Of a stretch of 64,000 nucleotides of DNA, positions 1 through 64,000 are shown piece by piece. Both the position numbers and the translations under genes were made by a program. How positions within the stretch are numbered: the first letter of the stretch is position 1; each line of letters begins with the position of its first letter. This stretch comes from Tardiphaga sp. 709 (lineage in GTDB: Bacteria > Pseudomonadota > Alphaproteobacteria > Rhizobiales > Xanthobacteraceae), in contig NZ_CP135529.1 in NCBI RefSeq assembly GCF_032401055.1, positions 4,400,501-4,464,500 of the forward strand. Reading direction: 5' to 3'. The notes under the pieces are model-generated. The model ran no database searches and was not told the origin of the DNA. It saw only the letters and a list, made by a program, of their open reading frames with translations.

Positions 1-190
1 GCTGGCGCAGCTTGACGGCTTCATCCGACTGGCGCTGCGCGTCTGCCTCATAGGCGAGGCCGATGAGGCAGATCGTGCCGGTGAGCACGACAGCCATGAT
101 GCCGATCAATGCGATCTGGATACGCAGGCCAAATCTGATGCGCGGAAAATAGCCTGGGATCGCTGGAGCGCGCAGAGAGAATTTGAACAA
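1..190 (-). CDS. N-terminal fragment of a membrane-anchored sensory protein (probably methyl-accepting chemotaxis protein)
   Basis: This partial gene runs off the left edge and reads leftward. From a TTG codon at 190, with a GAGGATCAG stretch about ten bases upstream as a plausible ribosome site, the frame stays open to base 1. It encodes a short basic cytoplasmic tail and then one hydrophobic segment at about residues 23-46. A polar stretch rich in Q, E, D and K follows, as at the start of a periplasmic four-helix sensor domain. This start layout is typical of chemoreceptors and some sensor kinases. The signalling domain lies outside the window, so the family is an inference. A GTG further upstream at about 226 is an alternative start. 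Confidence 0.5.
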   Translation of the reverse strand, partial: MFKFSLRAPAIPGYFPRIRFGLRIQIALIGIMAVVLTGTICLIGLAYEADAQRQSDEAVKLRQ

Positions 191-517
191 GAGAACTGAT
201 CCTCGTTGATGCCGTGACCGCGTCGCGCGGTGCACCTAACGACGATCTAGATAGCTCAGCTCTGCATCGCTTTTACAAAACGCGCGCAGGATGGTTACGG
301 AGAGTCGCGCCGACTCTGACATTCGCATGTCACAATGAAATGCAGCATGCGCAACGCAACGCGCGCACGAGATGTCGGCGCGATGACGCGGCAGCGATGG
401 CGATGTTTTTATGAAAAGATGCCGCCGAATTTAGCTGGCTAAGTCAGCAAAAGAATCGTGAGGCGAAGCTCTCATTGTCGTTCCGGCATTCACCGGAACG
501 ACAATGATTTTGTGAGC
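191..517. other. Intergenic region without a recognisable gene
   Basis: This stretch separates the diverging start of the sensor gene from the end of the DUF1304 gene. A 66-codon open frame here has no family resemblance and an odd composition, so I do not call it. The only clear structure is the inverted repeat at 472-507, listed separately. The leftward promoter of the sensor gene presumably lies here, but I see no convincing -35/-10 pair. Confidence 0.5.
472..507. repeat. Perfect 15-bp inverted repeat, likely terminator or dispersed palindrome
   Basis: The arms TCATTGTCGTTCCGG and CCGGAACGACAATGA are perfect complements around a 6-base loop. The element sits just past the stop of the leftward DUF1304 gene (518), so it would form a strong hairpin at the end of that transcript. 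The sequence resembles the cores of the longer palindromes at 905 and 4876 (TCATTCCGG), so it may be a short member of that repeat group. Confidence 0.7.
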
Positions 518-883
518 TTACTTCGCCAGCCACAACACGACCAGCGCCAGCGCCGCCGGCGCGGCCTGTACATAAAGGATACGCTTGCTCACCGTTGCTG
601 CGCCATATGCACCGGCGACGATGACGCAGAGCAGGAAGAACGCCTTGATCTGGAATGCGAAGGCTGGTGCGGAATGCAGCAGGCCCCAAATCAGACCGGC
701 GGCGAGGAAGCCGTTATAGAGGCCCTGATTGGCGGCGAGCACCGCGGTGATCTCGGCCTTCTCCGGCGTGTTCCTGAAGGTCTTCAGGCCCTGCGGCTTC
801 TGCCAGAGAAACATTTCCAGCACGAGAAAATAGATGTGCAGCGCAGCGACCAGTGCGGTGAGAAGATTGCCGATGAATGTCAT
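518..883 (-). CDS. DUF1304 family small membrane protein
   Basis: A protein of 121 residues with four predicted membrane helices: about residues 3-25, 48-68, 72-95 and 98-118. The length, helix pattern and N-terminal HIYFLVLEMFLW motif match the DUF1304 family of inner-membrane proteins, whose function is unknown. I chose the ATG at 883 because it begins directly at the first helix and has a GGGGG-rich ribosome site upstream. The longer open frame reaching 1096 runs through a palindromic repeat and is not credible. The gene stands alone, between that repeat and a hairpin. Confidence 0.75.
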   Translation of the reverse strand: MTFIGNLLTALVAALHIYFLVLEMFLWQKPQGLKTFRNTPEKAEITAVLAANQGLYNGFLAAGLIWGLLHSAPAFAFQIKAFFLLCVIVAGAYGAATVSKRILYVQAAPAALALVVLWLAK

Positions 884-904
884 GAGAGCCCCCGTTAGTA
901 CCCA

Positions 905-1078
905 ACTGTCATTCCGGGGCGCGAACGCCTCTTGGCGGTCGCGAACCTCAGCCATTCCGATTGGAATGGCGGGGAATCCCGATGTGTTCATACTATACCG
1001 AGATTCCCCGCCACTCCCATTGGAGTGGCTGAGGTTCGCATTCTCAGCTTCGCTGAGAAAGCGACCCGGAATGACAGT
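905..1078. repeat. Long nested palindromic repeat, family A (TGTCATTCCGGG ends)
   Basis: The outer arms ACTGTCATTCCGGGGCGC (from 905) and GCGACCCGGAATGACAGT (to 1078) are near-perfect inverted copies. Inside lies a second palindrome: CGAACCTCAGCCATTCC near 940 pairs with the segment ending at about 1038, and GGGGAATC pairs with GATTCCCC. The same outer ends recur at 4876-5004. No open frame or transposase is present. It looks like a dispersed non-coding palindrome of the REP/MITE type found between genes in this bacterial group. Confidence 0.75.
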
Positions 1079-1120
1079 GTGGGGCCGGGCGCGCATGCGC
1101 TTTGCGCGCCGCCGCGTGCG

Positions 1121-2857
1121 TCATCCCACCGCCGGCTTCGGCAGCGATGCCGGGTCCAGCCACGGACGTGTGGATGACGCCAGGCCGGTGAGGCGACCCT
1201 GGATGTAGTCGCAGCCCCAATCGCGCAGCAGCAGGCCGGACTCCTCGTCCTGCACCCATTCGGCGACGGTCTTGATGCCGAGCCGGTGGCACAGATCGAT
1301 CAGGGTCTGCACGAAAGCGCGGTCGTCGGCGGAATGCGCGATGTTCTGCACGAAGGCGCCGTCGATCTTGACGATGTCCACGCCGAGCTTGCGCAAATTG
1401 CGGAACGAGGTGTAGCCGGCGCCGAAATCGTCGATGGCGATGCGGCTGCCGAAATTCTTCAGCCGCGTGACGAAGCCGCGGACGTCGTCGAGGTCCTGGA
1501 TGGCCACGGTCTCGGTGATCTCGACGATCAGCCGCTGCGCGACACCGGGATGCGCACGCATCATCGACTCGATGGAGGTCCACCAGTCCGGATCCATTGT
1601 CGTGTCCGGCGAGATGTTCAGCGAGAGCTGCACATCCGGCGCGGCGGCGAGCTCGGCGACGACGAGTTCGAGGACGCGATGATCGACCAGCCGGATCAGG
1701 CCGAGCTTCTCGGCCACCGGCACGATATCCGGCGCCAGCAGCAATTGACCGTCATCCTGCTTCATGCGCACCAGCGCTTCATAGAAAGCGGGGGTACGGC
1801 TGTCGGCATGCATCACGGGTTCGAAGGCCGTGACGATGCGGCGCTCGTTCAGCGCAGTCACGATCTCGTCGGTGACGCGGATATTAACGCGGCGCTGGGC
1901 ATCGCGCTCCACATTCGGCCGCCACAAAGCAAAGCTGCCGTGGCGGCGGCGCTTGGCGCCGTTCAGGGTTTCCTGCGCGCGGTTGACGGCTTCGTTGACG
2001 TTCTGCGCATAGCGGGGAACGCTGACGGCGCCGATGGTGGCGGTCACCGAGACCGGGCCGGACTGCGTCGGGATGACGTCGTCGCGGATGCCGACCAGAA
2101 AACGCTCGGCGGCGATGGTGGCATCGTCAACAGTGCAGTTCTTCAGGATCAGGCCGAACTTGTTGCCGGAGAAGCGGCCCAGCACGTCGCCGCCGCGTAG
2201 CCGCGCACGAATCCGCCTGGCGATCTCGATGATCACTTCATCCGCGATATCGAAGCCGAAGGCGTCGTTGATCCGCGCCAGATGGTCGATGCCGATTAGC
2301 ATGAAGGCAAAGGACGAGCGGAAGCGGGTGGCTTCCTCGATGGCTTCGGCGAGTGACGCCAGAAGATGCGCGCGATTGAGTTCGCCGGTGACGGGATCGT
2401 GCTGCGCCAGTTTCAGCAGTTGTTCGTCGCGGGCATGGCGCTCGCTGTTGATGCGGACGACGCCCTCGACGCGTACGGCCTTGCCCGCGGCATCGGCGCG
2501 GCAATTGCCGCTCTCCTCGATCCACAGCACGGCGGCAGCGGTCGAGGCGCGTAGTCCGTATTCGATCCGGTAGGTGCCGCCGCCGGAAGCGAGTGTCTTG
2601 GCCAGTGCCTCGGTGCGAATGCCGCGCTGCGGCTCAATGAGAGTCGCCAGCTCGGCGCCGCTGGCGATGGTCGCGGGGGAAATGTCGGTGAAGATGGCGG
2701 CGGCCTGGTCGGTCCAGGTGATCCGGTCGCTGGCGATGTCCCAGATGAAGGCGGCCTGGCCGAGTGCGGCCAGAATCTCTGCTGCCTGCGGCTCGGAAGT
2801 GCCCGCGGCGCTCTGGGAAACAGCGGATGTCAAAGTCGCCTCGTTTTGGGACGTCAT
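1121..2857 (-). CDS. PAS/GGDEF/EAL protein, probable cyclic-di-GMP phosphodiesterase
   Basis: A 578-residue cytoplasmic signalling protein with no membrane helix. Residues ~25-140 look like a PAS-type sensor. Residues ~145-305 form a GGDEF-type domain whose signature reads SGNKF (230-234) instead of GGDEF, so diguanylate cyclase activity is unlikely. Residues ~325-570 form an EAL domain. Its key residues are present: E in YEAL (360-362), N in LNIS, E in EITET, DDFGAGYTS, K in VKID, E in VAEWV and Q in YIQGRL. The EAL half is therefore probably an active c-di-GMP hydrolase, with the GGDEF domain serving as a regulatory module. It stands alone, with a short palindrome at 2913-2930 upstream. Confidence 0.85.
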   Translation of the reverse strand: MTSQNEATLTSAVSQSAAGTSEPQAAEILAALGQAAFIWDIASDRITWTDQAAAIFTDISPATIASGAELATLIEPQRGIRTEALAKTLASGGGTYRIEYGLRASTAAAVLWIEESGNCRADAAGKAVRVEGVVRINSERHARDEQLLKLAQHDPVTGELNRAHLLASLAEAIEEATRFRSSFAFMLIGIDHLARINDAFGFDIADEVIIEIARRIRARLRGGDVLGRFSGNKFGLILKNCTVDDATIAAERFLVGIRDDVIPTQSGPVSVTATIGAVSVPRYAQNVNEAVNRAQETLNGAKRRRHGSFALWRPNVERDAQRRVNIRVTDEIVTALNERRIVTAFEPVMHADSRTPAFYEALVRMKQDDGQLLLAPDIVPVAEKLGLIRLVDHRVLELVVAELAAAPDVQLSLNISPDTTMDPDWWTSIESMMRAHPGVAQRLIVEITETVAIQDLDDVRGFVTRLKNFGSRIAIDDFGAGYTSFRNLRKLGVDIVKIDGAFVQNIAHSADDRAFVQTLIDLCHRLGIKTVAEWVQDEESGLLLRDWGCDYIQGRLTGLASSTRPWLDPASLPKPAVG

Positions 2858-2912
2858 CGGGTGATTCGCCCCCCGACAATACGGCTCAGATCGCTACAAT
2901 CGTTAGTCAAAG

Positions 2913-2930
2913 TTCCTAAAGACTTAGGAA
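2913..2930. promoter_or_regulatory. Short perfect inverted repeat upstream of the GGDEF/EAL gene
   Basis: TTCCTAA and TTAGGAA flank a 4-base spacer, about 55 bases upstream of the leftward gene's ATG at 2857. The position suits a repressor operator or a 5' leader hairpin. The next rightward gene (3065) lies on the other side, so either could be controlled. No cognate regulator can be named. Confidence 0.4.
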
Positions 2931-3064
2931 AGTGTAGCCGGGCAGGCCTTCGCAAGGCTGATGAGGCCCCGATCTGAGTTGTGGAGAGCCGCGGCACGAC
3001 CCTTGCGACGCAGAGGGTGGAGGGGCAACCCTCGTCCCGTATTGAGACGCGAGCACTGTTAACA

Positions 3065-3391
3065 ATGTCGATTTCCGCGACCCGCGCTTACGCCACGACG
3101 CCGCATCCGATGCGGCGCGCTGGCGATTTCGTGGTCGAGAAAGAGACGGTTGGCATCGAGAGCGTCGCGCTGACGCGGCTTGAGCCGGTGCAGCATACTA
3201 CCCCGGTGTCGTCGCGCGTGGCACGGCCCGACGCATCCTTCATTGCGCATCTAATCGCCACGGCCGAACAGGCACCGCAAACGCGGGAGCTGCGTCGTGC
3301 AGCTGTCGCCGATGTCGAGGCGGCCTATCGGGCGGTGGCAAATATGTATGTTGCGGGATCGGCGAGCGGTCGGACGCAGCGAGTGATCTGA
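3065..3391 (+). CDS. Hypothetical protein of 108 residues
   Basis: I do not recognise this protein. The first ~55 residues are low in hydrophobicity. The last ~50 residues form a likely helical region (ASFIAHLIATAEQAPQTREL, then an Ala/Val-rich stretch). There is no signal peptide or membrane helix. An ATG at 3065 is chosen because the preceding frame is arginine/threonine-rich and unlike the rest. The helical C-terminal style is common in small rhizobial hypothetical proteins. It is alone, between the GGDEF/EAL gene and a palindromic repeat. Confidence 0.55.
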   Translation: MSISATRAYATTPHPMRRAGDFVVEKETVGIESVALTRLEPVQHTTPVSSRVARPDASFIAHLIATAEQAPQTRELRRAAVADVEAAYRAVANMYVAGSASGRTQRVI

Positions 3392-3407
3392 CGCTACACT
3401 CTCCGCT

Positions 3408-3555
3408 GTCGTCCCCGCGAATGCGGGGACCCATAGCCTCCCATTTCAAAACTGAAACGGCGGCAGAGCCACATCCATGGCGCTTTCAACAATTCTTCCG
3501 CGTGTATGGATCCCCGCCCCGTGCACGCCTTCGGCGTGCTAGGCGGGGATGACAA
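3408..3555. repeat. Dispersed palindromic repeat, family B (GTCCCCGC ends)
   Basis: The element begins with a tight hairpin (GTCCCCGC, GAAT loop, GCGGGGAC). It ends with an inverted match, GGCGGGGATGACAAG, preceded by ATGGATCCCCGCC, which mirrors the early GGGGACCCAT. Another hairpin, CACGCCTTCGGCGTG, lies inside. It fills the gap between the 3065-3391 gene and the converging membrane-protein gene at 3573. It probably also acts as a terminator. Confidence 0.65.
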
Positions 3556-3572
3556 GTGGAGAGGTTCGTCGC

Positions 3573-4244
3573 TTACGTCTTCGGCTTGTCTTCCGGCGAT
3601 ACCACGCCACCCGGCTGCAAATCCGGTGACGTGATCTGCGGCGACGTATGCGCCACGACTTCCGGCGGGACCGGGGGCGATTCAAGTTTCGGCTCGATCC
3701 GTTCGAGCTTCTCGACCTTCGGCTCCGGGCGATCGGTCAACACGGCTTCGGCGACGGACGTCGCGGCCGGAACGTGAGCGGGCGGAGGCGTCGGAGCGAC
3801 CGGCGCTGGCGCGGGCTCATAACGCGGTGCCGGCTCCGGTGCATAGACCGGCGCGGCGACGCGGCGGGGACGGCGGGCGCGCAGCGAGATGCCGGCGAGG
3901 AAATCCACCATCGCCGTCAGGGTGATCAGGAAGAAGGTGGCGTTGCCGAATTTCGGCAGCATCACGAATTCGGCTGCGGCAGCGCCGAACACCAGCAGCG
4001 ACAGGAAATGGTCGGTGAAATATTTCGGCGCCGGGCGCGCGGCGCGCATCACCTCGAGCCACAGCAAGAGAATGCTGAGCGCAACGAGCAGGTCGTTGAG
4101 CGTCACCATCCAGATGTCTTTCGACATCAGCGTGATCGGGAAGAGGGGGATCGGGCCCGACAGCGCGAGGTCGGGCATCAGGAAGGCGATGATGTTGCAG
4201 ATCGCCACCGGAATCAGCAGCAGCGGGAAACCGATCGACGCCAT
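3573..4244 (-). CDS. Four-helix membrane protein with proline-rich tail, function unknown
   Basis: A 223-residue protein. The N-terminal half carries about four membrane helices (residues ~3-25, 47-65, 80-100 and 105-122). Residues ~130-223 are a disordered, Pro/Ala/Glu-rich tail with repeated PAP, EPAP and PPVP segments, likely cytoplasmic. I do not recognise a named family. The ATG at 4244 opens directly into the first helix. It is followed leftward by palindromic repeat B. The likely operon partner upstream is rpmF, about 270 bases away. Confidence 0.65.
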   Translation of the reverse strand: MASIGFPLLLIPVAICNIIAFLMPDLALSGPIPLFPITLMSKDIWMVTLNDLLVALSILLLWLEVMRAARPAPKYFTDHFLSLLVFGAAAAEFVMLPKFGNATFFLITLTAMVDFLAGISLRARRPRRVAAPVYAPEPAPRYEPAPAPVAPTPPPAHVPAATSVAEAVLTDRPEPKVEKLERIEPKLESPPVPPEVVAHTSPQITSPDLQPGGVVSPEDKPKT

Positions 4245-4400
4245 CGAAGGCCTTCTTTGCGAGCGAGAGAACCAGAACGCATGTGGGCGATGCAGGACAT
4301 CACCAAGGTGACGACATCACCGAGGTGACGCGCGCGCATCACCGGGACAACGCATTAGCTCCAGAGTTGGAGCGAATTCGGGCGGAAGACCAGTTCAGAA

Positions 4401-4511
4401 TTATTGTCTGAACAGCTTTCTCGACTTGCCCGCTGGCGCTTCGACCCGCTTGACCCGGACCTTACGTGGACGAGCGAAGGCGGCGCCACCTGACGTGGCG
4501 CTGCCCTCCAT
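4401..4511 (-). CDS. Possible 36-residue basic protein directly downstream of rpmF
   Basis: Seven bases after the rpmF stop codon an ATG opens a 36-codon frame ending at TAA (4401-4403). The product is glycine/alanine-rich at first and then strongly basic (RPRKVRVKRVEAPAGKSRKL), like a small nucleic-acid or ribosome-binding peptide. The stop lies inside a short hairpin (GTTCAGA...TCTGAAC, 4393-4413) that could end the rpmF transcript. There is no family match I can name, and it may simply be a non-coding 3' end. Confidence is low. Confidence 0.3.
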   Translation of the reverse strand: MEGSATSGGAAFARPRKVRVKRVEAPAGKSRKLFRQ

Positions 4512-4518
4512 CCAGTGG

Positions 4519-4704
4519 TCAGGATTCTTTCTTCACCTTCAGAACCTGACGACCCTTGTACATGCCGGTCTTCAGGTCGAGGTGGTGCGGACGGCGCAAT
4601 TCGCCGGAGTCCTTGTCCTCGACATAGGTCGGGGTCTTGAGCGCGTCAGCCGAACGACGCATGCCACGCCGCGACGGCGATGTTTTTCTTCTCGGAACGG
4701 CCAT
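4519..4704 (-). CDS. rpmF: 50S ribosomal protein L32
   Basis: A 61-residue protein starting [18 protein letters not shown], the classic start of bacterial L32. The middle and end ([16 protein letters not shown]) also fit the alphaproteobacterial form. It lacks the four zinc cysteines, so it is the cysteine-free type. The ATG at 4704 follows a GCAAGGAC ribosome site. The longer frame to 4785 is not needed. mtgA lies upstream on the same strand, as is common in this group. Confidence 0.95.
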
Positions 4705-4875
4705 AGGAAAAGTCCTTGCAGGTTCTTGGCAGATGGTTTCGATCGGCGCCCGGTGACAGGCGGCCAGCACAGAACGCGCGGGCAAAATCGCTGATAAGGC
4801 CGGGCTTATAACGGAATGACGACGCGATGGCTAGGGCGGGGCGGTCGGATTTTTCGAGGATTTCGCGCCACAAAC

Positions 4876-5004
4876 CTGTCATTCCGGGGCGAGGGCGGCG
4901 CCAGCCGCACGCGAACCCGGAATCCCGACATGTTCATCGCCACATGTCGGGATTCCGGGCCCATGCCCGTCGGCTTTGCCGCCGGTCCTGTCCCGGAATG
5001 ACAG
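4876..5004. repeat. Long palindromic repeat, family A, second copy
   Basis: CTGTCATTCCGGG at the left and CCCGGAATGACAG at the right are perfect inverted ends, identical in core to those at 905-1078. A central hairpin has arms CCCGGAATCCCGACATGT and ACATGTCGGGATTCCGGG. The element ends one base before the mtgA stop codon (5006), so it would form the end of the mtgA transcript as well as separating it from rpmF. Confidence 0.75.
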
Positions 5005-5005
5005 C

Positions 5006-5668
5006 CTAGTTCCAGCACCGCTGCAGCTCCGCCGCCTGTGCCCGGGCCATATAGGTTGCCGCCAGCCGCCGCACCCCCGGCCCCGGCGTCCGGGCGCTGC
5101 GGGTGACCGGATTGGGCAGGATCGCCGCCAGAAGCGCGGCTTCCCGGGCCGACAGGCTTGAGGCTGGCCGATTGAAGGCATATTCGGCGCCGGCCTGGGC
5201 GCCAAACTGCCCGGATGGGCCCATTTCGGCGATATTCAGGTAGATTTCCAGGATCCGCTGCTTGGACAGCATCAGCTCGACCCACATGGCCAGCGGGATT
5301 TCGAGGCCCTTGCGGATCACGCTGCGGCCTGACCACAGGAACAGGTTTTTCGCCACCTGCTGGGTGATGGTGGAACCGCCGCCCGAGACTTCGCCGTCCT
5401 GGGCGTCCTCAATGGCATTTTGCAGGGAATCCCAGTCGATACCGCGATGGCTGCAGAATTTGGCGTCTTCGGACGCAACCACGCTGCGCGGTAGCGCCGG
5501 CGACATGGTCTTGAGATCAACCCAGGTCCGCTCCACGGGGGAACCGGTGATCCAGCGCCACGCCATCAGCGCCGAAATCGGCCGGCCGACGGCATAAAGC
5601 GGCGTCAGCAGATAGGGCAATGCGACAAGCAGGATTCCGATCAGGATGAGGCGGCGGATGAGGCGCAA
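5006..5668 (-). CDS. mtgA: Monofunctional biosynthetic peptidoglycan transglycosylase
   Basis: This enzyme polymerises lipid II into glycan strands at the outer face of the inner membrane. The 220-residue product has one N-terminal membrane anchor (residues ~8-27) and a single GT51 domain. The signature [10 protein letters not shown] contains the catalytic glutamate. [15 protein letters not shown] is the second conserved block, followed by the [13 protein letters not shown] and ILEIYLN motifs. There is no transpeptidase domain, which separates it from class A penicillin-binding proteins. The length is normal for MtgA. Confidence 0.93.
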
Positions 5669-5836
5669 GAGGGGCGTTCCCGGTCGGAGCTATGCCGCTG
5701 ATAGAGAGGGGTTTCCTCACTCTTTTCAAGCCGGTTAAGCTTGCCGCGACCAATCGCGGCGGGACGCCGCAGGCGCAATTGACGTGGCCTTTGCCATAGA
5801 GGATTGTCCGGCCAAATTGTTCTGGAGCTATTCTTA

Positions 5837-6763
5837 ATGTCGACCGGTGCTTCCACCAAAGATTTTGCCTCGCGCCTGGACCAGACCGCGGACGATACCG
5901 AAGCCGTACTGACCAAAGTGCTCGCCGATGGCGTGCTACCCGATGAAATCGCCCGGCCGAAGCGGCTGATGGATGCGATGCGTTACTCCTCGCTCGGCGG
6001 CGGCAAGCGGCTGCGTCCGTTCCTGGTGGTCGAGAGCGCGGCGGTATTCGGCGTGCATCGCGAGCAGGCGCTGCTGGTTGGCGCCGCCCTCGAATGCATC
6101 CACTGCTATTCGCTGATCCATGACGACCTGCCGGCGATGGACAACAGCGACCTGCGCCGCGGCCGTCCGACCCTGCACAAGGCCACCGACGACGCCACCG
6201 CGATCCTCGCCGGCGACGCGCTGCTGACGCTGGCCTTCGACATCGTCACCCGCGATGAAATCCATTCGGATGCGACGGTGCGCCTGCTGCTGACCCGAGC
6301 CCTCGCGCGCTGCGCTGGCTTGGGCGGCATGGTCGGTGGCCAGATGCTCGATCTCGCCGGCGAAGGCCGCTTCGGGGACAAGGGTCCGGTGGACGTCGCC
6401 CGCGTGCAGCAGATGAAGACCGGTGCGCTGTTGCGCTACGGCGTCATCGCCGGCGCGCTGCTCGGCCAGGCCACGCCGAAGGAATACAAGGCGCTCGACG
6501 ATTACGGCCGCGCGCTCGGCGAAGCCTTCCAGATCGCCGACGATCTGCTGGATGTCGAAGGCGACGCCGCTGCGCTCGGCAAGCCCGCCGGTGCCGATGC
6601 TGCGCTCAACAAGACCACATTCGTCACCCAGCTTGGCGTCGAGGGCGCCAAGAAGCGCGTCGCCGATCTGATCGCCACCGCCGACGCATCGCTGTCGATC
6701 TTCGGCGCCAAGGGCGACGTGCTCCGCGCCGCCGCGCGCTTCGTGGCCGAGCGCAAGAACTAA
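5837..6763 (+). CDS. ispA: Farnesyl diphosphate synthase / polyprenyl synthetase
   Basis: This enzyme condenses isopentenyl diphosphate with allylic diphosphates to make farnesyl diphosphate, the precursor of quinones, hopanoids and undecaprenyl carriers. The 308-residue product has the first aspartate-rich motif DDLPAMD (~96-102), the GGGKRLRP substrate loop, the GGQMLDL block and the second motif DDLLD (~235-239). The first motif has the two-residue insertion typical of bacterial farnesyl synthases. I chose the ATG at 5837 over an ATG 33 bases earlier because family proteins start near here. The next gene, a DUF1345 protein, follows 13 bases later and is probably co-transcribed. Confidence 0.9.
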   Translation: MSTGASTKDFASRLDQTADDTEAVLTKVLADGVLPDEIARPKRLMDAMRYSSLGGGKRLRPFLVVESAAVFGVHREQALLVGAALECIHCYSLIHDDLPAMDNSDLRRGRPTLHKATDDATAILAGDALLTLAFDIVTRDEIHSDATVRLLLTRALARCAGLGGMVGGQMLDLAGEGRFGDKGPVDVARVQQMKTGALLRYGVIAGALLGQATPKEYKALDDYGRALGEAFQIADDLLDVEGDAAALGKPAGADAALNKTTFVTQLGVEGAKKRVADLIATADASLSIFGAKGDVLRAAARFVAERKN

Positions 6764-6776
6764 GGAAGATCTGATC

Positions 6777-7475
6777 ATGTCGGAGGCGGGCAAGGATCTC
6801 GACGAGCTCCTTGTCCGTTTTCGCAAGATGCCGGCGCCGATCCGCGTCGTTTACGGTCGCCCGCGCACATTCCTTGCGCTCCTGATCGGCATTGTCGCGT
6901 TCTTCGTGCTGCCATCGTCGATGCGGCTGGTGACCCGTCTCCTGATCGGCTGGGACGTGTTCATCGCGTTCTATCTCATGCTGGTCTACGGCATGATGTT
7001 GCGCAGTGGCGGCCAGAAACACATCCGCCGCAACGCCGCCCTGCAGGACGATGGCAGTTTCATCATCCTGCTGGTGGCAGCCTTAGGCGCCTTCGCCAGC
7101 ATCGCGGCCATCGTGTTCGAACTTGGCGAGGGCCATCGCACGGCGTGGGAATTGACGCTGGCGATCGTCACCATCGCCTCGTCCTGGGCCGCCGTACACA
7201 CGACCTTCTCGCTGCATTATGCCCATCAGTTCTATCGCGGCGCTAAACCCGGCGGGTTGGCATTTCCGTCTGGCGATGACGACACGAAGGAACAGCCCGA
7301 CTATTGGGACTTCGTGTATTTCTCCTTCGTCATCGGCATGACCGCGCAGGTCTCCGACGTGGGCATCACTGTGAAGAGCATCCGCCGCACCGCCACGGCC
7401 CACGGCATCGTCTCCTTCATCTTCAATACCGCGCTGGTGGCGCTGATGGTCAATATCGCGGCAAGCGCGATCTGA
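6777..7475 (+). CDS. DUF1345 family inner-membrane protein
   Basis: A 232-residue protein with five to six membrane helices and the DUF1345 hallmark YWDFVYFSFVIGMTAQVSDV near residues 175-195. The function of the family is unknown. It starts 13 bases after ispA with an AAGGAAG ribosome site overlapping the ispA stop, so the two are likely one transcript. No catalytic motif is visible. Confidence 0.8.
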   Translation: MSEAGKDLDELLVRFRKMPAPIRVVYGRPRTFLALLIGIVAFFVLPSSMRLVTRLLIGWDVFIAFYLMLVYGMMLRSGGQKHIRRNAALQDDGSFIILLVAALGAFASIAAIVFELGEGHRTAWELTLAIVTIASSWAAVHTTFSLHYAHQFYRGAKPGGLAFPSGDDDTKEQPDYWDFVYFSFVIGMTAQVSDVGITVKSIRRTATAHGIVSFIFNTALVALMVNIAASAI

Positions 7476-7547
7476 TACTTCAGCACGCGCCTGCATTGAC
7501 CTTGCCGCCGCGCCGGGCAAATTAGGCCTGTAGAGGATATCGCCCGC

Positions 7548-9152
7548 GTGGAAGCCAAGTTTCAAATTTTCCTGGTTTTGATCGCTGCGCTCGCAGGTAC
7601 AGCGTGGCTGGCCAAGCGCATCAGCATCGCCCCCGCGATCCTGCTGCTGCTGGCCGGCATTGCACTGGCCTTCGTGCCGGGCATGCCCTCGATCCAATTG
7701 CCGCCGGATGTGGTGCTGCTGGGCGTGCTGCCGCCGCTGATCTATTCGGCCTCCGTCGCCATGAGCTGGCGCGAATTCCGTGCCAATCTGCGCATCATCA
7801 CGCTGCTGGCGGTCGGATGCGTGATCTTCACCGCGTGCCTCGTCGCCACCGCGACGCATTTTTTGATCGGGCTGCCGTGGTCGGTCGGCTTCCTGCTCGG
7901 CGCCATCGTTGCGCCGCCGGATGTGGTGGCGCCGCTGGCGATTGCGCGCAAAATCGGCCTGCCGCGCCGGATTCTGGTGGTGCTGGAAGGCGAGGGTCTC
8001 GCCAATGATGCGACGACGCTGATCCTGTATCGCTTTGCGGTGGTAGCGATCACCACCGGGGCATTCTCGCTGCCGAAGGCGGCGGGCACTTTCGTCGCCA
8101 TTCTCGCCTGCGAACTCGTCTTCGGCCTCGCCATCGGCTGGCTCAGCCTGCGCATGCGTCACCGCGCGCGCGATCCGCAGGTCGAGATCACGCTGTCGCT
8201 GCTGACGCCCTATGTCGCCTATCTCATTCCCGAACATTTCGGCGGCTCCGGCATCATCGCCACTGTGGCCTGCGGTCTCTACATCTCCTGGAACGGCCCG
8301 TTGCTGATCTCGGCGGCAACGCGTTTGCAGGGCATCTTCTTCTGGGATTTGGTGATCTATCTGGTCGAGGGTCTGCTGTTCCTTTTGACCGGCTTCCAGA
8401 TGCGGGCGCTAATCGAGAAATCGAAGGCGTTTCCGTTCGCCGATATCATGCTGGCCACGGTGCTCGTCACCGTCGTGATCATCGTGGCGCGTTTCGTCTG
8501 GGTCTATGCGGCGATCTATGTGCCGCGCTGGCTCAGCGCAGACCTGCGCAAGCGCGATCCTGCGCCGAACTGGCAATGGACCTTCGTCGTCGCCTTCACC
8601 GGCGTGCGCGGTGCCGTATCGCTCGCCGCAGCGCTGGCGCTGCCATTCACGCTGGTCTCGAACGAAGGCTTTCCGTCGCGCGACCTGATCCTGTTCGTCT
8701 CCTTCAACATCATTCTGATCACGCTGGTGGGATTCGGCCTGTGCCTGCCCATCGTGGTGAAGTGGCTCGGCGTGACCAAAATTGGCCGCGAGGAATATAT
8801 CGCCGAGCACGAGGCTGAACTCGCTACGCGCCGCGAGGCGCTGGCGACAGCCCTGGCGCGGCTCGATGCCATGACCGACGATCGTGAGCTGTCTGACGAA
8901 GTCGTGAAGCTGCTGCGCGCGCGCCATGAAAGCCGCTCGAACCAGCTGCCGGGCGAGCTCGATCCCGACGTCGACGTCTCGGCGGTCGGCATCGATCTGG
9001 TGCGCGAACTCATCAAGGCCGAGCGCAAATTCATCCACGCGCAACTCCGCGACGGCAAGATCACCGACGAAAGCCGAAGGAGAATCGAGCGCGATCTGGA
9101 TCTGGAAGAAGCGGGGCTGACCAATCGCGAATTTCGGCGGATTCCGCTGTAG
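7548..9152 (+). CDS. Na+/H+ antiporter, CPA1/NhaP type
   Basis: A monovalent cation-proton antiporter of the inner membrane, 534 residues. Residues 1-410 hold about twelve membrane helices. Conserved features include the GAIVAPPDVVAP loop, the GEGLANDATTLILY segment (the aspartate of the ND pair is the expected ion-binding residue) and FTGVRGAVSLAAALALP. Residues ~415-534 are a soluble, charged, largely helical cytoplasmic tail, as in other NhaP-type proteins. The start is GTG at 7548, preceded by a GAGGATA stretch. The converging gene begins seven bases beyond the stop. Confidence 0.87.
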   Translation: MEAKFQIFLVLIAALAGTAWLAKRISIAPAILLLLAGIALAFVPGMPSIQLPPDVVLLGVLPPLIYSASVAMSWREFRANLRIITLLAVGCVIFTACLVATATHFLIGLPWSVGFLLGAIVAPPDVVAPLAIARKIGLPRRILVVLEGEGLANDATTLILYRFAVVAITTGAFSLPKAAGTFVAILACELVFGLAIGWLSLRMRHRARDPQVEITLSLLTPYVAYLIPEHFGGSGIIATVACGLYISWNGPLLISAATRLQGIFFWDLVIYLVEGLLFLLTGFQMRALIEKSKAFPFADIMLATVLVTVVIIVARFVWVYAAIYVPRWLSADLRKRDPAPNWQWTFVVAFTGVRGAVSLAAALALPFTLVSNEGFPSRDLILFVSFNIILITLVGFGLCLPIVVKWLGVTKIGREEYIAEHEAELATRREALATALARLDAMTDDRELSDEVVKLLRARHESRSNQLPGELDPDVDVSAVGIDLVRELIKAERKFIHAQLRDGKITDESRRRIERDLDLEEAGLTNREFRRIPL

Positions 9153-9158
9153 CGTCGC

Positions 9159-9707
9159 TCAGCGGATGCGCTCGGTGAAGACCGGCTCGAAGAAGCGCCA
9201 CTCGTCGTAATAGGCATCGGGAAGCCTGTAGGGCTGGCAGTTCTCGAGCGCACGCATGCAACTCATCTGATACGCCTTGCTATAGGGCGTGGTCGAGGTG
9301 ATCGATATCGGGCGCGCCTCATCGATCATGCCATCGCGCTTCAGCTTGATCACAAAGATCGCCTCGATCGGCTCCTTGCCGCCACCACCGGGCTTTTTCC
9401 AGCATCGCTCCACCTGGGCTTTGAAGAGTGGTTCCCAGTGAGCTGCAGCGTTGCCGGTCCGCTTCGGCACCTGAGGGGGCACTGCCGGCGGCGTCTGCGG
9501 TGATGGCGCGATGTCAGGCCGCGTGAAGCGGCCAGGCAGGCCAAACATCTGAGCGTTGCAAGAGGCTGAGGAGACAAGAATGAAAAAGGCGCCGGCGACC
9601 GTAGCGTTCGGCCCGGGTGCAATCCGAATAAGCGATTGCCGAGACGCAAGACTGCCTCTTCGCGTGCTGTATCCTAAAATAAAACTATAGATTGAAATTA
9701 TCGCCAT
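9159..9707 (-). CDS. Secreted protein with TolA/TonB-like C-terminal domain
   Basis: The last ~100 residues, from the start of AHWEPLFKAQVERCWKKP through the final FFEPVF, resemble the C-terminal domain of TolA/TonB-type envelope proteins. Two cysteine pairs are available for disulfides. A hydrophobic stretch ending in VSSASCNAQ looks like a signal peptide with a cleavage site, followed by a proline-rich linker. The open frame starts at 9707, but the first ~35 residues are probably not translated. The signal peptide starts later, and a start at 9707 would leave only 28 bases for two divergent promoters. Its role in envelope integrity is an inference. Confidence 0.55.
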   Translation of the reverse strand: MAIISIYSFILGYSTRRGSLASRQSLIRIAPGPNATVAGAFFILVSSASCNAQMFGLPGRFTRPDIAPSPQTPPAVPPQVPKRTGNAAAHWEPLFKAQVERCWKKPGGGGKEPIEAIFVIKLKRDGMIDEARPISITSTTPYSKAYQMSCMRALENCQPYRLPDAYYDEWRFFEPVFTERIR

Positions 9708-9735
9708 GGCAGCAAAAATGTGCTAAACATAATCG

Positions 9736-9963
9736 ATGACCCGTCAGGATATCGAACTCATCCTTGAACAAGTCGCCACCTGGCCGGAAGAGGCGCAGGA
9801 AGAGTTTTTGACGTCGTTCAATGAGATCGAGGCAAAGCACGTCGGTGTCTACCAATTGGATGACGAAGAGCGGGCTGCCGTGCTCCGCGGTCTTGCTGAA
9901 ATGCGAGCTGGCCAGTTGGCTAGCGAAGAAGAAGTTGCTGCTCTCTTCAATCGCTTTCGCTGA
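9736..9963 (+). CDS. Antitoxin of a type II toxin-antitoxin pair
   Basis: A 75-residue acidic protein whose last codon overlaps the start of a ParE-type toxin (TGATG). The small size, acidity and placement before the toxin are classic. The C-terminal ASEEEVAALFNRFR resembles the toxin-wrapping tail of ParD-like antitoxins. The N-terminus lacks an obvious ribbon-helix-helix signature, so the DNA-binding fold is uncertain. The upstream bases 9660-9735 are unusually AT-rich for this window and must hold the promoter and any autoregulatory operator. Confidence 0.75.
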   Translation: MTRQDIELILEQVATWPEEAQEEFLTSFNEIEAKHVGVYQLDDEERAAVLRGLAEMRAGQLASEEEVAALFNRFR

Positions 9964-10268
9964 TGAAAGTCAGGTGGTCTAAGACCGCCGTGATCGAACT
10001 CGAAGAGATTTTCCTTTATATATCCGAGCGCAATGAGGCGGCTGCACGCGCAATTGTGGCTCGTATCGAGCGAGTTTGCACACAACTCGAACAATTCCCG
10101 TTCACAGGTGTGGCTACGAGCGAAGACGAGACCCGTATGCTGCCGATCGTGCGCTATCCGTTTTCGATCTTCTATGCAGTTGACGAAGGCTTGGATGAAG
10201 TCGTGATCCTTCATGTCCGTCATACGGCACGAAAAAAGCCGGCGACGGATGACCCGGTCGCCGGCTGA
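9963..10268 (+). CDS. Toxin of the RelE/ParE superfamily
   Basis: A 101-residue basic protein. VRWSKTAVIELEEIFLYISE is the usual ParE first helix. The core continues with an IERVCTQLEQFPFTGV segment and ends in RYPFSIFYAVDE and VVILHVRHTARK, all typical of ParE toxins. ParE toxins poison DNA gyrase; RelE relatives cut mRNA on the ribosome. The KSFKR-like pattern cannot decide between these. It overlaps the antitoxin by one base. The last ten codons overlap a hairpin that looks like the terminator of the converging ispG. Confidence 0.85.
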   Translation: MKVRWSKTAVIELEEIFLYISERNEAAARAIVARIERVCTQLEQFPFTGVATSEDETRMLPIVRYPFSIFYAVDEGLDEVVILHVRHTARKKPATDDPVAG

Positions 10269-10270
10269 TT
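10232..10270 (-). terminator. Intrinsic terminator of ispG, lying inside the toxin coding end
   Basis: The arms GCCGGCGAC (10238-10246) and GTCGCCGGC (10257-10265) form a perfect 9-bp stem. Read leftward, the stem is followed by six T residues (complement of AAAAAA at 10232-10237), about 24 bases after the ispG stop. Read rightward it is followed by TGATTTT, so it may work in both directions. It overlaps codons for the toxin's final residues. Confidence 0.75.
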
Positions 10271-10288
10271 TTGGAGTAGCTGCTTGAA

Positions 10289-11572
<1,284 letters not shown>

Positions 11573-11621
11573 GGGGTCTCGAATATCAGATTTAGATGAC
11601 ATCCAGCAATGTGTTAGTGGC

Positions 11622-12536
11622 CTAGGCCCTGACCGGTCGGTTAACGAGGACCAGCCCGGCGACGACCAATAGCGCAGCGAGGCCGAAGGCGGGGGTCAGG
11701 TGGTCGCCCATGATGAGATAGCCTGCCGCGACGCCAAACAAAGGGGTGATGAAGGTAAAAGCCGACAATTTGCTGGCGGAATAGGTCTTGATCAGCCCGA
11801 ACCAGAGCAAAAACGTGAATCCGACCACCCAGAAGGCCTGAAACGAGAGCAGGGACAGCGCCAGCGGACCGGGAACCCGGGTCAGGGTCTCGCCCGCCAG
11901 CAGCGCCGCCAGGCCCAAAATCGGGACAGACAGCCCGACTTGGTATCCCAGTGCCTTCTCGGGCGGTGCGTAGAGGAGTGGCGTCATCTTGACCACCAGC
12001 GTGGTCGCGGCCCACAGCCCCGCACCGGCGACGATCATCAGATCCCCGATCAGTACGTCGGTGGTGACGTCGGGCTGCGGGACGCCGATCGCCACGGCGA
12101 CGCCGGCGAAACTCACCGCGAGCCCGGCCCATTGCACCGGGCGCAGGCGTTCACCCAGGAACTGATAGGCGCCAAAGGCGACGAAAAACGGCATCGTGTA
12201 GAGGAAAACCGCGGCGCGCGAGGCCGTTGTGAATTGCAGACCGTGAAAGATCAGCACGAATTCGATGCCGAACAGCACGCCGGCGAACAGGCCGGCCTTC
12301 AGCGTGCCGTCGCGTTCGAACAGCTTGATGCCGCGCACGCGCGCAATGGCCAGGATGACCAGCAGCGCGCCGGCCGAGCGCAGCATCGCCTGCGTGTAGG
12401 GCGGGATATCGTGCAGCACCAGTTTGATGGCGATCTGGTTGAAGCCCCAGGTCAGGCACAGCATCAGCACGAGGGCGATAGCGCCGGCGGTGAGTGCGCG
12501 TCCGCCGGGTGGACTGATGATCACTTCTGCAGACAT
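11622..12536 (-). CDS. EamA/DMT superfamily inner-membrane transporter
   Basis: A 304-residue protein with ten membrane helices arranged as two EamA repeats of five (about residues 15-145 and 160-300). Typical elements are [12 protein letters not shown] at the start and [11 protein letters not shown] at the end of the first repeat. The substrate cannot be told from sequence. It follows the zur-like gene on the same strand with a gap of about 40 bases, so the two may be co-transcribed, but a metal substrate is only a guess. Confidence 0.82.
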
Positions 12537-12578
12537 GAAGCCTCGGGCCCGGCTTGTCGCCGTGTTGTTATGGGATCG

Positions 12579-13064
12579 TCACGCCTGACAGTGCGCGCAG
12601 GTTCCGGTGATTTCGACAACAGACAGTTTCGGGACGAAGCCAGTCGTCCGTGCGGCATCATTCAGGCTCTGCGCAACCTTCGTTGCGGGCACTTCGCCGA
12701 CCGACCCGCACTGGTCGCAGATCAGAAACGCGACCATCGAGGCGGTGCCGTGGTCGTGCGCGCAGGCCAGGAAGGCGTTGCGGCTCTCGATGCGGTGAAC
12801 GAGGCCGTTCTCCATCAGGAAATCGAGTGCGCGATACACGGTGATGGGTGCCGGACGCGAGGTGGTCTTGGCAAGCTCATCGATGATCTCGTAGGCCCCA
12901 AGCGGCCGATGGCTTGCGAGCAGCGCTTCAAGCACCTGCCGGCGGATCGGGGTCAGCTTTTGCGACCGGGCCGCACAGACATGCTCGGCATGATGCATCG
13001 CGTCCGCCGTACAGCGGTCGTGATCGTGGCCAGGAGCCGGGAAAGTTGGTTTCGGAACTGCCAT
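12579..13064 (-). CDS. zur: Fur-family transcriptional regulator, Zur-like
   Basis: A metal-responsive repressor of 161 residues. A winged-helix region (about 28-95) contains LTPIRRQVLEALLASHRPLG and APITVYRALDFLMENGLVHR. The C-terminal dimer and metal domain has CDQCG and, at the very end, CAHCQA, the two CxxC pairs of the structural zinc site. ACAHDHGT supplies regulatory ligands. The histidine-rich start GHDHDRC and the CxxC ending favour Zur over Fur or Irr. I chose ATG at 13064; the longer frame to 13196 starts in unrelated sequence. No clear ribosome site is visible, so the start is not certain. Confidence 0.8.
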   Translation of the reverse strand: MAVPKPTFPAPGHDHDRCTADAMHHAEHVCAARSQKLTPIRRQVLEALLASHRPLGAYEIIDELAKTTSRPAPITVYRALDFLMENGLVHRIESRNAFLACAHDHGTASMVAFLICDQCGSVGEVPATKVAQSLNDAARTTGFVPKLSVVEITGTCAHCQA

Positions 13065-13223
13065 ATGGAGGTAGCTTAACCCGTTCGGTGTGATTGTGCC
13101 CGTCTTTTTGGCGGTGGGGCCCAGTCTTACACCGAATCCAGCCCCGCCAAATGACGAGCGTTCCCTGCAGATGGGGGGACAGCCGGGCGATTGCAAAGGT
13201 TGAGTGGGCGATACCGGGCCGGA

Positions 13224-14219
13224 TCAGGTGGAGCTTTTGCGCTCCCGGCGCAGATCCGATGGCGAGGTGGCATATCGGCGCCGGAATGTCCGGTTGAAAT
13301 ACGACAAGTCGTTAAAGCCGGCCTCGTCGGCGATCTTCCCGATCCGCTCATCGGCCCGCAATGGGTCGAGTAGCAGTGCATGAGCATAGGCCAAACGCCG
13401 TTCGAGCAAATATTCCGACAGGCTGAGGCCGTGTTCGCGAAACAGCTTGCGGACATAATCCGGTGAGATTTTCTGAGCGGCCGCCAGTGTTTCGGCCGAG
13501 AGACCGTGATTTCCGAGGCTTGCTTCTATGGCTGCCTTGATCGCCTGCAAGCGCAGCATGCGGGTGCTGGAAGGTGGAGATGTCTCGGAGTGGTTCTCGC
13601 AACCGATTGTGAGAAGTGCGATCAGGCTACACAGATCGGCCACGACATGGTGCTGAAGATGGGTGGGGGCGGCCCCGTCCAGGTCGATTGCTTCCTGACA
13701 ATGCGCCATCAATAGCCGCAACGTCTGAGCCTCCAGGAGGACAGGTCGCATGAGCCAGGCGCCGAGATTCGGCACCTTGATCGACAGCGCAGCACGGTCG
13801 ATCTGAACGATCAGATGCTGCGTCTCACAAGATGACGTATGCCAACCGGTGTCCCTGGTTGTCATCAAGACCGCATGGTTCTGCTCGATGATTTCTTCGC
13901 GGCCATGCTGCGATGCGCGAGCCCGACCTTTCAGAACGACTGCAAAGACGACATCGTCGGGCGATGACGCAGTCGCAGCATCCGGCATGCGATCGTTCGC
14001 CGGAAATCCCGTGCCGATAAAAACAATCGCTCCGGGCAACCTGTGCAACGCAGCATCGGTTGAAAACGGGGTGTCCGTCGGAAGAGGGGACTCGACGTTG
14101 AATGTCAGGCGCCCGAATTGGAGCTGCGGTGTCTGCAGATTTTCGGAAGCAGCCGCGATTGATGAATCGGGCGTTTCGGGACCGGGCCCTGAAGTCACGA
14201 GGATCAGTCCTGCAAGCAT
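13224..14219 (-). CDS. AraC-family transcriptional regulator
   Basis: A regulator of about 331 residues. The last ~100 residues form an AraC DNA-binding domain with two helix-turn-helix motifs. The first contains LSAETLAAAQKISPDYVRKL and the second IGKIADEAGFNDLSYFNRTF. The N-terminal ~200 residues look like the AraC-binding-like domain of the CbdA/FeaR type. ATG at 14219 is one candidate; longer frames reach 14411. It faces away from the outer-membrane protein gene at 14477, which it might control. Its ligand is unknown. Confidence 0.75.
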   Translation of the reverse strand: MLAGLILVTSGPGPETPDSSIAAASENLQTPQLQFGRLTFNVESPLPTDTPFSTDAALHRLPGAIVFIGTGFPANDRMPDAATASSPDDVVFAVVLKGRARASQHGREEIIEQNHAVLMTTRDTGWHTSSCETQHLIVQIDRAALSIKVPNLGAWLMRPVLLEAQTLRLLMAHCQEAIDLDGAAPTHLQHHVVADLCSLIALLTIGCENHSETSPPSSTRMLRLQAIKAAIEASLGNHGLSAETLAAAQKISPDYVRKLFREHGLSLSEYLLERRLAYAHALLLDPLRADERIGKIADEAGFNDLSYFNRTFRRRYATSPSDLRRERKSST

Positions 14220-14476
14220 TGAACTACATCTTGGTCGTGCCAGCGCCGGATCACGTTCATACTGATCGCCGCTAGCGCGCCTTCTGGTATTTCTGTCTTT
14301 GATAGTTCGCGATGCGCCATGTGGCCTGAACGCAACAAGCAGAACGAATTGCGGTGCCAGTCTCATCCAGTCCTGCCGCGTCGCGTCCGTTCCAAGTCGC
14401 TGATGTCTCATTCAACTACACATCATCGAAGCAGGACCTTCGGCCTGCCTTTGTTGATCTGTTGTTGAGGAGACTG

Positions 14477-15322
14477 ATGGTGAAACGCACCGTATTGGCC
14501 GCTGCAGGCCTCGCCATCATGGCGTTTTCGTCGACCGCCGGCGCCGCGGATCTGTCCCCCCGCATGTACGCCAAGGCGCCGGTTCTGGTGGACCCCGGCA
14601 TCAACTGGACCGGATTTTATGTCGGCCTCAACGGCGGCTACAGCTGGGGCAAGGGCGACGCTACTTTCCTGCCGGGCACTGCCTTCGCGTCACCGATCAA
14701 ACAGGACGTCAATGGTGGCCTCGGCGGCGGCCAGATCGGCTACAACTGGCAGCTCGATCGCACATGGGTCGTCGGTCTCGAAGCCGATATCCAGGGGACC
14801 GGTGAACGTGGCAGCGCGAACTCTCCAGTGAGTTCGCTGCGGACCACCTTGCCCGGCGGAGACTTCAATCTGTTGACGCAGACATCGGCCAACAGCTCGT
14901 GGAGCTTCCCGTGGTTTGCGACCTTCCGCGGCCGCGTCGGCCTGCTGGCAACGCCGGATCTGCTGCTCTACGGCACCGGCGGTCTCGCTGTCGGCGAGGT
15001 CAAGTATTCGACACAGACGACAGTAACAGGCCAGATCTTCGGACCGGGCTCTGCCGGCACGACACCGGCCAGCGCCGCCGTGACGATTCCCGGCACGCTG
15101 TTTTCGGAATCACAGACCCGCGTCGGCTGGACCCTGGGCGCCGGTCTGGAAAAGAAGTTCGGCACCAACTGGTCGGCCAAGCTCGAATATCTGTATCTCG
15201 ATCTGGGCTCGGCGACCTATTTCGGAGGGACGGCCAACCAGACCTCGGTCGGCTTCCATGACCACGTCTTCCGCGCCGGCATCAATTACGCCTTCAGCCC
15301 CGCGGTCGTGGCCAAATACTGA
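14477..15322 (+). CDS. Outer-membrane beta-barrel protein, Omp25/porin-like family
   Basis: A 281-residue precursor. The signal peptide covers residues 1-22 and ends ...SSTAGAADL. The mature part begins NWTGFYVGLNGGYSWGKG, the standard opening of the alphaproteobacterial Omp25/Omp31-like eight-stranded barrels. It has GQIGYNWQ, FRGRVGLLATPDLLLYGTGG and the closing HVFRAGINYAF strand ending in aromatic-rich residues. The ATG at 14477 has a GGAG site seven bases upstream; the longer frame from 14354 is not used. A strong terminator follows at 15348. Confidence 0.88.
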   Translation: MVKRTVLAAAGLAIMAFSSTAGAADLSPRMYAKAPVLVDPGINWTGFYVGLNGGYSWGKGDATFLPGTAFASPIKQDVNGGLGGGQIGYNWQLDRTWVVGLEADIQGTGERGSANSPVSSLRTTLPGGDFNLLTQTSANSSWSFPWFATFRGRVGLLATPDLLLYGTGGLAVGEVKYSTQTTVTGQIFGPGSAGTTPASAAVTIPGTLFSESQTRVGWTLGAGLEKKFGTNWSAKLEYLYLDLGSATYFGGTANQTSVGFHDHVFRAGINYAFSPAVVAKY

Positions 15323-15347
15323 TCCTTTCGATCCTCCTGACGACCTC

Positions 15348-15373
15348 AAGCCCGGCCTCGTGCCGGGCTTTTT
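15348..15373 (+). terminator. Rho-independent terminator after the outer-membrane protein gene
   Basis: A perfect 9-bp stem (AAGCCCGGC, CTCGT loop, GCCGGGCTT) runs into five T residues, 26 bases after the stop codon at 15322. Confidence 0.9.
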
Positions 15374-15461
15374 GCTGTGCCGCCCATTGTGCGGAGGCCC
15401 GGGAGACCTAGCCATGCGCTAGTCGCGGGGCTGCGTCGTATCGTCCACCGATGCGTTATTC

Positions 15462-15478
15462 ATAAGCTTGCTTATAAT
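15462..15478 (+). promoter_or_regulatory. Palindromic operator overlapping a -10 box before marR-emrAB
   Basis: ATAAGC-TT-GCTTAT is a perfect palindrome at 15462-15475. A TATAAT hexamer overlaps it at 15473-15478 and another half site, AATAAGC, follows directly. The position, 25-40 bases before the MarR start, suits autorepression by the MarR protein. No good -35 hexamer is visible. Confidence 0.6.
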
Positions 15479-15502
15479 AAGCTAAGTTTACGGAGCGCCT
15501 CC

Positions 15503-15982
15503 ATGTCCTGCCAGCCTGACACCGGCACCGATTTCCTGTCTGCCTTGTTCGAGACCCAGCGCATGTTGCGGCTGCTGGCCGACAAGGAAGCGCGCCAGTT
15601 CGGCATGACCCGCGCCCAATGGGCGGTGCTCGCCAAGGTCGAGCGCAATGAGGGGCAAAAACAGACCGATCTCGCCGACGCCATGGAAATGGCGCCGATC
15701 AGCCTGACGCGGCTGATCGACAAGCTCTGCGATAGCGGTCTGATCGAACGCCGCAATGACGACACCGACCGCCGCATCAAGCGCCTCTATCTCACCGAGG
15801 CCGCGCGCCCGCTGACGGCAAAGCTGGCGGTGCTGCGCGGCAACCTGATGCAGGTCGCGTTCGCCGGCGTGAGCGAGGCCGACATGCACCAGCTGGTCGC
15901 GCATCTCGAAACCATCAAAGACAATATCCGCGCTGCGCTGAACCCCGCAGTCACAAAGACCAAGGAACAAGTCTATGGCTGA
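15503..15982 (+). CDS. MarR-family transcriptional repressor
   Basis: A 159-residue winged-helix regulator. The core contains MTRAQWAVLAKVERNEGQKQ, then LADAMEMAPISLTRLIDKLC (recognition helix). The wing, ERRNDDTDRRIKRLYLT, carries the DxR signature of MarR. I chose ATG at 15503 because the longer frame crosses the operator. It overlaps emrA by eight bases and heads the marR-emrA-emrB operon, so it very likely represses the pump at the adjacent palindrome and is released by pump substrates. Confidence 0.9.
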   Translation: MSCQPDTGTDFLSALFETQRMLRLLADKEARQFGMTRAQWAVLAKVERNEGQKQTDLADAMEMAPISLTRLIDKLCDSGLIERRNDDTDRRIKRLYLTEAARPLTAKLAVLRGNLMQVAFAGVSEADMHQLVAHLETIKDNIRAALNPAVTKTKEQVYG

Positions 15983-17144
15983 GCCCGTGCTGAAATTTCC
16001 CGACAAGGATGCGCCCGAGGGCGGATCCGATGGCGCCGCGACGACGCAGCGTGAGGGCGCGAAAGGTTTCCTGAAGCGCTATCGCCGGTCGCTGCTGCTG
16101 GTCGTGTTGCCGGCTGTGGTTCTGGCTGCCGGCGTTGCGTTCTATCTCTCAGGTGGCCGTTATGTCGGCACCGACGACGCCTATGTCGGTGCGCAGAAGG
16201 TGCTGATCACGCCGGATATCTCCGGTAAGGTCGACAAGGTCGTGGTGCGCGAAGGCCAGCATGTCAAAGAAGGCGACGTGCTGTTCGAGATCGATCCGAT
16301 CCCGTTCCGGCTGGCGCTTGACGATGCCAGGGCCAAGCTGGCCCAGGCAAAGACCACCTATGACAACCTCGTCAGCAATGTGAAGATCTATGGCCAGATG
16401 CAGGATCTGGCGCAGCAGGGCGTCGACTTCAAACAGCGCGACGTCGAACGCAAGTCGACGCTGGTGAAGAGCAACTTCGGCTCGCAGCTCGATCTCGATA
16501 ATGCGGCGACCGCGGCGGTGACCGCGAAAGCACAGCTCGAACTCCTGAGGCAGCAGCTCGCGACCTCGATGAACCAGTTGCTCGGCAATCCCGACCTGCC
16601 GCTGGCCCAATTCCCGCCTTACGCGCAGGCGCAGTCGGCGCTCGATCAGGCGCAGCGCAATCTCGACCACACCGCGCTGAAGGCGCCGATCTCCGGTGTC
16701 GCGACGCAGGTCGATAACATCCAGCTCGGCCGCTTCGCGATGGCCGGCACGCCGATCCTCACGGTGATCGACGACAACAGGCCATGGGTCGATGCCAACC
16801 TGAAGGAATCCGATTTCACTTACATCGCCGTCGGCCAGACCGTGGAGATCGATGTCGATGCGTTCCCGAACCATGCCTTCAAGGGCACCGTCGGTTCGCT
16901 GAGCCCCGGCACCGGCGCGCAATTCGCGATCCTGCCGCCGCAGAATGCCACCGGCAATTTCGTGAAGGTCGTGCAGCGTGTGCCGGTGCGGATCTATCTC
17001 GATTATGCAGATCCCTTCGTGAAGCGACTGAAGGCTGGTATGAGCACCTACACCACCATCGATACCAAGCATCATCGCTCGCTGGCGGGCCTGCTCGGAC
17101 TTTCGTCAGCCAAGGCGGAGTCGGCCAAGGCAAGTCAGGACTGA
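15975..17144 (+). CDS. emrA: HlyD-family membrane fusion protein (EmrA type)
   Basis: The periplasmic adaptor of a tripartite drug-efflux pump, 389 residues. A short cytoplasmic tail precedes one membrane helix (~35-57). The biotinyl-lipoyl-like halves follow (GTDDAYVGAQKVLITPDISG and ALKAPISGVATQVDNIQLGR) around a helical hairpin. The C-terminal barrel segment is DANLKESDFTYIAVGQTVEI. The start overlaps marR, and emrB begins four bases after the stop. A TolC-type outer channel is not encoded nearby. Confidence 0.9.
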   Translation: MAEPVLKFPDKDAPEGGSDGAATTQREGAKGFLKRYRRSLLLVVLPAVVLAAGVAFYLSGGRYVGTDDAYVGAQKVLITPDISGKVDKVVVREGQHVKEGDVLFEIDPIPFRLALDDARAKLAQAKTTYDNLVSNVKIYGQMQDLAQQGVDFKQRDVERKSTLVKSNFGSQLDLDNAATAAVTAKAQLELLRQQLATSMNQLLGNPDLPLAQFPPYAQAQSALDQAQRNLDHTALKAPISGVATQVDNIQLGRFAMAGTPILTVIDDNRPWVDANLKESDFTYIAVGQTVEIDVDAFPNHAFKGTVGSLSPGTGAQFAILPPQNATGNFVKVVQRVPVRIYLDYADPFVKRLKAGMSTYTTIDTKHHRSLAGLLGLSSAKAESAKASQD

Positions 17145-17148
17145 TCCG

Positions 17149-18720
17149 ATGACCACGTCGGCGCCATCTCCCAGTGCGGTCCCCGGCTTTCGCCGGAACA
17201 TGGTGACGATCTGCGCCATGACCGCCACCATCATGCAGGCGCTCGACACCACCATCGCCAATGTTGCTCTGCCTTACATGCAGGGCACGCTGTCGGCGTC
17301 GCAGGACCAGGTCAACTGGGTGCTGACCTCCTACATCGTGGCGGCGGCTATCATGACCGCGCCGGTCGGCTGGATCGCCAATCGGTTCGGGCGCAAGAAG
17401 ATCTTCATCGTCTGTTCGGCGGGCTTCACTGTCGCCTCGGTACTGTGCGGCCTCGCGCAGGACATCAACCAGATGGTCGGCTTTCGTCTCTTGCAGGGCG
17501 TGTTCGGCGCGGCACTCGTGCCGCTGTCGCAGGCGGTGATGCTCGACAGTTACGCGCTGCATGAGCGCGCCAAGGCGATGTCGATCTGGGGCATGGGCGT
17601 GATGCTCGGCCCGATCATGGGACCTTCATTGGGCGCCTGGCTGACTGAAACTTACTCCTGGCACTGGGTGTTCTTCGTCAATCTGCCCTTCGGCATCGTC
17701 ACGGTGTTTGGTCTGTTGGCCTTCATGGACGAGACCAAGACCGATGCAGAACTGAAATTCGACTGGTTCGGTTTCGGCGCGTTGGCCATCGGTATCGGTG
17801 CGATGCAACTCGCGCTCGACCGTGGCGAGCAACTCGGCTGGCTCGAATCCAACGAAATCGTCATTGAGGCGATCGTCTCGGTCATCGGCTTCTATTATTT
17901 CTTCGCGCATTCCTTCACGACCTCGAAGCCGTTCATCCAGTTCGCCATCTTCAAGGACAAGAATTTTGTTGGCGGCTGCGTGTTCATGGCCGTCATGGGG
18001 CTGGTGCTGTATTCGACCATGGCACTGTCGTCGCCCTATCTGCAGAACGTGATCGGCTATCCGATCCTCACGGCAGGTCTGTTGCTGGCGACGCGTGGCT
18101 CCGGCACCTTCGTGGCGATGATGCTGGTCGGGCGCATCATGAAATATGTCGAGGCGCGTACACTGATCATGGTGGGAATGGCGCTGATGTCGGTGTCGCT
18201 GTTCTTCACGTCGATGTGGACCGACCAGACCGGCGTGTCGGAGATCGTGATCGTCTCGATCGCGCAGGGATTTGGCCTCGGTCTCGTCTTCGTGCCGCTA
18301 TCTACCGTGGCGTTCCTGACGCTACCCAATCATCTGCGCACCGACGGCACCTCGATGCTCACGCTGCTGCGCAATGTCGCCAGCTCGATCGGCATTTCCA
18401 TCGTGATCGCGCAGCTGACGTCCAACACCCGTATGGCCCATGCGGTGCTGGTCGAGCACATCACACCGTTCAACAACGCGCTGCAGATGCCCAATGTAAC
18501 CAGCGCAATCAACCTCGCCACCGATAGCGGCCGCGCCGTGATGGACGCCATCGTCACGCTGCAGGCAACGATTATCGCCTTCGGGCTCGATTATCAGATG
18601 GTGATGCTGGTGACGCTCTGTGCGATTCCGATGGCGCTGATCATCGGCTCGTCAAAGGCGACCTTGCGCGCGCAGGCGGTGAAGCCGGGCGCGGATGAGC
18701 ATCCGGCGGTGATGGAATAA
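17149..18720 (+). CDS. emrB: DHA2-family MFS multidrug transporter (EmrB type)
   Basis: The inner-membrane pump of the EmrAB system, 523 residues with about fourteen membrane helices. Hallmarks are motif A-like GWIANRFGRKKIF, motif C GMGVMLGPIMGPSLGAWLTE (the proline/glycine-rich antiporter signature) and ALDTTIANVALPYMQG in helix 1. It lies four bases after emrA. The last 57 bases (18664-18720) recur at 19966-20022, about 84% identical, beyond an oppositely oriented phosphotransferase gene. Confidence 0.9.
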   Translation: MTTSAPSPSAVPGFRRNMVTICAMTATIMQALDTTIANVALPYMQGTLSASQDQVNWVLTSYIVAAAIMTAPVGWIANRFGRKKIFIVCSAGFTVASVLCGLAQDINQMVGFRLLQGVFGAALVPLSQAVMLDSYALHERAKAMSIWGMGVMLGPIMGPSLGAWLTETYSWHWVFFVNLPFGIVTVFGLLAFMDETKTDAELKFDWFGFGALAIGIGAMQLALDRGEQLGWLESNEIVIEAIVSVIGFYYFFAHSFTTSKPFIQFAIFKDKNFVGGCVFMAVMGLVLYSTMALSSPYLQNVIGYPILTAGLLLATRGSGTFVAMMLVGRIMKYVEARTLIMVGMALMSVSLFFTSMWTDQTGVSEIVIVSIAQGFGLGLVFVPLSTVAFLTLPNHLRTDGTSMLTLLRNVASSIGISIVIAQLTSNTRMAHAVLVEHITPFNNALQMPNVTSAINLATDSGRAVMDAIVTLQATIIAFGLDYQMVMLVTLCAIPMALIIGSSKATLRAQAVKPGADEHPAVME

Positions 18721-18729
18721 AGCCAGTTC

Positions 18730-19794
18730 TCAGTCGAGCAGCTCGCGGCAATCGAGATCGTCGACCGCCAGCATGATACGTTCAAGGTTGTTCCACCAGA
18801 TCACCGGCGGGATGTTATTGGCCTCCTGCCATGCCGGGGTGGTGATCTGCCACAACACGGACAGGCGGTAGTCGTCATTCAGCGCTTGCCGGTCGTAGTC
18901 GCGCACGCCCCGCGCCACCAGTTCGGCGTGGTAGTGGTCGAGCAAAGGTCGCTCAAAGCGCCGCCGCATGTCGGGATACCAGTGCATCGCCATCATATAG
19001 GCGAGATCGTCCGATGCCGTGTCGACGCGCCAGCTATCCCAATCGAATTGCAGCGCTTCATGGCCGTTCTCATCTTTCGGCAGAAAGATGTTCCAGACAT
19101 GGGAGTCGCCCTGGACGATCGTCATGTTGGAGTGGGAGCGGTGGCGCGCCTGCAGGCGCGGCGCCGCGTCGAGCAGCCGTGCGTAGAGCTCGCGCCGTTC
19201 GGGTGACAGGCGATCGCCCTGGCGCTCGGTGAATTTTTCCAACTGGCGCGTGAGCGTCTGCACCTGCTGATCCAGCTCGGTGGACTCCTGCCATGTTCCG
19301 ATTGTGACGCCGAGGCGCGCATCATTCCACCACGCCGCATGAAAGCGTGCCCGAGACCGAACGATCTGCTCGCATTGTGCGAATGTCGGTGGCTGCGGCC
19401 AGGTGGTGGCGACAAAGTGAGACTCAGTGAGGTCTTCGAGCAGCAAATGCCACGCCTTGGTGCCGGCATCGCTGACCGCCTCGTAGCAACGCGGCACAAG
19501 ATGCTCGGACATGGCCGAACCAACGGTGTTGTAGAATGCAACTTCGTTGCGGCCGGCATGCCAGAACGTCGCCGCGCGTTCGGGGACGACGGTCTTGAGA
19601 ATGATGGAGCCCGGTGCATCGGTGTCGCCGCCATCGTAGCTCAGGCGCAGCCGGTCGATCCTGGACAGCACCGTGTTGAACGAGCGCTCCACGATGACAT
19701 CGCGGACGCGACCGTTGCCGAGCACGCCGGACTTGCGAAGCGCGGCGGTGAGATGTCCGGCATCCGCCACTGGTAGCGGTGAGATTGCTGTCAT
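18730..19794 (-). CDS. Phosphotransferase of the APH / ecdysteroid-kinase-like family
   Basis: A 354-residue protein with a kinase-like fold. The catalytic loop reads IVQGDSHVWNIFLP, with the aspartate and asparagine of the HxDxxxxN-type motif (here GDxHxxN). The metal-binding aspartate is in FDWDSWR. These fit the ecdysteroid-kinase-like (DUF1679) branch of the aminoglycoside-phosphotransferase clan. The substrate is unknown. The N-terminal EDLTESHF segment corresponds to the hinge region. It converges on emrB, separated by nine bases, and is bracketed by the two copies of the emrB tail, so it may be an acquired gene. Confidence 0.8.
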   Translation of the reverse strand: MTAISPLPVADAGHLTAALRKSGVLGNGRVRDVIVERSFNTVLSRIDRLRLSYDGGDTDAPGSIILKTVVPERAATFWHAGRNEVAFYNTVGSAMSEHLVPRCYEAVSDAGTKAWHLLLEDLTESHFVATTWPQPPTFAQCEQIVRSRARFHAAWWNDARLGVTIGTWQESTELDQQVQTLTRQLEKFTERQGDRLSPERRELYARLLDAAPRLQARHRSHSNMTIVQGDSHVWNIFLPKDENGHEALQFDWDSWRVDTASDDLAYMMAMHWYPDMRRRFERPLLDHYHAELVARGVRDYDRQALNDDYRLSVLWQITTPAWQEANNIPPVIWWNNLERIMLAVDDLDCRELLD

Positions 19795-19844
19795 GGTGGT
19801 ACACGTCCCGCAGATGAGGAAGCGTCGGCGCCGCCATGTTACAC

Positions 19845-19876
19845 GCCGAGGCACAATTTTCGAGCCTCGGCTTTTT
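19845..19876 (+). terminator. Orphan intrinsic terminator pointing rightward
   Basis: GCCGAGGC and GCCTCGGC form a perfect 8-bp stem around an 11-base loop, followed by five T residues. No rightward gene ends here; emrB stops 1.1 kb upstream and the phosphotransferase is divergent. It may be left over from the sequence that carried the emrB tail copy. Confidence 0.65.
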
Positions 19877-19965
19877 GGCAGTATTTCTGGCGCGATTGTT
19901 GTCCTTTTACGCTCTGTGCACGGCGGGGCGCATCATGAGGCATTGAGGCGGAACGGATGCGGCAC

Positions 19966-20022
19966 CTGCGGGCGCAAGCGGCAAAGCCGGGTGCGGAAGA
20001 GCATCCGGCAGTGATGGAATAG
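19966..20022 (+). pseudogene. Remnant second copy of the emrB 3' end
   Basis: Nineteen in-frame units (LRAQAAKPGAEEHPAVME then stop) match the end of EmrB (LRAQAVKPGADEHPAVME). DNA identity is about 48 of 57 bases, and most changes are at third codon positions. Upstream in frame a stop codon is reached within about 15 codons, so only the tail survives. Together with the intact copy at 18664-18720 it brackets the phosphotransferase gene. Confidence 0.8.
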
Positions 20023-20026
20023 TTCC

Positions 20027-20280
20027 TTTTAACCTCGCCCCGCTCTTTGCGGGGAGAGGTCGCCGCGTCTCCGCGGCGGGTGAGGGGCATGGTACGGCGT
20101 CCACCTCATGCGTGGATTTTCGGATCGGAATTTCCTCAGAGAGATGCTGAGATCTCGGGGAGGGAGAGTGGGACTTGGCAGTCCGCGCGCGGCGCGGCTG
20201 CGTGTCCGGCCCCTCACCCGGAGCCGTCGCTGCGCGCCGGCTCCGACCTCTCCCCGCAAAGGGCGGGGAGAGGTTAAAAA
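20027..20280. repeat. Long palindromic repeat, family C (CTCCCCGC / GCGGGGAG ends)
   Basis: The left end TTTTAACCTCGCCCCGC with hairpin GCGGGGAGAGGT mirrors the right end CTCTCCCCGCAAAGGGCGGGGAGAGGTTAAAA (20248-20279). Inner arms GGGTGAGGGGC and GCCCCTCACCC also pair. A short copy of the same end occurs at 51248-51275. It fills the gap between the emrB-tail remnant and the pcaG stop codon and has no coding frame of its own. Confidence 0.7.
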
Positions 20281-20281
20281 C

Positions 20282-20863
20282 TCACACGTCGAAGAACACC
20301 GTCTCGTTGGCGCCTTGCAGGTGGATATCAAACCGATACACGCCAGGCGCCGTCTTCTTCGCGATGATCGTCGCGCGGCGGTCGGCCGGGACGAGGTTCA
20401 TCACCGCATCATCAGCCGTCGCGGCTTCGTCCTCGAAATAGATACGCGTCATCGACTGCATGGTCATGCCGCGGCCAAACACGGCCATCACGATATGCGG
20501 CGCCTGCGGCTTGCCGTCATGGCCGGGCACGCTGCCGGGTTTGACGGTGTCGAACGAATATTCGCCGGCATCGGTGGTGCCGGAGCGGCCGAAACCCTTG
20601 AAGCTCGAATTCGGCAGCCCGCGGGTGTCCTGCGGATCGGCGAAGCGGCCCTGCGCGTCGGCCTGCCAGATTTCCAGCACGGCGTCGGGCACCACCTTGC
20701 CGTCGCCGTCATAGATCACGCCTTCGATGCGGATCTTGTCGCCGGTGACGTCGGGCGTTAGCAGGTTGCTGGTGAAGGCGTCGTTCCAGGCGTATTTGCC
20801 GTTCGGCGTCAGGCCGTAGGCATAGAACGGACCGACGGTCTGCGACGGGGTAATTCCGGGCAT
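20282..20863 (-). CDS. pcaG: Protocatechuate 3,4-dioxygenase alpha subunit
   Basis: The non-catalytic partner subunit of protocatechuate 3,4-dioxygenase, which cleaves the aromatic ring between the two hydroxyls to give 3-carboxy-muconate. The 193-residue product starts TPSQTVGPFYAYGLTPNG and has the VLEIWQADAQGRF strand and PHIVMAVFGRGM. It lacks the full tyrosine/histidine iron-ligand set of the beta chain, as expected. Its ATG overlaps the pcaH stop by one base, implying translational coupling. Confidence 0.93.
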   Translation of the reverse strand: MPGITPSQTVGPFYAYGLTPNGKYAWNDAFTSNLLTPDVTGDKIRIEGVIYDGDGKVVPDAVLEIWQADAQGRFADPQDTRGLPNSSFKGFGRSGTTDAGEYSFDTVKPGSVPGHDGKPQAPHIVMAVFGRGMTMQSMTRIYFEDEAATADDAVMNLVPADRRATIIAKKTAPGVYRFDIHLQGANETVFFDV

Positions 20864-21564
20864 CAGTGATTCTCCGTCGGGGTCGCGTTGCGGCCGCGCA
20901 AAACGATGTTGAAGCGGTAGGCCAGCGCCCAGCCGGGCTCGGTGACGTCGAGGTCGAAATCCGACACCATGCGCAGGCGTGCCTTTTCGTCAGTGACCGA
21001 GTTGAAGATCGGATCGAACGGGAACAAGGGATCGTTCGGGAAATACATCTGCGTCACGAGGCGCGAGACGAAGGAATGGCCGAACACCGAGAAGTGGATG
21101 TGCGCAGGGCGCCAGGCATTATGGTGATTGCCCCACGGATAGGCGCCGGGCTTGATGGTGACGAACTTGTAGTTGCCCGCGGCGTCGGTGACGGTGCGGC
21201 CGGCGCCGGTGAAATTCGGATCGAGCGGCGCGGGATGCTGGTCCCAGACATGCACATAGCGGCCGCAGGCATTGGCCTGCCACAGTTCGACCAGCGTGTT
21301 CGGCACGCCGCGGCCGTCCTCGTCCATCACGGTGCCGTGGACGATGATGCGTTCGCCGAGCGGCTCGCCGGCATGCATGGTGGTAAGGTCATGATCGCCG
21401 GGGCGCACGGTCTCGTGGCCATAGACCGGTCCTGTCGTTTCCGACAGCGTGTGCGGCATCAGGATGCGCTGCTTCTGCGGGGCACGCTTGATGGTGCTCT
21501 TGTAGCCGGGTGAGAGGCGCGGCGCGTGCGCCGCATTGCTCTCGACGGGATAGATTAGCGTCAT
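20863..21564 (-). CDS. pcaH: Protocatechuate 3,4-dioxygenase beta subunit
   Basis: The catalytic, Fe(III)-binding subunit, 233 residues. The iron ligands expected for this family are visible: a tyrosine in ACGRYVHVWDQH, a second tyrosine in GAYPWGNHHNAWRPAHIHFS, and the two histidines of HIH. The ATG at 21564 has a GGGGA ribosome site seven bases upstream. It forms an operon with pcaF (upstream) and pcaG (downstream). Other pca genes (pcaB, C, D, I, J) are not in the window. Confidence 0.94.
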   Translation of the reverse strand: MTLIYPVESNAAHAPRLSPGYKSTIKRAPQKQRILMPHTLSETTGPVYGHETVRPGDHDLTTMHAGEPLGERIIVHGTVMDEDGRGVPNTLVELWQANACGRYVHVWDQHPAPLDPNFTGAGRTVTDAAGNYKFVTIKPGAYPWGNHHNAWRPAHIHFSVFGHSFVSRLVTQMYFPNDPLFPFDPIFNSVTDEKARLRMVSDFDLDVTEPGWALAYRFNIVLRGRNATPTENH

Positions 21565-21580
21565 GCTGGTTTCCCCTTTG

Positions 21581-21603
21581 GCCGCCGCGGATCCCGCGGC
21601 GGC
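21581..21603 (-). promoter_or_regulatory. Strong hairpin in the pcaF-pcaH spacer
   Basis: GCCGCCGCGG and CCGCGGCGGC form a perfect 10-bp stem with a 3-base loop, 17 bases upstream of the pcaH ATG and just before its ribosome site. There is no T run. It may act as an mRNA stabiliser or processing site that sets the pcaF:pcaH ratio; this is an inference. Confidence 0.5.
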
Positions 21604-21622
21604 TTGCTTGTGGACTTAAGTT

Positions 21623-22831
<1,209 letters not shown>

Positions 22832-22943
22832 CAATTCTCTCCCTGGAGACTGCATCCGCGCTCGATTGCCGGATTTTCGCGGTGGTTTTAAGAACCCCCG
22901 CTCACCCGGTCAAATGCCGCTGCTGGGTGGCAGCGTTGTCCGC

Positions 22944-22961
22944 GGGAATTCAGGAATTCCC
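22944..22961. promoter_or_regulatory. Perfect inverted repeat between pcaF and mutS
   Basis: GGGAATTC-AG-GAATTCCC has 8-bp arms. It lies about 115 bases upstream of the pcaF start. It could be an operator for the pca operon, for which no regulator gene is present in the window. Confidence 0.45.
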
Positions 22962-22986
22962 TTGAGAACTGCGGATATGAAATCGT

Positions 22987-23002
22987 AGTTGACTTGTCAA
23001 CT
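22987..23002. promoter_or_regulatory. Second perfect inverted repeat between pcaF and mutS
   Basis: AGTTGAC-TT-GTCAACT has 7-bp arms and a 2-base centre, about 85 bases before the mutS ATG and 155 bases before pcaF. TTGAC within it could be a -35 hexamer for mutS, so a bound protein would block that promoter. It resembles GntR-type operators in size, but the binding protein is unknown. Confidence 0.45.
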
Positions 23003-23084
23003 GCCTCGCCGCGGTGGGGAAAACTATGGTTTGCGACAGCCGCGGGTGGGATCGGCGGAGCAAAATTTGCTAGCGTCCGCCGCC

Positions 23085-25808
23085 ATGACGATCCAGCAGC
23101 CCATTACCGCCCCAGAACCCGCTCCCCGTGTGGAAGACACCGCAAAAGTGTCTCCGATGATGGAACAGTATCTTGAGATCAAGGCCGCCAATCCTGGCCT
23201 GTTGCTGTTTTACCGGATGGGCGATTTCTACGAGATCTTCTTCGAGGATGCGGAGGTCGCCTCGCGCGCCCTGGGGATCGTGCTGACCAAGCGCGGCAAG
23301 CATCAGGGCATGGATATCCCGATGTGCGGCGTGCCTGTGGTCCGCGCCGATGATTATCTGCACCGCCTGATCTCGCTCGGCATCCGTGTCGCCGTCTGCG
23401 AACAGATGGAGGATCCGGCCGAGGCGAAGAAGCGCGGCGGCAAGAGCGTGGTCCGCCGCGACGTCGTCCGCGTGGTGACGCCGGGTACGCTGACGGAAGA
23501 AAACCTGCTCGATGCCCGCGCCAACAATTATCTACTGGCGATTGCGCGCAGCAAGGGCTCGGCTGGTGCCGACCGTATCGGTCTTGCCTGGATAGATATT
23601 TCCACCGCGGAATTCATCGTCACCGAATGTGCGACGGGCGAACTCGGCGCGACGTTGGCGCGGATCAATCCCAATGAGGTGCTGGTTACGGACGCGCTCT
23701 ACAGCGATCCTGATCTCAGCCAGTTGCTGCGCGAATTGCCGGCGGTAACGTCGCTGACCCGTGACGTGTTCGATGGTGCCACCGCCGAACGCCGGCTGTG
23801 CGATTACTTTGCCGTCGCCACCATGGATGGCCTCAGCGTCATGTCGCGGCTGGAAGCGACCGCTGCGGCGGCGTGTGTCACCTATGTCGAGCGCACCCAG
23901 GTTGGCAAACGTGTGCCGCTGTCGCCGCCGACCCACGAAGCGGTCGGCACCACCATGGCGATCGATCCGGCGACGCGCGCCAATCTCGAACTGACGCGAA
24001 CGCTATCAGGCGAGCGCAAGGGCTCGCTGCTGGATGCGATCGACTGCACCGTGACGGCCGCCGGCTCGCGCCTGCTGGCGCAGCGTCTTGCCGCGCCGCT
24101 GACCGATGAAGCGGCCATCGGCCGCCGGCTCGATGCGGTCACGAGTTTCGTATCCGACAGCGGGCTGCGCGACGATCTGCGCTCGGCCCTGAAGTCTGCG
24201 CCTGATATGTCGCGCGCACTGGCGCGGCTTTCGGTCGGCCGCGGCGGTCCGCGCGATCTCGCCTGTCTGCGTGATGGTGTGCTTGCCGCAGATCAGGTGC
24301 TGGCGCGTCTCGGCGCCATCGACAATCTGCCAGCGGATATCACCGCCGCGATGACCGGCCTGCGCCGGCCATCGCGCGAACTCGCCGCGACCTTTGCGCG
24401 GGCGCTGGCCGACGATCTTCCACTGCTGAAGCGCGACGGCGGCTTCGTGCGCGAAGGCTTCGAGCCGGTGCTCGACGAAACCCGCAATCTGCGCGACGCC
24501 TCGCGGCTCGTGGTGGCGTCGATGCAGGCGCGCTACGCCGATGACACGGGCGTCAAGGCGCTGAAGATCCGGCATAACAACGTGCTCGGCTATTTCGTCG
24601 AGGTCACCGCGCAGCATGGCGACAAGCTCATGCAGCCGCCGCTGAATGCGATCTTCATCCATCGTCAGACGCTGGCCGGGCAGGTGCGCTTCACCACGTC
24701 CGAACTGGGCGAGATCGAAGCCAAGATCGCCAATGCCGGCGACCGCGCGCTTGGGCTCGAACTCGAAATCTTCGAACGGCTGTCGGCGATGGTCGCCGAG
24801 GCCTCGGAAGATCTGCGCGCTGCCGCCCATGCCTTCGCGCTGCTGGATGTGGCGACGGCACTGGCGAAGCTGGCGGTCGATGACAATTATATCCGCCCGG
24901 ACGTCGATAACTCGCTGCTGTTCGCCATCGAGGGGGGCCGGCATCCGGTGGTCGAACAGGCGCTGCGCCGCGACGGCCAGCCGTTCATCGCCAATGCCAG
25001 TGATCTGTCGCCGGGGCCGGGGCAGAAGTCCGGGCAGATCTGGTTGATCACCGGCCCGAACATGGCGGGTAAGTCGACCTTCCTGCGCCAGAATGCGCTG
25101 ATCGCACTGCTGGCGCAGATCGGCAGTTTCGTGCCGGCATCGCGCGCCCGCATCGGCATTGTCGACAGGCTGTTCTCGCGCGTCGGCGCTGCTGATGATC
25201 TCGCGCGCGGTCGTTCGACCTTCATGGTCGAGATGGTGGAGACGGCGGTCATCCTCAATCAGGCCACCGAGCGCGCGCTGGTGATCCTCGACGAAATCGG
25301 TCGTGGCACCGCGACCTTCGACGGTCTGTCGATCGCCTGGGCGGCGATCGAGCATTTGCACGAGAGCAATCGCTGCCGCGCTTTGTTCGCGACGCATTAT
25401 CACGAGCTCACCGCGCTGTCGGCGAAACTGCCGCGGCTGTTCAATGCCACGGTGCGGGTCAAGGAATGGCACGGCGACGTCGTGTTCCTGCACGAGGTGC
25501 TGCCGGGTTCGGCGGATCGCTCCTATGGCATTCAGGTGGCCAAACTCGCCGGCCTGCCGCCCGCGGTGATCGCGCGCGCGAAGTCGGTGCTGGCCAAGCT
25601 GGAAGCGCAGGATCGCGGTCAAAGCGCCAAGGCATTAATGGACGATTTGCCGCTGTTCGCGATCACAGCGCGTGCACCGGTCGAGGCGGCCCCTCCGTCG
25701 GAGGCGGAATTGCTGATGGAGGCCGTGAAGGCGCTGCATCCCGACGAAATGTCGCCGCGCGAGGCGCTGGATGCGCTCTATGCGCTGAAGGCGAAACTGC
25801 CGAAGTAG
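23085..25808 (+). CDS. mutS: DNA mismatch repair protein MutS
   Basis: The mismatch-recognition ATPase, 907 residues. The N-terminal mismatch-binding domain has [14 protein letters not shown], with the conserved F-x-E wedge. Connector, core and clamp domains follow. The ATPase has Walker [10 protein letters not shown] (~657-665), Walker [12 protein letters not shown], and FATHYHELT, the histidine switch. The C-terminal helix-turn-helix dimer region includes [22 protein letters not shown] chose the ATG at 23085; the frame extends upstream but reads unrelated sequence across two palindromes. The next gene's stop abuts the mutS stop with no gap. Confidence 0.97.
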
Positions 25809-26324
25809 TTATCGGCGGAAGTCGAGGCGGCCGTTGGTCCAGCGGCCGTCGATGCGGTTGGTGTCAACGATCAGTCCCGCCCATGGGCGCACGATCTCGG
25901 GTGCGGTGAGATTGATGTATTTGCCGGCCAGGTTGCGCGCGCCGTCGCGACGGGCGTCGATCAGGCCAATGCGACGGCCATCGTCCCAGGTGAACAGCAG
26001 ATAGATCCGGTCATCCGTCATTCTCAGTTGGGCGGCGCCGTGCTTCCATTTGTCGTTGGCGTCGCCGGGAATGGTCGGATCGGCGCCACCGTTCCAGCGG
26101 CTGAACCAGTCGCCGTCGAGATCGGCGGCGGCCGATTGATTCCCGTCGTGCCAGCGGTGTGCATTATCATCATCGGCTGAACCGGTGAGGTCGACGCTTG
26201 CCGCGAACGCAGTCGCATCCAGATCGTTGGGCGAAGGCGGGTCTATGACTTGAAAGGGATTGCGGACCCCGTCTCGTCTGCCGCCCAAAATCCGGTGCAC
26301 GGCCTCGATGTCGAAGCTCATCAT
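25809..26324 (-). CDS. Hypothetical protein, 171 residues
   Basis: I do not recognise this protein. It is soluble, acidic, and rich in Asp and Trp, with repeated D-rich loops such as DLDGDWFSRWNGGADPT. It ends in a region suggestive of a beta-rich fold (LRMTDDRIYLLFTWDDGRRI). The ATG pair at 26321/26324 follows an ACGGAGTG ribosome site, so I start there rather than at 26342. It ends directly against the mutS stop codon, tail to tail. The 12-base palindrome GTTCATATGAAC lies just upstream at 26337-26348. Confidence 0.55.
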   Translation of the reverse strand: MMSFDIEAVHRILGGRRDGVRNPFQVIDPPSPNDLDATAFAASVDLTGSADDDNAHRWHDGNQSAAADLDGDWFSRWNGGADPTIPGDANDKWKHGAAQLRMTDDRIYLLFTWDDGRRIGLIDARRDGARNLAGKYINLTAPEIVRPWAGLIVDTNRIDGRWTNGRLDFRR

Positions 26325-26397
26325 CGCACTCCGTTCGTTCATATGAACAGACTTGTGCAGCAATGAGTCGATTGCCACCCGCTTTCCGACCCGCTTG

Positions 26398-27195
26398 CTA
26401 GACCGCGCGGATCTTCCTGCGTCCCAGCGTCCACAACCCGAGATTCCATACCACGCAGGTGGCGAGCGCCATGCTCAGCGCGATCACCGAGCCGAAGCGT
26501 AGTGCCGTGAGGTGCATGACCGCGACGGCGATGCCGAAGCCCATGAGGCCCCAGCCGCCATTGGCGATCACCGCGGCGGTGGGCGGGCCGCCGATCCGCG
26601 GATGCAGAATCAGCATCAGGCTGGTGAACACCACGGGATAGAGCGCGAGGATGCCGCTGCCGGTAGGGCCGATGGTCGAGGACAGCGTCACCACCGTGGC
26701 GACCAGTGTCGCGACGAGTGCGGCGCGTAGCGGGATGTCGTACCAGCGTCTTGTGATGAGCGGCATCTTCGCATGGCGAAACCGCGCCATCAGCGGCAGG
26801 CAGATGCCGAAGGCCACGACATTGGCGGCGATACCGCCAAGCAAAGTCCATTCGAATTGCCGCACCAGGAGGGCGAGGGTGAACCACACCAGCACGGCGG
26901 CGCCGAGGCTGACGATCACGTTGTAGCGTTGTGCCAGCAGCACGTAAGTCAGCCCGAGAAACATCGTCGCGCCATTGATCGGCAGGCTGGCCAGCGCGCC
27001 CTGCGCGATGAAGGCGGCGTCGTGATCGAGCGCGAGAAAAACGTAGGAAGGTCCTGCCGAGATCGGCAGCGTCGCTACCAATGCGCCGATCACCGGGCCG
27101 GATCGTTCGGTAATGATGGAGGCGGTGATCACAAAGGCGGCGGTGATCGCCATGCGCAGAGTGAGCGTCAGGAGGAAGGCAAGTTCGGGGGACAT
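26398..27195 (-). CDS. Polytopic inner-membrane protein, function unknown
   Basis: A 265-residue protein with about eight membrane helices and few charged residues. Notable loops are SAGPSYVFLALDHDAAFIAQ and HPRIGGPPTAAVIANGGWGL. The glycine-rich second loop is reminiscent of small permeases, but I cannot place it in a named family. I chose the ATG at 27195, directly before the first helix; the longer frame to 27570 runs antisense to the OsmC gene and is not used. It is 59 bases downstream of the osmC-like gene on the same strand. Confidence 0.65.
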   Translation of the reverse strand: MSPELAFLLTLTLRMAITAAFVITASIITERSGPVIGALVATLPISAGPSYVFLALDHDAAFIAQGALASLPINGATMFLGLTYVLLAQRYNVIVSLGAAVLVWFTLALLVRQFEWTLLGGIAANVVAFGICLPLMARFRHAKMPLITRRWYDIPLRAALVATLVATVVTLSSTIGPTGSGILALYPVVFTSLMLILHPRIGGPPTAAVIANGGWGLMGFGIAVAVMHLTALRFGSVIALSMALATCVVWNLGLWTLGRRKIRAV

Positions 27196-27254
27196 GGCAG
27201 CCTGACGAGAGGAGGTGCTTGGCCTCCTCTTTCTTGGTGGATCGTCCGGCCTGC

Positions 27255-27764
27255 TTACACTCTGTTGAGGGACACCGAAACCTTCGGGCCATGTTTGATG
27301 GTCTGGTAGACCACGCAATAACGCTCGGTCAGCTTCAGCAGCAGATCGAGCTTGTCCTGCGGCGCGTCGGTGTCGACGTCGAAGCGCAGGCGGATTTCGG
27401 CGAAGCCGACCGGGGCTTCCTTGTCGACGCCGAGCGTGCCGCGGAAATCGAGATCGCCCTCGGCTGTCACATTGCCGGACTTCAAGGGAATTTCGACCGC
27501 GGTGGCCACTGATTTCAGTGTGACGCCGGCGCAGGCCACCAATGCTTCCAACAGCATGTCGCCCGAACACAGTTCAAGTCCGGAGCCGCCAGTTGCAGGG
27601 TGCAGACCGGCAGCGGCGATTTGCCGGCCTGTCTCGACCTTGCAGGCGATGCCGTCACTGTCGATCGAGCCCTTGGCTTTGAGCGTGATGAAGGCAGCCT
27701 TTGGATCGGTCTTGTAGAGCTCTTTGATGGGGGCCTGGGTGGCGCGAAGCGCGGTGGCGTCCAT
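27255..27764 (-). CDS. OsmC-family peroxidase-like protein
   Basis: A 169-residue protein of the OsmC/Ohr fold, which reduces organic peroxides through two cysteines. The first cysteine lies in LELCSGDMLLEALVACAG, and a second candidate is in ERYCVVYQT. The TGGSGLELCSGD loop is similar to other OsmC-like proteins. It lies between the unknown membrane protein and ssuB, all leftward, so it may belong to a sulfur/redox-related transcript. Substrate unknown. Confidence 0.82.
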   Translation of the reverse strand: MDATALRATQAPIKELYKTDPKAAFITLKAKGSIDSDGIACKVETGRQIAAAGLHPATGGSGLELCSGDMLLEALVACAGVTLKSVATAVEIPLKSGNVTAEGDLDFRGTLGVDKEAPVGFAEIRLRFDVDTDAPQDKLDLLLKLTERYCVVYQTIKHGPKVSVSLNRV

Positions 27765-27821
27765 GATATCTCTCCCTGAGATTTTGTTAGTTGCAGCTTT
27801 TATTAGCTCGCGGTGCTGTTG

Positions 27822-28601
27822 TCACCACCACGCGCCGACGGTCTCGGCGGGCGCGCTATCGGGCACGTCGCGATCCAGCGATCGATCCAGTGCGTTGAGC
27901 ACGCGGCGCTTCACGGCGTCGAACAGCGGTGAGGCACGGTCGCGGGGACGGGCGAGGCCGACATCGATCTCGGCGAACAGCCGGCCGGGCCGCGGACGCA
28001 TCACCAGCACGCGATCGGCCAGCACGACAGCTTCGTCGACGTCATGGGTGACAAGGATCAGCGTCGGCCGTGTATCGGCCCAGAGATCGAGGAGATGATC
28101 CTGCAGATCGCGGCGCGTGAAGGCGTCGAGCGCTGAGAACGGTTCGTCGAGCAGGAGTACTTCCGGCTGCGGCACCAATGCACGGGCAATGGCGACGCGC
28201 TGCGCCTGACCGCCGGACAATTCGCGCGGCCATGCCTTGGCTTTATCGGACAGGCCGACGCGCGCCAGGGCCTGCGCGACTTTCTCGCGCCGTGTGGCGA
28301 CGGGAAGGTCGGACAGGCCGAAGCCGATATTGTCGGCGACGCTCAGCCACGGCAGCAGCCGCGGCTCCTGGAAGATGATGCCGATTTTCTCGTGCGGCGC
28401 GCGGATATCGATATTGTCGATGCGGATGCTGCCGGTCGAGGCACGGTCGAGACCGGCGACGGCGCGCAGCAGCGTCGATTTTCCGCAGCCGGAGCCGCCG
28501 ATGATGGCAACGATCTCGCCCTGCGGGATTTGCGCGGTGAAGCGCTCGATCGCATGGACGCCGTTGGGATAGGTCTTGCCGACCTTGTCTAGGGCGAGCA
28601 T
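27822..28601 (-). CDS. ssuB: ABC transporter ATP-binding protein, sulfonate/nitrate type
   Basis: The ATPase of a sulfonate-type importer, 259 residues. Motifs in order are Walker A GGSGCGKST, the Q-loop IFQEPRLLPWLSV, signature LSGGQAQRVAIARAL, Walker B VLLLDEPFSALD and the switch histidine in LVTHDVDEAV. These match the SsuB/TauB/NrtD group. The start overlaps the ssuC stop at 28601. An antisense-derived extension in the longer frame is not real. It forms an operon with ssuC and ssuA. Confidence 0.9.
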   Translation of the reverse strand: MLALDKVGKTYPNGVHAIERFTAQIPQGEIVAIIGGSGCGKSTLLRAVAGLDRASTGSIRIDNIDIRAPHEKIGIIFQEPRLLPWLSVADNIGFGLSDLPVATRREKVAQALARVGLSDKAKAWPRELSGGQAQRVAIARALVPQPEVLLLDEPFSALDAFTRRDLQDHLLDLWADTRPTLILVTHDVDEAVVLADRVLVMRPRPGRLFAEIDVGLARPRDRASPLFDAVKRRVLNALDRSLDRDVPDSAPAETVGAWW

Positions 28602-29449
28602 CAGCTCTCTCCGCCCGGACGGAACGCATCCTGCCAGCGCAGCAGTGGCGTCGTGATCAATTCGATCAGCCAGTCGGTGGTCTTGCCGAGCAATGCGAAG
28701 ATGGTGATCGCGGCGAGGATCTGCGCCGGCTTGCCAAGCTGCTGGCCGTCGATCAGGAGATAGCCGAGCCCTTCGGAAGCGCCCATGAATTCGGCGGCGA
28801 CGACGAACATCCAGCCGAGCCCGAGGCCGACGCGGAGTGCAACAACATAGGCCGGCAGCACTGCGGGCAGCAGGATGCGGCGGATCATGGCGGGGCCGGA
28901 GAGGCGGAAGGTGCGGCCGACCTCGACGATCTTGCGATCGACCGAGAGGATCGCGCCCATCACGCCGAGATAAACGGGAAAGAACACGCCCACGGCAATC
29001 AACGCGACCTTCGAGGTTTCGAAAATGCCGAGCCACAGGATGAACAGCGGCACCCAGGCGATCGATGGAATGGCGCGCAGCGCCTGAACGGTGGGATCGA
29101 GCAACCGTCGTGCGATGCCCCAATAGCCGGAGATCGCGCCGAGCAGCGTTCCGGCGACGACGCCAAGCCCGAAGCCGGCGGCAACGCGCGACAGCGTCGT
29201 AGTGATATGGCGCCAGAGTTCGCCGCTTCGGGCGAGCTCCATGATGGTGGCAAAGACGCGCGATGGCGGCGGCACGAGTCGGCCATTCGACCAGCCGGAC
29301 CAAACTGCTAGCTCCCATGCCAGCGCGAGTGTCAGCGGCAGTACGATGCCCAGCGCCGGCCGCGCGAAACGCTGCCAGCGCCTGTTGGATGCGGATTTTT
29401 CATTGATCTCCGCGACGTCGGATGCGGTCGTGTCGAGCGTCATGGCCAT
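28601..29449 (-). CDS. ssuC: ABC transporter permease, sulfonate type
   Basis: The membrane subunit of the importer, about 282 residues with six helices. The segment LSVDRKIVEVGRTFRLSGPA is the cytoplasmic EAA-type loop that docks the ATPase. GLGLGWMFVVAAEFMGASEG is typical of SsuC/TauC. I start at 29449 (MAMTLD...); the ATG at 29443 is also possible, while a start at 29497 would fall inside a hairpin. It overlaps ssuB by one base. Confidence 0.88.
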   Translation of the reverse strand: MAMTLDTTASDVAEINEKSASNRRWQRFARPALGIVLPLTLALAWELAVWSGWSNGRLVPPPSRVFATIMELARSGELWRHITTTLSRVAAGFGLGVVAGTLLGAISGYWGIARRLLDPTVQALRAIPSIAWVPLFILWLGIFETSKVALIAVGVFFPVYLGVMGAILSVDRKIVEVGRTFRLSGPAMIRRILLPAVLPAYVVALRVGLGLGWMFVVAAEFMGASEGLGYLLIDGQQLGKPAQILAAITIFALLGKTTDWLIELITTPLLRWQDAFRPGGES

Positions 29450-29492
29450 AGCTGAAGCGCGTCTCGATTTGGTTTGCAAGGTGGTCAAAAGC

Positions 29493-29520
29493 TTCACCCT
29501 CCCTTTGCAGGGAGGGTGAA
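29493..29520 (-). promoter_or_regulatory. Perfect hairpin between ssuA and ssuC
   Basis: TTCACCCTCCCT and AGGGAGGGTGAA form a 12-bp stem with a TTGC loop, in the spacer after the ssuA stop (29546) and before the ssuC start (29449). No T run follows leftward. Such hairpins often protect the upstream message, which would give more binding protein than permease. Confidence 0.55.
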
Positions 29521-29545
29521 GGATGGCTTCGCAGGTGCGAGAGGC

Positions 29546-30520
29546 TTAGCTCTTCGGCAGTGGAACTTGATCGTCGATCAAAGCGTCGACCGTTGCCTTC
29601 ACATCAACTTTGGCGTCGATCACACCGGCCTGCTGCAATGCCAAGCCTGCGGCGAGGATGGACTCGCGCTGCGGTGCGCCGATGCGGCTGTGGGTCAGCT
29701 CGGTGCGTTCCTTGAGCTGCTTGTCGACGACGGCGTCGGGCAGCTTGGTGACGCCGATAAAGGCCTTCTTCAGCTCGGGATAATTCTCCAGCGAATATTT
29801 GCGGGCGTCCTCATAGACGGCGAGCACACGGCGGGCGGCATCCGGATAATCTTTCAGGAATTGCTCGCGCACATTGAGGATGCCCCAGGTGTTGGCGTCG
29901 GGCTTGCGGAAGAACAGCTTGGCGCCGTCCTCAACCTCGGCCTGCGCCATCATCGGATCGAGTCCGGCCCATGCATCGACGTCGCCGCGGATCAGCGCGG
30001 CCTTGCCGTCGGCATGCTGCAGCAGAACTGGCGTGATGTCCTTGTCGGTCAGGCCGGCGCCGAGCAAAGCGCGGACCAGGAAAATGTGGGGATCGGTGCC
30101 GCGGGTCACCGCGACCCGCTTGCCCTTGAGATCGGCGACGGAGGCGATCTTGGAGTCCTTGCCGGTGACCAGCGCCGTCCATTCCGGACGCGAATAGACA
30201 TAGACCGACTTGATCGGGTTGCCGTTGATTTTTGCCACCAGCGCGGCGGAGCCCGCGGTCGAGCCGAAATCGATGGACCCCGCATTGAGGAATTCGAGCG
30301 CCTTGTTGGAGCCGGCCGACTGTACCCAGGTGATCTTCACGCCGTCCTTGGCGAATTCCTTCTCCAGCAGGCCATTCTGCTTGAGGATGATGGAGACCGG
30401 ATTGTAGGTCGCCCAATCGAGCCGGATTTCCTTGAGCGGCTCGGCGGCGAAGGTAGCTCCGGGCAGCAGTGCAGCCGCAGCAATCAGACCGGCGACAGCG
30501 CGCCGTGACATCGTGAACAT
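29546..30520 (-). CDS. ssuA: Aliphatic sulfonate ABC transporter substrate-binding protein
   Basis: The periplasmic binding protein of the importer, 324 residues. A signal peptide with the arginine pair SRRAVAGLIAAAALLP ends near ATFAAEP. The mature chain starts with EIRLDWATYNPVSIILKQNG. It has the SsuA signature GSTAGSAALVA and the hinge block GKRVAVTRGTDPHIFLVRAL. The family binds alkanesulfonates, though nitrate or taurine relatives cannot be ruled out. The likely promoter is in 30521-30640. No monooxygenase (ssuD) gene is near. Confidence 0.88.
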   Translation of the reverse strand: MFTMSRRAVAGLIAAAALLPGATFAAEPLKEIRLDWATYNPVSIILKQNGLLEKEFAKDGVKITWVQSAGSNKALEFLNAGSIDFGSTAGSAALVAKINGNPIKSVYVYSRPEWTALVTGKDSKIASVADLKGKRVAVTRGTDPHIFLVRALLGAGLTDKDITPVLLQHADGKAALIRGDVDAWAGLDPMMAQAEVEDGAKLFFRKPDANTWGILNVREQFLKDYPDAARRVLAVYEDARKYSLENYPELKKAFIGVTKLPDAVVDKQLKERTELTHSRIGAPQRESILAAGLALQQAGVIDAKVDVKATVDALIDDQVPLPKS

Positions 30521-30791
30521 TCTGGTCTCTCCCTGATGGACTGTCGAAACGTGAGGTTCGAAGGCGACTTACATCCTGCGGGCGTCATGGCACCATGCCG
30601 GGGTCGCTCTGTGTGCGAAAACGTGCTTTAATTTCAATTAGTTATGGTGTTTCGTCAACGAGAAGATATGATGCGCCAAGGACACCGCCGCGAGAACGTT
30701 GTTGCCCGGATTGCGCAAAAGGCAGCATGGACTAGCTGTGGGGCTACAATCACCGTGACAGCGCTTGCGCCGTCCGATATCCGGGTTGTTC

Positions 30792-33588
30792 ATGGACAGC
30801 GTTGCTACACAAGACAGACCGACAACCGAAACCGACTTCGACACGACGCGGATTACCGCCGAGATCGATGCGCTTGCAGCGCAGCATCGCGGCAAGAACG
30901 ATTTGTTTCGCGCCGCGGTCGCCAAGCTGCTGAAGGCGGAACTGCTCAAGGCCAGTGAAGCCGCCGAGGCCGTCCTGTTAAAGGACCGCCACGGCCGACG
31001 CTGTGCCGAGCAGCTCTGCCACGTGCAGGATGAGATCATCCGCATGCTGTTCGCCGCGGCGACGAAGCATCTGTATCATTCGCCAATCCCGTCCGGTGCC
31101 GAACGCATGGCGGTGGTCTCTACCGGCGGCTATGGCCGTGGGCTGATGGCGCCGGAATCCGACATCGATCTGCTGTTCATCCTGCCCTACAAGCAGACCG
31201 CCTGGGGCGAACAGGTCGCCGAAGTCATTCTGTATTGCCTGTGGGACATGGGCCTGAAGGTCGGCCACGCTACGCGTTCGGTGGATGAATCGATCCGCCA
31301 GGCGCGCGGTGACATGACGATCCGCACCGCGATTCTGGAGACGCGCTTCCTCACCGGCGATCAGGCTCTGTACGACGAACTCGTCACGCGCTTCGACGCC
31401 GAAGTCGTGCAGGGCACCGCCGCCGAATTCGTCACCGCCAAGCTCGCCGAACGCGAGGAGCGCCATCGCCGCGGCGGCCAGTCGCGCTATCTGGTCGAAC
31501 CCAACGTCAAGGATGGCAAGGGCGGCCTGCGCGATCTGCACACCGTGTTCTGGATAGCTAAATACGTTTATCGCGTGCGCGACAGCAAGGAGCTGGTGGC
31601 GCGGGGCGTGTTCGATCCGCAGGAATACCGCACCTTCAAGCGTTGCGAAGACTTCCTGTGGTCGGTCCGCTGCAATATCCACTTCCTGACCAAACGGCCG
31701 GAAGAGCGGCTGTCTTTTGACCTGCAGCGCGAGATTGCGGTCCGCCTCGGCTATACCTCGCATCCCGGTATGCAGGACGTCGAGCGCTTCATGAAGCACT
31801 ACTTCCTGATTGCCAAGGAAGTCGGCGATCTCACCGCGATCCTGTGCGCCAAGCTCGAAGACCAGCAGGCCAAGCCGGCGCCAGCGCTGACGCGCATGAT
31901 GGCCAAGCTGCGGCCCGAGATGCATCGCCGCCGGCTGCCGGACAGCGATGCGTTCATCATCGACAACAACCGCATCAACCTTGCTGCGCCTGACGTGTTC
32001 AAGGAAGACCCGATCAACCTGATCCGGTTCTTCCGACTGGCACAGAAGCACAATCTGGCCTTCCATCCCGATGCGATGCGGACCGCGACGCGCTCGCTCC
32101 GGCTGATCACGCCCGAGATCCGCGAGAACGCCGAAGCCAACGCGCTGTTTATGGAGATACTGACCTCGGACAATGCCGAGATCGTGTTGCGGCGGATGAA
32201 CGAGACCGGCGTACTCGGTCATTTCATTCGTGCCTTCGGCCGCATCGTGTCGATGATGCAGTTCAACATGTATCATCACTATACGGTGGATGAGCATCTG
32301 CTGCGGTGTGTCGGCATCCTTCAGGAGATCGAGCGCGGCGGCAACGACGAGTTCGTTGTTGCCAGCGATCTGATGCGCAAGATCCGCCCGGAACATCGGG
32401 CGGTGATCTATATCACGGTGTTGCTGCATGACATCGCCAAGGGGCGTCCGGAGGATCACTCCATCGCCGGCGCCAAGGTGGCGCGGCGGCTATGCCCGCG
32501 GCTCGGATTCAACGCTGCGGACACGGACCTCGTCGCATGGCTGATCGAGGAACATCTCACCATGTCCACGGTTGCGCAGTCGCGCGACCTGTCGGATAGC
32601 AAGACCATCGAGAATTTCGCCGCCGTCGTGCAGTCCGTTGAGCAGATGAAGCTGCTGACGATTCTCACCACCGCCGATATCCGCGGCGTCGGTCCCGGCG
32701 TCTGGAACGGCTGGAAGGCGCAGCTGATCCGGACGCTGTATTACGAAACCGAGCCGGTGCTGACCGGTGGTTTCTCCGAGGTCAATCGCGCACAGCGCAT
32801 AGCATCGGCGCAGGCCGAATTCCGCCGTGCCTTCACCGAGTGGCCCGAGCAGGATCTCAACGCCTATATTCTGCGGCACTATCCGGCCTACTGGCTCAAG
32901 GTCGAGCTCGACCGCAAGATTCGCCATGCGCGTTTCCTGCGCGCATCGGAAGAGGCCGGGCACAAGCTCGCGATCAATGTCGGATTCGATGAAGCCCGCG
33001 GCGTCACCGAGCTCACGATTCTGGCCGTCGACCATCCCTGGCTGCTGTCGATTATCGCCGGCGCATGCGCCGCAGCCGGCGCCAATATCGTCGACGCGCA
33101 GATCTACACGACAACCGACGGTCGCGCACTCGACACCATCGCGATCTCCCGGGAATACGATCGCGATGACGACGAAGGCCGCCGTGCCACACGAGATCGG
33201 CGACATGATCGAGGACGTGCTCGAAGGCAAGGTGCGGCTGCCGGAAACCGTGGCCAAGCGCGCCTCGACCAAAGGCAAGATCAGGGCCTTCACGGTAGAG
33301 CCGGAAGTCATCGTCAACAACCAGTGGTCAGATCGCTATACGGTGATCGAGGTCTCGGGGCTCGACCGGCCGGGTCTGCTGTATCAACTGACCACGGCGA
33401 TCTCGAAGCTCAACCTCAATATTGCTTCGGCGCATGTGGCGACCTTCGGCGAGCGCGCGCGCGACGTGTTCTATGTCACCGATTTGCTCGGCGCGCAGAT
33501 CAATGCCCCGACGCGTCAGGCTGCGATCAAGCGCGCGTTGATCCATCTGCTGGCAAACGGCGATCTCGCGGAGAAGCCGGCGGCGTAG
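30792..33588 (+). pseudogene. glnD: Bifunctional uridylyltransferase/uridylyl-removing enzyme GlnD, frameshifted
   Basis: GlnD senses glutamine and modifies PII proteins. The frame from ATG 30792 carries the nucleotidyltransferase motif STGGYGRGLMAPESDIDLLF and the HD domain LLHDIAKGRPEDHS (~545). The first ACT domain is interrupted. Near 33195 (CGAGATCGG) one extra base shifts the frame; removing it restores RRATRIGDMIEDVLEG and an uninterrupted product of about 931 residues with both ACT domains, ending HLLANGDLAEKPAA. The raw frame instead runs out of frame to 33629. It may be a true mutation losing glutamine sensing or a sequence error. The last 66 bases recur at 34808-34873. Confidence 0.88.
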
Positions 33589-33705
33589 GGGGCACGCGGT
33601 GGGAGGGTGATCGATACAGTTTGAAGTAAACAGCCGACAATCTGTCAGCAATGCTTTGCTACGACGTGTTCCGCGCTGCAAAAAGCAAACTGAAGCTCGA
33701 GGTTG

Positions 33706-34791
33706 GTGTTGCCCAAACCACTCCGCAAATTGTTCTGGTGGCCGGCAGTTGTCGGCATACTCTTTGTTGGCGGCGTGGCCGTATTTAGTCTCCAGCGTTG
33801 GGCGAGTTCGAACAGCAGCTCGGATGATCTCGGTCGCAGGGACAGGGGCTTTTACCTCGCCGCATCTGTCAAGAATGCTGCGTTACTCGTGAAAAGCGGT
33901 GCGGACGACAATTTGCAGCTGCTTCTGATTGATTTTCAAAGCGGACGGAAAATTAGACTTCGCAGCGAACGCGCGCATTTGTCATCGGCCTATCTGTCGT
34001 CGGACGGGGCACGGTTATTATTCTCCCGTGTTCCATTAGGCGAACAGCAGGGCTACGAATTGGTGTCATGTGCGACGGATACGTTTTCCTGCCGCAGCAT
34101 CGTCAAGAGCAGCGGTTCGATTCACTCTGCATTTGAAATTTCCAACGGTCGATTTCTCTACGTTTCGAGTCCGTACTTTAAAGCCTACGATGGCCGCTTA
34201 AGACTGAACCGCAACGATATCTGGATGTTTGATCCAGCAGTCGGCGCGCGCCAACTGACTGACTTTCAGTTGTACGAGCTGCACTCCCTTAGTCTGGGTG
34301 GTGCATCGCTGTACTTTTCTGCGCTGGGCTCACCGTCGCAAAAGCCGATCATTCCAAAACAGGATCCCAGTTCGAACCGCCAGAGCAGTATTTTTCAACT
34401 CCCCTTCGATGCGGTGAAAGGCTTCCTCAGCGTGCCTTCCACGACGCTATCGCCATCCTTCGAAGCATCCGGCATCGCTACCCGTCCAAGCGCTTCGGCC
34501 GATGCTTCGCTGGTGGCATTCCTGAGGACGAGGACCGACATTGGTGCCTATCGCTACGATTTGGTGGTCGCGGACCTCAAAACCGGCGCCGAACGCTTGA
34601 TTACTGCACCTGGACGGGGCTTCTCACGCCCCGTAGTGATTGGCGATAATATCTATGTCAGCTTTACCAATGGCGATCGGGTGACCATCAGACGCTATGG
34701 TCGAGACGAAGTGGAGATGCTGTCCGTCGCCGAAATCGACGACGCGTCTGTTGCGTCGGCTGAAGTGGTTGATCTGAAAATAGCGCCCTAA
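33706..34791 (+). CDS. Membrane-anchored beta-propeller-like protein, function unknown
   Basis: A protein of about 361 residues. One N-terminal membrane helix (~11-30, WWPAVVGILFVGGVAVF) is followed by an extracytoplasmic domain with repeated beta-strand units: YLSSDGARLLFSRV, NDIWMFDPAVGARQL, ASADASLVAFLRTR and YDLVVADLKTGAERLI. The pattern is that of TolB/WD40-like propellers, about six repeats. The start could be TTG 33703, GTG 33706 or TTG 33709. The codon and base use look more AT-rich than neighbours. It is bracketed by the true glnD 3' end and a diverged second copy, which suggests acquisition. Confidence 0.6.
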   Translation: MLPKPLRKLFWWPAVVGILFVGGVAVFSLQRWASSNSSSDDLGRRDRGFYLAASVKNAALLVKSGADDNLQLLLIDFQSGRKIRLRSERAHLSSAYLSSDGARLLFSRVPLGEQQGYELVSCATDTFSCRSIVKSSGSIHSAFEISNGRFLYVSSPYFKAYDGRLRLNRNDIWMFDPAVGARQLTDFQLYELHSLSLGGASLYFSALGSPSQKPIIPKQDPSSNRQSSIFQLPFDAVKGFLSVPSTTLSPSFEASGIATRPSASADASLVAFLRTRTDIGAYRYDLVVADLKTGAERLITAPGRGFSRPVVIGDNIYVSFTNGDRVTIRRYGRDEVEMLSVAEIDDASVASAEVVDLKIAP

Positions 34792-34807
34792 ACTATCGCC
34801 ATGAGCG

Positions 34808-34873
34808 GCGATCGAGCGCGCGCTGATCCATTTGCTGGCGAATGGCGATGCGGCGGAGAAGCCAGCGGCGTAA
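34808..34873 (+). pseudogene. Remnant second copy of the glnD 3' end
   Basis: Twenty-one codons plus stop (AIERALIHLLANGDAAEKPAA) match the glnD ending (AIKRALIHLLANGDLAEKPAA). DNA identity is about 56 of 66 bases, and most differences are silent. This shows that the copy diverged as a working gene end and not as a recent duplication. It starts 16 bases after the propeller gene's stop and is followed at 34901 by a palindromic repeat. Confidence 0.85.
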
Positions 34874-34900
34874 GTGCATTTGCCGCTTTGACCTCTCCAC

Positions 34901-34990
34901 GTCATTGCGAGAAGCGAAGCGACGCGACGCGGCAATCCAGAAAGGCGCAGGCGAAGAAAGACTGGATTGCTTCGCTTAGCTCGCAATGAC
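34901..34990. repeat. Dispersed palindromic repeat, family D (GTCATTGCGA ends)
   Basis: The ends GTCATTGCGA and TCGCAATGAC are perfect inverted copies. Inner arms AAGCGAAGC and GCTTCGCTT, and GGCAATCCAG and CTGGATTGC, also pair. This element type is scattered in related genomes. It lies between the glnD-tail remnant and the ogt stop codon. Confidence 0.75.
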
Positions 34991-35002
34991 GGCTGAGAGA
35001 AT

Positions 35003-35524
35003 CTACTTCACTGCAACGCCTTCATGCTCCAGCAGCCAGCGCTTGCGGGCGATGCCGCCGCCATAGCCGGTGAGCGAACCGTTGGCGCCGATCAGGCGAT
35101 GGCAGGGCACGACGACACTCAGGGGATTTGCACCATTGGCATGACCGACGGCGCGCATCGCATTGGGCACGCCGAGTTGCGCCGCCAGCGTGCCGTAGCT
35201 GAGTGTGCTGCCTGCAGGGATTTTTCGCAGTGCCGTCCAGATACGGTTCTGAAACGGCGTGCCGGGGATGTGGCAGGTGATGCCATCGAGTTGGTTGAGG
35301 TCGCCGTCGAAATAGCGTGAGAGTGCGGTGCGGATTTCGGATGGTGCCGAGTTCTCGATCAGTTCGACCGTCCCATAGTAACGACGCAGCAAAGTCAGCA
35401 AGCGCTCTTCGTAATCGATCCAGTCGAGTGCGCAGAGTGCGCCACCGTGGTTCGTCGCCAGCAGCGCGATGCCGATCGGGGTGTCGAGCCGGTCGAGAGT
35501 CAGTGGGATGGGTTGCTTCGCCAT
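35003..35524 (-). CDS. ogt: Methylated-DNA-protein-cysteine methyltransferase
   Basis: A suicide DNA-repair enzyme that takes alkyl groups from O6-alkylguanine, 173 residues. The catalytic motif is VVVPCHRL (Pro140-Cys141-His142-Arg143). The helix-turn-helix block is LSYGTLAAQLGVPNAMRAVG, containing the arginine finger, and GYGGGIARKRWLLEHE closes the fold. No Ada-type N-terminal domain is present. It is transcribed leftward, downstream of phaR, which ends 89 bases before it. Confidence 0.93.
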   Translation of the reverse strand: MAKQPIPLTLDRLDTPIGIALLATNHGGALCALDWIDYEERLLTLLRRYYGTVELIENSAPSEIRTALSRYFDGDLNQLDGITCHIPGTPFQNRIWTALRKIPAGSTLSYGTLAAQLGVPNAMRAVGHANGANPLSVVVPCHRLIGANGSLTGYGGGIARKRWLLEHEGVAVK

Positions 35525-35550
35525 GGCGATGTTGCGCTCATCAAATGGAA

Positions 35551-35582
35551 ACGCCGACCGTAGGTGTTGTTACGGCCGGCGT
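35551..35582 (-). terminator. Candidate terminator hairpin after phaR
   Basis: ACGCCGACCGTA and TACGGCCGGCGT pair at 11 of 12 positions around an 8-base loop, 30 bases past the phaR stop. Read leftward it ends in TTTCC, a weak T tract. Confidence 0.5.
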
Positions 35583-35612
35583 CATTCCGATTTCCGATAA
35601 GTAAGCCGCGAA

Positions 35613-36212
35613 TTATTCCGGCTTCGGCTCGTGCGACATGCGCTCGAGGCGTTCCTGCATTTCCTTCATCTGGCGACGCAGGTCATCCATGGTGTCGGCA
35701 GGCTCAGCGGTCGGCTCCGGCGCCTTTTCCGGCTCCGCCGCCGCAGCGCCGCCGCGCGGCGGCACGAACGGCTTGAACATCGCGAAGGTCTGCTGAAACA
35801 ATTCCATGTTGCGACGAACGGTTTCCTCAAGCGGCGCGAACGGCGTCATGCTGAACGTGTTCGTCATCTGCTTGCGGAATTTCTCCTGCTCGCGCGTCAG
35901 GCTGTCGATGGACTGCTCAAGATACTTCGGCACCACCATCTGCATGCTGTCGCCATAGAAGCGGATCAGCTGGCGTAGGAAAGTGGTCGGCAGCAGATTC
36001 TGGCCAGCCTTGTTTTCCTGTTCGAAGATGATCTGGGCCAGCACCGAGCGGGTAATATCGTCGCCGGTCTTGGCGTCATAGACGAGAAAATCCTCGCCGT
36101 CCTTTACCATCGCAGCGAGATCTTCAAGCGTCACGTAAGTGCTTGTTCCGGTATTATAAAGCCGGCGGTTCGCATATTTTTTGATTGTCGTGGGTTGATC
36201 TGATTTCGCCAT
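35613..36212 (-). CDS. phaR: Polyhydroxyalkanoate synthesis repressor PhaR
   Basis: A DNA- and PHA-binding repressor of phasin and PHA genes, 199 residues. The N-terminal domain has IKKYANRRLYNTGTSTYVTL, the hallmark of PhaR, and the LAQIIFEQE helix. The C-terminal half is amphipathic and ends in a coiled-coil-like MDDLRRQMKEMQERLERM segment after an Ala/Pro/Glu linker. It is divergent from phaA. Confidence 0.93.
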   Translation of the reverse strand: MAKSDQPTTIKKYANRRLYNTGTSTYVTLEDLAAMVKDGEDFLVYDAKTGDDITRSVLAQIIFEQENKAGQNLLPTTFLRQLIRFYGDSMQMVVPKYLEQSIDSLTREQEKFRKQMTNTFSMTPFAPLEETVRRNMELFQQTFAMFKPFVPPRGGAAAAEPEKAPEPTAEPADTMDDLRRQMKEMQERLERMSHEPKPE

Positions 36213-36519
36213 GGGGGCTCACACATACGGACCGAGGACAGGGAACCTTACGGCAGCGCGCCATAAGGTTGTCGAACAACGCAATGCAATAAAGTAAGCA
36301 CTTTCAAAGGGGCTCGGCTACCGTTTTGTGCGTCACGGTTAAAATGGCAGCAGTCTTGTGCTATGCAAAGCGACATCCGTGCCATTTTGCGTGCGTTGCG
36401 GCCGTAATTTGGCGTCGGGCCAATTGACAGGGCACCCCTCAGTTAACAGGATAGTTTGCAACGCGGCCCCCGCCATCCTGGCTCTGACCGTCGAAAAAAC
36501 CTCAACACAGGAGATGTCC
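36213..36519. other. Divergent intergenic region between phaR and phaA
   Basis: No gene is visible. The region includes several TGC-rich stretches (GCAATGCAATA near 36285, TTGCGTGCGTTGCGG near 36387) that could be PhaR targets. A TTGACA hexamer at 36424-36429 lies 90 bases before phaA without a good -10 partner. An open frame extending phaA upstream to 36358 is not credible because a GGAG ribosome site precedes 36520. Confidence 0.45.
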
Positions 36520-37698
<1,179 letters not shown>

Positions 37699-37759
37699 TC
37701 CTTACGCGCTGCGTGCTGAAAACATCAGCTCGCGTGTGCACTGCACACACTGCTACAAC

Positions 37760-37790
37760 AAAATGCCCGGCGCTTTGCGTCGGGCATTTT
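37760..37790 (+). terminator. Intrinsic terminator between phaA and phaB
   Basis: AAAATGCCCG and CGGGCATTTT pair perfectly around an 11-base loop, with inner GC/GC pairs. The flanking A and T runs make it bidirectional. It suggests phaB has its own promoter at 37791-37880. Confidence 0.85.
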
Positions 37791-37881
37791 CGCTTGATGG
37801 TCCAATTCTGCTTGATGTTCATCGTATCGCCGGATTAATTCGTAGCTATAACTACAAAAGAGATTTGTGGAGGGATCGATC

Positions 37882-38607
37882 ATGGCGCGCGTAGCATTGG
37901 TGACCGGTGGAACACGAGGGATTGGCGCTGCGATCAGCAAGGCTTTGAAAATTGCGGGATACAGCGTCGCGGCAAGCTATGCCGGCAATGATGCCGCCGC
38001 CGAGAAATTCAAAAGCGAGACGGGTATCGGCACCTACAAGTGGGATGTCGGTTCGTTCGATGAATGCGCCGCCGGCGTGAAAAAAGTCGAGGCCGATCTG
38101 GGACCGGTGGAAGTGCTGGTCAACAATGCCGGTATCACCATGGATGGCGCCTTCCACAAGATGACGCCGGAACAGTGGAACAAGGTGGTTAACACCAATC
38201 TCGGTTCGCTATTCAACATGACCCGTCAGGTGATCGAGGGTATGCGCGAACGTAAGTTCGGCCGTGTCATCAACATTTCATCGATCAACGGGCAGAAGGG
38301 CCAATTCGGCCAGGTCAACTATTCTGCCGCCAAGGCCGGCGACATCGGCTTCACCAAGGCATTGGCTCTCGAGAATGCCAAGCTCGGTATCACCGTCAAC
38401 GTGATCTGTCCTGGCTACATTAACACCGAGATGGTGCAGGCCGTGCCGCTCGCCGTGCTTGAGAAGAGCATTTTGCCGCAGATCCCAGTCAATCGCCTCG
38501 GCGAGCCCGAGGAAATTGCACGCGCGGTGGTGTTCCTAGCTGCAGACGAGTCCGGCTTCTTCACTGGCTCGACCATGACCATCAATGGCGGGCAATATCA
38601 CGCGTAA
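37882..38607 (+). CDS. phaB: Acetoacetyl-CoA reductase
   Basis: An NADPH-dependent short-chain dehydrogenase of 241 residues that makes (R)-3-hydroxybutyryl-CoA for PHB. The cofactor loop is TGGTRGIGAAI, the catalytic serine is in NISSINGQKGQFGQVNYSAAK with Tyr and Lys in place, and VNNAGIT and GYINTEMV are typical. The ATG at 37882 has a GGAGGGA ribosome site. It is monocistronic by position. Confidence 0.93.
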   Translation: MARVALVTGGTRGIGAAISKALKIAGYSVAASYAGNDAAAEKFKSETGIGTYKWDVGSFDECAAGVKKVEADLGPVEVLVNNAGITMDGAFHKMTPEQWNKVVNTNLGSLFNMTRQVIEGMRERKFGRVINISSINGQKGQFGQVNYSAAKAGDIGFTKALALENAKLGITVNVICPGYINTEMVQAVPLAVLEKSILPQIPVNRLGEPEEIARAVVFLAADESGFFTGSTMTINGGQYHA

Positions 38608-38626
38608 CGGGCCTCGAAGCTCGAAC

Positions 38627-38668
38627 CTCATCCTGAGGAGCCCGCCCTTGCGGGCGTCTCGAAGGATG
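38627..38668. repeat. Short palindromic repeat, family E
   Basis: CTCATCCTGAGGAG and CTCGAAGGATG flank the hairpin GCCCGCCC-TT-GCGGGC. This element is frequent between genes in Bradyrhizobium-type genomes. It lies between the converging phaB and cupin genes; the rest of 38608-38763 holds no gene. Confidence 0.6.
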
Positions 38669-38763
38669 TGCGACATGCGCCACCGCCGCGTTTCTGGCCT
38701 TCGCCGTACATCGCTTTACGAATGACGCCGCATCGCAGCGAAGGATGTGATTTGGAAGCCGAG

Positions 38764-39198
38764 CTAGTCGGGTTTCCAGCCCTTCGGGGCCAACTCAAAC
38801 GTCGCGAAATCGAAACCCGGCGCCACGGTGCAGCCGACCAGTGTCCAGTCGCCAGTGGTAGAGGCGGCCTGCCAGGCATGCGGTGGGACAATGCCTTGCG
38901 GCTCTTGTCCAGCGGCGACGTCCGGCCCGAGCGTGATCATGCGCTGGCCGGCGTCGTTGGCGATTTCCAGCGTGAGCGGAGCGCCCGCATGATAGTGCCA
39001 GATCTCGACAGCATCGATGCGATGCCAGTGCGAGCGCTCGCCACGCGCTAGCAGGAAGTAGATCGCCGTTGAGGCCGCCCGCCCGCCGGCATCTACGCGA
39101 CTGTCGCGAAACGTCTCGCGGTAGTGGCCGCCTTCGGGATGCGGCTGCAGGCCGAGCGTCGCGATGATCTCGGCTGCAGTTGGCGTCTTGCCTGTCAT
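38764..39198 (-). CDS. Cupin, DUF985 family
   Basis: A 144-residue single-domain cupin. It begins with LGLQPHPEGGHYRETFRD, the DUF985 signature, and has SHWHRIDAVEIWHYHAGAPL with the metal-binding histidine/glutamate set, then IVPPHAWQAAS. The family's substrate is unknown; members are often described as sugar-epimerase-like. Its ATG overlaps the gloB stop codon, so it is translationally coupled to gloB. Confidence 0.85.
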   Translation of the reverse strand: MTGKTPTAAEIIATLGLQPHPEGGHYRETFRDSRVDAGGRAASTAIYFLLARGERSHWHRIDAVEIWHYHAGAPLTLEIANDAGQRMITLGPDVAAGQEPQGIVPPHAWQAASTTGDWTLVGCTVAPGFDFATFELAPKGWKPD

Positions 39199-39965
39199 CA
39201 GGACTTGTTCTTGCGTTCACGGAGTTCGCCGAACACGTCGTCCTCGCTGAATCCCTTGAGGCGGACGGCGGCGGCGATGGCCGGATCGTCGGCGCGCAGG
39301 AAGACGTTGGTCTTCTTCTCAAGCCCGAGCAGCACCGGGATGGTTGGCTTGCCGACGGCGCGCAGCTGCGCCACTTCGTCGGCGCGATTCTTCAGCGCTT
39401 CGTTGTTGGCGTCGATGCCGAGGCAGAACTTCATGTTGGTCGCGGTGTATTCGTGGCCGCAGTAGACCCGGTAGTCGTCGGGCAGTGTGCGCAGCTTCTT
39501 CAGCGACTGCCACATCATCGGGTAGGTGCCTTCGAACACCCGTCCGCAGCCGCCGGAAAACAGCGTGTCGGCCGAGAACAGCGCCAGCTCGCTGTCGAAC
39601 ACGTAGCAGATATGATCGAGCGTATGGCCGGGGGTCTCGAACACCCGTGCGGTGAGCGCGCCGACCTGCACGGTATCGCCTTCGGCGACGCGGACGTCGA
39701 CTTCAGGAATTGCCGTGCCCTGATCGTGCGGCGCTGTGACCTTGCAGCCATAAGTTTTCTTCAGCTCGGCGATGCCGCCGACATGGTCCGCATGGTGATG
39801 CGTCACCAGAATATCCGTGAGCTTCCAGCCTTCGCGTTGCAGCACCTTCATGATGGGGCCGGCTTCCGGCGCGTCGATCGCGGCAGTCTTCAGGCTCTGC
39901 GGATCGTGGATCAGGTAGCCGAAATTGTCGGACAGGCAGGGGAAGACGCGAATTTCAGCAGCCAT
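39198..39965 (-). CDS. gloB: Hydroxyacylglutathione hydrolase (glyoxalase II)
   Basis: It hydrolyses S-lactoylglutathione to lactate and glutathione, the second step of methylglyoxal detoxification. The 255-residue metallo-beta-lactamase fold has the metal motif THHHADH (55-61), TPGHTLDHICYV, GGCGRVFEG and CGHEYTATNMKF, all specific to glyoxalase II. It pairs divergently with the methyltransferase at 40578, with the MliC-like gene between them, an arrangement usual in this group. Confidence 0.93.
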   Translation of the reverse strand: MAAEIRVFPCLSDNFGYLIHDPQSLKTAAIDAPEAGPIMKVLQREGWKLTDILVTHHHADHVGGIAELKKTYGCKVTAPHDQGTAIPEVDVRVAEGDTVQVGALTARVFETPGHTLDHICYVFDSELALFSADTLFSGGCGRVFEGTYPMMWQSLKKLRTLPDDYRVYCGHEYTATNMKFCLGIDANNEALKNRADEVAQLRAVGKPTIPVLLGLEKKTNVFLRADDPAIAAAVRLKGFSEDDVFGELRERKNKS

Positions 39966-40049
39966 GGTAACTCCGTTGGATCACGTCGTGATGCGCTCGC
40001 ACGTACGTGCGGCAAATTGATGGGGATGAATATGGGCGATGCATGACGG

Positions 40050-40397
40050 TCAGCGCGGTGTCACACATTGGCGCGCGGGCTGGCCGGCAATCTGCAGCGT
40101 GATGGTGGTCTGGCCCTTGCCGGCAATCCCGACATTGCCTTCGCCGTAGCGGAAGCCCGAGCCGGATCTCTGGATCGGCATGCGGAGCGTTTCGCCATTG
40201 GGATAGAACAGGGTGATCGACGTGCCGCCTGAATTGTAATCGACGGAGATCTTGTCGCCGCCCGGCAGCGCAGGGGTGCAGATGTAATCGACCGTCGCCG
40301 GATTGGCCTCGGCGGAGAATGGCGCGAGTGCTGCCACGGCCAGACCCGCGGCCGTCGCCGCCGCCCTTGTGATTGTTTGACCTCGGCGTGACAGCAT
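40050..40397 (-). CDS. Secreted MliC-like (C-type lysozyme inhibitor) protein
   Basis: A 115-residue protein. The signal peptide ends near LAPFSAEANP. The mature region VDYICTPALPGGDKISVDY and GETLRMPIQRSGSGFRYGEG is typical of the MliC lysozyme-inhibitor fold, with two cysteines. A good GGAGAG ribosome site precedes the ATG at 40397. The protein likely guards peptidoglycan, but the inhibitor activity is inferred. Confidence 0.7.
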   Translation of the reverse strand: MLSRRGQTITRAAATAAGLAVAALAPFSAEANPATVDYICTPALPGGDKISVDYNSGGTSITLFYPNGETLRMPIQRSGSGFRYGEGNVGIAGKGQTTITLQIAGQPARQCVTPR

Positions 40398-40577
40398 TTT
40401 TGTCTCTCCTGCAACGACGTCGCGGCACCTGTTTCTCCGACTAGGCCGCAGCCGGGCCGGCCTTGTCAATTGGTGCAACTCACCGCCCGCGATGGTCTGG
40501 ATATCTGGCGTTAACGCTGCCCCGGCAATGCGCGATTCGGGGGATCGTGGGTCGCCGCAACGTGTTAGAAAGTCATC

Positions 40578-41360
40578 ATGACCATCGATGTGATCGATCT
40601 CCGGGATTTCTATTCGCGCCGCCTCGGTATCGTGGCGCGGCGGCTGATCAATCGCGGTATTCAGGCGCATTGGCCGGATGCCGAAGGCCAGCGCGTGCTC
40701 GGTCTGGGGTACCCAACACCGTATCTCGGCCTTTTCCGGGAGAATTCCGAACGCTGCATCGCCTTCATGCCGGCGGCGCAGGGGGTGCTGAAATGGCCGA
40801 CGGCAAAGCCCGCGCTGGCCACACTGGTCGACGAATTCTCGCTGCCGCTGCCGGATGCCGCCGTCGATCGCATCATCCTGGTGCACGCCCTGGAAATGTC
40901 CGACGATCCCGAAGGTTTGCTCCGCGAGGTCTGGCGCGTGCTTGCGCCGTCCGGCCGGTTGATGGCAGTGATTCCGAATCGCCGGGGCGTCTGGACCCGC
41001 ACCGACTCGACGCCGTTCGGTCACGGCCGCCCCTATTCGCGCTCGCAGATCACGCAGTTGCTGCGACAGACCTGGTTTACGCCGACAGCGTGGAGCGAGG
41101 CGCTGTTCATGCCGCCGGTCGGGATGGGCTGGTTTCTGCGCTCGGCGATGGCGTGGGAGCGGATTGGCGCGGCGTTGTCGATGCCGTTCGCCGGCGTGCA
41201 TATCGTCGAAGCGACCAAACAGGTCTATCGGGCGATCCCCGCCAAGCGCGAACGCACGCGGCTGATTCCGGCGCTGCAGCCAGTACTGGTGCCGACCTCC
41301 GGGATGCGGCGTGACGATGAGACGGATCATCTTGGCGAGGCCGAGCCGCACTCGCGCTGA
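40578..41360 (+). CDS. SAM-dependent methyltransferase
   Basis: A class I methyltransferase-like protein, 260 residues. RVLGLGYPTPYLGLF replaces the usual GxGxG motif I. LPDAAVDRIILVHALEMSDD is motif II, and GLLREVWRVLAPSGRLMAVIPN is motif III. The degenerate motif I is common in this gloB-linked group. The substrate is unknown. Confidence 0.82.
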   Translation: MTIDVIDLRDFYSRRLGIVARRLINRGIQAHWPDAEGQRVLGLGYPTPYLGLFRENSERCIAFMPAAQGVLKWPTAKPALATLVDEFSLPLPDAAVDRIILVHALEMSDDPEGLLREVWRVLAPSGRLMAVIPNRRGVWTRTDSTPFGHGRPYSRSQITQLLRQTWFTPTAWSEALFMPPVGMGWFLRSAMAWERIGAALSMPFAGVHIVEATKQVYRAIPAKRERTRLIPALQPVLVPTSGMRRDDETDHLGEAEPHSR

Positions 41361-41363
41361 GCG

Positions 41364-42323
41364 CTATTTTTCCGCGAGCGGATGCAGGTCTCGGACCAGG
41401 CTCTTGAGCCGCTCTTCCACCACATGGGTGTAGATCTGCGTCGTCGAAATATCGGTATGACCGAGCAGAGTCTGCACGATGCGAAGATCGGCGCCGTTAT
41501 GCAGCAGATGGCTGGCGAAGGCGTGGCGCAGCACGTGCGGCGACACCAGCCGCTGCGCAATGCCGGATGCCGCCGCAAGTTCTTTCAGGTCGCGCGCGAA
41601 ATGCTGTCGGGTGAGGTGGCCGCTCTCGCCAAAAGACGGAAACAGCCATTTCGAGGCTGCACTCTTTTTTGGTTGAGCCTTCTGCAACTCGGTCATCGCG
41701 GCGAGATATTCGGCCATCGCCTGTTTGGCAGTTTCGTTGAGCGGCACCAGCCGCTCCTTGTTGCCCTTGCCGCGCACCACGATCATGCGGGCATCGCGCC
41801 GCGCTGCGGTGAGCGGTAGCGACACCAGCTCGGAGACACGAAGCCCGGTGGCGTAAAGTACTTCGAGCAGGCAGTAGAGTCGGGCATCGCGCAACCGCTG
41901 CTGCGCCGAAGCCTCCGCGTTTTGCGCCTGCGTGCGCGCCTGCACCAGCATACGGTCGACATCGGCGATCGACAGCACCTTGGGCAGACTGCGGCCACGC
42001 TTGGGGCCGGACAGGATGGCTGCTGGATCGTCGCTGCGGATTTTTTCGCTGAGCAGAAAGCGAAACAGATGCCGTATGGCGGACAGCCGCCGCGCAACGG
42101 TGGTCGATTTAAAGCCGCGCTCGTCGAGGTCTTCCAGGTAGTCGCGCAGCAACTGGGTGTCGGCTGCCATGAAGCTGGATTTCGCTCCGGTGGCGAATTC
42201 GGAGAAATCTTCGAGGTCGCGGCGATAGGCGTCCAGAGTATTCACGCCAGCGCCCTGTTCGGCGGCGAGCATGTCGAGGAACAGGCCGGAAAGTTTCGAA
42301 TCGGAGGCAGGACGGGTGCTCAT
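41364..42323 (-). CDS. xerD: Tyrosine recombinase XerD
   Basis: A site-specific recombinase that resolves chromosome dimers at dif, 319 residues. The N-terminal SAM-like domain (1-115) precedes the catalytic domain. The catalytic set is complete: R162 in ATGLRVSEL, Lys in VRGKGNKERLVP, H263 and R266 in HVLRHAFASH, H289 in LLGHTDIST and Y298 in IYTHV. It is a housekeeping recombinase rather than a phage integrase, judging by its place next to aroK. Confidence 0.92.
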   Translation of the reverse strand: MSTRPASDSKLSGLFLDMLAAEQGAGVNTLDAYRRDLEDFSEFATGAKSSFMAADTQLLRDYLEDLDERGFKSTTVARRLSAIRHLFRFLLSEKIRSDDPAAILSGPKRGRSLPKVLSIADVDRMLVQARTQAQNAEASAQQRLRDARLYCLLEVLYATGLRVSELVSLPLTAARRDARMIVVRGKGNKERLVPLNETAKQAMAEYLAAMTELQKAQPKKSAASKWLFPSFGESGHLTRQHFARDLKELAAASGIAQRLVSPHVLRHAFASHLLHNGADLRIVQTLLGHTDISTTQIYTHVVEERLKSLVRDLHPLAEK

Positions 42324-42339
42324 GGGGCGACCCTAGCGG

Positions 42340-42486
42340 CTATTTCTTGAGAAATTTGTCCGGCTGGATGGTGACCGTCATGTCCCGCGGCTTCGGGTTG
42401 ACGAAATTGGCAAGCGCGAAGATGACGCCATAGACCACGCCGACGATCACCGCGACGACCGTCAAAAAGCGGAACAGGCTGGGCAT
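42340..42486 (-). CDS. 48-residue single-helix membrane protein
   Basis: A short protein MPSLFRFLTVVAVIVGVVYG... with one membrane helix (~8-28) and a conserved-looking ending DMTVTIQPDKFLKK. It lies 17 bases before xerD on the same strand. Size, helix and position match a small protein commonly left unnamed between xerD and aroK in this group. Function unknown. Confidence 0.65.
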   Translation of the reverse strand: MPSLFRFLTVVAVIVGVVYGVIFALANFVNPKPRDMTVTIQPDKFLKK

Positions 42487-42661
42487 GATCAGGGAACTCG
42501 GCGGCGAAATGGGGCGATTCGTTCCGCCTGAGGCGGTCACCTTGTCCGGATACAGACTGCAAGAGGTGCTGGCAACGCTGGCGCTGGGGGTAGTATAGGT
42601 GACCAGAATGCGGCAAACCTCTGTGATCCCTTGTCGCTCACTGATTTTGCAGGTGTTTTTG

Positions 42662-43303
42662 ATGTCCGAGACCATCTTGCCGGCCATTGCCAGCGCACTC
42701 CAGGAGGCCGCCATCGTGGCGGCGCTGGGAAAGCGCTCGGTCGTGCTGGTGGGCATGATGGGCGCGGGCAAATCGACCATCGGCCGGCGCATGGCAACGC
42801 GGCTGCGGCTGCCCTTCGTCGATGCCGACAATGAGATCGAGGCGGCGGCCGGGATGTCGATCCCGGACATTTTCGAGGTCCATGGTGAGCCGCATTTCCG
42901 CGACGGCGAGGCGCGGGTGATCGCCCGGCTGCTGGACAGCGGACCGATCCTGCTGGCGACCGGCGGCGGTGCCTTCCTGCGCGAGGAGACCCGCCAGCGC
43001 ATCCGCGACAAGGCGATCTCGCTGTGGCTGAAAGCTGATGCCGACGTGATCCTGCGCCGAATCCGGCGCCGGGAAAACCGTCCGCTGTTGAAGACCGCCG
43101 ATCCCGCCGCGACCATTGCGCGGCTGATCGAGGCGCGCCATCCGTTCTATGAGCAGACCGATATCACGATCGACTCGCGTGACGTGCCGCATGAGAAGAT
43201 CGTCGAGGAAGGCATCATCGCGCTGCATGAGCATCTGTTCCGCCCACACGCAGCTTCCGCCATTTCCGAACCGACAGGCGATCCCTTGAGTTCACAACTA
43301 TGA
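42662..43303 (+). CDS. aroK: Shikimate kinase
   Basis: It phosphorylates shikimate in the aromatic amino-acid pathway. The 213-residue product has Walker A GMMGAGKST (31-39), the DADNEIEAAAG substrate motif, GGGAFLRE and the lid arginines RRRENRPLL. I chose ATG at 42662 with a GTTTTTG leader; the longer frame is not needed. It overlaps aroB by four bases (ATGA). Confidence 0.94.
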   Translation: MSETILPAIASALQEAAIVAALGKRSVVLVGMMGAGKSTIGRRMATRLRLPFVDADNEIEAAAGMSIPDIFEVHGEPHFRDGEARVIARLLDSGPILLATGGGAFLREETRQRIRDKAISLWLKADADVILRRIRRRENRPLLKTADPAATIARLIEARHPFYEQTDITIDSRDVPHEKIVEEGIIALHEHLFRPHAASAISEPTGDPLSSQL

Positions 43304-44442
43304 CCGCGCCCTTGAAGCATTCCGACCCTATCGTCGTGGACGTCGCGCTGGCTGAGCGCGCCTATGACATCGTGATCGGCCGTAACGTGCTGCCGTCGCT
43401 CGGCGCGCGCATTGCGAAGCTGCGACCGGGCGTGCGCACGGCGATCGTGACCGACAGGACCGTTGCCAAGCATTGGCTCGCTGCCACGGAAGCCTCGCTG
43501 GCGGAAGCCGGTATTCCCACGTCGCACATCATCGTCGAGGAAGGTGAGAGCTCGAAGAGCTATGCCGGGCTTGAGAAGGTCTCCGAAGCGCTGATCGCGG
43601 CGAAGATCGAGCGCAACGATCTCGTCATTGCGCTGGGTGGCGGCGTGGTTGGCGATCTCGCGGGCTTTGCCGCAGCGATCATCCGCCGCGGCGTCGATTT
43701 CGTGCAGGTGCCGACGTCGCTGCTGGCGCAGGTCGATTCCTCCGTCGGCGGCAAGACCGGCATTAACTCACCGCAGGGTAAGAACCTGCTCGGCGCGTTC
43801 CATCAGCCGGTGCTTGTTGTGGCCGACACGGCGGTCCTCGATACGCTGTCGCCCCGGCAGTTCCGCGCCGGCTATGCGGAAGTCGCCAAATATGGCGTGC
43901 TCGGGGACGCCGCGTTCTTCACATGGCTGGAAGCCAATCACGCCGACATCATGCGCGGTGGCGCAGGGCGTGAACACGCCATCGCCACCTCGTGCCGCGC
44001 CAAGGCCGGCGTCGTGTCGCGCGACGAGCGCGAGAACGGCGAGCGCGCACTGCTCAATCTCGGCCATACCTTCGGCCACGCACTGGAAGCGGTGACCGGT
44101 TTCTCGGATCGGCTGTTCCATGGCGAGGGCGTGTCGGTCGGCATGGTGCTGGCTGCGCAACTGTCGGCGCAGCTCGGCATGGTCGCTGAGAGCGATGCGA
44201 GCCGCGTGCAGCATCATCTCGCCGATGTGGGTCTGCCCACGAAGCTGCAGGACATCGCCGGCTTCGCGCAGGAAGGCCTCGCGGACGCGGATACGCTGAT
44301 GGCACTGATGGCGCAGGACAAGAAGGTGAAGCGCGGCAAGCTCACTTTTATTTTGCTGGAAGCCGTCGGCCGGGCCGTCATCGCGAACGATGTGGATCCC
44401 GCGACGGTTCGCGCGTTTCTGCATCAGAAGCTGACGGGATAG
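43300..44442 (+). CDS. aroB: 3-dehydroquinate synthase
   Basis: It makes 3-dehydroquinate from DAHP with NAD and a metal, 380 residues. Signatures are ALGGGVVGDLAGFAAA, DSSVGGKTGIN, the metal ligands in NLGHTFGHALE and AHGEGVSVGM-like FHGEGVSVGMVLA. It forms an operon with aroK. Confidence 0.95.
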   Translation: MTAPLKHSDPIVVDVALAERAYDIVIGRNVLPSLGARIAKLRPGVRTAIVTDRTVAKHWLAATEASLAEAGIPTSHIIVEEGESSKSYAGLEKVSEALIAAKIERNDLVIALGGGVVGDLAGFAAAIIRRGVDFVQVPTSLLAQVDSSVGGKTGINSPQGKNLLGAFHQPVLVVADTAVLDTLSPRQFRAGYAEVAKYGVLGDAAFFTWLEANHADIMRGGAGREHAIATSCRAKAGVVSRDERENGERALLNLGHTFGHALEAVTGFSDRLFHGEGVSVGMVLAAQLSAQLGMVAESDASRVQHHLADVGLPTKLQDIAGFAQEGLADADTLMALMAQDKKVKRGKLTFILLEAVGRAVIANDVDPATVRAFLHQKLTG

Positions 44443-44497
44443 AACTGACCGTGTCCGGTTTGGGAACCACCAAAGCCAGCGCCGTCGCAGGACTTTC

Positions 44498-45847
44498 ATG
44501 AATTCGATTACCGTCAATCTGCTGATCGCGATCTTCCTGCTCGCTGCCAACGCGTTTTACGTGGCGGCGGAGTTTGCGCTGGTTAAAAGCCGCGGCTTCC
44601 GCGTCAAGAGCATGGTCGAGCAAAACCGCTTCGGCGCGCGTCTGCTGCAGAACATGATGGGCAATATCGAAGCCTATCTGGCCTGCTGCCAGCTCGGCAT
44701 CACCATGGCATCGCTGGGACTCGGCTGGGTTGGTGAGCCCACGGTGGCCGCACTGCTGAAACCGGTGCTCGATCCGCTCGGTCTCTCGGAATCCGCGCTG
44801 CACTTCACCTCGTTCCTCACCGGCTTCCTCGTCTTCTCCTCGCTGCATATCGTGATCGGCGAGCAGGTACCGAAGACGCTGGCGATCCGCCAGCCGGAGC
44901 CGGTGTCGCAATGGATCGCCTATCCGCTCTACGCCTCCTACATCCTGTTTTATCCGCTGAACTGGCTGCTCAACGCGGCGTCACGCGGCACGCTGGCGCT
45001 GCTCGGCGTGCAGGAAGCATCACCGCATGAGATCCTCACCGGTGTCGAGATCGAAGGTCTTGTCGGTGAGTCTGCCGAACACGGCGGCATCGCGTCAGGC
45101 GAGGCTGAGTATATCCAGAACGTGTTTCGCTTCGGCGATCTCGCGGTGTCCGATGTCATGGTCCATCGCACGGCGATGGTGACGCTGAATGCGGACCTGC
45201 CGTCCGAAGAGCTGGTGCGTGAAGTGCTGGCCACCGAATACACCCGCATTCCACTCTGGCGCGAGAAGCCGGAAAACATCATCGGCGTGCTGCACGCCAA
45301 GGATCTCTTGCGCGCGATCCGCGCCGTCGATGGCGATACCGCAAAGATCGACGTGGCCTCGATCGCGCTGCCGCCGTGGTTCGTTCCGGAAATGCGCCCG
45401 CTGTCGGATCAGTTGAAAGCCTTCCGCCGCCGCAAGACTCACTTTGCGCTCGTGGTCGACGAATATGGCGAAGTTGAAGGCATGGTGACGCTGGAAGACG
45501 TGCTGGAAGAAATCGTCGGCGACATCGCGGATGAACACGACGTGGTCGTGGCCGGCGTGCGCGCGCAGGCCGATGGCTCGGTGGTGGTCGATGGTTCGGT
45601 GCCGATCCGCGACCTCAATCGCGCCATGGACTGGCATCTGCCGGATGATGAAGCGACCACGGTAGCCGGTCTCGTCATTCACGAAGCGCGTTCCATCCCC
45701 GAGCGCGGGCAGAGCTTCACCTTCTACAACTTCCGCTTCCGCGTGCTGCGCCGTGAGCGCAACCGCATCACCGCGCTGCGCATCGGCCCGGTACCGACCG
45801 AGCCGGAAGTGCCGGAGAAAAAGCCGCGGGCCGGGACCTCGTTCTAG
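44498..45847 (+). CDS. CNNM/CorC-type hemolysin-related transporter protein
   Basis: A 449-residue protein. DUF21/CNNM membrane domain (~1-190) with ANAFYVAAEFALVKSR and HIVIGEQVPKTLAI, the latter being a CNNM hallmark. A CBS pair (~215-340) has VMVHRTAMVTL and LVVDEYGEVEGMVTLEDVLE. The C-terminal CorC_HlyC domain (~355-440) follows. The family is linked with Mg2+ or Co2+ efflux. It follows aroB by 55 bases. Confidence 0.9.
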   Translation: MNSITVNLLIAIFLLAANAFYVAAEFALVKSRGFRVKSMVEQNRFGARLLQNMMGNIEAYLACCQLGITMASLGLGWVGEPTVAALLKPVLDPLGLSESALHFTSFLTGFLVFSSLHIVIGEQVPKTLAIRQPEPVSQWIAYPLYASYILFYPLNWLLNAASRGTLALLGVQEASPHEILTGVEIEGLVGESAEHGGIASGEAEYIQNVFRFGDLAVSDVMVHRTAMVTLNADLPSEELVREVLATEYTRIPLWREKPENIIGVLHAKDLLRAIRAVDGDTAKIDVASIALPPWFVPEMRPLSDQLKAFRRRKTHFALVVDEYGEVEGMVTLEDVLEEIVGDIADEHDVVVAGVRAQADGSVVVDGSVPIRDLNRAMDWHLPDDEATTVAGLVIHEARSIPERGQSFTFYNFRFRVLRRERNRITALRIGPVPTEPEVPEKKPRAGTSF

Positions 45848-45925
45848 GCCCGCGCCGGTCCGGTTCTTGCTTTTGCTTTATTCTATGAGCTGCCATTCCT
45901 TTGAATGGCGCAACTGGAGCGAGCG

Positions 45926-46892
45926 ATGAACAAGTCCTGGCGATTGTCGTGCGTATTGGCCGCTGGGTTGATGTCCGGCGCTGCGCTGGCCGACACCAAC
46001 TGGCCGACGAAGCCGATCAAGGCGGTCAATCCGTTCGGTGCCGGCAGTGCGGGTGACGTGGTCCCGCGCCTCTTCTTCGAAAGATTGAGCACGGAGCTCG
46101 GACAGCCGATCGTGATTGAAAATCGCGTGGGTGCGGGCGGCTCGGTGGGCACGGGCGCGGTCGCGAAGAGCGATCCGGATGGCTACACCTTGCTGTCGCA
46201 GACCAACGCCATCTCCATTGCGCCCGCGATCTTCCCCAACCTCAACTACGACACCACTAGGGATCTGTCCTCGGTGCTGATGATTGGCTATGCGGCTAAT
46301 GTGATGATCGTGCCCAACGAACGGCCATGGAAAACGATTCAGGATTTCCTGACCGCCGCAAAGACCAAGGGCACGGTGATCAATTACGGCTCGGTGGGCG
46401 TCGGCAGTGCCGTGCATATCAGTTCGGAGAAAATTCCGCGCCGCCGCCGGCTTCGAGGCCACGCATATCCCGTATCGCGGCGGCTCCGAAGTCATCACCG
46501 ATATCATCGGCGGCCGCATCGATTTCTACTTCTGTCCGCTGGCTACGGCACTGCCGCTGATCCGCGAGGGCCAGGTCCGTGCGCTGGTGGTGTCGACGCC
46601 GACCCGCGTTCGCGATCTGCCGGATGTGCCGACACCGATCGACGCCGGTCTCAAGGATGCCGACAGCTCGATCTGGTTCGGTGTGTTCGTGCCAGCCAAG
46701 ACGCCGCCGGAGATCGTCGAGAAGCTTTATGTGACCGGCACCAAGGTGCTGAACACGGCTGACATGCAGGCTTCGCTGAAGAAGATCGGCGTCGAGCCGA
46801 TGCCGATGAAGTCATCCGAGATGGATGCTTTGCTCGTCAAGGAGATCGCCGACAACAAGGTACTGCTCAAAAGCGAGGTCGCGGCCAAGTAG
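45926..46892 (+). pseudogene. Bug/TctC-type solute receptor, frameshifted
   Basis: A tripartite-tricarboxylate-transport receptor with signal peptide ending GAALADTNWP. GAGSAGDVVPRLFFERL and GSVGVGSAVHISSEK are clear Bug motifs. One extra A in the run 46430-46433 shifts the frame. Removing it restores EKFRAAAGFEATHIPYRGGS and continues to the stop at 46892. The paralogue at 47070 has three As at this site (GAGAAATTCCGC). It is therefore either a recent pseudogene or a homopolymer sequencing error. No TctA/TctB partner is nearby. Confidence 0.85.
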
Positions 46893-46908
46893 GCAGACTG
46901 CCGGCCTT

Positions 46909-46936
46909 GCCAGCACGGGTGAGGCCGGCATTGTCC
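46909..46936 (+). terminator. Hairpin after the first Bug receptor gene
   Basis: TGCCGGCC and GGCCGGCA form a perfect 8-bp stem with a 6-base loop region extended by partial pairing, followed by TTGTCCTTT. A weak terminator. Confidence 0.45.
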
Positions 46937-47069
46937 TTTATCTGGAGTGGATCACCGCGCGTTCGGGCGTTGTTTTAGGCTTCAAACGGTCCGAAATTTG
47001 CTTCGTTGTCGCCGATTGGCCCGATCATTGGGCCGCCATTCCCTGTGGATGGTATTATTGGAGCAAGTA

Positions 47070-48029
47070 ATGAATAAGTTTATGCGGTGGTCGTGTGTTT
47101 TCGCCGGTGTGCTGCTGTCGTCTGTCGCGGCGCAGGCCGAAAGCAACTGGCCGACCCGGTTGATCAAGGCCACCATCCCGTTCGGCCCCGGTAGCGCTAC
47201 CGACGTGGTGCCGCGGATATTCTTCGAGCGTCTCGGGCCCGAGCTCGGTCAGACGATCGTGGTCGAGAACCGGGTTGGCGGCGGCGGCTCGATCGGCACC
47301 AACGCGGTGGCCAAGGCGGAGCCGGATGGCTACAGCATCCTGGCGCATTCCTCGGCGCTGGCGATCACGCCGGCGATCTTTCCGAACCTGCCCTATGACA
47401 CGTCGAAAGACCTGTCGTCAGTCATCATGATCGGCTCCAGCCCGCAAATCATGATCATTCCGAAGGAGCGGCCCTGGAAGACCGTAGACGATTTCCTCAA
47501 GGATGCGAAAGCCAAGGGATCGCAGATCAATTTCGGTTCGGTTGGCGTCGGTAGCGCCGTGCATATCAGTGCCGAGAAATTCCGCCTCGCTGCCAATTTC
47601 GAAGCGACCCACGTGCCGTATCGCGGTGGGCCCGAAGTGATCGCCGATATTCTTGGTGGCCGTATCGATTTCTACTTCTGCCCGGCGGCGACCGCTTTGC
47701 CGCTGATCCGCGAAGGGCAGGTGCGTGCACTGGTCGTCTCCACCGACAAGCGCAGCAATGAACTGCCCGACGTGCCGTCGATGACCGAAGTCGGTCTGAA
47801 GGACGGCGTCAGCGAGAGCTGGATCGGCGTGTTCGTGCCCTCCAAGACGTCGCGCGAGATCGTCGACAAGATGCATGATGCCGGCGTCAAGGTGCTGGCC
47901 AAGCCGGAGATGCAGGCGGCGCTGAAGAAGATTGGCGTCGAGACCGTGCCGATGCAGCCGAAGGCAATGGACGACCTCGTGGCGAAGGAAGTCGCTGCGA
48001 ATATCGCGCTGCTGAAGGATGTGAAATAA
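47070..48029 (+). CDS. Bug/TctC-type solute receptor, intact
   Basis: A periplasmic binding protein of 319 residues. The signal peptide ends ...SSVAAQAESNWP. It shares the sequence layout of the gene at 45926 throughout (GPGSATDVVPRIFFERL, GSVGVGSAVHISAEKFR, EATHVPYRGGPEVIADILGG), so the pair is a tandem duplication with substantial divergence. Bug receptors bind small carboxylates or amides; the ligand is unknown. The ATG at 47070 has a GGAG ribosome site. Confidence 0.9.
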   Translation: MNKFMRWSCVFAGVLLSSVAAQAESNWPTRLIKATIPFGPGSATDVVPRIFFERLGPELGQTIVVENRVGGGGSIGTNAVAKAEPDGYSILAHSSALAITPAIFPNLPYDTSKDLSSVIMIGSSPQIMIIPKERPWKTVDDFLKDAKAKGSQINFGSVGVGSAVHISAEKFRLAANFEATHVPYRGGPEVIADILGGRIDFYFCPAATALPLIREGQVRALVVSTDKRSNELPDVPSMTEVGLKDGVSESWIGVFVPSKTSREIVDKMHDAGVKVLAKPEMQAALKKIGVETVPMQPKAMDDLVAKEVAANIALLKDVK

Positions 48030-48036
48030 GGCGACA

Positions 48037-48064
48037 AGGGCTCCTCGTCATCGCAAGGAGCCCT
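48037..48064. terminator. Hairpin between converging genes
   Basis: AGGGCTCCT and AGGAGCCCT form a perfect 9-bp stem around a 10-base loop, 8 bases after the receptor stop and 20 bases before the NTF2-like stop. No T tract is present, so it may work poorly as an intrinsic terminator. Confidence 0.55.
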
Positions 48065-48083
48065 CGCGACGATGCGAAGCTGA

Positions 48084-48515
48084 TTACGCCTCGATATCCA
48101 TGCGCACGAGAATGCGTTCAGCGCTGTCGTTCCAGACATCCATTTTCACGATCTTGCCGCCGCGCACGACGAAGCGATCGACATAGCGATTGCCTTCGAA
48201 CGCCGTGCCGTCATGCCATTCGCCATAGAGCGTTCCGGTATTGTAGACGATGGTCTCGCCATTCCCCGGCGACACGTCTGTGCGCTCCATCTTCTTCTTC
48301 ACCCATTTGTAGCGCATGGCGTTGAACGCGGTGGCATCGCGCGGATGCTTGAACTTGCGACCGCCGGTGAAGGTGATCGCGACGTCGGCCGACATGAAGG
48401 TGCCGGCGGTTTCCGGATCCGGCACCATGGAGGCCACGAGAAACCGCTCGACGAGGTCGGCAGCCTTGGCGGTTTCATCGGTGAAGGGCGCAAGCGCGGT
48501 GGGGGATTGCGACAT
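48084..48515 (-). CDS. SnoaL/NTF2-like protein
   Basis: A 143-residue protein with the fold pattern of nuclear-transport-factor-2-like proteins: a helix-rich start (AADLVERFLVASMVPDPETA), then strands FMSADVAITFTGG, TGTLYGEWHDGTAF and RYVDRFVVRGGKIVKMDVWND. Such proteins are enzymes or binding proteins for small organics. The ATG at 48515 has a GGAGAAA ribosome site. It diverges from the amidohydrolase operon and might act with it. Confidence 0.7.
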   Translation of the reverse strand: MSQSPTALAPFTDETAKAADLVERFLVASMVPDPETAGTFMSADVAITFTGGRKFKHPRDATAFNAMRYKWVKKKMERTDVSPGNGETIVYNTGTLYGEWHDGTAFEGNRYVDRFVVRGGKIVKMDVWNDSAERILVRMDIEA

Positions 48516-48705
48516 CGGGTTTCTCCTGCGGACAGATGCTGGCGCCATCATAGCAAAACCGGTGCCAGAATTGTATTCGGTAGATGCGTCAGATCGTATA
48601 CAATTCTTGTTTGTTACGACTAGTTATTGGGCGTTCTCTGAAGGAATATTTGAAGATATTATCGTATTCTCAGATGGTTAGTCATAGATTGAATCGCATG
48701 CGTCT

Positions 48706-48721
48706 TGGCACGTGCCTTGCT
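48706..48721 (+). promoter_or_regulatory. Sigma-54 (RpoN) promoter of the amidohydrolase-amidase operon
   Basis: TGGCACG-TGCC-TTGCT matches the -24/-12 consensus. The GG (48707-48708) and GC (48719-48720) dinucleotides are separated by exactly 10 bases, as required. The predicted transcription start is near 48733, about 50 bases before the ATG at 48784. An activator site should lie in 48520-48700, which is AT-rich and gene-free. Confidence 0.8.
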
Positions 48722-48783
48722 TGCTCGCGCATATGCTTTCGCTACGTCCCGATCGGTGGCGTGGCCTCTCCAGGAGTCCTCCC

Positions 48784-50019
48784 ATGACCTTCGATCTCAT
48801 CCTGCGCAACGCGCGCATTGCCGACCGACCTGATGGCCCGGTGGATATCGGCATTCGCGGCGGGCGGTTCGAGGCCATCGAGATCGGCCTGCCGCGCGGC
48901 GTGGCGCCGGATCAGGATGTCGGCGGCCGGCTGCTCGTGCCAGGCCTCGTGGAGACGCATATCCATCTCGACAAATCCTGCCTCCTGGGCCGCTGCAATT
49001 GCGCGAATGGTACGCTCGCGGAGGTGATCAGCGAAGTCTCCCGGGCCAAACGCGACTTCACCGAAGAGGACGTCTACGCGCGCGCATCGCAGACGCTGGA
49101 GAAAGCGATCAAGCACGGCACCAACCGCATGCGCACGCATGTGGAGGTCGATCCGCGTATCGGGTTGACCAGCTTTCGCGCGCTGAAGAGGTTGAAGCAG
49201 AATTACGCATGGGCGATCGATCTGCAGATCTGCGTGTTTCCGCAGGAAGGATTGCTCGACGATCCCGGCTGTGAGGACGTCCTGCTGCAGGCGATGCGAG
49301 AGGGCGCCGATCTGATAGGCGGCGTGCCCTACATCGACAAGGATTCGAATGGCCAGATCGCCAGGATATTCGGCATCGCGCAGGAGTTCGGCGTCGATAT
49401 CGATTTCCATCTCGATTTCGATCTCGACCCCACGCGATCCGACTACGAGGAAGTGTGCCGCATGACCGAAGCCATCGGCTGGGGCGGTCGCGTGGCCATC
49501 GGCCATGCCACGAAACTGTCGGCGATGCCGCCTGCGGCCTTCGAGGCCGCTGCAAAGCGGCTCGCCGATGCCGGTGTCGCCGTTACGGTGTTGCCTGCGA
49601 CCGACCTGTTCCTCACCGGCCGTGACAGCGATCACAACGTGCCGCGCGGCGTGACATCGGCGCACAGACTGCGTGCTTTGGGTGTGAATGCGAATATCTC
49701 CACCAACAATGTGCTGAATCCGTTCACGCCGTTCGGCGATGTCTCGCTGATCCGCATGATCAATCTCTATGCCAATGTGATGCAGGTCGGCGCCACGGAC
49801 GACCTTGCCGGATGTCTCGACCTCGTGACGTCGGCTTCGGCGAAGCTGCTCAACCTGAAGCACTACGGCATCGCCGTCGGCAATTCCGCCGATCTCGTGG
49901 TGCTCGATTGCGAGACCAAGGCAGAGGCGGTATGCGAGATTGCGCAGCCACTGTTCGGTTTCAAGAACGGCATCAGGACCTTCATCAGGCCGGCTGCGAG
50001 TCTGCTCAAGCCCCACTGA
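48784..50019 (+). CDS. Amidohydrolase, cytosine-deaminase/AtzC-like
   Basis: A 411-residue metal-dependent hydrolase. The metal motif is ETHIHLDKS (H59, H61). Further ligands lie in RTHVEVDP, DFHLDFDLDP and IGHATKLSAM, with a late aspartate in VLPATDLFLTGRDSD. The HIHLDKS motif places it with cytosine deaminases, AtzC and related ring-amidine hydrolases. Coupled to an amidase and a sigma-54 promoter, it likely releases nitrogen from a cyclic or substituted amide compound; the substrate is unknown. Confidence 0.82.
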   Translation: MTFDLILRNARIADRPDGPVDIGIRGGRFEAIEIGLPRGVAPDQDVGGRLLVPGLVETHIHLDKSCLLGRCNCANGTLAEVISEVSRAKRDFTEEDVYARASQTLEKAIKHGTNRMRTHVEVDPRIGLTSFRALKRLKQNYAWAIDLQICVFPQEGLLDDPGCEDVLLQAMREGADLIGGVPYIDKDSNGQIARIFGIAQEFGVDIDFHLDFDLDPTRSDYEEVCRMTEAIGWGGRVAIGHATKLSAMPPAAFEAAAKRLADAGVAVTVLPATDLFLTGRDSDHNVPRGVTSAHRLRALGVNANISTNNVLNPFTPFGDVSLIRMINLYANVMQVGATDDLAGCLDLVTSASAKLLNLKHYGIAVGNSADLVVLDCETKAEAVCEIAQPLFGFKNGIRTFIRPAASLLKPH

Positions 50020-50051
50020 GGCGGGCGTCCTTTTGTCGTACGGAGACTTCG

Positions 50052-51227
50052 ATGCCGATCAATGACACGCTCAACGCCTTTGTGGATCATGGCCACATCG
50101 AAGTGCAGACCACGACAGAGGGGCCTCTCGCGGGTTTGACCTTTGCACTGAAGGATTTCTTCGATCTCGCCAATGTGCCGACCGGCGCCGGCAGCCCGGA
50201 ATGGCTGGCGACGCATCCGGTGCCGACAAAATCGTCGCCGGTCGTCGATCGCCTGCTCGATGCCGGAGCGAAACTGGTCGGCAAGACGCATACGGATGAA
50301 CTGGCCTGGAGCCTCAACGGCGAGAACGCGCATTACGGCACGCCGATCAATCCGGCTGCGCCCGGCCGCATTCCCGGCGGCTCGTCGAGCGGGTCGGCCG
50401 CTGCGACCGCTGGCGCGCTGGTCGACTTCGCCATCGGCTCCGACACCGGCGGCTCAGTGCGTCTGCCCGCCAGCTATTGCGGTGTCTACGGCATTCGCAC
50501 CACGCATGGTCGCATTCCGCTCGATGGCGCGGTGCCGCTGGCGCCGAGTTACGACACTGTCGGCTGGTTTGCGCGCACGCCCGAATTGATGGCGGAGGTC
50601 GGCAAGGTGTTGCTCGACAAGGCCCGTGCTCCGCGTCGGGTGAAGAAGGTTCTGATCGCAAGCGACCTGTTTGGCGCCGTCGATGAGAAGGTTCGCAACC
50701 TGCTGCAGCCGTCGGTCGATCGCATCAAGGCGCTCGTTGGTGCGAGCGAGGATGTGGATGTCGCAAGCGGTGAACTCAATGCCTGGCGCAACACCTTCCG
50801 TGTAGTCCAGTCGGAAGAAGCCTGGGCCGCGCAGGGCGAATGGATCAAGGCGACCCAGCCGAAGCTCGGCCCCGGCGTGAAGGAGCGTTTCGCGGCTGCG
50901 GCGGTTCTCGATCCCGCGGAGATCGCGGCTGCGCGGGCCATGCGAAAAGTCATCGTTGAGCGCGTGCTGTCGCTGCTGGCCCCTGACACGGTCATGCTTT
51001 TGCCGACCGCGCCGGGCATTGCGCCGCTGCGCAACACGCCGGATGCGACGCTCGATGTGTTCCGCGCCCGCGCCATCGAATTGCTCTGTGTGTCCGGCCA
51101 TGCCGGAACGCCGCAGGTCTCAATGCCTGTCGCCAAGTTCGACGATTGCCCGATCGGCCTGTCGATCATGGGCGCGCGCGATTGCGACGAGGATATTTTG
51201 CAGTTGGCGGTGGAGTTGGCGAAGTAA
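50052..51227 (+). CDS. Amidase of the amidase-signature family
   Basis: A 391-residue amidase. The catalytic triad is visible: Lys34 in FALKDFFD, the cis-serine in PGGSSSGSAA (~111-113) and the nucleophile Ser135 in GSDTGGSVRLPA. The short length resembles AtzE/AtzF-like and mandelamide-type amidases. It begins 33 bases after the amidohydrolase, so both are one transcript. It likely cleaves the acyclic amide released by the partner. Confidence 0.88.
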   Translation: MPINDTLNAFVDHGHIEVQTTTEGPLAGLTFALKDFFDLANVPTGAGSPEWLATHPVPTKSSPVVDRLLDAGAKLVGKTHTDELAWSLNGENAHYGTPINPAAPGRIPGGSSSGSAAATAGALVDFAIGSDTGGSVRLPASYCGVYGIRTTHGRIPLDGAVPLAPSYDTVGWFARTPELMAEVGKVLLDKARAPRRVKKVLIASDLFGAVDEKVRNLLQPSVDRIKALVGASEDVDVASGELNAWRNTFRVVQSEEAWAAQGEWIKATQPKLGPGVKERFAAAAVLDPAEIAAARAMRKVIVERVLSLLAPDTVMLLPTAPGIAPLRNTPDATLDVFRARAIELLCVSGHAGTPQVSMPVAKFDDCPIGLSIMGARDCDEDILQLAVELAK

Positions 51228-51247
51228 CGCGCCGGCCGTGCGCTCCT

Positions 51248-51275
51248 TCTCCCCGCTCTGCGCGGGGAGAGGTTA
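51248..51275. repeat. Short family C palindrome
   Basis: CTCCCCGC and GCGGGGAG pair around a 5-base loop, followed by AGGTTAAG, the same end as the element at 20027-20280. It lies between the converging amidase and tex genes and may terminate both. Confidence 0.65.
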
Positions 51276-51282
51276 AGTAAGA

Positions 51283-53625
51283 CTACTTCGCCTTCCCCGC
51301 GCCCTTCTCGGCCGCGCGGCGCAGTGCCTCTGCAAATGCACCACCGCCACTGCTCTCCTGCTTCGCCGGAGCACGCGATGTCATCTGGCGTTCGTTGAAG
51401 CGCGGGCCGCGATCGGCTTGCGGACGGTCGGCCTTGGCGCCGACAGGATCGTCCATGCGCAGCGTCAGCGCGATACGCTTGCGGGCGACTTCGACCTCCA
51501 GCACCTTCACCTTGACGATATCGCCTGATTTCACGACCTCGCGCGGATCCTTGATGAAGGTCTTGGACATCGCGGAGATGTGCACGAGGCCGTCCTGATG
51601 TACGCCGATATCGACGAAGGCACCGAAGGCGGCGACGTTGGTGACGGTGCCTTCGAGCACCATGCCGGGCTTGAGATCGCTGAGCTTCTCGACGCCTTCC
51701 ATGAACACCGCAGCCTTGAAGGCGGGGCGGGGGTCGCGGCCGGGTTTTTCGAGTTCTTTCAGGATGTCGGTGACCGTCGGCAGACCGAAGGTGTCATCGA
51801 CGAAGGTCTTGGGCTGCACCTTGCGCAGAATCTCGGCATTGCCGATCAGCGCCTTGATATCGCTCTTGGTGGCCTCAAGAATCTTGCGCACCAGCGGATA
51901 GGCTTCCGGATGCACGCCGGACTTGTCGAGCGGATCCTCGCCGTCATTGATGCGCAGGAAGCCGGCACATTGTTCGAATGCCTTCGGGCCAAGCCGCGGC
52001 ACTTCCTTGAGCGCCTTGCGTGACTTGAACGGGCCGTTGGCGTCGCGGTGCTGCACGATGCTCTGCGCCAGACCGGTGCCGATGCCCGACACGCGTGCCA
52101 GCAGCGGTGCGGATGCCGTGTTCACGTCGACGCCAACGCCGTTCACGCAGTCTTCCACGACGGCATCGAGCGACCGCGCCAGCTTGCTCTCGCCGAGGTC
52201 GTGCTGATACTGGCCAACGCCGATCGCTTTTGGATCGATCTTCACCAGTTCAGCGAGCGGATCCTGCAGGCGGCGCGCGATCGACACCGCGCCGCGCAGC
52301 GTGACGTCGAGCTCAGGCAGCTCTTCGGAGGCAAAGGCCGAGGCGGAATAGACCGACGCGCCGGCTTCCGACACCACGATCTTCGACATCTTGAGGTCCG
52401 GTAGCAGCTTGACCAGCTCCATCGCCAGCTTGTCGGTCTCGCGCGAGGCTGTGCCGTTGCCGATGGCGATCAGGTCGACTTTGTGCTGCACGGCGAGCTT
52501 GCCGAGCATGGCGAGCGACGCATCCCACTGGCGTTGCGGCTCATGCGGATAGATCGTGGTCGTTGCAACGACTTTACCGGTGGCGTCGATAATCGCGGTC
52601 TTCACACCCGAACGGAAGCCTGGATCAAGGCCCATGGTGACGCGCGCGCCGGCAGGCGCTGCGAGCAGCAGGTCGCGCAGGTTCGATGCGAAGACGCGGA
52701 CGCCCTCTTCTTCCGCCGCGGTCCACAGCCGCATGCGCAGGTCGATGTTGAGATGCACCTGGATCTTGGTACGCCAGGCCCAACGCGTGGTTTCGGTCAG
52801 CCACTTGTCGCCGGGGCGGCCCTGATCGGAAACGCCGAAGCGATTCATGATCTTCAGTTCATAGGAGCTCGGTGTGGTGGTGGGGGCGGGCGTCGCGGGC
52901 ACCGGCTCGGGCTGCATCGCGAGATCGAGGATCTCTTCTTTCTCGCCGCGGAACAACGCCAGGATACGGTGTGATGGCAGCTTGTGCAGCGGCTCGCTGA
53001 AGTCGAAATAGTCCTTGAACTTCTCGCCTTCGGTCTTCTTGCCGGTGCGCACGGTCGAGGCCATCAAGCCGTTCGACCACATCTGTTCGCGAAGGGCGCC
53101 GATCAGATCGGCGTCTTCGGCGAAGCGCTCGACAAGAATGGCGCGCGCGCCGTCGAGCGCAGCGGCGACATCGGCGACGTTCTTCTCGGCATTGACGAAA
53201 GCTTCCGCAACTTTCTTCGGATCGTTCTGCGGCTCGGTGAGCAGCAGTTCCGACAGCGGTTCAAGGCCGGCTTCCTTGGCGATCTCGGCCTTCGTGCGGC
53301 GTTTCGGTTTGAACGGCAGATAGATGTCTTCGAGACGACCCTTGGTGTCGGCGGTCATGATCGCCGTTTCGAGCGCGGCATCGAGCTTGCCCTGTTCGCG
53401 CACCGATTCCAGAATCACGAGGCGGCGTTCTTCGAGTTCGCGCAGATAGGTCAGGCGCTCTTCCAGCGTGCGCAGTTGTGCGTCATCGAGACCGCCGGTG
53501 ATTTCCTTGCGGTAGCGTGCCACGAACGGCACCGTTGCGCCGCCGTTGAGCAGTTCTACCGTCGCCGCGACCTGCTGTTCGCGCACGCCAAGTTCGTCTG
53601 CGATCTTCTGATTGATGTTTGCCAC
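51283..53625 (-). CDS. tex: Tex-like RNA-binding transcription accessory protein
   Basis: A 780-residue protein with the full Tex layout: an N-terminal helical domain ([20 protein letters not shown]), a YqgF-like RNase H fold (~325-450, [14 protein letters not shown]), helix-hairpin-helix repeats (~490-560) and one S1 RNA-binding domain (~635-700, [20 protein letters not shown]). It ends in a disordered, basic tail. I use GTG 53625 because AAGGAATC lies upstream and [12 protein letters not shown] is the usual start. Function in transcription is known only broadly. Confidence 0.92.
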
Positions 53626-53782
53626 GCGTAGAGATTCCTTCGAAATTCCGTGGCGGGTCATACCGCCGTCGCAAAACGCTTATGGACCGATGCCGCACGA
53701 TTCATCAACCCCGGCGGATGCAGTCGATTGTTCTGTGGATCGCGTTGTTTTGCTTCGAAAATTGCAGTGTTTGATGCGCTTC

Positions 53783-53811
53783 ATGACAGTGCGGCTGTGC
53801 AAAAATATAAT
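53783..53811 (+). promoter_or_regulatory. Strong housekeeping promoter of the Hsp70-like gene
   Basis: ATGACA (53783-53788), 17-base spacer and TATAAT (53806-53811), a near-consensus sigma-70 promoter. The predicted start is ~53818, about 47 bases before the ATG at 53865. Confidence 0.65.
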
Positions 53812-53864
53812 GCTAGATCGCGGCCTGCGAACTGTGTAGACGGACGTTCCTTTCGGGAGCGGCA

Positions 53865-55118
53865 ATGTCGGTTTGTGGTCTGGATTTTGGAACGTCGAAC
53901 ACGACGCTCGGCACGGTCATCAATGATGTTCCGGTGCTGGCGGCGCTCGAAGACTATCATGTCACAATTCCGAGTGCGATCTTTTACAAGGCCGATACCG
54001 GCGCCTTCATTGGCCGCAAGGCGATTGAGGCCTATGTCGAGGGCGCGCCTGGCCGCCTGATGCGCAGCCTCAAATCCGTGCTCGGTACGTCGCTGATCGA
54101 TGAGACGACGCGCGTCGGCCGCGAGCGCGTCAGCTTCCGCAATGTCATCGCCTATTATCTCGGTGCGGTGAAGCGGCGTGCGGAACAGGCCACAGGGCTT
54201 GAACTCCGCCAGGTCGTCCATGGCCGTCCCGTCCATTTCGTCGATGACAATCCGGCGGGCGATGCCAAGGCCGAAGCTACGCTGCGCGCCATCGCGAAAG
54301 ACGTCGGCTTCGAGGACGTCACATTCCAGTTCGAGCCGATTGCCGCGGCGCTGGATTACGAGCGGCAGATCAATTCGGAGGAGATCGCGCTGATCGCCGA
54401 TATCGGCGGCGGCACGTCAGACTTCTCGATCGTGCGGTTGTCGCCTCAGCGGCATCACCATGCCGACCGCAAGGATGACATCCTCGCCAATGACGGTGTG
54501 CGGATTGGCGGTACCGATTTCGACCGGCATCTCAGTCTCGGTGTGATCATGCCGTTGCTGGGCTATCGTTCGGCGATGAAGCGCGCGGGGCTCGATGTGC
54601 CGTCGGGCTATTTCCACGATCTGGCGACCTGGTCGAGCATCAACCGGATGTACGATTCCAAGGTCATGAACGAGGTGAAACAGGTGCGCTATGAGGCGCA
54701 ACAGCCGGAGCTGCTGGATCGCTTGGTGCGTGTGTTGGACGAACAGCGCGGCCATACCCTGGCCATGGAAGTCGAGGGCGCCAAGATTGGCCTGTCCGAC
54801 AAGCCGAAATCGAGTATCGCGCTGGACTGGATCGAGCCTGGCCTTGCCGCCGGCGTCGCCCGTAATGAACTCGTCAGCCATACCCAGTTGCTCGCCGATC
54901 GGATCACCGCGCGGATCAAGATCTGCCTGAACCAGACCGGATTGAAGCCCGAAGCGATCGATGCCGTGTTCCTGACCGGCGGTTCGGTGCAGCTCGCCCA
55001 TGTCCGCAAGGCGATCACGGCGGCGCTGCCGGCCGCCCGCGCCATCGATGGCGACACGTTCGGGGCCGTCGGCAAGGGTCTGACTGTCGAGGCGGCCCGA
55101 CGCTACGGGCAGGGTTAG
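53865..55118 (+). CDS. yegD: Hsp70-family ATPase, YegD-like, lacking substrate-binding domain
   Basis: A 417-residue protein equal in length to an actin-like ATPase domain alone. Phosphate-1 motif CGLDFGTSNTTLGTV, phosphate-2 IADIGGGTSDFSI, adenosine motif VFLTGGSVQLAHVRKA. The FEPIAAALDYER region corresponds to the connect motif. There is no peptide-binding domain after residue ~415. YegD-type proteins have unknown clients. It is a single gene with its own strong promoter. Confidence 0.85.
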   Translation: MSVCGLDFGTSNTTLGTVINDVPVLAALEDYHVTIPSAIFYKADTGAFIGRKAIEAYVEGAPGRLMRSLKSVLGTSLIDETTRVGRERVSFRNVIAYYLGAVKRRAEQATGLELRQVVHGRPVHFVDDNPAGDAKAEATLRAIAKDVGFEDVTFQFEPIAAALDYERQINSEEIALIADIGGGTSDFSIVRLSPQRHHHADRKDDILANDGVRIGGTDFDRHLSLGVIMPLLGYRSAMKRAGLDVPSGYFHDLATWSSINRMYDSKVMNEVKQVRYEAQQPELLDRLVRVLDEQRGHTLAMEVEGAKIGLSDKPKSSIALDWIEPGLAAGVARNELVSHTQLLADRITARIKICLNQTGLKPEAIDAVFLTGGSVQLAHVRKAITAALPAARAIDGDTFGAVGKGLTVEAARRYGQG

Positions 55119-55205
55119 ACGCCGAGGGCCGGACAAGGCCCGAACGCCTTGTGGCTATGCGTGGCCGTCGCTTGATCCGGCGCCCGGCGCAGCCATATTA
55201 AGCCC

Positions 55206-55787
55206 ATGGCGAAGCTCTCGAATCGCGACAGGATTCTCACCGCAGGCCTCGCGGTCGTGCATGCGCGCGGCTATGCGGGCGCGAGCGTCCGCGACATCGT
55301 GCATGCCGCCGGCGTGCCACAAGGCACCTTCACCAACCATTTTACCTCCAAGGAGGAATTCGGCCTCGAGATCATCGATCTCTATTTCGCGAAGGGCCGC
55401 GAGCTGATGGCGCAGACGCTGCGCAATGAAAGCCTGTCGCCACTGGCGCGGCTGCGCGCCTATATCGATGCCAATGTGACCCGGCTGACCGAAGACCAGA
55501 TGTGCAATGGCTGTCTGTTCGGCAACTTCACGGCAGAAGCCAGCGACCATAGCGACCTCATTCGCGACCGGCTGCTGACGATCTTCGCCGATGTTCAGCA
55601 GAGCATTGCCGAATGCCTGACCTCCGCGGTGAAAGCCGGCGAGCTGCCGGCCGACTTCAAATGCGCGGAGGTTGCGGGTTTCATCGTCTCCTCGCTGCAG
55701 GGCGCCAACCTGCTGTCGAAGGCCGAACGCAGCCCGGCGCCGATCGAGCGCTTTGCGCAGGTGCTGTTCACGCAGGTGTTACGCTGA
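55206..55787 (+). CDS. TetR-family transcriptional regulator
   Basis: A 193-residue repressor. The DNA-binding region (1-60) contains GYAGASVRDIVHAAGVPQGT and FTNHFTSKEEFGLEII. The ligand domain has the CLFGNFTAEASDHSDLIRDR signature of the NemR/TetR_C subgroup. It is 115 bases upstream of the MFS transporter on the same strand and could control it, but no palindrome is obvious there. Confidence 0.82.
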   Translation: MAKLSNRDRILTAGLAVVHARGYAGASVRDIVHAAGVPQGTFTNHFTSKEEFGLEIIDLYFAKGRELMAQTLRNESLSPLARLRAYIDANVTRLTEDQMCNGCLFGNFTAEASDHSDLIRDRLLTIFADVQQSIAECLTSAVKAGELPADFKCAEVAGFIVSSLQGANLLSKAERSPAPIERFAQVLFTQVLR

Positions 55788-55902
55788 GCTGATTGCTGCT
55801 CTGCACAGACATTGCCGCTTCCCGGCTCTTTCGCTAAACCGTGCGACATGACAGCGCGGCCCGCAGAGGCCGTCGCCGACAACAAGCGACCGGGAGTGAA
55901 CC

Positions 55903-57249
55903 ATGAGCCAGACCGCCGTCGGGGCGCGCGCCACGCGCAGCGCAAAATCCGACATCGAAACCTCGACCATCCGCGCCATTTCCTGGCGGCTGATCCCGTT
56001 TCTGGTGCTGGCTTATTTCCTGGCCTATCTCGACCGCGTCAATCTTGGCTTCGCCGCGCTCACCATGAATGCCGAGCTGAATTTCTCGCCCACCGTTTTT
56101 GCGTGGGGCGCCGGCATCTTCTTCATCGGCTATTTCATTTTTGAAGTTCCCAGCAACATCGCGCTGGAGAAATTCGGCGCCAGCCGCTGGATCGCGCGCA
56201 TCATGGTGAGCTGGGGCATCATCTCCGCGCTGATGGCGATCGTCAGTGGCCCATGGAGCTTCTACACGCTGCGCTTTCTGCTCGGTGTAGCCGAGGCCGG
56301 CTTCTTCCCCGGCATTATCCTCTATCTCACTTACTGGTTTCCGGCCGAATATCGCGCGCGCTTCCTCGCGGCCTTTGCGATCGCGGTTCCCGTATCCACG
56401 GTGATTGGCGCGCCGATCTCCGGCATGCTGCTGGGGCTCGACGGTGTCATGGGCCTGAAGGGCTGGCAGTGGTTGTTCATCATCGAAGGGATTCCTTCGG
56501 TCATTCTCGGCGTCGTCACCTGGTTCTACCTCACCGACAAGCCTGAAAAGGCCGAATGGCTGACGCCCGACCAGAAGATGTGGCTCTCCGACAAGCTCGA
56601 AGGCGAGCGTCTCGCCAAGGAGAGCGCCCATGGCATGACACTGGGGCAGGCGCTGTCGTCGCCGAAGGTGCTGATGCTGAGCGTGATCTATTTCGGCTTT
56701 GTCGGCGCGCTCTATGGCATGCAGTTCTGGCTGCCGCAGATCGTGAAGGCGTTCGGCTTCACCAACCTGCAGACCGGTTTCGTCACCGCGATCCCCTATC
56801 TGTTTGGCTCCATTGCCATGGTGCTGTGGGCACAGCATTCCGACAAGACCCGTGAACGCGTCTGGCATGTCGGCCTGCCGCTGCTGCTGACCGCCGTGGC
56901 GCTCGCGCTGTCCGGCATCTCCACCAATCCGACCCTGACCATGGTCGCACTGACAGTCGCTGCGATCGGCGTGTTCTGCACTTTCGCTCTGTTCTGGACG
57001 CTGCCGACCGCGTGGCTGAGCGGCACGGCGGCGGCCGGCGCCATCGCGCTGATCAACTCGATCGGCAATCTCGCCGGCTTCGGCGGTCCCTATCTGATCG
57101 GCTGGGTCAAGGAACTGACCGGCAGCACCTCGACCGGGCTTCTGGTCCTGGCGGCCATGCCGCTGGTTGCCGGCATTCTCGTGCTGGTCGGCAATCACGG
57201 GACAGCCACGGAGTTCGCAGCTACCGGTAAACCGGCACGGGTGAAATAA
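55903..57249 (+). CDS. MFS transporter of the anion:cation symporter (ACS) family
   Basis: A 448-residue protein with twelve predicted helices in two six-helix halves. The ACS hallmark DRVNLGFAALTMN after helix 1 and FEVPSNIALEKFGASRWIAR after helix 2 are present. The WFPAEYRARFLAAFAIAVPVS loop follows. Family members carry tartrate, phthalate, galactonate and other organic anions. Located between TetR and the RND operon. The substrate is unknown. Confidence 0.87.
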   Translation: MSQTAVGARATRSAKSDIETSTIRAISWRLIPFLVLAYFLAYLDRVNLGFAALTMNAELNFSPTVFAWGAGIFFIGYFIFEVPSNIALEKFGASRWIARIMVSWGIISALMAIVSGPWSFYTLRFLLGVAEAGFFPGIILYLTYWFPAEYRARFLAAFAIAVPVSTVIGAPISGMLLGLDGVMGLKGWQWLFIIEGIPSVILGVVTWFYLTDKPEKAEWLTPDQKMWLSDKLEGERLAKESAHGMTLGQALSSPKVLMLSVIYFGFVGALYGMQFWLPQIVKAFGFTNLQTGFVTAIPYLFGSIAMVLWAQHSDKTRERVWHVGLPLLLTAVALALSGISTNPTLTMVALTVAAIGVFCTFALFWTLPTAWLSGTAAAGAIALINSIGNLAGFGGPYLIGWVKELTGSTSTGLLVLAAMPLVAGILVLVGNHGTATEFAATGKPARVK

Positions 57250-57282
57250 GGCCGTGATGCGGTGCGGCAATCTAGCGAAATT

Positions 57283-57329
57283 GTGATCACTGACGAATAT
57301 TGACATTCGTCAGTGATCACGCCTAGGTT
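57283..57329 (+). promoter_or_regulatory. RND operon promoter covered by a 38-bp perfect palindrome
   Basis: The arms GTGATCACTGACGAAT (57283-57298) and ATTCGTCAGTGATCAC (57305-57320) are perfect complements around ATTGAC. Each arm also contains the self-complementary GTGATCAC. The -35 TTGACA (57300-57305) sits at the centre, followed 18 bases later by TAGGTT (57324-57329). This is a very likely operator of the TetR protein encoded at 61657. Confidence 0.8.
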
Positions 57330-57362
57330 CCCTTCGAACAGTCATTCGAAGGACTCCTCGCG

Positions 57363-58469
57363 ATGCCCGGCCACACCCACGTCAGCGCTTTCCGCAAGCC
57401 ACTCGCCGCCGCGCTTTTGCTGATCCCGGCTCTTGCTCTGGCCGGATGCGGCAAGAAAACCGAGGCGGAAGCCAAGCCAACCCGCCCCGTGCTGGTCGCG
57501 ACCGTGCATTACGAGCCGGAATCGCCGCAGCGCAGTTTCGTCGGCACCATCCGCCCGCGGATCGAGACCGATATGGGCTTCCGGGTCACCGGCAAAGTCG
57601 CCAAGCGCCTTGTTGAGGTCGGCCAGAATGTCGAGATCGGCCAGCCGCTGGCTACGCTCGACGAGGTCGATCTGAAGCTGCAGGCCGAGCAGGCGGTCGC
57701 CGAACTCAACGCATCCACGGGTGTGCTGGCCAATGCCACTGCAGCCGAGGGCCGCGCCACCGAATTGCGCAGCAAGGGCTGGTCCACTCAGGCACAGCTC
57801 GATCAGGCCAAAGCCACGGGCGACGAAGCCCGCGCGCGTCTCAATCGCGCCGAACGCTCGGTCGAACTTACCAAGAACAGCCTCTCTTATGCGACGCTGA
57901 TCGCCGACACCCGCGGCGTTGTCACCGCGACGCTGGTCGATGCCGGTCAGGTCGTCGTCGCCGGGCAGGCCGCCATCCGTGTCGCGCGTTTCGGCGAGAA
58001 GGAGGCGGTGGTTTCCATTCCGGAAACGCTGGTTGGCCGCGCCAAGGAAGGCAAAGCCAGCGTGACGCTGTGGTCCGAGCCCGGCAAGCAATATGCCGCC
58101 AAGCTGCGTGAACTTGCGCCTAATGCCGACACCGCGACGCGCACTTATCTCGCCAAGTTCTCGCTGCCTGAGGCCGACGACAAAGTGTCGCTCGGCATGA
58201 CGGCAACGCTGACGCTGTCCGATCCCGCCACCGAACGCGTTGCGCGCGTGCCGCTCTCGGCACTGTTCAGCCAGGGCAACAACCCTTCGCTCTATGTTGT
58301 GAGCGCATCGGGCGACGTTGCGCTGCAGCCCGTCAAGGTGAAGTCCTATGAGAGCAACGACGTCATCATATCAGGTGGCGTCGATGAAGGTGCCAAGATC
58401 GTGACGCTCGGGGTGCAGAAACTGGACCCTGCGCTGAAGGTCCACGTCGTCTCCGCATTGTCGTTTTAA
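57363..58469 (+). CDS. RND efflux periplasmic adaptor lipoprotein
   Basis: A 368-residue membrane-fusion protein. The lipobox is LALAGC (Cys29), so it is anchored by lipid. GFRVTGKVAKRLVEVGQNVE, coil-coil hairpin to ~170, SYATLIADTRGVVTATLVDAG lipoyl half and the beta-barrel/membrane-proximal segments follow. It starts the operon behind the palindrome-covered promoter; the pump follows after 27 bases. Confidence 0.9.
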   Translation: MPGHTHVSAFRKPLAAALLLIPALALAGCGKKTEAEAKPTRPVLVATVHYEPESPQRSFVGTIRPRIETDMGFRVTGKVAKRLVEVGQNVEIGQPLATLDEVDLKLQAEQAVAELNASTGVLANATAAEGRATELRSKGWSTQAQLDQAKATGDEARARLNRAERSVELTKNSLSYATLIADTRGVVTATLVDAGQVVVAGQAAIRVARFGEKEAVVSIPETLVGRAKEGKASVTLWSEPGKQYAAKLRELAPNADTATRTYLAKFSLPEADDKVSLGMTATLTLSDPATERVARVPLSALFSQGNNPSLYVVSASGDVALQPVKVKSYESNDVIISGGVDEGAKIVTLGVQKLDPALKVHVVSALSF

Positions 58470-58496
58470 GACGCTCGCATTCAAAGGACGAAGCCG

Positions 58497-61400
58497 ATGC
58501 ATCGCTTCAACCTCTCCGCCTGGGCCGTCGCTCATCCCGCGCTGATCCTGTTTCTGATCATCGCGCTCGGCGTCGGCGGCTTCTTCTCATACGAGAAGCT
58601 GGGTCGCGCCGAAGATCCGTCCTTCACGGTGAAGGTCGTCAACGTCACGGCGATCTGGCCGGGCGCGACGGCCAAGGAAATGCAGGAGCAGGTTGCAGAT
58701 CCCATCGAGAAAAAGATGCAGGAGCTGCCTTACTTCGACAAGGTGCAGACCTATTCGAAGCCGAACTTCACGGCGCTGCAGGTCACGTTCAAGGATAACG
58801 CGCCGGCCAAGGACGTGCCATTCCTGTTCTATCTGCTGCGCAAGAAGCTTGCCGACGTGCAGGGCAGCTTGCCGGCCAATCTGGTCGGGCCAACGGTCAA
58901 TGACGAGTTCAGCGACGTCGACTCGATCCTCTACATGATGACCGGCGACGGCGCCGACTTTGCGCAGCTAAAGAAGGTTGCCGAAGGCCTGCGCCAGCGC
59001 CTGTTGAAGGTGAAGGGCGTCACCAAGGTCAATCTCTACGGCACCCAGGACGAGCGCATCTTCGTCGAATTTTCCCACGCCAAACTGGCAACGCTCGGCA
59101 TCACGCCGCAGACGCTATTCGACTCACTTGCCAAGCAGAACGCGATCCAGCCGGCAGGTACGGTGGAAACCTCGTCGCAGCGCGTGCCGCTGCGCGTTAC
59201 CGGCGCGCTCGATGGCGTGAAGACGGTGGCGGAGACGCCGGTCGAGAGCAACGGACGCACCTTCCGCCTCGGCGATATTGCGACAGTGAGTCACGGCTTC
59301 GTCGATCCGCCGGATTTCAAGGTTCGGCAGAAGGGCCAATACGCACTCGGCATTGGCGTGGTGACGGCGAACGGCGCCAACATTCTCGAACTCGGCAAGG
59401 ACGTCGAAAAGGCCAAGAACGAGTTCATGGTCGCGGTCCCGCAGGGCATCAATGTCGAACAGATCGCCGATCAACCGCTGGTGGTCGAACACGCCGTTGG
59501 CGAATTCACGCACTCGTTCATCGAGGCCCTGGGGATCGTGCTGTTCGTCAGCTTCCTTGCGCTCGGCTGGCGCACCGGCATCGTGGTGGCGCTCTCGGTG
59601 CCGCTGGTGCTCGGTATTGTCTTCATGGTCATGAATGCGATGGGCATGGATCTGCATCGCATCACGCTCGGCGCGTTGATCATCGCGCTCGGCCTACTGG
59701 TCGACGACGCGATCATCGCGGTCGAGATGATGGTGGTGAAAATGGAGCAAGGCTGGGACCGCGTGCGCGCGGCATCCTTCGCCTGGGAGTCCACGGCATT
59801 TCCGATGCTCACGGGCACGCTCATCACGGCCGTCGGCTTCCTGCCGATTGGCTTCGCCAATTCCGCAGTCGGCGAATATGCCGGTGGCATCTTCTGGGTG
59901 GTGGCGATTGCGCTGATCGCCTCATGGTTCGTCGCGGTAATCTTCACGCCCTATATCGGCGTCAAGCTGCTGCCGAACTTTGCTACTCACGGCAAGGCCA
60001 ATCACGATCCGCATGCGGTCTATGAGACGCGCATCTATCGCGGTCTGCGCAGCGTCGTGCAGTGGTGCGTCACGCATCGTATCAAGGTGGTGGCCGCCAC
60101 CGTCGGTATCTTCATTGCTGCCATCGTCGGTTTCGGCCATGTCCAGCAGCAATTCTTCCCGCTGTCGGAACGTCCCGAACTGTTCTTCCAGCTTCGCTTG
60201 CCGGAAGGCACGGCCTTCGGCGTCACCGAAAAGGCCGTCAAGGAAGCCGAAAAGCTGCTCAAGGACGATAAGGACATCGCCACCTATACGGCTTATGTCG
60301 GCCGCGGCTCGCCGCGTTTCTGGCTCGGCCTCAATCCGCAGCTCCCGAACGAGGCCTTCGCCGAGATCGTGATCGTGTCCAAGGATGTCGAGGCACGCGA
60401 GCGCATCAAGTCCAAGATCGAGAAGGCCGTCGCCGATGGCCAGCTGCCGGAAGCGCGCGTGCGCGTCGATCGCTTCAATTTCGGTCCGCCGGTCGGTTTC
60501 CCCGTCCAGTTCCGCGTCATCGGGCCGGATACCGCGGCCGTGCGCGATATTGCCTACAGGGTGCGCGAAGTGATGCGCGCCAACAAGAATATGGTCGATC
60601 CGCAGCTCGACTGGAACGAACAGACGCCGTCTCTCAGGCTGGTGGTCGACCAGGACCGCGCCCGTGCGCTTGGCCTGACGCCGCAGGAGCTGTCGCAATC
60701 CCTGGCCATGCTGATCTCCGGCGCGTCGGTCACGACTGTGCGTGACGGTATCGAGAAGGTTGGCGTCGTCGCCCGTGCCGTTCCGTCGGAACGCCTCGAT
60801 CTTGGCCGCGTCGGCGATCTTACTATCATCTCACGCAACGGCGTCCCGGTGCCGCTGTCGCAGGTGGCGAAGATCGAATACGCCCATGAGGAGCCGATCC
60901 TCTGGCGCCGCAACCGCGACATGGCGATCACAGTGCGCGGCGACGTTGTCGATGGTGTGCAGCCGCCGGATGTCACCAACCAGATCTGGCCGCAACTTCA
61001 GCAGATCCGCGACAGCCTGGAGCCCGCCTATCGCATCGAGATTGGTGGCGCGGTGGAAGAATCCAGCAAGGGCAATGCCTCGATTGCCGTGCTGTTTCCG
61101 CTGATGATGATCATCATGTTGACGCTGTTGATGGTGCAGTTGCAGAGCTTCTCGCGGCTGATCCTGGTGTTCCTGACGGCGCCGCTCGGCATCGTCGGCG
61201 CCTCGCTGGCCCTGAACGTTGCCAACAAGCCGTTCGGCTTCGTGGCACTGCTCGGCCTGATCGCGCTGGCGGGTATGATCATGCGCAACGCCGTTATTCT
61301 GGTGGATCAGATCGAAACCGACGTGCAGCACGGCCTGACCCGCCGCGAAGCCATCGTCGAGGCGACCGTGCGCCGTGCGCGTCCGGTCATCCTGACGGCG

Positions 61401-61637
61401 CTGGCAGCTATTTTGGCGATGATCCCGCTGTCGCGCTCGGCCTTCTGGGGCCCGATGGCGGTCACCATCATGGGTGGATTGTTTGTGGCGACGTTCTTGA
61501 CGTTGTTGTATCTCCCGGGTCTCTATGCCCTATGGTTTCGCAAGAGCCTGGATGAACGCGGATCGGGTGAGGATGTGGATCATCACGCACCGCACCATCA
61601 CGACAAGAAACAGGCATTTCCGCTTGCTGCCGAATAA
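58497..61637 (+). CDS. RND-family efflux pump
   Basis: An inner-membrane proton-driven pump of 1046 residues with twelve membrane helices and two large periplasmic loops. The proton-relay aspartates are in ALGLLVDDAIIAVEMMV. FSDVDSILYMMTG, PQGINVEQIADQPLVVEHAV and the late GMIMRNAVILVDQIETD are typical of the HAE-1/AcrB relatives. A histidine-rich tail (DVDHHAPHHHDKK) is unusual and could bind metal. Substrate unknown; no outer-membrane channel gene follows. Confidence 0.92.
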   Translation: MHRFNLSAWAVAHPALILFLIIALGVGGFFSYEKLGRAEDPSFTVKVVNVTAIWPGATAKEMQEQVADPIEKKMQELPYFDKVQTYSKPNFTALQVTFKDNAPAKDVPFLFYLLRKKLADVQGSLPANLVGPTVNDEFSDVDSILYMMTGDGADFAQLKKVAEGLRQRLLKVKGVTKVNLYGTQDERIFVEFSHAKLATLGITPQTLFDSLAKQNAIQPAGTVETSSQRVPLRVTGALDGVKTVAETPVESNGRTFRLGDIATVSHGFVDPPDFKVRQKGQYALGIGVVTANGANILELGKDVEKAKNEFMVAVPQGINVEQIADQPLVVEHAVGEFTHSFIEALGIVLFVSFLALGWRTGIVVALSVPLVLGIVFMVMNAMGMDLHRITLGALIIALGLLVDDAIIAVEMMVVKMEQGWDRVRAASFAWESTAFPMLTGTLITAVGFLPIGFANSAVGEYAGGIFWVVAIALIASWFVAVIFTPYIGVKLLPNFATHGKANHDPHAVYETRIYRGLRSVVQWCVTHRIKVVAATVGIFIAAIVGFGHVQQQFFPLSERPELFFQLRLPEGTAFGVTEKAVKEAEKLLKDDKDIATYTAYVGRGSPRFWLGLNPQLPNEAFAEIVIVSKDVEARERIKSKIEKAVADGQLPEARVRVDRFNFGPPVGFPVQFRVIGPDTAAVRDIAYRVREVMRANKNMVDPQLDWNEQTPSLRLVVDQDRARALGLTPQELSQSLAMLISGASVTTVRDGIEKVGVVARAVPSERLDLGRVGDLTIISRNGVPVPLSQVAKIEYAHEEPILWRRNRDMAITVRGDVVDGVQPPDVTNQIWPQLQQIRDSLEPAYRIEIGGAVEESSKGNASIAVLFPLMMIIMLTLLMVQLQSFSRLILVFLTAPLGIVGASLALNVANKPFGFVALLGLIALAGMIMRNAVILVDQIETDVQHGLTRREAIVEATVRRARPVILTALAAILAMIPLSRSAFWGPMAVTIMGGLFVATFLTLLYLPGLYALWFRKSLDERGSGEDVDHHAPHHHDKKQAFPLAAE

Positions 61638-61656
61638 CTGAAGACTGCACTCCGAG

Positions 61657-62256
61657 ATGACTCTGATTTCTGATCACGTCGAAGCCGATATGCGGGGCCG
61701 CATCGTTCTGGTCGCGGAAAAGCTGTTTCGTGAAATCGGCTACCAGAAGACCACCGTGGCTGATATCGCCAAGGTGCTGCGGATGAGCCCGGCGAACGTC
61801 TATCGCTTCTTCGATTCAAAGAAGTCGATCATCTCGGCCGTGGCGCAGCGGCTGATGGGGGAAGTTGAAGAGGCCGCTGGAGCGATTGCTGAAAATCCGC
61901 AGCCGGCCGCCGCGCGGCTCCGCGAACTGCTGACGTCGATCCATGAGATGAATGCCGAACGCTATGTCGGCGATGCCAAGCTGCATGAGATGGTTGCCAT
62001 CGCCATGGAAGAGAGTTGGGACGTCTGCACCGCCCATATGGAGCGCATCACCGTGACCATCGGCGGTGTCATCGCGGACGGTGCTGCCAAGGGTGAGTTT
62101 CATGCCCCGGACGTCGAATTGGCAGCCATGTGCGCCTGCACCGCCATGATGCGGTTCTTTCACCCGCAGATGATCGCGCAATGTGCGACGAAACCTGGCC
62201 CGACCCTGGACCAGATGATCGACTTCGTTCTTGCCGGGTTGGCCCCGCGGGGCTAG
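61657..62256 (+). CDS. TetR-family regulator of the RND pump operon
   Basis: A 199-residue repressor. The helix-turn-helix is in YQKTTVADIAKVLRMSPANV followed by YRFFDSKKSIISAV. The C-terminal domain is a TetR_C type. It starts 19 bases after the pump gene, so it is the last gene of the operon and probably represses it at 57283-57320, a negative feedback loop. Confidence 0.87.
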   Translation: MTLISDHVEADMRGRIVLVAEKLFREIGYQKTTVADIAKVLRMSPANVYRFFDSKKSIISAVAQRLMGEVEEAAGAIAENPQPAAARLRELLTSIHEMNAERYVGDAKLHEMVAIAMEESWDVCTAHMERITVTIGGVIADGAAKGEFHAPDVELAAMCACTAMMRFFHPQMIAQCATKPGPTLDQMIDFVLAGLAPRG

Positions 62257-62292
62257 ACGATCTCTCTGACGTCAATTCAGGGGATCTTCCGC

Positions 62293-62916
62293 GTGACCGC
62301 ATTCGATCTGCATTCTTACGAGCCCGTCAACGGCCACAGCCTCAAGCACGATCCCTTCAATGCCATCATCGGTCCACGTCCGATCGGGTGGGTCTCCTCC
62401 CGGGATGCCAATGGCCACGTTAATCTGGCGCCGTACAGCTTCTTCAACGCCTTCAACTACACGCCGCCGCTGATCGGCTTCTCCAGCATCGGGATCAAGG
62501 ACTCCGCCCGTAACATGCAGGCGACGAAGGAATTCGTCTGGAATTTGGCCACCATGGATCTGGCCAAGCAGATGAACGCGACGGCCGCGAGTGTTGGCCC
62601 GGAAGTGGATGAATTCGAGCTTGCCGGTCTGACGCCGGTGCCGAGCAAGCTTGTCAATGTGCCACGGGTTGGCGAAGCCCGCGTTGCTTTCGAGTGCAAG
62701 GTAACCCAGATCATCGAGCTCAAGGGCGCCAACGGTGCCTCGGCCAACGCCTTCCTCACCATGGGTGAGGTCGTCGCCGTCCATATCGACAAGACCCTGA
62801 TCGTGGATGGGGTGTACCAGACTGCATTGGCCGGCCCGATCCTGCGCGCCGGTCGCCGCGGCGATTACTTCCACATCAAGCAGGACGCCATGTTCGAGAT
62901 GGCCCGCCCGGACTGA
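62293..62916 (+). CDS. Flavin reductase-like FMN-binding protein
   Basis: A 207-residue flavoprotein of the flavin-reductase/DIM6 family. IIGPRPIGWVSSRDANGHVN and LAPYSFFNAFNYTPPLIGFSS form the FMN site; GDYFHIKQDAMFEMARPD is a familiar end. It starts with GTG at 62293. Such proteins reduce flavin for monooxygenases; the partner is not visible. Confidence 0.85.
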   Translation: MTAFDLHSYEPVNGHSLKHDPFNAIIGPRPIGWVSSRDANGHVNLAPYSFFNAFNYTPPLIGFSSIGIKDSARNMQATKEFVWNLATMDLAKQMNATAASVGPEVDEFELAGLTPVPSKLVNVPRVGEARVAFECKVTQIIELKGANGASANAFLTMGEVVAVHIDKTLIVDGVYQTALAGPILRAGRRGDYFHIKQDAMFEMARPD

Positions 62917-63029
62917 GCCCGCTAGCAGTCCGGCGCATCGGTCGCGCGACCACAGGTCACGCGGCGGGAAATCGCCTTTCGGGAACCGTTGCGGTATCCT
63001 GTCGTTAATGATGGCTCGATGCTGTCAAA

Positions 63030-63053
63030 TTTCGCTTGAATTTCAATGCGAAA
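63030..63053. promoter_or_regulatory. Imperfect inverted repeat before the acyl-CoA dehydrogenase gene
   Basis: TTTCGCTTGAA and TTTCAATGCGAAA are near-inverted copies, in an otherwise gene-free 235-base spacer. A possible operator for a fatty-acid-responsive regulator; the evidence is weak. Confidence 0.3.
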
Positions 63054-63151
63054 GCTAAGGTGACACCGACACCGTCCTGCTAAGAGCGTCTGCCTTTGGG
63101 CGCCCGTGGTCCGCCCGGACTGCCGGTTGCCTCGATCGAGAGGAAGCCTCC

Positions 63152-64000
63152 ATGAGCTCGTCCAGCTTGCGCCGCGATTATCTCACCAAGCCGATCTTCG
63201 GCTGGGCCAAGGGCGTGCTGCCGAAGATGTCGGACACCGAGCGCGAGGCGCTGGAAGCCGGCGACGTCTGGTGGGATGCGGACCTGTTCACCGGCAATCC
63301 GGACTGGGCCAAGCTGCTCGCCATCAAGCCGGCCACACTAACGGATGAAGAACAGGCCTTCATGACCGGGCCGGTGGATCGTCTCTGCGAGATGATCGAC
63401 GACTGGAAGATCAATTGGGAATTGCGCGATCTGCCGCCGGACGTCTGGGAGTTCATCAAGCGCGAAAAGTTCTTCGGCATGATCATTCCGAAGGAATTCG
63501 GAGGTCTCGGCTTCTCGCCTTATGCGCATTCGGAAGTGGTGCGCAAAATTTCGTCGCGTTCGGTGGTCGCCGCCGTCACGGTAATGGTGCCCAACTCCCT
63601 CGGCCCCGGCGAGCTGCTGATGAAATTCGGCACCGACGCGCAGCGCCAGCGCTGGCTGCCGCGCCTTGCCGACGGCCGTGACATTCCCTGTTTCGGCCTT
63701 ACCAGCCCGGAAGCGGGTTCGGACGCGGCGTCCATGATCGACAGCGGCATCATCTGCAAGGGCACGTTCGAAGGCCAGGAGGTTCTGGGCCTGCGTCTCA
63801 ACTGGCACAAGCGCTACATCACGCTCGGCCCGGTCGCGACGCTGATCGGTCTCGCCTTCAAGGCCTATGACCCCGATCACCTCGTGGGCTCACAGGACGA
63901 GCTTGGCATCACGGTTGCGCTAATCCCCCATGATCTTCCGGGCGTCGAGATCGGCCAGCGCCATCTACCGTCGATGCAGGTGTTCCAGAACGGCCCGAAC
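63152..64000 (+). CDS. fadE: Large acyl-CoA dehydrogenase (FadE type), 5' part
   Basis: A partial gene of 283 codons, open to the right edge. GFSPYAHSEVVRKIS, GPGELLMKFGTDAQRQRWLP and CFGLTSPEAGSDAASM are the acyl-CoA dehydrogenase core blocks. FGWAKGVLPKMSDTEREALE at the start is specific to the large bacterial FadE/DUF1974 type, which begins beta-oxidation. ATG 63152 has a GAGAGGAAG ribosome site. The FAD- and substrate-binding C-terminal part lies beyond the window. Confidence 0.9.
   Translation, partial: MSSSSLRRDYLTKPIFGWAKGVLPKMSDTEREALEAGDVWWDADLFTGNPDWAKLLAIKPATLTDEEQAFMTGPVDRLCEMIDDWKINWELRDLPPDVWEFIKREKFFGMIIPKEFGGLGFSPYAHSEVVRKISSRSVVAAVTVMVPNSLGPGELLMKFGTDAQRQRWLPRLADGRDIPCFGLTSPEAGSDAASMIDSGIICKGTFEGQEVLGLRLNWHKRYITLGPVATLIGLAFKAYDPDHLVGSQDELGITVALIPHDLPGVEIGQRHLPSMQVFQNGPN

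Follow-up and report, generated by a model that had tools for sequence, protein, structure and literature searches.

The window, a 64-kb stretch of DNA (64,000 nucleotides) from the 6.36-Mb genome of Tardiphaga sp. 709 (G000), carries glnD and ogt separated by extra DNA with one accessory gene, and the 3' end of glnD is found on both sides of that gene. The features of the locus are listed here, with A and B denoting two haplotypes that are defined below.

30765..33588, + strand: glnD ([protein-PII] uridylyltransferase; NCBIfam NF003467, 1290 bits), with a one-base frameshift near 33190 in the alignment
33520..33588, + strand: T1, the gene-attached glnD tail, mainly A-type
33589..34804, no strand: extra DNA, missing from the four closest relatives
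33703..34791, + strand: accessory gene from the ORF list, 362 aa, with a hydrophobic stretch near the N terminus (by eye) and weak TolB-like similarity
34805..34873, + strand: T2, the displaced glnD tail, B-type
34805..35059, no strand: B-type stretch, with its right end between 35048 and 35060
34874..35002, no strand: spacer of ~130 bp with a palindromic repeat, missing from the four closest relatives
35003..35524, - strand: ogt (methylated-DNA--protein-cysteine methyltransferase; NCBIfam name), the native downstream gene, with the 3' end up to 35048 mainly B-type and the remainder A-type

T1 comprises the last 69 bp of glnD, and T2 is its second copy. When the window was compared with itself, positions 33520 to 33587 aligned with 34805 to 34872 (58 of 68 nt identical, or 85%; spacing, 1285; E = 7.6e-15). 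This confirms the claim of an earlier note, made from the sequence alone, that 66 bases recur at about 85% identity with a stop codon at the end of both copies, and it extends the repeat to 69 bp; the stop codons are TAG and TAA. Over this length there are 11 differences, 7 of which are synonymous, stop codon counted, in agreement with the statement that most are silent. The glnD gene itself is not intact: near 33190 the window is one base longer than the four relatives in the alignment, and the long ORF from 30765 to 33629 departs from the glnD frame near that position. T1 is within the glnD frame (ORF 32827 to 33588) and outside the frame read from the glnD start.

The accessory gene is the single ORF of note between the two copies, as had been stated, and propeller-like, though unproven, is a fair description of it. 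The protein had no Pfam match at E values up to 1, and its match to TolB TIGR02800 (E = 0.0014; 17.7 bits) was below the family cut-off of 343.15. TolB chains were matched at E = 0.0054 by a profile built from its homologs, and the AlphaFold model is mostly beta, at low confidence (mean pLDDT, 51.6). Neither a transposase nor an integrase was found in the insert, the one ORF of note being without a Pfam match. Homologs occur in 9 of 296 family genomes, this one included, and a profile search of 397 genomes of the order gave 4 long matches, again including this genome, the other rows being about one repeat long. No relative of the gene was found in the viral contigs or plasmids searched. Among the 17 other genus genomes, several of them incomplete, it was not found in 16; the homolog in G016 is directly behind glnD, with 54% protein identity and no copy of the tail. 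The downstream gene of G016 also follows glnD in G012, but there the accessory homolog is missing. That the gene is a cassette always carrying the tail is not supported: G016 and seven other homolog loci show no bracketing tail copy.

In the four nearest relatives (G003, G004, G008, and G017), glnD adjoins ogt, with one tail and no accessory gene. A palindromic repeat similar to that of the spacer sits between glnD and ogt in G001. The glnD tail is present in 18 of 18 genus genomes, this one included, and only this genome has the second copy. No second tail beside glnD was found in the other family genomes (391 searched, 377 with a match), a search that short diverged copies could escape. The extra glnD tail in G226 is a split between two contigs, those in G329 and G349 are truncated glnD ends at other places with neighboring genes, and the second matches in G020, G040, G238, G246, and G279 were weak (E, 0.016 to 0.033). 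As in insertions with long target duplication, the site is empty in relatives, and the insert is flanked by copies of a sequence that is single there. The earlier note had proposed that relatives without the gene might have tails closer to one copy than to the other; gene-free relatives exist, and their tails form two classes, one nearer each copy. It had also named two results that would speak against its reading. An old static arrangement is not borne out, with the gene not found in 16 of the 17 other genus genomes, several of them incomplete, and no second tail beside glnD in the other family genomes searched, and the second tail does not come from an unrelated protein.

Separating sites were defined as positions at which G008 (state B) departs from a state shared by G003, G004, and G017 (state A), so that the B class has its basis in one genome and few sites. 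T1 is identical to the G003 tail at 67 of 69 positions and T2 at 57; against G008 the values are 64/69 for T2 and 63/69 for T1, T2 being closer by one base overall. At the separating sites the two copies are distinct: T2 is B at 7/7, and T1 is A at 5/7, neither at one, and B at one, the last (33585). Of 92 separating sites in glnD upstream of T1, 65 are A, 20 are B, and 7 are neither; the 450 bp next to T1 are mixed, and the last 25 of these sites comprise 16 A, 7 B, and 2 neither. In the 3' end of ogt, the B state is present at 8 of 9 sites as far as 35048; beyond this, 15 of 16 sites are A and one is neither, with the switch between 35048 and 35060. T2 and the ogt end together make up a block of B type that ends sharply on the right, within a chromosome of mainly A type; the left end, before 34805, is not placeable because glnD before T1 is mixed. 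The identity drop in the 3' part of glnD is weak (P = 0.009 for G003, 0.026 for G004, 0.15 for G008, and 1.0 for G017). The proposal of an imported segment bearing the glnD tail of another strain is supported, T2 being B at all seven sites and continuing into a B-type ogt end, although a sharp left end is missing. Tandem duplication is disfavored for this locus (case 1), because T1 and T2 carry different haplotypes.

It had further been suggested that the same arrangement be sought elsewhere, and this yielded two more cases in this genome and single cases in two other genera. In case 2, two copies of the tail of an MFS transporter gene, 87% identical over 55 bp, bracket a gene for an ecdysteroid kinase-like protein.

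17149..18720, + strand: MFS transporter gene, whose last 56 bp (18665 to 18720) recur downstream
18730..19854, - strand: accessory gene, ecdysteroid kinase-like (EcKL, PF02958), not found at this site in relatives
19967..20022, + strand: displaced MFS tail
20282..21564, - strand: native genes downstream, coding for the alpha and beta subunits of protocatechuate 3,4-dioxygenase

The EcKL gene is behind the MFS gene in 0 of 14 relatives compared; G014 was the one other member of the genus in which a homolog was found, and there it has a different location. The sequence of the displaced tail continues into what lies downstream in G004, itself without the EcKL gene, whereas the first copy agrees with other relatives in its stop codon and at most sites. 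In case 3, elsewhere in the genome, the end of a polyprenyl synthetase gene recurs over 117 bp (88%) beyond an HxlR-SDR-ADH set. By its distribution this is evidently an older insert common to several species: the ADH gene follows in G003, G004, G008, G015, and G017 (14 genomes compared), and the displaced tail is 115 bp long in G000 (88%), 87 bp in G017 (87%), and 39 bp in G003 (85%).

A repeat scan of 1.664 Mb of the chromosome gave 94 pairs, of which 10 rows (9 pairs) were classed as tail copies and 3, cases 1 to 3, were genuine; on inspection, the remainder were palindromic intergenic repeats and one paralog pair. A stricter E value with a palindrome filter left 7 tail rows and the same 3 genuine ones. 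The 418 kb of G003 that were scanned gave no tail row. Other loci of at least 6 kb (477.5 kb, overlaps included; a nonrandom set) gave 4 rows, 2 of them genuine, the two from locus L082 being palindromic repeats. The genuine ones are an autotransporter/LuxR tail scar in G136 and an ilvC/NACHT tail scar in G189, each from another genus. G205, of the same genus as G189, has an empty site, and the NACHT protein of G189 had no PADLOC match. Along a 393-kb chain aligned with G003, a tail copy was found at 2 of 10 insertions of at least 500 bp present only in G000 versus 0 of 7 present only in G003. One G000-only insertion (878456 to 880450 in scan coordinates) has a 28-bp match outside the coding tail. 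Duplications of gene heads were rejected in the rows inspected, which were an internal repeat in G000, a short similarity between two ORFs in G003, and a palindromic repeat in L082 (two L076 rows were left out). A rule of convergent neighbors holds, by ORF orientation, for the three cases of this genome and fails for ilvC/NACHT, where the next gene has the same direction (the autotransporter case was left out). The five target genes are all different and have unrelated cargo, and no integrase was found among the bracketed genes.

Where the displaced tail differs from the attached one, relatives' gene-attached tails often have the displaced state, namely at 9/11, 6/9, and 9/14 sites in cases 1, 2, and 3 (16, 8, and 14 relatives, respectively). 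Random change of the attached tail predicts 3.0, 1.2, and 2.1 such sites (P of 2.5e-4 or less each), a null that assumes an unchanged T1, part of the excess being expected under duplication followed by divergence.

We consider it moderately probable, as the simplest reading of the haplotype comparison, that the glnD locus is a recombinant of two glnD-ogt haplotypes present in sister species, with an imported stretch in a mainly A-type chromosome. From the observed pattern of sites we infer a recombination event in which the import would comprise the accessory gene, the B-type glnD tail, the spacer with its palindrome, and a B-type ogt 3' end, with the right boundary inside ogt between 35048 and 35060. 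In the lineage of first landing, the join may have formed inside glnD and not after its stop codon; the arriving DNA would then supply a complete tail, and a short resident tail piece would stay on the far side. One-sided homology with illegitimate joining, or a single crossover with a partly degraded circle, could have been the route. Ku-type end joining would be available to the host, Ku being found in 18/18 genus genomes versus 1/14 control genomes. The copies may persist because they are short and divergent and hence rarely recombine; long similar ones would be expected to lose the insert. No donor with the whole structure was found, which counts against import. Possibly there were two steps, in which an A-type glnD-gene donor entered a B-type recipient and ogt was then replaced.

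Alternatively, an ancestor of this lineage may have acquired the insert with a true target duplication; T2 would then have diverged slowly, and relatives would have lost the insert or had the site replaced. This is unlikely in our estimation, though by no means negligible. It would be in keeping with case 3, an older, multispecies insert whose displaced tail differs in completeness, and with the B states common in more distant relatives, so that T2 could be a frozen ancestral tail. However, T2 and the ogt end are one haplotype that stops sharply, and G003, G004, and G017 are not simple T1-T2 recombination products, because they have no spacer and a different ogt end.

A small cassette, in which the gene and a tail would be excised as a circle when T1 recombines with T2 and would enter other strains at the same tail, seems quite improbable. 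Such a cassette would fit the finding that, in two species of the genus, related genes with 54% protein identity come immediately after glnD. It would also fit an Escherichia coli experiment in which partly degraded circles recombined by single crossover: 56 of 60 clones gave a duplication product, and 14 that were sequenced had 109 to 950 bp of a gene duplicated (PMC3240628). Against it, G016 has no tail copy, and in 6 of 7 other homolog genomes (G282 left out) the gene is on a different contig from glnD or a long way from it. Moreover, 69-bp copies with 85% identity recombine poorly.

Integration into gene 3' ends is usually marked by displaced native tails with mainly silent differences. 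A displaced tail with mainly silent differences, and direct copies of a gene 3' end at both ends, are present here, yet a decayed integrative element, whose integrase targeted the glnD 3' end, brought T1, displaced the native T2, and was later lost, is very improbable given a 1.2-kb insert with one ORF of note and no integrase gene, the identity of T1 to the native G003 tail at all but 2 of its 69 positions, five cases with five different targets and no integrase among their bracketed genes, and a literature search on glnD as an integration site or genomic island that turned up one paper, a broad review.

What is seen behind glnD is most probably a scar left by the uptake of a short DNA piece from a relative, and gene gain of this kind is ordinary. 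Gains of single genes in bacteria are often traceless as to their route. Where a displaced tail remains, it shows where the insertion took place, preserves an allele from the join, and lends itself to mechanical searches, so that the route of enzyme-free gene gain and its age become accessible. Although the sampling was neither complete nor random, the five cases suggest that such scars are common enough to count. A wider reading, which we regard as rather improbable, is that in this family, Bradyrhizobium included, single genes or small sets (NACHT among them) recurrently enter behind conserved 3' ends without an integrase, leaving a displaced, allele-distinct tail as a datable scar, and that tail-borne cassettes may leave and re-enter the same tail elsewhere, using only host recombination and end joining.

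The minimal mobile elements of Neisseria, in which recombination in conserved flanking genes exchanges what lies between them, are similar to the present loci in their variable gene content. To our knowledge, a tail scar is no part of their definition. A literature search, judged by titles and the starts of abstracts, gave no report of displaced tails at housekeeping genes in this family, although this does not prove that none exists.

Insertion with long target duplication was described for Helicobacter pylori (Nobusato et al. 2000, as cited in PMC1643837). There, too, a block is present in one of two related genomes and is flanked by direct copies, whereas its cargo is often restriction-modification genes (PMC1643837) and that of the present cases is propeller-like, EcKL, oxidoreductase, and other genes. 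As that type is presented in the citing article, case 1 also departs from it in that its copies are now different alleles (T1 A and T2 B), although T1 could have been converted after insertion. Homology-facilitated illegitimate recombination (HFIR) involves no mobile-element enzymes, and none is seen in the present insert; it has homology on one side and joins the other side without homology, as may have happened here, and the joint without long homology mostly has 3 to 10 bp of microhomology (PMC3240628, PMC2884548). In its usual product, resident DNA is lost and not duplicated (PMC3240628), whereas here a piece of the resident tail is kept, which counts against the reading favored above. In the type VI secretion system (T6SS) clusters of Vibrio cholerae, genes enter at a conserved gene, the old 3' end is shifted back, and an HFIR-like process has been proposed; the modules there are effector-immunity modules that displace effector genes (PMC5361080). 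In the present cases the end stays complete, and the genes are unrelated ones that include several housekeeping genes. The architecture and the likely route are already covered by the Helicobacter, HFIR, and Vibrio work, and it is the recurrence and the haplotype evidence that add interest to the glnD case.

Bracketing by tail copies, that is, by repeats of a gene's 3' end beyond the inserted gene or genes, was found at further loci in the Tardiphaga sp. 709 genome besides glnD, as well as at loci from other genomes:

Window 17149-20022, second insertion in this genome: MFS tail copy past an ecdysteroid kinase-like gene
L120 2300-5834 (G000:C1:4546800-4550334), third case in this genome: polyprenyl synthetase tail copy past an HxlR-SDR-ADH set
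L037 13961-18095: ilvC tail copy (95.9%) past the gene for a 904-amino-acid NACHT/NNH3 protein
L035 14116-16552: autotransporter tail copy (85%) past a LuxR-family regulator gene

The polyprenyl synthetase insertion is an older case; it is common to relatives, two of which keep shorter tail remnants. PADLOC gave no match for the NACHT/NNH3 protein of L037, and a locus from the same genus (L036) has an empty site.

Compared with four relatives, glnD carries one extra base near 33190 (window 33160-33220), which puts the ACT region at its C terminus out of frame; the extra base may be genuine or may stem from a sequencing error. The spacer between the displaced glnD tail copy and ogt contains a repeat:

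Window 34874-35002: palindromic intergenic repeat

A similar palindromic repeat sits between glnD and ogt in genome G001. Elsewhere in the window (45886-47957), two direct repeats of ~930 bp with 72.5% identity lie side by side and are probably tandem paralogs.

Truncated glnD ends were also observed at other places, with downstream neighbours (L066, L067, and L068), in two genomes of genus g25, the genus of Bradyrhizobium sp. RP6. In one of these, G349, the 3.3 kb neighbouring the truncated glnD end is 99.9% identical to the glnD locus.
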